A stretch of DNA of 31,653 bases, taken from assembly GCA_029747585.1 (NCBI GenBank), contig JAPEVF010000532.1, forward strand, positions 1 to 31,653, given 5' to 3'. A program made the translations under genes and the position numbers. Below are positions 1 to 31,653 of the stretch, piece by piece. The stretch comes from Pleurotus djamor (Eukaryota; Basidiomycota; Agaricomycetes; Agaricales; Pleurotaceae). A model generated the notes under the pieces. The model searched no databases, was not told where the DNA came from, and was given only the letters and a program-made list of their open reading frames with translations. Numbering within the stretch: position 1 is the first letter of the stretch; every line of letters starts with the position of its first letter.

Positions 1-1
1 C

Positions 2-2359
2 TCGACTTGGAAGTCAAATCCAACGCGTCGCAGGTCCAATGAAGACGAGTCGTCGAGGAACTTCCTAACCACCAAGCTTGAGCTATGGTCGTTCTATCTC
101 TTCTATGTGGGCAACAATGGTCTCTCTGGGTTCAACTTTGGGCCTTCGCAGTTTCAAAATCTGCTCTTCCTTGCTGGTTACGATCCTACGCATCCACCGT
201 TTACGGTTCCTTGTGGCGATAATGGATGTGTATTGCCTTATCTTGGCCGAGTCCGCGATAGTAAGCTTGCTTCGTCTCTTAGCATGACAATGGTTGATTT
301 CTCTTCGAACAGTCAATTCTATCGTGCTATTGACGAATGGAATCAGCTTTGCTATTCAAGCCGTTGTCTTGCTCACCATCGGTGCTTGGGCAGATTATGG
401 GACTTGGAGGTACTTCACTCCTTTGGGGGAATGTTTATCGCAATGTTGAAAGTCTTACAGGCCAAACATCACCATCTTCTTCACACTCCTCGCCGTTGGA
501 GTCTCCTTCGCTTGGTTGGGTGTGGATGATCCTTCGAATTGGCGAGCTGGTATTGCTCTTTACATCCTTGGACGTGAGTGAACCTCACTCCTTCGTCTAT
601 GACTATTGTCTGAGGTTATTTGACGCGCTATCAAGTTATAACATACCAGGTACTGTCGCCGAATTTGATTCCTTCGTGACTTGTATTCATTCAATGTATG
701 TAGTGCACCTTGACGTTCTGGACTGCGGCATTTCCTGGACTGGCTAGAGACTTACCCGAAGTCAAAGAATCAGCCGAGCAAGTGAAATGTGGCGAGGCTT
801 CGTGAGTTCCTCTGTTCCTTCAGTTGGGGATGCCTATATAATGCATTTTGGCCCAAGGCCTGACGATCACGCGAATTTCGAGTCCCTATCACGAAACCGC
901 ATCTCCAATGTATCGTTCGCTGTCTGCTCCTTGGGTGAAGTGATCATACTCGCGGTGATGGTTGGGATCCTCAAAGCCCTCAAATCCGACGAGAGCACTG
1001 CAAATAATACGAAGGCTTTTAGTGTGCTTATCGCCTTTTCTGGTGGTGTATGGTGTCGGTCTCAATCCTCATTGAGTGACGAAGCATCTGTACTTATTGC
1101 CGTTGACAGTGCTGTGCGCGATCCCGTGGTTTCTCCTCGAAAAACGACGACCGGGATTGACGGTCCCGCCTGGGGCAACGTTACTCACAATTGGGTTGAA
1201 GCAGACCTATGCTGCGTTTCGCAAGTGTTTGGAATTGAAGCAAACGTTCCTCTATCTTATTTTCTATTTTCTCATGTAAGCGTCCTTTCTGCGTCCTCCT
1301 CAAATGCTTTCTTACACTCGTCGTTTTGGCAGGGGTGATGTTCTGAACACTACCGTGTCAGTATAATCCGTACCGTCACAAGTCACAAAACGCTGATGAT
1401 CGAAATAGAACCGTTATTGCAACCCTTCAGAACAGGTATGGCCTCGAGTCCTCCCGTACATCTACGTATTGACTCGCTCTACCCTAGTGTCGTCTCGTAC
1501 TCAACACTTCAACTTACCCTTCTCCTCATCGTCGGCCTAGTTGCTCAAGGCCTGGGTATCTAGTAAGTTGTCGCTCCCGTGTCTCTGCTCTCTTGCTTAG
1601 ACTGATGTACTACGTAGTCTCTTCTGGCTCGTCCAAAAGAAATACAAATTTAGCACGAAAGCGGTTCGTTCTCTCTCCATCTCGCGGGTTGAGTTAGCCT
1701 GATGGAAGCGTTAGATGCTATCTTTTAACGCATTCTGGATTCTGGTGCTGACCATTTGGGGTCTCATCGGCGTCCATACCGATAAGTTCGGATTCAAGCA
1801 CGTCTGGGAGATCTGGTGAGGTTCTTTCGAACGTCCGAGAAAGGTCTCTTATCTATGACTCATGGGTAGGCTTTATCAGGCCTATTATGGGTTGATGGTC
1901 TGCCCTTGGTACGCTTACAGCCAGACAATGATCAGTGAAGTGTCGCCCCTGCAGCAGATGTACGNTTTTTTCGTATCTTTTGAAGGGCTAGATCTGACTA
2001 CGCACTCATCTTAGGTTCTTGTTCTTTGCACTATTCTCAGTGGTACGTGCGTCCCTTGATGTGTTGATGCAGTCATTTCTCACCTTATCGTCTCTCATTC
2101 AGGTCGGTAAGACGTCAGCGTTCATTGGGCCTTTCATCTCGTCTGCAATTATCACGGCATCTGGGAATAATGATAACATGCCGTTTGCGTTTTTGTTTGG
2201 ATTGTGAGTCTTCGCTTCGGATTGGTTACTTGCGTGCTAAGACGGTTGTAAAGGGGAATGGTCAGTGTCCTCTTTTTGTGGAAGGTGGATGTAGCCAAGA
2301 GTCGCGTGGAGTGCGAAGAGTTCGTCAAGGCAGAAGCGTCTATGAATGTCTTCCATTAG
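2..2359 (+). CDS. ATG22: ATG22-like vacuolar effluxer, 5' partial
   Basis: Multi-exon gene already open at the left edge, so the N-terminus is missing. Atg22 proteins are polytopic, MFS-like vacuolar membrane proteins that export amino acids released by autophagic breakdown. Exon 1 (to 260) encodes LFYVGNNGLSGFNFGPSQFQ and a CG..GC loop, then GRVRD. Exons at 313-409 and 461-573 continue with LLTNGISFAIQA and LGVDDPSNWRAG. Later exons give FWTAAFPGLARDLPEV, NRISNVSFAVCSLGE, CAIPWFLLEKRRPGL, KYKFSTKA, GLMVCPWYAYSQTMISEV and GKTSAFIGPFISS, in the order expected for the family. Many segments are hydrophobic and membrane-like. The frame ends VECEEFVKAEASMNVFH then TAG at 2357-2359. The exon joining LYILG to LTFWTAAFPG (574-696) could not be placed cleanly. 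The N at 1965 lies in an intron. Family call is firm; orthology to yeast Atg22 rather than a paralogue is inferred. Confidence 0.87.
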
Positions 2360-3158
2360 TTGTCAACGTTCAATAACCATCTGCACATCACCTCAGTCGG
2401 TGTCAACGTCTACAAGCGACGGCGGGAACGTGTTACCGACGTTCGGCAAACTCGTTAATCGGTTCTGTGCAAGTTCTTCATTTGTGTGAGGACTTATTGC
2501 GGGGGCTCGGGTTGATCTGAGGGGTTTGACATATGGCAGCACACCGTCCCCGGGAGTGATCTGCCCAAACTCGGTGTATGCCACGATCACTAACTTTTAG
2601 TGAGATACTTATCCTTGGGCACTTCGAATGGCCTTGCTGAACGGAAACCCAGCGCAGAGAACGTGGTACTGGTAGAAGCCCCACTCAAAAGGCCTCGGGC
2701 GGGAGGCGCTAGGAGATATACTGGAGTCAGTGGCTTAAATTTTTGGCTCATTGAATTTGATTGATATAAAGGTACGGTAGCTGCCATCGACGNTCTCTTT
2801 TTCTTTTCCTGCTCCTTGAATTCTCATCACGTCCTCGCACATCATTTCCGTACCACGGCGATTCTTAAAGCTTTGACATTGTGTTTTGGAGTTCCATTGT
2901 ATTCGACAGTTCCTTGATCTGGTTCGTGACGTTGTATTGAATATTGAGTACCTTCGCCAACGTCTTGAACGTCCCGCGGAACCAATTGCATAATAAAGAC
3001 AGGGACACCAGGGACGTTGTTGTCGGGCCGTATTTATTAGCGCCGCTCACCCAATAAGCAGCTCCCCAATAAATCCCAACTTCCACCCAAACCACCACTT
3101 GCTTTTTGAACCTTTCATCCCCACAAATCCTCCTCGCCGTCCACTCTTTTCTGACAGA
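2360..3158. other. Intergenic: ATG22 3' flank and trehalase promoter
   Basis: About 800 bp with no ORF that resembles a known family on either strand. Short minus-strand ORFs (for example 2865-3341) overlap the trehalase promoter and first exon and look like shadows. One single N lies at 2793. A lone AGGGG (STRE-like) occurs near 2519, too weak to call a site. Confidence 0.5.
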
Positions 3159-5825
3159 ATGTTGAACCATCCTCCTGGCGTTACTTTCATCGATGATCAT
3201 GACCATCGCCCTATCAACGTTGATGCCGCTACCTACTATGGTGGGGGCGAGTATAGTAGTCGTTCGAGAACGTACAGCTATGTATGTTCGCCTTTCTTCT
3301 TTTAATAGGTCCTTTAACTCATGAATTGCTGCTTGAAACAAGTCTCAACACCACTCAAACATTCAGAAACCCGCCTTTCAAGAAGATTGGCACCTTCGGC
3401 CTAGGCGTCTGTCGCACGATGAAAAGAACGTCACCGCGCCGCGGAGATTCTTGATCGACGTTGAAGAGACAATTCGCGTCATTCTCCAGCAAGAAGATAC
3501 AGATGGCGACTTCCAGATTAGTGTCACTGATGCCGGACCAAAGATGATGGCTTTGGGAACGGCGACGAGTAATGGCTACAAAACCTTTGATATTCGCGTG
3601 CGTCTTACAAAGACTCAGCCTTACTTGCTTGACTCTTACGTATGCTTGCTTACAGGGCACTTACATGCTCTCCAACTTGCTCCAAGAGTTGGCTCTTGCT
3701 CGTGATCACAACAGAAAGCGTATCATCCTTGATGAAGCTCGGCTTACCGAAAACCCCGTCGATCGTCTTTCACGGATGATTCGTCACTCTTTCTGGCACT
3801 CTCTTACTCGTCGTATCGACGGTGATGGCTTGGAAATCATCACAGCGGACCCGAAGAATCGAACAGGACGCGTTAATCCCCGCATCTATGTACCCCATGG
3901 GGAGCCTGCGATGGCGGAGTATTATCGCAGAGTTGCCAAGGAAAAGCCACACATGAATTTAGATGTTCAGGTCCTACCCAAAAAGCCCGACGACCCTGCT
4001 TTCGTTAAGAGTTTAAACTCGAAGCCTGGTATCCTTGCCCTCGCCATGCACGAGGCCGACGATGGTAAAGGCGGACACAGTTTGAAGGGCATTCCTTTCA
4101 TCGTTCCTGGGGCTCGTTTCAATGAGGTAGGTTCCGACATTCATGTGTTTTGATCAGATTCAGGAACTAACTTGTTTTGAACTAGCTCTATAATTGGGAC
4201 TCTTATTTCATCGCCCTGGGTCTGCTTGTCGATGGTCAAGTAGAAATGGCGAAGGGTATGGTGGACCACTTCATCTTCGAGATCAAGCACTATGGCAAGA
4301 TTCTCAATGGAAACAGAAGTTACTACCTGTGCCGTACACAGCCTCCATTCCTGACGGATATGGCCCTCCAGATCTACAATCAACTCGACCGCTCGGACCA
4401 AGATGCGAACCGCCAGTGGCTGAAACGTGCTATTCAGGCGGCCATAAAGGAGTACCATACTATATGGGTAGCCGAGCCTCGCATGGATCCCAAGACCGGT
4501 CTGTCGAGGTATCGCCCTGACGGACTTGGGATACCACCCGAGACGGAGGCTACCCACTTCACACACATCTTGGAACCCTACGCTCAGAAGCATGGTCTTT
4601 CCGTCTTGGAGTTCAGCGAGAGGTACAACAATGGCTCGATAAAGGAACCGGAGCTCGATGAGTACTTCTTGCACGATCGGGCGGTTCGCGAGTCTGGTCA
4701 TGACACGACCTATCGCTTTGAGAAGCGATGCGCGAACTTGGGGACGATCGACCTTCAGGCTTTGTTGTACAAGTATGAAGTTGATATCGGTACCGCCATC
4801 CGTGAAGTCTTTGATGATGAACTCGAGCTTGAGGAAGATTTCCCTTTGGCGCCATTCCCTCCGTCCGTCGAGTCTTACGCCAACCCTCACCGCGAGTCGT
4901 CCAAGTCACGAAGCCAGTCGTCGGATGAGTGGTTCGAACGAGCGCAGTTCCGTCAATCAATCATCGACAAGTATTTGTGGAATGAGAGCAAGAGTCTTTA
5001 CTTTGACTACGACACGGTGAAGGAGCAACAGATCCTGTATGAGAGTGTTACTGCCTTCTGGGCGTTGTGGGCGGGTTGTGCTAGTGACGAGCAGTGCTGG
5101 AAGTTGGTCTCGAAGAGTTTGAAGAAGTTTGAGGTGTTGGGTGGTGTGGTTTCTGGGACGGAGGAGTCGAGGGGTAAGATCTCGCTTGATAGGCCTAATC
5201 GACAGTGGGATTATCCATATGCCTGGTGAGTACTTTTCTGGTCCTATATTGTTGCTACATTTCTCTTATGTTTGGCACCTTAGGCCACCCCATCAGATCA
5301 TGGCTTGGGTCGGGCTGGAACGGTATGGGTACCTTGAGGAGGCCCAGCGTTTGGCCTATCGATTCCTATACATGATGACCACCGCCTTTGTTGACTTCAA
5401 TGGCGTTGTTCCCGAGAAGGTAGTTCCGTTGCATCCACTTGAATCCAATATATCTGACACTGTGTGTTGGCTTTAGTTTGACGCTGTCAAGCTCTCACAT
5501 CTCGTGGATGCCGAGTACGGAAACCAGGGTATCGACTTTAAGATGGTTCCCCGTGAAGGGTTTGGTTGGATGAACTGTACGTTCCCTTCCTCTTCCGTCT
5601 GACTATTCCAGCACGATCGAACTAACACGGGTGTTTTATTTTCGTTTAGCTGCGTACCAAGTTGGCCTGACTTTCTTGACGATGCATATGCGACGGGCTG
5701 TTGCCGCTTGTACGAGCCCGGAGGTGTTCTTCGGCAATGCATCTCAGGCCGAGAACGCTATGATGACGCAGAGCTTGCCTTCCACCGATCCTTTGGGTCT
5801 GGCTATGGAGGCTTTGAACCTCTGA
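3159..5825 (+). CDS. NTH1: Neutral trehalase (GH37), complete
   Basis: Cytosolic alpha,alpha-trehalase that hydrolyses trehalose to two glucose. Seven exons (3159-3281, 3367-3597, 3656-4126, 4186-5225, 5284-5419, 5477-5576, 5650-5825) join in frame to 758 codons, close to the 751 residues of yeast Nth1. The N-terminus carries two candidate PKA sites, SSRSRTYS at the end of exon 1 and RPRRLS early in exon 2. An EF-hand-like calcium loop, [16 protein letters not shown], follows as in fungal regulatory trehalases. Trehalase signature 1 appears as PGARFNELYNWDSY, with Ala for the usual second Gly. Signature 2 is [10 protein letters not shown], across the exon 4/5 junction. [15 protein letters not shown] and VPEKFDAVK contain the expected catalytic Asp and Glu. 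Phosphorylation and calcium control are inferred from yeast. The ATG at 3159 heads the first exon and gives a normal-length N-terminus. Confidence 0.95.
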
Positions 5826-6279
5826 TCGTTCTGTGGGGTGATTCCTTCGTTTCTTGATGGACGACTTATTTTATATGAGCTGGTTAGGCGGCTACTAATT
5901 TGTTTATCCTTCCTCCAAACGACCTCTCCCTCTCCCTAGATGTTATCCCCTCGTTGTTCGTTACTGCCTTGCTGGGATGTTTGGCCGGTGTAGTATTGAC
6001 GACGATGATGATTTAGACTTTTATTAGAGATTGGATCTACCATGCAAAGTACGGCTATAAGTAGCTTACATCTGTACTATTCTACTTTATACAACCTGCA
6101 TTCACATTGAACCAACATCGGCGTAACTTCGAGCCTGTGGGCGACGACTTGCTGGGACGTAGCTAGTTATCGTGCAATGACGTAAGCGAGGAGATCCCTT
6201 TGCGGTGCCTGTGCCACTTACTCCGCATCACCACAACCTTGCGTCTATCCTCCATGCCTTGTTCTCTAACTCCATAATC
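5826..6279. other. Intergenic: trehalase 3' UTR and ATG15 promoter
   Basis: No coding signal. TATA-like stretches (CTATAAGTA near 6055, CTTTATACA near 6083) lie about 200 bp before the ATG15 start. The reading frame is open upstream of 6280 but has no in-frame ATG there, only a GTG at 6205. Confidence 0.4.
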
Positions 6280-8011
6280 ATGCACATACTGCCTGTGACC
6301 CTAACAAGCATTATCTTAATTTTCCTCGGCGTCTTTACGAGCAATGAACCGTTAGCACTTGCCCTTGCTGCTTCCGATGTTTCTGGTCCTACGAGCAAGT
6401 TGATGGACAAGTCACTGCGATTCGAACTGCGGCATATACATGCTGTTTCGCCGTCGTCGAGGGTTGTGTTTTCGGATGTGAAGGCCCGTCGTGGTCACGC
6501 TGAAGATGAACAATTGTATGCTTTCGATGATACGCGGTGGTATGGGCTTGATCAAGATCGACCACAGGAGGTGTACTCTGCTGACTCTCCTACTTCGTTG
6601 TCTTTGGCTTCTGGGGAGTCGCTCACACCATCGAGATCAATTCGTACGCTGCGAACGACGAAGGTTGTCAGGACGAAACCTAAATCTGCAGTGTTGTTCG
6701 AGCAAGTTCGCCGTGGTCGCGACTTTATTGGTTTGGGCTTGGGTAAGGGAGGAGAGGGATTGTGGGAGGAGCCTGAGGAGGTTGTAGGCCCGGATGTGGA
6801 GAGTCGAGAGACGTTGTTGGAGTTGGCTAGGATGGCTAATGATGCGTATCTCGAGCCAGGGGAGACGGGGTGGTATGATTTGGGAGATCAGTGGAATACC
6901 GTAAGTTCCATTCTCCCTGACTGCTTTAATTCATCTACAACTCATATGTGTACAATCTACCTCGTATAGTCGTATCCATTCGGTTTCGAGCCCGATGCAG
7001 ATGGGTTCCGCGGGAATGTCTTTGCGACTACGGATAATTCTACCATCGTCGTTTCGATCAAGGGTACCTCTGCGGGTATCTTCGGTGGTGGTGGACCTAC
7101 TGCGAAGAAAGACAAGCTGAATGATAATCTGTTGTTCAGCTGTTGTTGTGCCAGGGTGGATTGGACTTGGACGACCGTGTGTGATTGTTATCGAGGTGGC
7201 GGGGGGAAATGCGATGTGGGATGTTTGGAAGAGGCGTTGGCGGAGGAGAGTTTGTTTTATCCGATTGGAACTGTGAGTGATCCCTTTTGGTCTGAGTCGC
7301 GTTTCGTTTACTTACTGGAATGTTTATAGAATCTTTATAATAATATCACATATATGTATCCTGACTCGGATATATGGTTGGTCGGACATTCGTTGGGAGG
7401 GGCGTTGGCTAGTTTGCTTGGTGTCACCTTTGGAGTGCCCGTCGTGACATTTGAAGCACCTGGAGAGAGGATGGCTGCAGGGAGGTTGCATTTACCTTCC
7501 CCGGTTCGTTCGTCCGTTCAAGCTGCTGAATTCGCGCTCACATCTTCGCTTTTTAGCCATCGTTGCACCATGTAACCCATGTCTACCATACGGCTGATCC
7601 TATAGCTATGGGGACATGCAATGGGATACTCTCCTCGTGTGCATTGGGAGGATACGCTATGGAATCCAAGTGAGTTTCCTTTACTCGTATATTCAGACCT
7701 CGCAGCTGAACGTCCTTTCTATTGATGTATAGATGCCACCTAGGCAAGACGATTCTGTATGATACCGTATCGGTGTTGAATTGGTCTGTGGACGTACGAA
7801 CACACGGAATCGTAAATATCATCGAGCAGTTGTTGGCTAATCCATGGCCACCGAGCGTTGAAGAAGGCAGAGAAGTTCCAGAGGCCAAGGCTGAAGATGA
7901 CTGCGTCGTAAGTCGATAACCCACATTTTTACTGCGATTTCTGACGGTCTTGTGTCTTCGTAGGAATGTTACAGCTACGAGTTTGGAGACTTTCCGCTGA
8001 AGTCCAAGTGA
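6280..8011 (+). CDS. ATG15: ATG15 vacuolar phospholipase (autophagic body lipase)
   Basis: Class-3-lipase-fold phospholipase that breaks down autophagic and multivesicular body membranes in the vacuole. Six exons (6280-6900, 6970-7272, 7330-7503, 7557-7669, 7733-7907, 7964-8011) join in frame to 477 codons. It starts [19 protein letters not shown], a single N-terminal hydrophobic segment expected to be a signal anchor carrying the enzyme through the ER to the vacuole. The catalytic Ser lies in [17 protein letters not shown]. The Asp of [13 protein letters not shown] and the His of VRTHGI fit the rest of the triad. [10 protein letters not shown] and the Cys-rich stretch around [15 protein letters not shown] are family landmarks. 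The donor after exon 3 is GTTCGT, unusual but needed for frame. The protein ends soon after ECYSYEF, so it lacks the long tail some orthologues have. The ATG at 6280 directly precedes the hydrophobic segment. Confidence 0.92.
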
Positions 8012-8097
8012 CTGTCCACAGGGGTTCCCTAGATCACTCGACCTGTGGTCCACACAACTACAAACAGAGGCTGGTCCGTGCGTCGCTACTTGTGGGG

Positions 8098-8106
8098 TAT
8101 ATAAAG
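8098..8106 (+). promoter_or_regulatory. TATA-like box in ATG15-CTF8 spacer
   Basis: TATATAAAG lies in the 379-bp spacer between ATG15 and CTF8, about 285 bp upstream of the CTF8 ATG. That is far for a fungal core promoter, so the link to CTF8 is tentative. Nothing else in the spacer looks coding. Confidence 0.3.
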
Positions 8107-8390
8107 CTCGGCTCCCACATTGCAGTTTCCTTATCTCTTGTGCTCGGGCATGTACTGTCGCCAGTGAGGTCTTTACCGAGGCACAGTCTTTTGCTGATTG
8201 CAAATTACACATCCGAACTCGTCTGTTAGCTTCGGCTTTCAGCAATTTTTGGAAACCCTCTCTTCCTTTGTGATTGCTTTGCATGAAATGAATTGGGGGC
8301 GTAGTAGCATTAGTAGTAGTCCAGACAATATACTTGCTTTTCTTCATAAACCAAACTGTGTGAACTTCGCATGAGATCCTCCTCCCGACC

Positions 8391-8928
8391 ATGATTATTC
8401 CTGTTGAATTCGGCTCGTCGTCGCAATCGAAACTACCGTCTGGCCTCGCAAAATTAGGGAACGATGAAGTTGTGCTCGTTGAGCTGCAAGGCACCCTCGA
8501 GGTGGATGGCAATGAAAACGATGGAAAGCTCGTTGGCAGACTGAAGATGGATGGAGCCTCCGTATGTCTTTCATGGCTAGTCTAGCCCCCCGCAGGAGTA
8601 GCAATGCTAACCTCCACAGTCAAAACCGACGCTTATGATAGGGCATCACCTTCTTGAGGGGAAGATAGCCACTCTTGCTAAACCACTAGCTATTCTCCAC
8701 CGTTCTTCCAGCGGAACTCCTGAAATACAATCGCCATCGAAGGATCAAGACGACTCAATGGATTGTGACCAACCAGATGCGAATGATCGTGGAGAGAAAG
8801 TGGATGTAGATGGTTCAGGATCTGGAGCCGCCGTGGAACGGGAACGAAGATGGGAGATCGTGGCGTTGGTGAAGAAAAAGATTTTGTTTTCGAAGAGGCC
8901 GATGCCTATTGTGAAGAGTCAAGGATGA
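8391..8928 (+). CDS. CTF8: Ctf8, subunit of the Ctf18-RFC clamp loader
   Basis: Small subunit that, with Dcc1, joins Ctf18 and Rfc2-5 in the alternative clamp loader for PCNA handling, sister-chromatid cohesion and the replication checkpoint. Two exons (8391-8561 and 8620-8928) are separated by a 58-bp intron starting GTATGT and ending CACAG; the phase is 0 and the product is 159 aa. Family landmarks are VVLVELQGTLEVDG, then GKLVGRLKMDG, then PTLMIGHHLLEGKIATLAKP across the splice, and finally WEIVALVKKKILFSKRPMPIV. Between the conserved blocks is an acidic, low-complexity insert (about residues 105-140). ATG 8391 is the first Met and sits just before the beta-strand expected at the N-terminus. 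Confidence 0.92.
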
Positions 8929-10071
8929 AATTACTTGTAATGTAGCTGTTCATGCCATCATCAGATACTACGCCTGGCGATCGCGAAATTTAAAGCATTC
9001 TCCCCTGTTCTGACTGCGATCGTACTTAGACTAGGAATGATGTATTCTACACGACCAGTGACGCATGACGCAGCACGTCGACCGCTTCGAGGTGCAATAT
9101 AGACCGCTCAACATGAATTCTAGACCTCCAATGTAGCTTGGTGAAGCGAGCCAAGCACCGAAGGCCGCTTTATATACACACTATGTTGCGCAGACATTCC
9201 ATTCATTGACAGGGACTCACGTCCCGCAAGCGACGCATCCATGTGGGCTCAGGCGACACAACTCGCCATAAATACATTCTCAATTGATTGGTGTTATACA
9301 GACGATATGACATTACTGCTACTGAACGTTGAACGGCTGTGCAAGACGGAGAAAGACAGAATCCACGATACCAAGACAGAAACGGAAGCGAAACCGGGAG
9401 AAAGGAGTAGTACATACAGAGAGAGTCAGAGAAGAATGATGAGAAAACCAAGTAAACGGAAAGAAGCAAGGAAGGAAAATNAAAAAAGGTCGACGACACA
9501 AGACATGTGGGGTCGACAATTTTTGACTCCAAAAGCGTCCGATGCGCTGTCTTGAGTGTTCCTATCGCACAAGTTGAGCTGAACAATCGTGTGGAGCATG
9601 GGAGCCAGGGTAAAAACGTACCTGGGATGCTTTTGGATATTGTCTGGAATGGAGACGACAATGCTTAGGAAGATGTTGCACGAGTGGGTTAACGGCGGGG
9701 TGGAGTTCCTAGAACGGGCCAGAGATAAGACTTTCACGAGAAGCGGTGATGATGATGGTGATGTGACGAAAAGTGTTGATGGGTAATAAGTACACAAGAC
9801 ATTTCGATTATTATACACATTAGCGGCACGGGTGCAGAGGGTCTCGGGAATGTGGGAGGGATATAACGGCATATCCGAGGGTGAGTGAAGATGATGTATC
9901 AAGAAAGTCGATTATGATCAGTACACACGCGCAAGCGGTTGCGGGTATCTGGCTTGGGCGATGGAAGGAAGGGGTAGAGACTGTGTCGATAAGGAGTGAG
10001 CGCAGAAAGAGTGCGGCACTGGAGACGAGAACAGCAGGGTCGGGTGTGGGTGTGAGAGAGGAATGAGCGAT
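8929..10071. other. No convincing gene; 3' flanks of two convergent genes
   Basis: This spacer lies between the stop codons of CTF8 (plus) and the minus-strand gene ending at 10072. A TATA-like TTTATATACAC occurs near 9170 with no gene behind it. ORFs of 100-158 codons on both strands around 9200-9900 are purine/pyrimidine-skewed, overlap one another and resemble nothing known. One N lies at 9481. Most likely long 3' UTRs. Confidence 0.45.
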
Positions 10072-10864
10072 CTAATTGAAGCCATCGAAATGCCCTTTGA
10101 GAATGCGTTCGCCCATCGGAGACGGCGCTCGTCGTGGTTTCTCAACGCTGAGCGTAGCGGAGCGACGAGATCTGCCTTCTCTAGCAGCGAAAGGAGGGGG
10201 GTCTTTCATGACAGGACTGACAGCCGTGTTGGGAGGTGCAGCGAGACTCTGTGGATCAGGCTGACACCGGTCAGCGATATGATTCACGTGCTGAATCAAG
10301 TCACCTACCCGAACGAACGCGGTGCTGCTAAGGGAGAGCCGTCTGAGGAGACCCGTTCCACGCTCTTGCCTAGAGTCCGGAATAACCGAACTCTGCGCCT
10401 GGCCAAATCGCCCAGCGACAGAAGCACTGGCTCGGCGGGNCGTGGGCCGCAACAGGCACTTCCTCGTCTACTTCTATTCACAGAAATGAATACAGTTGTC
10501 AGACATTTACTGCGGGTTGATCTCCGAAGAATAAGAGCCACGTACCTTCGAATACGGGTGGGTTGACATTGAATCGCTTAGAGAGGGGGAATGTTCCCGC
10601 CCCAGGGGCCTTGGCGGTGGGCGATTGGGCGAGGAAGTAAGAGAGTAGAGGCGAGCTTCCGGGAGAAGGAATCGAGACTCTGTTCGAGCTGTTTGAGCCA
10701 GAGAGCGGGGTAGGTAGCTCAGACCCAGAACCGGAGCTCGTCGAGGCGGACGAGGACGAGGAAATAGACGCAGAGCGCCTGCGGAAGGATGGGGAGATGG
10801 GGATGGGCTCTGAGCGTTTTGGGCTGGTTTCTTCGATGTTTCTGGTTGGTGATCGGGAGGACAT
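10072..10864 (-). CDS. Conserved fungal Ser/Pro-rich protein with C-terminal GERILKGHFDGF motif
   Basis: Minus-strand gene. Exon 1 is 10864-10546, starting MSSRSPTRNIEE, with RRRSASISSSSSASTSSGS and SGSSPLLSYFLAQSPTA-like low-complexity stretches. A 72-bp intron (GTACGT...ATAG) leads to exon 2, 10473-10072. The frame entering exon 2 (VDEEVPVAAH) and the frame leaving it (RRASASVAGRFG) join only if the N at 10440 is deleted; the total is then 720 nt (239 aa). A second, in-frame 48-bp intron candidate at 10308-10261 (GTAGGT...CTGAC...TGTCAG) would shorten the product to 223 aa. The C-terminus SPMGERILKGHFDGFN looks like the conserved part of a family of fungal proteins of unknown function that I recognise only vaguely. 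RRAS, RRLS and RRS motifs suggest basophilic-kinase targets. An upstream in-frame Met at 10984 is possible, but the TATA box at 10932-10939 argues for 10864. Confidence 0.75.
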
Positions 10865-10931
10865 TATTTCTGAGTGGAATGGAGGGGATTGTGGGGGTGG
10901 AAAGGAAGGATGCGGTCGTCTGACTCTCGAC

Positions 10932-10939
10932 CTTATATA
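10932..10939 (-). promoter_or_regulatory. TATA box of the 10864 minus-strand gene
   Basis: Reading on the minus strand, TATATAAG lies about 70 nt before the ATG at 10864, a normal distance for a fungal core promoter. Confidence 0.5.
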
Positions 10940-10984
10940 GTTTTGGTGGAGATGGCTAAGTCCGAAACAGGGAGTAGAGATCAC

Positions 10985-11959
10985 GTGGTATGAAATTCGC
11001 TATGACCACGCTCGACGGCTACGCGTCATCTTCATTCTTCTTGAACCCCAACCATCACCATCTCGAGTCTCCTCGACGCACCTAGCGTCCTCCAGGCCCT
11101 CTCGGCAATGCGTGCTCACCACGTCCCACGACGAGCTGGATTCTCACCAAATTTTGGCTTTCCCAGCGTTGACTCCTTCCTCTTCTTCGCACCTACCCAA
11201 ATGGGCTGATCAATTTTCACGAATGATCTCCCTGTTGCTACATCCTGGTGCTTCGATTGGTGCAAATTGACACCACTTGTGGTGCTATATATCCGTTTCT
11301 CTCTACTGCGACTCCAGTCTAGCCTCTTTTACCGAAAGAGCCAACGTCAGTCATTATCATCGCTCTAGGCACGTAGCTTTTCTGCTTTGATGTCGAGATG
11401 TCAACAATTTATCATCGGGATCTTTATTTTTGGCCTTCAGGGTTACCCCGCATTTTTCAGGGCACTTAAACTCCATATGGACGGGCACGTGTATTCATTC
11501 TACTCTCACGTCCAACCAATGATGATGCTTCTTCAAGGAGTTTCCCGTCGAGGCGATGCTTGTCAGCCACCTTTTCGTGGCAAGGACGAATATCAGGACC
11601 CCGGACGAACGATGCTACGAGCAAGCTCATCGGTGACCAGGCAAATCAATCTTTGCTGCTATTACAGTCGTCAAGGCAAGAAGCACGATTGAGTATACTG
11701 ATCCCTCGTCTCACTCCTTACAACATTCGGTTCAGAGTTGTCCTTTGGCCTCCCTTTCGACATCATCGAACCCCCAACGCTCCTTTGGGAAACCATCGTT
11801 CACACGAAGGTCAGTCTTATTTCTGCGACAAGCGTTCTGCTGATGTACTTCGTGACAGATTATACCACACACGCTGAACACTCAGCGCAACCTTGCATGC
11901 TCCCGTAGTCGCAATACATCTGGGAGAAGCATTTTGCGCAGATTTCAGCCTAAAATTCC
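10985..11959. other. Intergenic, nothing recognised
   Basis: Contains a TATA-like GCTATATATCC near 11283 on the plus strand. ORFs of about 100 codons follow (11387-11692, 11560-11877) with no recognisable motif and overlapping frames. I see no RNA gene or clear repeat. Confidence 0.35.
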
Positions 11960-12222
11960 TCAGGCCAAAATGCTTGAATTGGGAATCAGGGTTCCTCTAC
12001 CATTATTCAGGGTCCTCCAATACCGTGCTTCTTTGAGCACCTGGGGATCTTGATATCCTGCTTTATCTGTCACCACGTCCGAGGGGTCGTCAAAAGCTGC
12101 ATCTAGAAGCGAGTGGAAGATGTGAGAGAAGCAATGGTACCGTGGAACCATGGTCTTCTTGTCCACATGAACCTCTAGGGGTTCTTCAGGTGAGCTCGTT
12201 CGTGTTTGTGGGCTATATATTT
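11960..12222 (-). pseudogene. Possible coding remnant, unknown family
   Basis: The minus-strand frame reads SSPEEPLEVHVDKK, then VPRYHCFSHIFHSLLDAAF, DDPSDVVTDKAGYQDP and EARYWRTLNNG, ending in TGA at 11962-11960. The amino-acid composition is protein-like, unlike the other ORFs nearby. The frame is closed upstream by a stop near 12227, and no start or convincing splice acceptor was found. It could be the last exon of a gene or a fragment of one left by rearrangement next to the transposon cluster. Family not recognised. Confidence 0.3.
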
Positions 12223-13187
12223 GTCACCAAGCTTATCCAACCACTGAGAACGAGGGTCGTGCAACCCTTCACACTAAGGGTTCAGCCACTCGACGGCGCT
12301 GTGCATCCCTGAATTCCCCAGGACACGTTATCTACTTCCTACATTTCCTCACTCGATGAGTGCTAGTCTGTGTTGCCACCAACGCGGCTCTGGACTCGAA
12401 CGGGCACTACCCGCTTTGACGCATCAGCGAAAAGCGCAAAGCTTGACATTGCCTGACGGTATGATCCATGAATTTACCTATAATTAGCTATGAGCAATAA
12501 TAATTATATTGATGGAAATTGAAACTCAGCAGATAGTCTTCGGAGGCTTGCTCACGGTCAGACATTGTGTTCACACGGTCAACCGTCTAAGTCAAGTTGC
12601 TCAATAAGCTGATAAATAATGAACTCCGCTTATCACAGTGCTAAGTCGGCGAATAGATAACTCGGTGGGTTCATCCTCCTTCATGATGACCACATCCATG
12701 ACACTCCGTGACCATGCCTCCGCATGTTGATACCCCCGGAACAGAACTATTCAAACGCGCGTTCTTGCGCTCGAGCCTCAGCGCAAGCTTTGGAGCTCCA
12801 ATTGAGCTTGAAATCTAAAGCCTCCATCGCGCACGCTGTTGGTCTCTTCAACCTCTTTCTCTTCCTCCCACCATCTCCTCCTCCTCCGGNTTCCCCAAAC
12901 CAGGTTCCAAAACAGGTTCCCCTTCGATACGGACACGTATGGGCTACGTCTACCTCTCGGACCCATGGTATTCGGTGCGTCCCCATTATCGCTAGTTATC
13001 AATGGCGTGAAATTGATGCATATATGTACCGTTTAGATCCATAAATGACAATTTTACCAATAACTATGCTCAGCTTCGGTTATGCGCAGCCTGAGTCATT
13101 CCGAAGAGGGATTCGGAGGAGAGGGGATGGTTGGTAGCGCCTGGCCAGTGCTCCCTCCAGAACCTCGAACCCGAGTAACCTTGGAGG
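12223..13187. other. Left flank of the hAT element, no clear gene
   Basis: Mixed AT-rich and ordinary sequence with an N at 12890. ORFs around 12724-13044 on both strands overlap and look like shadows. The last 100 bp before the transposon is open on the plus strand (13082-13187, MRSLSHSEEGF...) but has no recognised domain. Confidence 0.35.
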
Positions 13188-13203
13188 TAGGGCTTCAAGC
13201 CGT
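13188..13203 (+). repeat. Left terminal inverted repeat of the hAT element
   Basis: TAGGGCTTCAAGCCGT; matches the reverse complement of 19473-19488 at 15 of 16 positions. Similarity continues more loosely inward through ACCG and TATACGG. Confidence 0.8.
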
Positions 13204-13350
13204 TACCGCATATACGGGTTATACGGTACCGTATTTACGTGACCCGTGCCGTACCGTAGAGTTGAAACAGAGTTGGTGAATACGTACGGGGTCAGGCAGC
13301 ATACACCCTTTTACGGCCATTAGGCGGACGTCCGTATACGGTCATACGGG
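13200..13350. repeat. Left subterminal CCGTA/TACGG repeats of the hAT element
   Basis: Dense short inverted and direct copies of CCGTA, TACGG and ACGGTACCGT, including TATACGGTACCGTA, GTGCCGTACCGTA and GTCCGTATACGGTC. The same vocabulary recurs only in the right end (19330-19480). Subterminal repeats are the usual internal transposase-binding sites of hAT elements; binding here is inferred. Confidence 0.75.
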
Positions 13351-13887
13351 GTCAGTGCGTGAGAATTCCCAGCAGCTCCCTGTGCGGCAATTTTCTGTTT
13401 CCCGACGCCACCGACCATCCTGCTCGGCAACCCCCAAGACTTGGACACTCTGCGCAAACCTGTTTACAAACTCCGTGGCTGTCAATCCAGCGTTGTTTAC
13501 ATCTGCCATGCCGCGCAAACGGGTCCAATGACCTTCCTTCCAGCATGAACACTGTCATCCTCCCATCCTGGATTCACAACCACGCTTTGACCGGCAACCA
13601 GGACATGTGGTTTTCGAGACAAGGTCACTACTTAAGAAATCTGGATGGACATTGTCCATATGGGTGAGTTCTTTCCGACTAATCGTTGTGCAATGGCTTG
13701 GCTTTGGCTGACCAAACCTTCGAGGTATCTGCATGGTTGCCTTCTTTCTACCGTGTGCTTCCATGCCTTATTCACATTGTTGTGCTTCGTGGTTTGAAGG
13801 AATAGGGGAGTTAGGGTACGATACGGACACAAATAAAAGGCGTTGAGGTGAGTCCCATTGAAGTGCAGAGCCTCGTTTGTTCTTATC

Positions 13888-13949
13888 ATGTCTAGTGACC
13901 AGTGCGCCCGTGGTCTCGCACAACTTGCTGTAGTTGTAGACCCTAAAAT
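13888..13949 (+). pseudogene. Possible N-terminal exon of the hAT transposase cut off by the nested insertion
   Basis: ATG at 13888 opens a frame beginning MSSDQCARGLAQLAVVVDPK that runs into the nested AT-rich element at 13950 and stops inside it (TAA). Joining 13949 directly to 15820 puts this frame in phase with the transposase frame on the other side. This supports, but does not prove, that these 20 codons are the original protein start. The alternative is an untranslated leader that is open by chance. Confidence 0.4.
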
Positions 13950-15819
13950 ATGGATAAATCCATAAGTACCTAAGATACCTCAGTTGGATTCTCAATCCCT
14001 TATTGGATGGATTAATCCAAGGCAAACCCCAGGCCATATATTTTGAAACTCAGACCTGCAGGCTTGTATTTTCTAGATTAGGTTATTTGTTCCCACACTT
14101 ACTAACAATTCTCATTATGATTTCTATTGACTGTGGGAAAATATTTGTGACCCTGGGAATTCTTAGGATGAAATAGGGGAACACAGATGTTTCCAAATGT
14201 GAATGTCTATGTCGTCAAACATAAAACATATGGATTCTTGGAAAAACATATGACTAGAAAACTTATGCAAAACATAGAAATTACACGAAAACTGCGAATG
14301 TAGAGATTGTATTTCTGATCAGAAATGTTGTCTCAAGTCTATATTTGGATATGTTTTGGCGGAGATAACAGCACTTTTCTATGTTTCAAAATAAAAACAT
14401 ATGAATAACACCTTATTCTATTAGCTTTCACCTGCATTTCCTGGTTGTAGTGGGGTCAGTTCAGTAAGAATAGGTATGTAGCTTCTTTTGTAGACTTTCA
14501 AGCATCTGGATTGCCCGATATCTCTCTGAAATGTAATTTTCTCCATTTCCTATGTTAAAAAATACATGAATATGTTCAAATCCATATACAGCTTGCCCAT
14601 TCACTCTAGGCAGGACTGGCTGCTCTGAGCATGAATCTACAATATATATGAATAGTTGGATAATATTAGACAAGGTTTCCACTGTGTATTGCAATACACA
14701 GGGATATGTCAAAGATATGTTTTTTCAATGTCAAACCAGCCATAGTACCATAATATATATGCTTTCATGGTCTTGAATGGTCTGAATAGTATATTCTTAC
14801 ATAGTCCTTGCTTTTCAGACTGAATTGCTGGGTATTGTCCACTGAATTGGACTGAAACCCAAAACCAGCTTCAGACTGAATAAAGGTTGTAAGAAAGTTA
14901 CTAGCTCTACTGTTTCTATGGCTGAAAAATTTGTATCCAGCTTTCACATGGGATGAGGTAAGTATGGAAGCTGGTATCACATTTGCACAGCTCCTGCCAT
15001 AGTCTAAGCCTTGTTCCTGTCAAATAGCTAGTGCTAGTTCCAATTCTTTGGTGAGATGACAGGTGGTATGCAGATAAACAATATCCCCCAGATTTGCATA
15101 TTGGTATTTCCCAAGGGACCATATGAGCAGAACTTTATACACATGTCTACCAATACATTCTGAAGTATCTGGAACCCAATACTTAGATCATCACAGCCAA
15201 TAAAGTCAATTAGATGGGGAATGTTATAGTAGGAGTGTTACAAGTCGGATGTCATTGACATTTAACCATAATATTATATGGACCTATGATCTATTAAAAG
15301 GGCTATTCTAAGGTCAGAAGACAAGCATACATACTCTTCATGGATGATATAGCCTGATGTTATACAGAAGCCATTTATAATCAAAATGCTAAAATGACAA
15401 TATGTTATTCAATGTTATTTTGGGAATTCTGAGCTAAGGAGCTGCGGGAAAATTGGCCTGAGACAACATTTTGGATTCCCTGGAGCCTGGCTTCATTTTT
15501 CAAATTCACATTTTTTCAATGTTTTTTTTTATGTTTTTTCAATGTCATTTTGTCAATAGGCTCATCAAAACTGTGTTTTAAACAGGCTTGAGACAACACT
15601 TGGAATCCCTGGAAGAAGACACATATTTTCATTTTTCTTTCTGATTTCTATTTTTGGATATTGCCAAATATTCATATATATATATAATATTCATAAACTA
15701 ATATTTTCTGCTTACAAATACAGCTGAGATTGAGCTGAGACTCAAATGCCAGAGCACTGCCACATTGACCCCTGGCAGAATCCAGCCCCACTGTCTTAGG
15801 CACTAATGGATTAATCCAT
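13950..15819. mobile_element. Nested AT-rich element with inverted ends, non-autonomous
   Basis: The left end, starting ATGGATAAATCCATAAGT and then ACCTAAGA, matches the right end read on the minus strand: ATGGATTAATCCATTAGT and then GCCTAAGA (three differences in 26). The outer 14 bases are themselves palindromic, and a further GGATTAATCC lies at 14009-14018. Base composition is much more AT-rich than the flanks, which helps mark the borders. Short AT duplications at the borders are compatible with a 2-bp target duplication but could be part of the ends. No ORF inside resembles a transposase. Internal repeats include TTTTTTCAATGT (about 14719, 15512, 15535) and two imperfect copies of GAGACAACATTTGGAATCCCTGG at about 15460 and 15590. 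Confidence 0.62.
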
Positions 15820-18800
15820 GTTCTATTGTATATTCTTACAACATCGGCTGGGTCTTGATGGCCAACTCCTCCCCGCTTCTCAAATTGACTTCATCTATGA
15901 CCCCGATAATCCCGTCCCTATGCCTGTGGCCCCTGAAGACGACGAAGTTGCCATGAACGACAACCGTGAGTCTGCGCGACCGTCCATAAAAATTCCACTA
16001 ATGATGAGTCCCTCAGAATCTTCTCGCCCTGCCCGAATGCGCCGTACAACCGCCAAGGGACAGGAAGCCCTTGATTCCCTCCGCCAAGACGAGTATGGAC
16101 GGCTCGAGTCCAAGTTTCGGACCAGAGCTTGTACTCAAACGACTCGTTCTAAGCCTACGAAGTTGACGGTGTCGGTTGTCGATGGAGAGGAGGGAGCAGA
16201 GGATACGGACTTCATTCCGAGGTCTGATGCTTCTCTCAGTGAGGACGAAGTAGGTGAAATCACCAATGCAGAGGTATGTTCTTTTGATGGATCATACTTT
16301 TCCTCATGCTGACATCTCCAATTAGCTTGCTGCTTTGCTTCCGACGAAGATTGTTCTCCCTGGCGCCAAACGTCGTCGCGAGAACTCAAAGTCTTCGCCT
16401 CCACAGATCAAGCGCACTCGCAGTGGTACCCTGTCCAAGCCTATGTCGCAACCTGAGCTATCTGATGCCAGCTCTGCCCCCAAGGGAGGGAAGGTATGTC
16501 TTTATTCCACGACACTTAGGTGCCTTAATCTAATACACATCATCATCGTAGCGAAACCCCATCTACCTCTTTTATGAGGAGATTACGGCGCCCATCAATG
16601 CACCTTTCCCCAAAGGTGAACGGCGCTATGTTTGCTACCACGATGGAACTCGCAAGCAGATGAAGGTCACACCTGGGATGAAGTACAGTACGACAGGTAT
16701 GTGTGTGTTCCGCTGTGCCTCATATCCTGTTCGCGGCTCATTGCATGCCATCAATAGGTTTGGTCCACCACCTTCGCAAATTCCCCCTTATGTTCCGGCT
16801 CTATGAGGTCCTCAAGAATCGTAGCCAGCCCCCCAATGCCCAAGAAATCGAGATTGCTGCCAACCGCAGTCCCATGACCCTCGAGTCTCTATCGATGTTT
16901 GTTCGCGGCCAAGAAAAGCAGTTGGCGGACATACGTGACCTTTTCGACAAGCAGAAAAGCAAGGACAAGGTATTTATTACTCTTTTGCATGATCGACACA
17001 CGTTCTCATGAACCGACTAGGCCGCTTTCAAGCAGGATGTATTCGATAAGTTGCTTACAGAGTGGATGGTCTCGTGCGACCAGCCATTCACAGAGGTTGA
17101 CCGTCCCGAGTTCCGCTCCTTGATCGACTACCTCTATCAGACTGGTAACCACAAGGACGACCTGCGAATTCCAAGCCACACGACGGTGCGAACCAAGATC
17201 ATGGATAACGGGGAGAAGAGTATGGAGGCTATGGTCGAAATGTTTTCGGTATGTCCCTCGCCCTGCCTTTTTCAGTTGAAGTCATGCTGACACTTAAAGG
17301 TCTCCCTGTCACTTGATGCTTGGACATCATCTAATCAATACGCATTCTTGGCAATTGTTGCCCATTTCGTCTCTAATGAAGGAGTTCTTGGTATGTTCTT
17401 TTCTTATTGCGCCGTGCGCGATGATGAGCTCACCGAGACGTTTTACAGAAGAGATCTTGATTGACTTCCAGGAGCTAATAGGGTCACACACAGGAGCTAA
17501 TCTTGCGGAGGTCGTATGGCAAACAATGTTGAGTTTTGGTCTCGTAGGAAAGGTGTGTCCTGTTTCTTTGGTCGTAATCTATGGTGATACTCAACGGATC
17601 AAGGTTGTCGCTATTGTTATGGACAACGCATCCAATAATGATACTCTCATGAGTACCCTCGAACAATTGCACCGTCAATCCGGCTATGATTTCCCGGCCA
17701 AGAGCTCGCGCTTACGGTGCATCCCCCACACTATCCACCTTGCCGCCCTTCGCGTAGGTCACAAATCAGTTCACCTATTCCAATCACGCCTGTAGCTCAT
17801 CTGATTTCAGCTCCTCGAAGGCATTGGCGCGCTTACCCCTTCTGACCGGACACGCGCAGCTGGTCAAGAAGGGCAATATCAGTCAATCGTTACTGGTGAC
17901 GATGATGATGATGAGATGGATATGGGAGATGAGGACGATGACGATGAAGTACCAGAGTTGGTTGAGGCCATTGATCCCAATACGTTGGACCTCGACAAGA
18001 TCTCACTGTTGGTTTCACGGGTATTTATAGCCTAGCTTTTGTTGTTATCCACATCATTGAAGCCATTGCAGTTACGCAAAATCATTCACTCAGTCAGATC
18101 ATCTCCGCAACGACGCGGGTCTTGGCTTGAAGATGTCTCTAATGCGCTTCGTGCGAAAACCTTGAAAACACAGTCGAATAACCCCTTGATGCTTGTGCTG
18201 GACTCGAAGACACGATGGTCCTCAACCCATTATATGCTTCGTAAGTTCTTCAGTTCATACAATATGATGCCTTTGCCTTCATGACACTGGAACAGGCCGT
18301 GTGATCCACCTGAAAGCCGTCTTAAATGACTTCGTCGCGAAGAACAGAGACTTACGCAGCTACGAGCTCAGTGATTCTCAATGGAACGCAATCGAAATAG
18401 TTGCCAAATGGCTCAACTACTTTCACGCCGCTAGCATCCAGATGTCCTCGACCTCAGCGCCGATGCTTTCTACCACCCTTGCCATGTTTAGGGGGCTTCA
18501 GGAGCACCTCCGCGAAATCCTCGCGACACTTCCTGACAATGCTCCCAAAGTCCTCCGAGATAGTCTTGTCGCCTCGCACCTCAAACTCAGTGAATACTAC
18601 ACGAAAATCGATGAATCCCCATTTTATACTTGGGCTTCACGTACGTTTACGGAATCATCTTCCTTATAATGACTTACCTGATGTTTCAATAGTATTAGAT
18701 CCCCGGATCTCATATAAAACACTCAAGGACGAGTATTCAAGTGACAAGACCCTCCTTGAGGACTTAGAACGCGCAAAAACAAAGCTGACCAACCACTTCA

Positions 18801-19250
18801 ACTCCTACTATAAGGGCCGGAAGCCCAAGGAAACACCCGTCTCGGCAAAGGCAGCCTTGAAATCCGCGGCAGCTGACTCTGATAACGTTGACCTTCTTGC
18901 AGGTCTTCGAAAGCGTCAGACAGCCGTGACAAGTGAGCTCGAAACATATTTCAGCCTTCCACTCGCGGATATGGATGTTAATCCCATCACTTGGTGGACT
19001 GAGCGCCGTTCTCAGTTCCCCGACCTCTATCAGCTCGCGTATGATGTCCTTGGGATCCCTGGTATGTCTCGTTTCAATCTAGGAAGTATAATAAGCTAAG
19101 TATTGCATAGGGAATGCGGTCGCTGTCGAAAGGATCTTTTCTGCGGCACGCGACACCATCTCCCTTCGGCGGGCTAGCTTGAAGCCTAAGACCATCCGGA
19201 CACTCATGATCTACAAGCAACAGATACGTCGCGCTCGGCGGGGACACTAG
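15818..19250 (+). CDS. hAT transposase, intact reading frame
   Basis: RNase-H-fold transposase that would excise and reinsert the surrounding element. Thirteen exons with GT-AG introns (exon starts 15818, 16326, 16552, 16758, 17021, 17300, 17449, 17604, 17811, 18072, 18296, 18693, 19111) join in frame to 928 codons with no stop. Landmarks in order: a basic KRRREN stretch likely for nuclear import; a degenerate BED-finger-like RRYVCYHDG...VHHLRKF; FTEVDRPEFRSLIDYL; SLSLDAWTSSNQYAFLA; VVAIVMDNASNNDT; RCIPHTIHLAAL; an acidic insert DDDDEMDMGDEDDDD; DSKTRWSSTHYML; SSTSAPMLSTTLAMF; LDPRISYKTLKDEY. The C-terminal hAT dimerisation region reads WWTERRSQFPDLYQLAYDVL, then VERIFSAARDTISLRRASL. The start is uncertain. 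ATG 15818 is created at the border of the nested insertion, the next internal Met is at about 15920, and the original start may be 13888. Confidence 0.9.
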
Positions 19251-19329
19251 CTACTTAGTTACAATGATGTAGAGTTGTAAAATCGACTTTTTGCTCTACC
19301 CCTTTAATCCAGGAGTTCCCCTAAGTACA

Positions 19330-19480
19330 AACACCGTACATACGGCCGTCTATCCGTTTACCGTGCCGTACCGTTCCGTATGGTCCTCTCTGAGTATCTC
19401 AATACGTACGGGGGTACCCCTGTAATACCCCGTATACTCACCGTTTTTTTNACGGCCGTTGCCGTATACGGTACGGCTTG
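19330..19480. repeat. Right subterminal CCGTA/TACGG repeats of the hAT element
   Basis: CCGTACATACGGCCGT, ACCGTGCCGTACCGTTCCGTATGG, ATACGTACGGGGGTACCCC and GCCGTATACGGTACGGC repeat the short words found in the left subterminal block. A single N follows a T run at 19451. Confidence 0.75.
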
Positions 19481-19488
19481 ATGCCCTA
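19473..19488 (-). repeat. Right terminal inverted repeat of the hAT element
   Basis: Read on the minus strand it is TAGGGCATCAAGCCGT, one mismatch from the left end. The plus-strand ATG at 19481 inside it is the first start codon of the following WD40 ORF. Confidence 0.8.
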
Positions 19489-20293
19489 CTCTGCATCACT
19501 TTGGGATGGATCCATTGAACCTTTGGATGTAGTCAATATTCACGGCGAGATCTCAACGATTTCCCAAGACGGGTCGCACATTGCTATTGGTCATACTAGC
19601 GATGTGAGCATCGTTGATTTCACAATGCAGCCGCCATCGGTCATCAAGCCAACTGACGACAAGGACCCCAACAACAGTGGCGACGTCTACTCTGTATGCT
19701 TCTCCGAAGATAGCCAAACTTTTGCGACCGGCCATTGGAATGGCTGGATAAAGCTGTGGCAAAAGGAGGGAGAGCAATGGATGGTGTTCAGGCGGTTTAA
19801 GGGCGGGGTCAATGAGATCCACCACCTTGCTTTCTCAAGGGACGGCTCTAGGTTAGCGTGCCGTGCTGAAACCATCAAAGTGTTCAGTGTGGTGGATGAC
19901 CTGGTAATGGAACTGGAAGATTCTCAAGATTCAGTGTCGTTCGTGTGGGCTCCATCTGGGGATCGACTGGTTTCTGGAACAGGCAATGGTAACATGAAGC
20001 TTTGGAGCCCTGCTCAAGGGAACATTCAACACATGTTGAATGCCCATCATGGTGGGATCCAATGTCTGGCATTCCGGGACAACGGACAGGTGCTTGCAAC
20101 GGGGAGCAGTGACAGAAGAATACGGATTTGGCGATGCGACACTTGGGAGAGAACAAGGGAGTTTGATATTGGTGAAACGGTTTCGTCAGTTGCTTTCTCG
20201 CCTGATGGGAAGCGGCTCGTATCGGGAGGCCGCATGGGTGCGCTCCATCTTTGGGATGTCGAAATGGAAGATAGTGATGAGGCTGTGGTTTGA
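19481..20293 (+). CDS. WD40-repeat protein, probably 5'-truncated by the hAT insertion
   Basis: Intronless ORF of 270 codons from ATG 19481. It holds about six WD40 blades: ISTISQDGSHIAIGHTSD; VYSVCFSEDSQTFATG...IKLWQ; HHLAFSRDGSRLACR...IKVFSV; VSFVWAPSGDRLVSGTGNG...MKLW; IQCLAFRDNGQVLATGSSD..IRIW; VSSVAFSPDGKRLVSGG...LHLWDV. WD40 blades form a propeller used for protein-protein binding. The first ATG lies inside the hAT terminal repeat, and the first native residues (SASLWDGSIEPLD) look like the end of a preceding blade. The original gene therefore probably extended upstream, perhaps as an NLR-type NACHT-WD40 protein common in Agaricomycetes. Nothing in the left flank of the hAT matches such an N-terminus. 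It could be a living short gene or a relic. Confidence 0.78.
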   Translation: MPYSASLWDGSIEPLDVVNIHGEISTISQDGSHIAIGHTSDVSIVDFTMQPPSVIKPTDDKDPNNSGDVYSVCFSEDSQTFATGHWNGWIKLWQKEGEQWMVFRRFKGGVNEIHHLAFSRDGSRLACRAETIKVFSVVDDLVMELEDSQDSVSFVWAPSGDRLVSGTGNGNMKLWSPAQGNIQHMLNAHHGGIQCLAFRDNGQVLATGSSDRRIRIWRCDTWERTREFDIGETVSSVAFSPDGKRLVSGGRMGALHLWDVEMEDSDEAVV

Positions 20294-20683
20294 CTTGGGA
20301 TTGATGGAGTAAATAAGTAAACAGTGTACTTGGATGTCATTTTGGCAGCTTCGGTGAGAAAGGGAGTCAATCACGCATTCAATTCTAACTGAATGGGCAA
20401 GAACCATGATCTATCCTGGGTCTGCGGCGGGACCGATCAAGCTCTACAATGAGTAACCATCTACAGCGAATGTGTGTTTCGAGGACGGTGGGAGATAGCG
20501 AAGTTGAGGGTACCGTGGCTCAGGAAAAGTCCCACCACTCTGAGTACTGCTCGGACTCGGTTTTAGCGCTGGTTGGACTTTTTTTTCATTTCTCAACTCC
20601 TTCCCTGTCCGCTGCATCGACCAGGTTTAATACGAAATTCGGTTCACATCGTTCATGGCATCGACGAAAAGCCTACCTCATCG

Positions 20684-21027
20684 ATGGCTACTCGCCCCCA
20701 ACGAAAACGATCGACTCCGCGCCCCCAACGAAAACGATCGACTCCGCGCCCCCAAATTATCGATTTCCGCGCTGGCCCCCGCTTGGCTGGTGCGACAAGC
20801 CGTCAGCGCGTCTACAACCTGTCTGGTGGAATTGCGACGAAGGCGAGGATGGCTCACGGTGTATCATTGACCTGGGCGAAAGTCGCAGGAAAAGCAAGAG
20901 AGACGGAACTTGGTGGTACGTTCCTTGATCGTCCCCCATTCTGGATCCATTCTGTTGACTCATTCGATCCCCAGGAGCTCTGCCTTCCTTGCCATTGAAT
21001 GCCAGGGTACCATTACTAGGGGCATAG
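20684..21027 (+). CDS. Small basic hypothetical protein, doubtful
   Basis: Possible two-exon gene: 20684-20915, then a 59-bp intron (GTACGT...CCCCAG), then 20975-21027. It would encode 94 aa starting MATRPQRKRSTPRPQRKRST, very basic, because a 27-bp unit is tandemly duplicated in frame. The middle reads ATSRQRVYNLSGGIATKA. No family recognised. Competing ORFs exist in other frames and on the minus strand (21231-21016), so this is only one reading of the region. Confidence 0.25.
20694..20755 (+). repeat. 27-bp tandem duplication
   Basis: Two identical 27-bp copies (20694-20720 and 20721-20747), each beginning GCCCCCAACGAAAACG, plus 8 bases of a third. The unit is a multiple of 3, so it adds nine residues (PQRKRSTPR-like) in any frame without shifting it. 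Confidence 0.9.
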
Positions 21028-21469
21028 AATTCTTTTGTGTGCGGTTCTGCGATCCTTGTCGTCATTTCTTCTACTCGTGCTGCTTGTGGGATTCGTAGAC
21101 TTGTTACCCTCTTGACCCCCTTTTTTGACATCTACGGTGGCCTCAAGGTCATTTTTTGGGGAGGATTCACGTTCTGCTGCGGCTAGGTGCGTCTCCTTTA
21201 AATTCGCATTCTTTTTCATTCCTCTTACCATTGCCCTTCTCCCTTCTCCAGCATAAGAGTAGAGTAGACGTTGACTGCTAAAACGTCACACGCACCACAT
21301 TATACATCAATCTTACTGCCGTCACGTAGCTCACTACGCAGTATCAGACCGTCAAATCGGACGATGTCCATATGAAGTAGCCGCGCCGCTCGCGGCTCTT
21401 CCTTGTTGATACTCTCTGGTTCAACGGTTCGTCTTTGATTCATCGATATCTTTTTGCTTTTCTGTATTT
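21028..21469. other. Left flank of the palindromic array, nothing coding recognised
   Basis: No domain or conserved exon was found. On the minus strand, reading away from the array, the integrase frame does not resume here. The missing 3' part of that gene is therefore not simply on the other side of the array. Confidence 0.4.
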
Positions 21470-22116
21470 CAGTAATCCCTGCTACTTGAGTTAACAGATT
21501 CCAACAGTTGTTGCAAAATGTAGTTAATTCGGCCCAGCAAGGATTATTAACAAAAGTCCAACAAGCCCTCTGGTCTGTTAACAGATGCCCAACAAGATTC
21601 TGTTAACAAAACGCAACAAGGGTGTGAATATAGTTAACAGAGCACCATCAAGGGAGCATGGCTGTTAACAGAAACCCAGCAGGCCAGAACTCGCTGTTAA
21701 CAGAGACCCATGAGGGAACTGGGGCTGTTAACAGGGATCCAGCAAGAGTATATATCCTGTTAACAGCTCCAGTTCCTTCATGGTGTTCTGTTAACAGTGA
21801 ATAGTGTCTTGATAGGTTTCTGTTAACAGGATATATACTCTTGCTGGATCCCTGTTAACAGCCCCAGTTCCCTCATGGGTCTCTGTTAACAGCGAGTTCT
21901 GGCCTGCTGGGTTTCTGTTAACAGCCATGCTCCCTTGATGGTGCTCTGTTAACTATATTCACACCCTTGTTGCGTTTTGTTAACAGAATCTTGTTGGGCA
22001 TCTGTTAACAGACCAGAGGGCTTGTTGGACTTTTGTTAATAATCCTTGCTGGGCCGAATTAACTACATTTTGCAACAACTGTTGGAATCTGTTAACTCAA
22101 GTAGCAGGGATTACTG
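21470..22116. repeat. Giant perfect palindrome built of a GTTAAC dyad array
   Basis: The left arm 21470-21766 and right arm 21820-22116 are each 297 bp. Compared base by base, they are exact reverse complements, around a 53-bp centre (21767-21819) that is not self-complementary except for its middle site. The arms are made of the 10-bp dyad CTGTTAACAG or close variants. Exact GTTAAC occurs at 21490, 21577, 21602, 21633, 21664, 21696, 21727, 21759, 21790 (centre) and the mirror positions 21822, 21854, 21885, 21917, 21948, 21979, 22004, 22091. Degenerate forms lie at 21523, 21546, 22035 and 22058. In the inner part the sites are 31-32 bp apart. Between sites is a second weak word, CCAACAAG/CCAGCAAG. 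No long ORF and no target duplication at the outer edges. Candidates: a foldback-type element, a binding-site array, or a hairpin-RNA source. Confidence 0.95.
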
Positions 22117-23026
22117 GCCGTGCATGTCTGCATCGTGCCAATGACGGAGAAAGGTTTGGGCCTTAGCAAGACCGAAGTTCTCGGTTCCGGGATCGCTTTG
22201 CGTGACCAAAGGAATACCTACAAATGTGAGATAAATTCAACCTTTTTTCTGGTCAATAAAACACAACTCACTACCCGTCTCTTGTGCGTCGTCTAGGTAA
22301 TAGCTGGCAATCAATACAGGGTTTTTGTTTGTATGCCACACCTTGAGCCAGTGGATTTTCCCTATGAAAGGATCAATTCCCGTATGAAGCCGGAGTCCAT
22401 ATCGTTGCCATTTGTCGTGCTGATCACAGCAGATCATGTCCATCACCCCAGCCGCCCAGAAACGCTTGCGGCGAAAGCGTTCGTACCGTCGCTGACGCAC
22501 CAATCGTGGCTCGTAGCGGTGGAAGTAATCTGTCAACACCGTGCTACCATGAACATTAGCAACGCTGCATCCAATCAAGTCCTGACTTTTCGGATCTCAC
22601 CGTGTAACGTGTAGGCCATGCTCCTCCTTTAGTAGTTTGAGCATGTCTCGCGTCCCCGCTTTCGGGTACATTGCTCGCAGCTCGGTCATTGGCGCCCTGA
22701 TGTCTTGGACTGTCAATTTCGCGGAGCGAGCACGAACAAGCCCAAGTTTTTCCCGGTATTTGCGAAGCTTCTTGACACTAGTGGATTTCAGTGACAGCCA
22801 TTGCAGGATAGATATGCAGACACATACGCCAAACCATGGGTGTCGGTCTTAAAGTAACCACCTTGGATCAACGACCGCAAAATTTGCTTGTCGTTCAATC
22901 CTTGACGCCAAAACTTACGGATCCCATCCTTTATTTCCTCAAGAGGTGCTGCCAGTTACTATATCAGTATGTGGTAGTGGGAAAAACAGGAACTCCCTCA
23001 CGGTTTGGCAAGTGCTGGTTGGGCAT
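22111..23026 (-). pseudogene. Integrase-core (RNase-H-like) gene truncated by the palindrome
   Basis: Minus-strand gene of five exons: 23026-23002, 22948-22828, 22777-22601, 22543-22275, 22217-22111. They join in frame to 232 aa, starting MPNQHLPNPPLEEIKDGIRK. An N-terminal helix-turn-helix-like block contains LNDKQILRSLIQGGYF. Linker words PMTELRAMYP and LKEEHGLHV come next, then FRRKRFWAAGVMDMICCDQHDKW with the first catalytic-type Asp. LHTGIDPFIGKIHWLKVWH follows, and TQSDPGTENFGLAKAQTF has the second Asp. This is the order of a transposon-related integrase-core family common in Agaricomycetes. The frame then reads HDADMHGQ and stops at a TAA supplied by the palindrome arm. The expected C-terminal half with the third acidic residue is missing, so it is probably inactive. 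Confidence 0.82.
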
Positions 23027-23172
23027 GGAGGTTGGTGGTCTGTGGATGACTTGGTGGTGTTGTTTCGCACTCACTTTTACCTAAGGATGTACTCAAATTT
23101 AACGCGACGCTGGGATTTGGTTTTATTGTGGACTGTGGATCGGCGTCTCAAGTGGTCGGCACATGGTCCGCG

Positions 23173-23180
23173 TATTTAAA
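23173..23180 (+). promoter_or_regulatory. TATA-like box of the alpha-kinase gene
   Basis: TATTTAAA lies 74 bp before the ATG at 23254, in the 227-bp divergent spacer shared with the minus-strand integrase start at 23026. Confidence 0.4.
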
Positions 23181-23253
23181 TCCTGGCTGATCTTGACTTC
23201 GCTCTCCAGTGCTCGTCCTTAGCACAGACACCTTTCTCCGTGGTCTCTCTGGA

Positions 23254-26022
23254 ATGGCCAATCCAGACAACCCTCCCCAAGTCGGCTTTACCTCAGTTTG
23301 CGACGTCGATTATATCTGTCAACGTGACCGCTGTCGAGTAGTGATCCCTGCTGGACACTACAGGTTCTACTTTGTTAGTTCGTCGCCAAAGCAGACATAT
23401 AAGTATGTTTGTGAGAAATGCAACGAATACTATCTAGACAAACAAGGTCAGTAGTTGCCCAACCAATCTACATTAATCATATCCAAGTAATACTCCTGCC
23501 TTGGTCAGCAATGGAGTTGCAAGCAACTCAGACACGAAACAAACGGTTAGAAGACTCGGCTCGCAGATCATCCACATCGTCGGTAATGGAAAGCCAACCC
23601 GAGCAGGCGGCTCCGCGCTCTACTTCCCACCCACGTCCAGTGTCAGGGCCACGTCCAATATCTTCCATGGTCAACACTAAGGAAATCCGGAGTATGGTGA
23701 ATATAGCGCAGCGTAAGGGTGAGCTATTTGCTTCTTTTTCATTTTGTGATCTATACTCTAAATATCGCTATTTCCAAGGATCCTCCCATGAGCAACGATT
23801 GGTCCAACCTCTACCGCCGGCACCCTATCAACTGGCCAGATCACCCAGCGTCTTTCATCCCACCGCTTCGACAGGTCATCCAACCCTGAATCCTCCTCGG
23901 AACTTTACTGTGCCGCAATCTCCAAATTATGGCAAGGGTTATTCCAGTTCTCACATGTACCATGCCGCAGCTACGAGTCACTGGCGGGGCGTTGCTAATG
24001 CCCCTGGCGATCGGTGCAACATCCTCATGGAACTCCATCACGAACGCCGAGGCAGCTCTCGGGGCAAGAAGCTAAGTGAACGAGTTGACGTAAGCACAAT
24101 ATTCCTTTTGAGAAGCATATCTTATCTTATTGTGCGGCTAGTCACTGCCAAAATCGGTCTCGGAGGGTATAGATATATCTGTGGATATGTCAGGTGCCGA
24201 AATCGCGGCTTTGACTCGGAAAGTCCTTTATGCAAAGCTCACAAGTCTTACCCCCAGCGGATTTGTTTGGGATGAAAACAAAATGACGGTGCGAGACACA
24301 AAATGGATGGATTTGTCACTGGAAATGGATGAGGGTCATTTTCGGGGGGCATGCACGAAAGTAGGAAAGGATAAGAAGGCTAAATTTTCGCGTCCAAAGG
24401 ATCCCTTTGTGGTCATGCTTGTAATTGACATGGCCCACTATGAAGAGTACGAGGACTTCCTGGAAGAGAGCCAGCCGATGGGGGTATTTGACAATGTAAT
24501 GAAGAAGGTACATGGATCGTATTGCCTCGCTGTCGTCGCCTTTGCTCATCCTCCTTCCTTTTTAGTCTGCATCACCTCAGAAGAACCGGAAAGGTAAAGG
24601 CCGCCGTAAGCCAGCGAACACGCAGATCACCATCCCCGAATCCGATGAAAATATACCCCCACCTCTGCCTCTTTTCACAGAGGTGTCTCAAGACAGTAAT
24701 TTTTCAGTTCGTCAGACCGTGACAAAGCGTGCTCGATCAGTACGTCTACGACTATCTACATCCATATTGCTATTTGTTCTCATCATTTATCTATACCAGG
24801 ACTCTCTTGCACACCCCTCCACCCCTCCACGGCCAAAGCGACTCCATAGCTATGTATCCCCAGACCAACAAGGCCTTTATCGTGCGATGAAGGAGGTTGG
24901 TTCCGTTACTGGTAAGTCCGCTCCGAGTCTTATCCTGCGCTTGCAAGTAAGCGCTTGATCAATCATCATGCATCAATCTCAACTCCCAATTCTCTAGCCG
25001 CAAACGAAGAGACCACAGTCCCCATTGAGTTCATGGCTGTCATCGTGCCGTCATTCAACGACATCATTGCCTCACCATCCCTAACCTGGTCGAACAACTC
25101 TATCCGGCACGGCACATTGTCTCATACCAACGAGCAGATTGGTCTCGGTTCATTCAAGACATGTCACATTGGCACTATCACCCTTGTTGATGCTGGGGAG
25201 ACAGAGATTGATTTGCTGCGGGGACTTGACCATCAGAGTGTCGCAGTCAAGCGCTTTTATTTTCGAGAGAAGGATGGACCGAGCCGACCTTTGCGGCAGA
25301 TCCAGCGCTATGCTATGGTGGATGAACTGAAGAGGACACTGCTTGAGGCCAACATACTTCGTTGGGCTTCATCTCTCCTTGAATTCGGCTACAGCTTTGT
25401 TGAACACACGATCGAGTCACTTGATGCTGCGGCCGCCAACTCTGACCACTCCCCACTGGACACGAACACTGCCGCGCAACTCAAGCTACTCACAAAGTTG
25501 CGCTACAGTATTCCTCAACTTCGGTTTGTCCATGCCGCAGTGGTCAAGTCACATACACAGGCCGCCCACGACAGCATCGCCTCTACCGCTACTCGAGTTG
25601 GTAATGTTGGTAACCACGTTGCCACATACCTCATTGAAGAGAGGATTCCGCCTGCCAGCTCGTTCATCAAGTACATCAACAACGCAAACGCCACCTCTCT
25701 TATTACTAACCCTCGCAGCCCTTACTATGCCCAGGCCCGCTTTCTGTGCACCATGCAGCACATCCTTTATGTCAAGACGGAACGAAAACTCTTTATATCC
25801 GACTTCCAAGGCGCTGGATTGCTGTTGACGGATCCGCAAGTTATGACCTCAAGGTAAGACAACTCCCTCATGTCCACCGAAACCACAGCTGACCAGCACC
25901 AAAGGGACTTCGGTTTTGGCGAAGGAAATATCAGCTCTGCATTCGATGCTTTTCCGAAGCAGCATGAATGTAATGAATATTGTTCGCTACTAGGGCTTGG
26001 AAGCCTCGCACCAACAATCTAA
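23254..26022 (+). CDS. Alpha-type (MHCK/EF2K) atypical protein kinase
   Basis: Serine/threonine kinase of the alpha-kinase family. Eight exons (23254-23446, 23509-23718, 23779-24089, 24142-24507, 24566-24739, 24800-24911, 24998-25853, 25905-26022) join in frame to 779 aa. The N-terminus is a short Cys-rich block (CDVDYICQRDRCR ... YVCEKCNEYY) that may bind zinc. About 400 residues rich in Ser, Pro and Arg follow. The kinase domain is in the last 280 residues: glycine-rich IGLGSFKTCHIGTI; VAVKRFYF with the ATP-binding Lys; ANILRWASSLLEFGYSFVEH; YLIEERI and FIKYINNAN; then FISDFQGAGLLLTDPQV. The zinc-linked C-terminal signature is FGFGEGNISSAFDAFPKQHE followed by CNEYCSLLGL. All expected landmarks are present, so it is probably active. 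Substrate unknown. Confidence 0.92.
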
Positions 26023-26677
26023 ACTCATCGCCAACACATCCACTCTTTCGACCTTAGACATTAGACCTGCCTCAATGTTTTCACGACTTATCGTACGATT
26101 CAAATTTAATGGTTTTAATTTTTACCCCTAAGTGTGAAAGCTGTAGAGGCCACTGAGGGTCTCGGGGGTCCTGGTCAACAACCAAACATATACAAGCATC
26201 GGATCAATCGCTTAACGAGCAGGGCCTTCCGGCTTTCCATACGTGCATAATGACAGCATAATGACTAGGAGAGAGGGAAATGGCTGACCTCTCCCCCTCC
26301 AATCCTCCCTCTATATATACTCAAGGACACGTAGCCGGATCGACGAGAACAATGGTGATCTGCTTACGTACCTACGCCTGGCTATACTGTCTCCCCTTCG
26401 CTTCCGTCCTCTTGGCCTGCCTAGACTGTCTCTCCCTCGCCTCCGTCTATCTGTGGTACGTAAGTGTATCTAGTCAAATTTCTGAGTATCCCAATATATC
26501 CATTTTCCAAAGTCATGTCATTTTGGCTTTTCTGTCAAAGTAAGAGTTTGTACATTTGTGACCGTCCAAAATGTACAATGTATCAAGTCTACAAGGAATA
26601 GATGCGAGAGTAACTCTACCACAACAAAATACAACCCCCATTACCCGGGTGCAAGGAAACAAGAAAATGAGACACCA
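26023..26677. other. Spacer with a short hydrophobic ORF
   Basis: Contains TATA-like CTATATATACTC near 26311 and an ORF at 26280-26543. That ORF is hydrophobic partly because an imperfect repeat ACTGTCTCCCCTTCGC / ACTGTCTCTCCCTCGC (about 26388 and 26428) gives CLPFASVLLACLDCLSLASV. It has no family resemblance. Probably 3' flank of the kinase and of the minus-strand gene beyond. Confidence 0.35.
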
Positions 26678-28846
26678 CTAGACTTCCCCGACGTCTCTCA
26701 CGACTAACCGCCCTCCTTCATGTCCCCTCCGAGCTTCGTAGGACTGATAAAATAGAGCCTTTCTGTGTAGTCAATGTTCATGAGCATTCCCTTAGTACCC
26801 TTACAAAAAACGGCGAAAAGAACGCACCAGAATCGGGATAAACCGTCACATGCTTCAAATTCCCTCCGAGCGTCGTCAGACGGATAAAATGGAGTCGATC
26901 TGTATAAACAACACTCGTTAACATGTCATACACGAAAACAAAGATGAGGTGACCTACCAAAGTCGCGCCGAAACCGAGCCTTCCACGACTAGCCGCCCTC
27001 CTTCATTTTGAAGCTTCATGGTACCGACAAAAATGGAGTTGATCTGTACAGACATCGTTTTTCAGACATCGTTTTTCAGCGGTTGTGAGGCTCTAAGAAA
27101 CGTAGGAAAAGCTACCTGTGTCCCACACGACACGGATTCATCCTTGCGAGCATGTCTTGACACTGAATTCCAGTTGGCGGCGACAAGGAGCGGTGGGGAC
27201 GATAAAATGGACTCGATCTGTATACTCAAGACTTGTGAGTCATCTAATTCCGAGAATGAACATGAGGATACGCACCAACGTCATTGAAAACAACTCTGAA
27301 ACCAATCCTTCCATGACTAGCCGACCTCGCTCACGTACCGGTAAAATGGAGTCGATCTGTATAGTCAACGTCCATTAGTAATTCCAAAGGCAAAAGAAAG
27401 GGAAGAAGGCATACCTACTTCCCACGCAACACGGATTCATCCTTGCTAGCGCATCCTGCGACCTAAATTCGAGCTGGCGGGAAGAGGAGCATCGGGGACG
27501 ATAAAATGCAGCAGATCTGTATACTCAACGTTCGTTAGCGATCAAAACACGAAACCGAGGATGACAAGACTCACAAAAGGTCCCAGACGACCACCCTTCA
27601 TGACTAGCCGCCCTCCTTCATGTCCCGGGGCTCGCAACTTCTCGGGTATGATAAAATGGCGTCGATCTATCCATATATCGTTCGTCAGCCTTCCCAACAC
27701 GAAGCCAAAGGTAGCGAAACTCACCAGCGTGTCCAACAAGCCAAATTCCTCCGCTACCCGGGTTTCACCGTTCAAATAAACAAAATTCTTGATGGGAAAA
27801 CTCCCACTTGCTGCGCGGAGTCAAGCGGCGAAGGGGGTGACAAACTGGAGCCGTTCTGTATAGTCAGCGTTTAAACGCAGTTCTTTCGCGTAGACGGGGG
27901 AAATTAGACGTACCAATATTCAAAACGCTGCTGAAAGACGCGAAGGGCGAAGGAAGGAGATTGGGAGGAAGAGAGACGCGCGGGGGGTGATAAAATGGAG
28001 TCGATCTGTATATAAATCGTTATTCAGCGGCTCGTCTCAGAGAATAATCAGGGAGACTTACAAAGCCGTCGTCTTTGAAGGAAAACGAGGAGAGATGGAC
28101 TTGCGAGGATGGGATTAAATGGACGCGAACTGGATAAACAGGTAATGTACTGATAATCTTGCTGTAGCTCGCTTCGTTCAAGTTCAGAATCAAAGTCTTG
28201 ATTATTTGTGGGGAACAGGGAGTGGGGAAGGAAGAAGGTGCCGCTTGACCACTGGGGGCGCAGAGCCTTGGGAACGGTGGAAATTCCAAAAAAGTCGGCG
28301 GAATAGCGTGCTAAAGTGTAGGTAAGTCATCTGTGCGTGTCTGAGAGAAGGAGGAACGTACCATATGAAGAGTAGTCATAGGTACTTGCCTGTGACACCC
28401 AGTTTCAACACCCAATATACGTTTTCCCACCAATCGCAGCATAGCAGCGTGTTTGTCGTGTGCGTGTCGTGGTTTACGACGCATTTTGAGCAGGATTGGT
28501 GCTGAGTTCGAGGTGGGCAAATTGAATTTGAGGGAGGGGGTGGCAGGTGCGCGCCTAGGACCTAGGATTTATGCAGTGACGGCAGGCAATTGGGGGGTAG
28601 GGAAGGCAGAGGAAGCGGTCTAGTATCAAGGGTGAGGGAATGCCGTACTCGATTCGAAGGGACTCATACACTCACTGGTCGTGTTTTGCTTCCATCGCTT
28701 AGCGTCATGCATCCTCCTGGCGGCAAAGCTGCTTGCATTGGATGATGATGATCATCGTTGAGGGAGAAGGGGTATTGGTACGAGAATCGAGATGCATAGA
28801 GGAGAGGGAGTGGCTGGATGCGTTGGTATCGTTTCGGCATGGTGGA
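26678..28846 (-). CDS. Putative minus-strand gene made of reiterated short exons (model uncertain)
   Basis: Reading on the minus strand, acceptors of the form TTGACTATACAG are followed each time by a near copy of ATCGACTCCATTTTATC, then 60-110 bases, then a donor (GTGAGT, GTGCGT, GTACGT). Exon copies encode related words: HEGGRLVVRDVGEV (last copy, stop at 26680-26678), HEGGRLVMKGGRLG, EGGRLVVEGSV and RERGRLVMEGLV. Other copies encode a different ending, ARKDESVSCGT. Not all copies are open in the same frame and several carry stops. Either frames alternate between exons or part of the array is dead. Proposed 5' exons (28846 onward, MSTMPKRYQRIQPLPLLY, and 28472 onward, MRRKPRHAHDK) are guesses. 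No family recognised. Confidence 0.35.
26700..28135 (-). repeat. Tandem array of about ten imperfect exon-intron units
   Basis: The conserved block, on the plus strand GATAAAATGGAGTCGATCTG and variants, starts near 26746, 26883, 27026, 27201, 27341, 27500, 27650, 27839, 27989 and 28113. Spacing is 137, 143, 175, 140, 159, 150, 189, 150 and 124 bp. Several units also share GACTAGCCGCCCTCCTTCATG, and two share CACGGATTCATCCTTGC, so there are at least two sub-types. The conserved block always straddles a would-be 3' splice site on the minus strand. Confidence 0.85.
27049..27076. repeat. 14-bp tandem duplication at a repeated acceptor site
   Basis: CAGACATCGTTTTT occurs twice back to back and is followed by CAG. 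On the minus strand it lies just upstream of the GTACAG acceptor of the third unit of the exon-intron array. Confidence 0.9.
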
Positions 28847-28875
28847 CATGGAGGAACAGATAAGCGAGCGCCAAA

Positions 28876-29106
28876 TCAAGCGCGTGAGCACCCGCGATAA
28901 TTGCAAGGAGTCAGGACACGAATTTGGCTTTTCAAGATTTTAATGGGCACGGTCTCAATGTCTTCAGGACGTTTATTGAGTTGACGAGCCCGATAGGCTA
29001 TGATAGGCTCGGCAGTGGAGAACTGAGAGGAAGGGGGAAGAACAAGGTATGTGGCTTCGGATGTCAAAGGGAAGGGTAGGCTCGACGCGTGTGCAGGGTA
29101 AACCAT
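28876..29106 (-). CDS. Possible exon, unknown protein
   Basis: The minus-strand frame reads STAEPIIAYRARQLNKRPED, then TVPIKILKSQIRVL and TPCNYRG. The composition is protein-like and better than its neighbours. It could be an upstream exon of the reiterated-exon gene or a separate remnant. No start or partner exon could be fixed and no family is recognised. Confidence 0.25.
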   Translation of the reverse strand: MVYPAHASSLPFPLTSEATYLVLPPSSQFSTAEPIIAYRARQLNKRPEDIETVPIKILKSQIRVLTPCNYRGCSRA

Positions 29107-31401
29107 CCCTGGCCTCCCTGCATCTTGGCAGGTCCGAGTCGATCACAATATAATCAGCATAAACTCCAAATAAACTCACTGCGCATATTGAAACTATCCT
29201 CACAATATAATCGCCTCCCTTATTGGGATTCATAATCATGAGAACCCTCAAATATCATTGGATAACTTATCTGATTTTCGAGTCGGATATAACCTTGATA
29301 TACTAACGATATCCGCTGGAGGGATATAAGTCCATGCCCACAGTGAGAATACGGCCCAGTAGTTGAGGTAGCGTTCGAGCTCGCTGGTTGGATTGGCTCT
29401 GGGCGAGCCTCAAGTTCCCAACCTGGTGCGTTTCTATCACATTTTCCTACCCTCAATGCATTCTGACAACTTTACAGCTATTCGAAGACGCCATTATCCG
29501 GTCTCCCTTGGCTTTGAAACCTTTCCAAACGATCTCGACATCACCTGCTCCGTATCCTGCTACCCCACCACCCCCACCTTTGAAGTCGCACCTTTTGTCC
29601 CTGTCAACAGGCTGTAAACCAGCGCAGACGATACGCTCATCTTCTCCCAGCAGTTGGTGGGAGACAGCACTCGGGCTGGGGTAGTGGTCGAGCGTGAGAG
29701 TAGGATCTGGTGCGGAGGAAAATGAAGATGGTCCAGTTTCAGCCGCTTTTCCTGCTGCCGAAACGCGTCCATACTCGTGCCTTGCTCGTGAACGACTATC
29801 GCCCTCACACCAGTGGTCTTCGAGCTCTCAAACGATCATAATCAACCATGCCCACATACAGGTACCCAGGCTAGAATAATCAACCGCGAACGCTTCCTCC
29901 TCAGACTTGGGCACAAGAGCAATGCTGGCGAAGCCTAAATGTGGTTCTTGACGATGAGCATTCACGTCGCCGTTGAGGAGTTTTTCCAGCCGGTTGGTTG
30001 GCTTGGATCCGGAGAAGTTTTTTTCGTAGTATGTTTTCGTAGACTTTGCCTGCTTTCCAGAGCTGCTAATCCCCTTCATATAGCCAGCTGTAGCCGACCT
30101 TCTGGTCGCGCCGTCGCCTCAAACTCCCAAGTTCATCTACTGCATATCCCGTCGTAATCTACCAACTTCCACCAGAGCCACGTCAAGAAAGCCCTCCACG
30201 GCATCAACCAACGGCGCCGTTGTTGAAGAGAAAATCCTCCCGATGGTAGGGACAACTCTGAACGTCCATATGGTCAGTTCCCGTCGTGTTTGAATGGTCT
30301 AGGGACGCGCTGGTAGGTTTATTGGATAGCCCTCTGTTTCGTGCATTTCAAAGAGACGCTAATTCAAGCGCAGCAAGGATATTTGAGTGTACCCAATGGA
30401 TGCACTGTTGGGTAGGTGGGGAGAGACACGAAAAACCACTGGTCATTCAAATCAAGCCTGCGTTGGATGACGCTGGGAGACTTTTGTCGAAGCCGGCTCA
30501 TTGGGGCCAGACCATGATCGTTTACGATAGGGCTGCATGAGTTTGAATAACGCTGGAGACTTACTACCTTTTCCGCCTTTGTCCTACGTCTTTTTGTCGT
30601 GTCTGTCATCGTCGTACATACCATCACGGAATTGTTTCCGCCCATAATTATCAGACCTACACGCTTCATACCCTAGTCATACCTCCCCTAGGCCTTGGAC
30701 TACCGCTCGTTTTTGTTTTCTTGAATAGTTACGTCGTCTACCCGTTGTCAGTACTAGTCAAGGTTATAAAGACCGCATTCATGCTCAAGTGTTCAGTCTG
30801 AACCCGTCCCGTCATCCTTCGAAGCTTCATGCGTGTCACCCAGGCTACAACTTGAAGAGAAGGCAACCTTACTAACTTTCCACTTCGACCCAGGGCCTTT
30901 CAATAAGAAAACGCTTTCATGCTTCGTCTCGGCATAACAAGGGGAAGGGGATGGTAATATCTATCCAAACCATTGCTGGCCATACCCTATTCTCGTGTAC
31001 GGTTGGCGACTTGGGCCATACCTCCGGCATTGGCGATGTCAGTCGTGTGCTCAACACGCGTGCGTGTACCAGATATACGAATAGCCTTCGCTACGAAACT
31101 GGAGAATCCATGCTTGACGCGCTGTGGGCCGCCGTTTGTGTATCCCTTCCACGCGTCGATATGGTGTACCCAGGATTTAGTCTGGGATTGGCATTTAGAA
31201 GCAGTCATACCGTCACAGTTAAGAGGACGGTTCAAAAGTATGGATGCAACGGTGGAAAAATAGAAATGATCATAGCGAACAAGTACTTACATGATACCAT
31301 AGAGTACTTTCAATAACCGAAAGTGTTTCTATGAAACAAAGGTCTAGAATACATCCCAGCCCTTCGCGCACGTCTAATCTGTGTGTTTGGAAACGGTAAA
31401 C
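29107..31401. other. No confident gene
   Basis: Competing ORFs of 80-121 codons occur on both strands (for example 30286-30540 plus against 30364-30669 minus; 30951-31316 plus against 30987-31235 minus). None shows a recognised motif, and splice signals do not favour one strand. A GTTATAAAG TATA-like site lies near 30762 on the plus strand, before the 30951-31316 ORF, and is the only hint that this ORF could be a small gene. AT-rich GATATAA words cluster at 29150-29330. Confidence 0.3.
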
Positions 31402-31653
31402 TCAACGATACGGAGTCTCCCAAGCTCTCCTGATAGCCTTCCTATGCTCCTCCGAAACCGTCTTACAGNATCCAAAATCCAACACAAAACGGGCACTTCC
31501 ACTCATCAACACACGAAAAACGCACGTTCACATCGCGTGAACCCTCCACAGGATCAGAGGCGTCAGCGGGCCGGCGTTGAACATACCCCACACGCATCAT
31601 CGTGCCATACCCATTTACTTCCACCGTTCGGAGCGACGGAGGTGTATTGGGAT
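31402..31653 (-). CDS. C-terminal exon of an unknown minus-strand gene, 5' partial
   Basis: Open on the minus strand from the right edge to TGA at 31404-31402. It reads LRTVEVNGYGTMMRVGYVQR, then RRPADASDPVEGSRDVNVRF, SCVDEWKCPFCVG, and SEEHRKAIRRAWETPYR. The CPFC and following Cys could form a small metal site. The single N at 31469 breaks the frame. Deleting it joins KCPFCVGFW to ICKTVSEEHRK without a stop, whereas keeping it gives an immediate TAA. The sequence after the N (CTGTAAGACG) could alternatively be a splice donor. Family not recognised; the rest of the gene lies outside the window. Confidence 0.5.

What the first reader, a model, noticed from the sequence alone, without database searches (positions are those of the whole stretch)
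21470..22116. Perfect 297-bp inverted repeat made of a palindromic-site array
Both arms are identical over 297 bp while the 53-bp centre is unrelated to itself. Such long perfect palindromes are unstable and decay quickly, so this one is recent, maintained by conversion, or selected. Each arm is itself an array of CTGTTAACAG dyads, so symmetry exists at two scales. The layout recalls Drosophila foldback elements, whose long inverted ends contain about 31-bp tandem repeats. It could instead be a protein-binding array (origin-, centromere- or insulator-like), or, if transcribed, a long hairpin feeding the RNAi pathway. I know of no described fungal element with this design.
Basis: partly seen in the sequence, partly recalled or inferred. 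Interest (0 to 1): 0.92.

Follow-up and report, generated by a model that had tools for sequence, protein, structure and literature searches.

The report
Shortened foldback KDZ transposon in mushroom
This 647-base inverted repeat with two perfect 297-base arms in a fungal genome is a shortened copy of a foldback-type jumping gene whose longer relative carries a KDZ transposase gene; that enzyme is predicted to move it, and its two flanks pair with two different insertions elsewhere in the genome, likely through an assembly error.

Summary
In detail: 21470-21766 and 21820-22116 form a perfect 297-bp inverted repeat. It is a transposon. The genome holds 13 exact copies of its terminus. Their 7-bp flanks form 5 exact pairs across contigs; 0.005 are expected. 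Empty sites were aligned for three pairs. A relative in C345 has inverted arms (right 1.27 kb; left seen for 401 bp) around a KDZ transposase with a CxC2 cluster. With 7-bp duplications and CA..TG ends it fits Kyakuja, though Laccaria Kyakuja are described without terminal inverted repeats. The arms are arrays of ~31.6-bp units; the conserved box is CTGTTAAC-N5-CCCA, not the full dyad. The 53-bp centre is two more array units; the short form lost its interior, joined across 11 bp at one CTGTTAACAG. The left flank pairs with C143:13210, the right with C1277:15094. Misassembly inside identical arms is likelier than real exchange, but exchanged duplications are also the sign of Galileo-type ectopic recombination. 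That it is a foldback transposon is well supported; the KDZ link rests on one contig; activity and the array's role are inferred.

The parts
21463..21469 (+). 7-bp half of a target-site duplication, TGTATTT; its partner lies at C143:13210, not at the window's right side
   Evidence: Exact 7-bp pairing of flanks; paralogous empty site in C776 aligned across the junction, 494 of 554 aligned letters identical, one of the 7 letters changed
21470..21766 (+). Left arm: terminus CAGTAATCCCTGCTACTTGAGTTAAC, then array units with 8 GTTAAC cores, 5 of 7 steps 31 or 32 bp
21756..21766 (.). 11-bp junction C+CTGTTAACAG where left-arm positions 287-297 and right-arm positions 351-361 coincide: scar of the interior deletion
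   Evidence: Left arm matches the C1252 long arm for 297 bp; right side matches it to 361 with one mismatch at 303
21767..21819 (-). Centre: two further array units of the right arm (arm positions 298-350); carries T at position 303, as C143 does and C1277 does not
21820..22116 (-). Right arm, perfect reverse complement of the left arm
22117..22123 (+). 7-bp half of another target-site duplication, GCCGTGC; its partner lies at C1277:15094
   Evidence: empty sites in C1296 (336 of 336, with only 43 bp on the C1277 side) and in paralog C1205 (531 of 593, two of the 7 letters changed)
22240..22848 (-). Open frames (22240-22596, 22600-22848) of a gene beside the right flank; in paralog C1205 a 102-aa frame runs through the empty site into the C1277-side sequence
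   Evidence: ORF lists; no Pfam match at E 0.01

Best explanation
The 647-bp inverted repeat is a shortened copy of a foldback-type DNA transposon whose longer relative in the same genome encodes a KDZ (Kyakuja-like) transposase, which is predicted to move the short copy in trans by cut-and-paste. Shown: common termini, 7-bp target duplications, empty sites, and a KDZ gene between inverted arms in contig C345. Inferred: the phased CTGTTAAC-N5-CCCA array is a row of binding sites for the transposase or its partner protein. Inferred: the short form arose when the interior was lost between two CTGTTAACAG sites, for example by failed gap repair after excision. The window's left flank through its centre most likely is insertion A (partner C143), and its outer right arm plus right flank is insertion B (partner C1277); the switch would lie within the identical outer arm and is most likely a misassembly.
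For: 13 exact termini in 11 contigs, and one in C493 with 3 mismatches. 10 of 13 flanks fall into 5 exact 7-bp pairs; no pairs at 4, 5, 6, 8, 9 or 10 bp. Four empty sites aligned for three of the five pairs: C1032 and C1296 with the 7 bp exact, C1205 and C776 as paralogs with changes in it; one search lists coordinates fitting empty sites for the two remaining pairs (C604, C1238), not aligned. C345: bases 1-401 are 100% complementary to 7478-7878 and the right arm ends at 8749; between them KDZ (E 2e-34) and CxC2 (E 3.6e-34). Kyakuja in Laccaria: 7-bp duplications and CA..TG ends. Deletion scar.
Against: No transposase gene is in the window. The link to KDZ rests on one contig (C345) of an assembly that looks mosaic at these repeats, and that contig starts inside its left arm; its subfamily matches the window's arm only over the outer 202 bp at 91%. 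The window copy has no matched duplication of its own. Three of 13 flanks (C108, C1252, C331) found no partner. Laccaria Kyakuja families are described as without terminal inverted repeats. The T/C marker at 303 is weak: the two halves of one insertion, C1286 (T) and C843 (C), differ in it. No transposase tree was made.
Confidence: 0.82

Rival explanations
1. The flank swap is real: two foldback copies recombined ectopically in the living fungus, leaving a chimeric element at a chromosome rearrangement breakpoint, as Galileo does in Drosophila.
For: Both window flanks have their exact 7-bp partners elsewhere, the exchanged-duplication sign reported for Galileo. Of five elements whose two opposite ends lie on one contig within 4 kb (C899, C1286, C593, C490, C695) only C593 has matching duplications.
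Against: The assembly looks mosaic at these repeats: C1277 joins the array to sequence whose parts match C486/C1347 and C14, and 6 of the 11 ends outside the window run into a contig end within 288-420 bp. Mismatched duplications in 4 of 5 such elements suggest a systematic assembly cause. C143 ends 351 bp into the element, so the reciprocal junction cannot be seen.
Confidence: 0.2
2. The palindrome is a transcribed hairpin feeding RNA interference.
For: Perfect arms could form long double-stranded RNA (sequence).
Against: Copies are precise insertions with target duplications, so a transposon explains the structure without this; no RNA data were available.
Confidence: 0.08
3. The array is a host protein-binding site (origin, centromere or insulator) that happens to be inverted.
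For: Regular phasing of a conserved box.
Against: Every contig listed with paired CTGTTAACAG sites (which lists only part of its 112 matches) also holds the transposon terminus; the fetched empty sites lack the array.
Confidence: 0.03
4. Even the palindrome itself is an assembly product, the real insertion A being a long element with a large interior.
For: Long forms exist (C1252, C345); the assembly looks mosaic; insertion C843/C1286 shows unit 8 on both halves, so it is not of the 647-bp form.
Against: The junction shares only 11 bp, which I judge too little to join reads falsely; the C143 half ends at arm position ~350, where the short form's junction lies.
Confidence: 0.12

Closest known systems
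Kyakuja transposons of Laccaria bicolor (Kojima 2025, PMC12730594; outline, passages and section 3.2.1 read)
   Same: KDZ transposase; 7-bp target duplications; 5'-CA..TG-3' ends; found in Agaricomycotina
   Different: Those families are described as without terminal inverted repeats and carry a TET/JBP gene; here the C345 right arm is 1.27 kb, and no TET/JBP domain was matched in the five C345 frames and four gene X frames of C847 that were scanned, which are not all frames of the element
Cryptococcus KDZ1-KDZ3 (PMC12810828; passages read)
   Same: KDZ transposase with a cysteine-cluster domain, terminal inverted repeats, ~9-11 kb full length
   Different: Their repeats are 139-241 bp, target duplications 8 bp (KDZ1) or 4-8 bp (KDZ2, KDZ3), domain CxC1; here CxC2, 7 bp, much longer arms
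Galileo foldback elements of Drosophila (PMC2775673; passages read)
   Same: Foldback layout, long inverted repeats, 7-bp target duplications, exchanged duplications at chimeric copies
   Different: Galileo is of the P superfamily with target consensus GTAGTAC; here KDZ and five unlike target sequences
Drosophila FB and Mutator-type foldbacks (recalled; Tm1, PMC3169594, seen in a listing only)
   Same: Long inverted ends built from ~31-bp tandem units (FB, recalled)
   Different: FB/Mutator types make about 9-bp duplications (recalled); here 7

Membership tests
Kyakuja (KDZ superfamily) | KDZ transposase domain | tested here: met
   PF18758 E 2e-34 in L054:976-1662, between the arms of C345; not in the window copy, which carries no gene
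Kyakuja (KDZ superfamily) | CxC cysteine cluster next to the transposase | tested here: met
   PF18803 CxC2 E 3.6e-34
Kyakuja (KDZ superfamily) | 7-bp target-site duplications | tested here: met
   5 exact pairs at 7 bp, none at 4-6 or 8-10, among 13 flanks
Kyakuja (KDZ superfamily) | 5'-CA..TG-3' termini | tested here: met
   CAGTAATCCC at all 13 ends
Kyakuja (KDZ superfamily) | No terminal inverted repeats (a trait reported for two Laccaria families, probably not defining) | tested here: not met
   Perfect arms of 297 bp in the window and 401 bp seen in C345 with a 1.27-kb right arm; report
Kyakuja (KDZ superfamily) | Transposase falls in the Kyakuja clade of a KDZ tree | not tested
   No labelled reference proteins at hand
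Zisupton / Dileera | 8-bp target-site duplications | tested here: not met
   No 8-bp pairs among the 13 flanks; 8 bp reported for Zisupton and a Dileera family
Galileo (P superfamily) | P-element transposase | tested here: not met
   Five scanned frames of C345 match KDZ/CxC or nothing clear, none a P transposase
Foldback elements (structural class) | Long inverted repeats built of short tandem units | tested here: met

The most novel reading that the evidence does not exclude
The fungus carries a whole clan of foldback Kyakuja transposons, with arms of helically phased transposase-binding arrays, that remodel its chromosomes by ectopic recombination; the window is one such breakpoint, the fungal counterpart of Galileo evolved independently from another transposase superfamily.
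Probability: 0.18. Interest if true: 0.75.

Novelty: new variant of a known kind. Interest (0 to 1): 0.5.

Why it matters
It extends foldback architecture to the KDZ superfamily, whose Kyakuja branch was described in Laccaria without terminal inverted repeats, and suggests that long array-bearing arms arise repeatedly in unrelated transposase families. The phased CTGTTAAC-N5-CCCA box gives a concrete candidate for what a KDZ/CxC2 protein binds. It also warns that contigs spanning such elements can join two loci: only 1 of 5 elements with both ends on one contig has matching target duplications.

Tried and rejected
Considered and set aside: hAT (8-bp duplications usual), Mutator foldbacks (9 bp, recalled), P/Galileo, a host binding array, and a repeat with a foreign centre. 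Reading the window copy as one insertion was rejected because its two 7-bp flanks differ and each pairs with another contig. Gene X beside the arm in C345 and C847 gave no Pfam match and no relative in the protein search with one exon (361 candidates, none at E <= 0.001). The trehalase search gave no species: the closest named protein is from Boletus coccyginus (89% identity over 89% of the query; eleven unnamed proteins rank above it), so a Boletales-like mushroom is a guess. The Rfam scan of the window found only a U4 RNA elsewhere. Labels given by eye and backed by no family search: retrotransposon frames in C108, alpha-glucosidase and TPR frames in C1277.

I hoped that arm identity would mark chimeric copies, as in the Galileo paper. 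It did not: C593, with matching duplications, has arms no more alike (633/657) than C1286, without them (639/658).

C847 stays unclear: its arm pairs with C345 by the 7-bp rule, yet the same gene X follows the arm in both and then C847 runs into other sequence.

Full report
Observation. The inverted repeat is exactly as described: two 297-bp arms, 100% complementary, 53 bp apart. The window has 11 exact CTGTTAACAG sites, all in this element; 100 shuffles average 0.01.

A transposon with fixed ends. One arm gives 31 matches in the genome, a lower bound by the tool's own note. Seven are full-length and 100% identical: the window's own two arms and five elsewhere (C1286, C1277, C1252, C843, C143:124-420). 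C143:13210 is 99%, C1155 is 100% over 288 bp to its contig end, C108 is 93%, and C331, C345 and C847 match over the outer 202 bp at 91%. The 26-bp terminus CAGTAATCCCTGCTACTTGAGTTAAC occurs 13 times without mismatch and once with three (C493). All 13 change into unrelated flank at the same base.

Target duplications. I compared the flanks of all 13 ends with each other. At exactly 7 bp, five pairs are perfect: C899 left with C143:13210, C899 right with C1277, C1286 with C843, C1155 with C143:420, C847 with C345. At 4, 5, 6, 8, 9 and 10 bp there are none. By chance 78/16384, about 0.005 pairs, are expected. Three flanks (C108, C1252, C331) have no partner.

Empty sites. Searching all 13 flanks at once found places where the two flanks of a pair meet. 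Four were fetched and aligned, for three of the five pairs: C1032 for C843/C1286 (537 of 541 identical), C1296 for C1277/C899 right (336 of 336, but only 43 bp on the C1277 side), C1205 for the same pair (531 of 593), C776 for C143/C899 left (494 of 554, with gaps). The 7 bp is exact in C1032 and C1296, and has two changes in C1205 and one in C776. C1032 and C1296 look like uninserted alleles or near-identical duplicates; C1205 and C776 look like paralogs. In C1205 a 102-aa open frame runs through the empty site, one part matching the window's right flank and the other the C1277 flank. For the other two pairs one search lists fitting coordinates in C604 and C1238, not aligned.

The parent. C345 holds a near-complete relative. 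Bases 1-401 are 100% complementary to 7478-7878 and the right arm ends at 8749. So the right arm is about 1.27 kb; the left arm is seen only for 401 bp because the contig starts inside it; the whole, extrapolated, is about 9.6 kb. Between the arms lie frames matching the KDZ transposase (E 2e-34) and its CxC2 cysteine cluster (E 3.6e-34), and an unnamed gene X. The genome has 106 KDZ matches, counted exon by exon, so fewer genes. C1252 carries a long member closer to the window (99.7% over 361 bp), with 403-bp perfect arms and further inner inverted repeats that resemble other elements such as C490.

The array. GTTAAC cores recur at 31 or 32 bp: 22 of 27 steps in C1252, 25 of 28 in C345, 12 of 15 in C847, 9 of 12 in C1277, 5 of 7 in the window's left arm; these copies are related, so the counts are not independent. 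About 31.5 bp is three turns of B-DNA (established knowledge), so the boxes would face one side. Among 49 distinct units (of 72, from C1252, C345 and C847; chosen by GTTAAC, so those six letters are fixed by construction), C1 and T2 hold in 46 each, C14 in 36, C15 in 44, C16 in 45, A17 in 49, A20 in 45; the right half of the dyad holds in only 31-32. So the conserved unit is CTGTTAAC-N5-CCCA rather than the palindrome. That it is bound by the transposase is inference.

How the short form arose. Read from the outside, the window's left arm equals the C1252 arm for 297 bp and then leaves it; the right side equals it through 361 bp with one mismatch, at 303. The two overlap by 11 bp at one CTGTTAACAG. 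The interior was thus lost between unequal array positions, and the 53-bp centre is the surplus of the right arm. Failed gap repair after excision is a known route for such deletions in other DNA transposons (recalled; inferred here). Not every copy is short: C843 and C1286, the halves of one insertion, both show the unit after position 297, so that insertion is not of the 647-bp form.

The flank swap. At arm position 303 the window has T, as do both C143 ends and C1286; C1277, C843 and C1252 have C; C108 lacks the unit as searched. So left flank, left arm and centre fit insertion A with C143 as its other half, and only the outer right arm and right flank need come from insertion B. The marker is one base and is weak, since C843 and C1286 differ in it. 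A misassembly is the simpler reading: C1277 looks mosaic itself, and 6 of the 11 ends outside the window run into a contig end within 288-420 bp. But exchanged duplications are precisely the sign reported for Galileo recombination, so a real exchange stays open.

Related families. Ends of the form CAGTAATNNNNGNTACTTNNGTYAAC with up to two mismatches occur 31 times (one match of the reversed control). Five elements have both opposite ends on one contig within 4 kb; only C593 has matching duplications (GCAACAG). The window, C490, C695 and C1286 do not; C490 right pairs with C20 and C695 left with C85. The arms of C490 and C695 were not read. In C593 and C1286 the arms are 633/657 and 639/658 identical, and left and right arms match crosswise between the two copies (686/700 and 677/697), which does not mark C1286 as chimeric.

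Comparison. Kojima 2025 (PMC12730594; outline, passages, section 3.2.1) reports 7-bp duplications and CA..TG ends but no terminal inverted repeats for Kyakuja of Laccaria, and 8 bp for Zisupton and a Dileera. The Cryptococcus KDZ elements have 139-241-bp repeats and 8-bp or 4-8-bp duplications (PMC12810828, passages). I therefore file this as a Kyakuja-like KDZ element of foldback form, with the tree untested. Searches for foldback elements in fungi or basidiomycetes listed no such element (listings only).

Noticed in passing
G000 C1286:3822-7617 (L041) and C593:53886-57652: Second foldback family with ends CAGTAATGGGAGTTACTTTTGTCAAC and many 30- or 33-bp steps; beside the C1286 copy lies a tnp2-type (PF02992) transposase frame, L041:3001-3900.
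   Followed up: partly
C207:7115 end and C1286:3822 end: Flanks of two ends from different terminus families match over 8 bp, unexplained: chance, or a hybrid insertion.
   Followed up: no
window 18401-19489: hAT transposase remains (PF05699 in the frame 18401-19099); C1252's foldback lies in a copy of the same hAT family (81% over 918 aligned columns).
   Followed up: partly
window 8134-8297: U4 spliceosomal RNA gene, Rfam RF00015, 71.6 bits.
   Followed up: no
window 24916-25857: Alpha-kinase family frame (PF02816, E 1.1e-11).
   Followed up: no
window 14001-16000: G+C falls to 36-38% against about 46-56% elsewhere in the window; cause unknown.
   Followed up: no
L034:1748-4020, L033, L056:5084-5636: Gene X, an unnamed gene inside the C345/C847 elements, with a 553-bp fragment in C1162; no Pfam match and no relative found.
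   Followed up: partly
C1277:14239-14616: Contig looks mosaic: first 267 bp identical to C486 and C1347, last 122 bp 97% to C14, then the array.
   Followed up: partly
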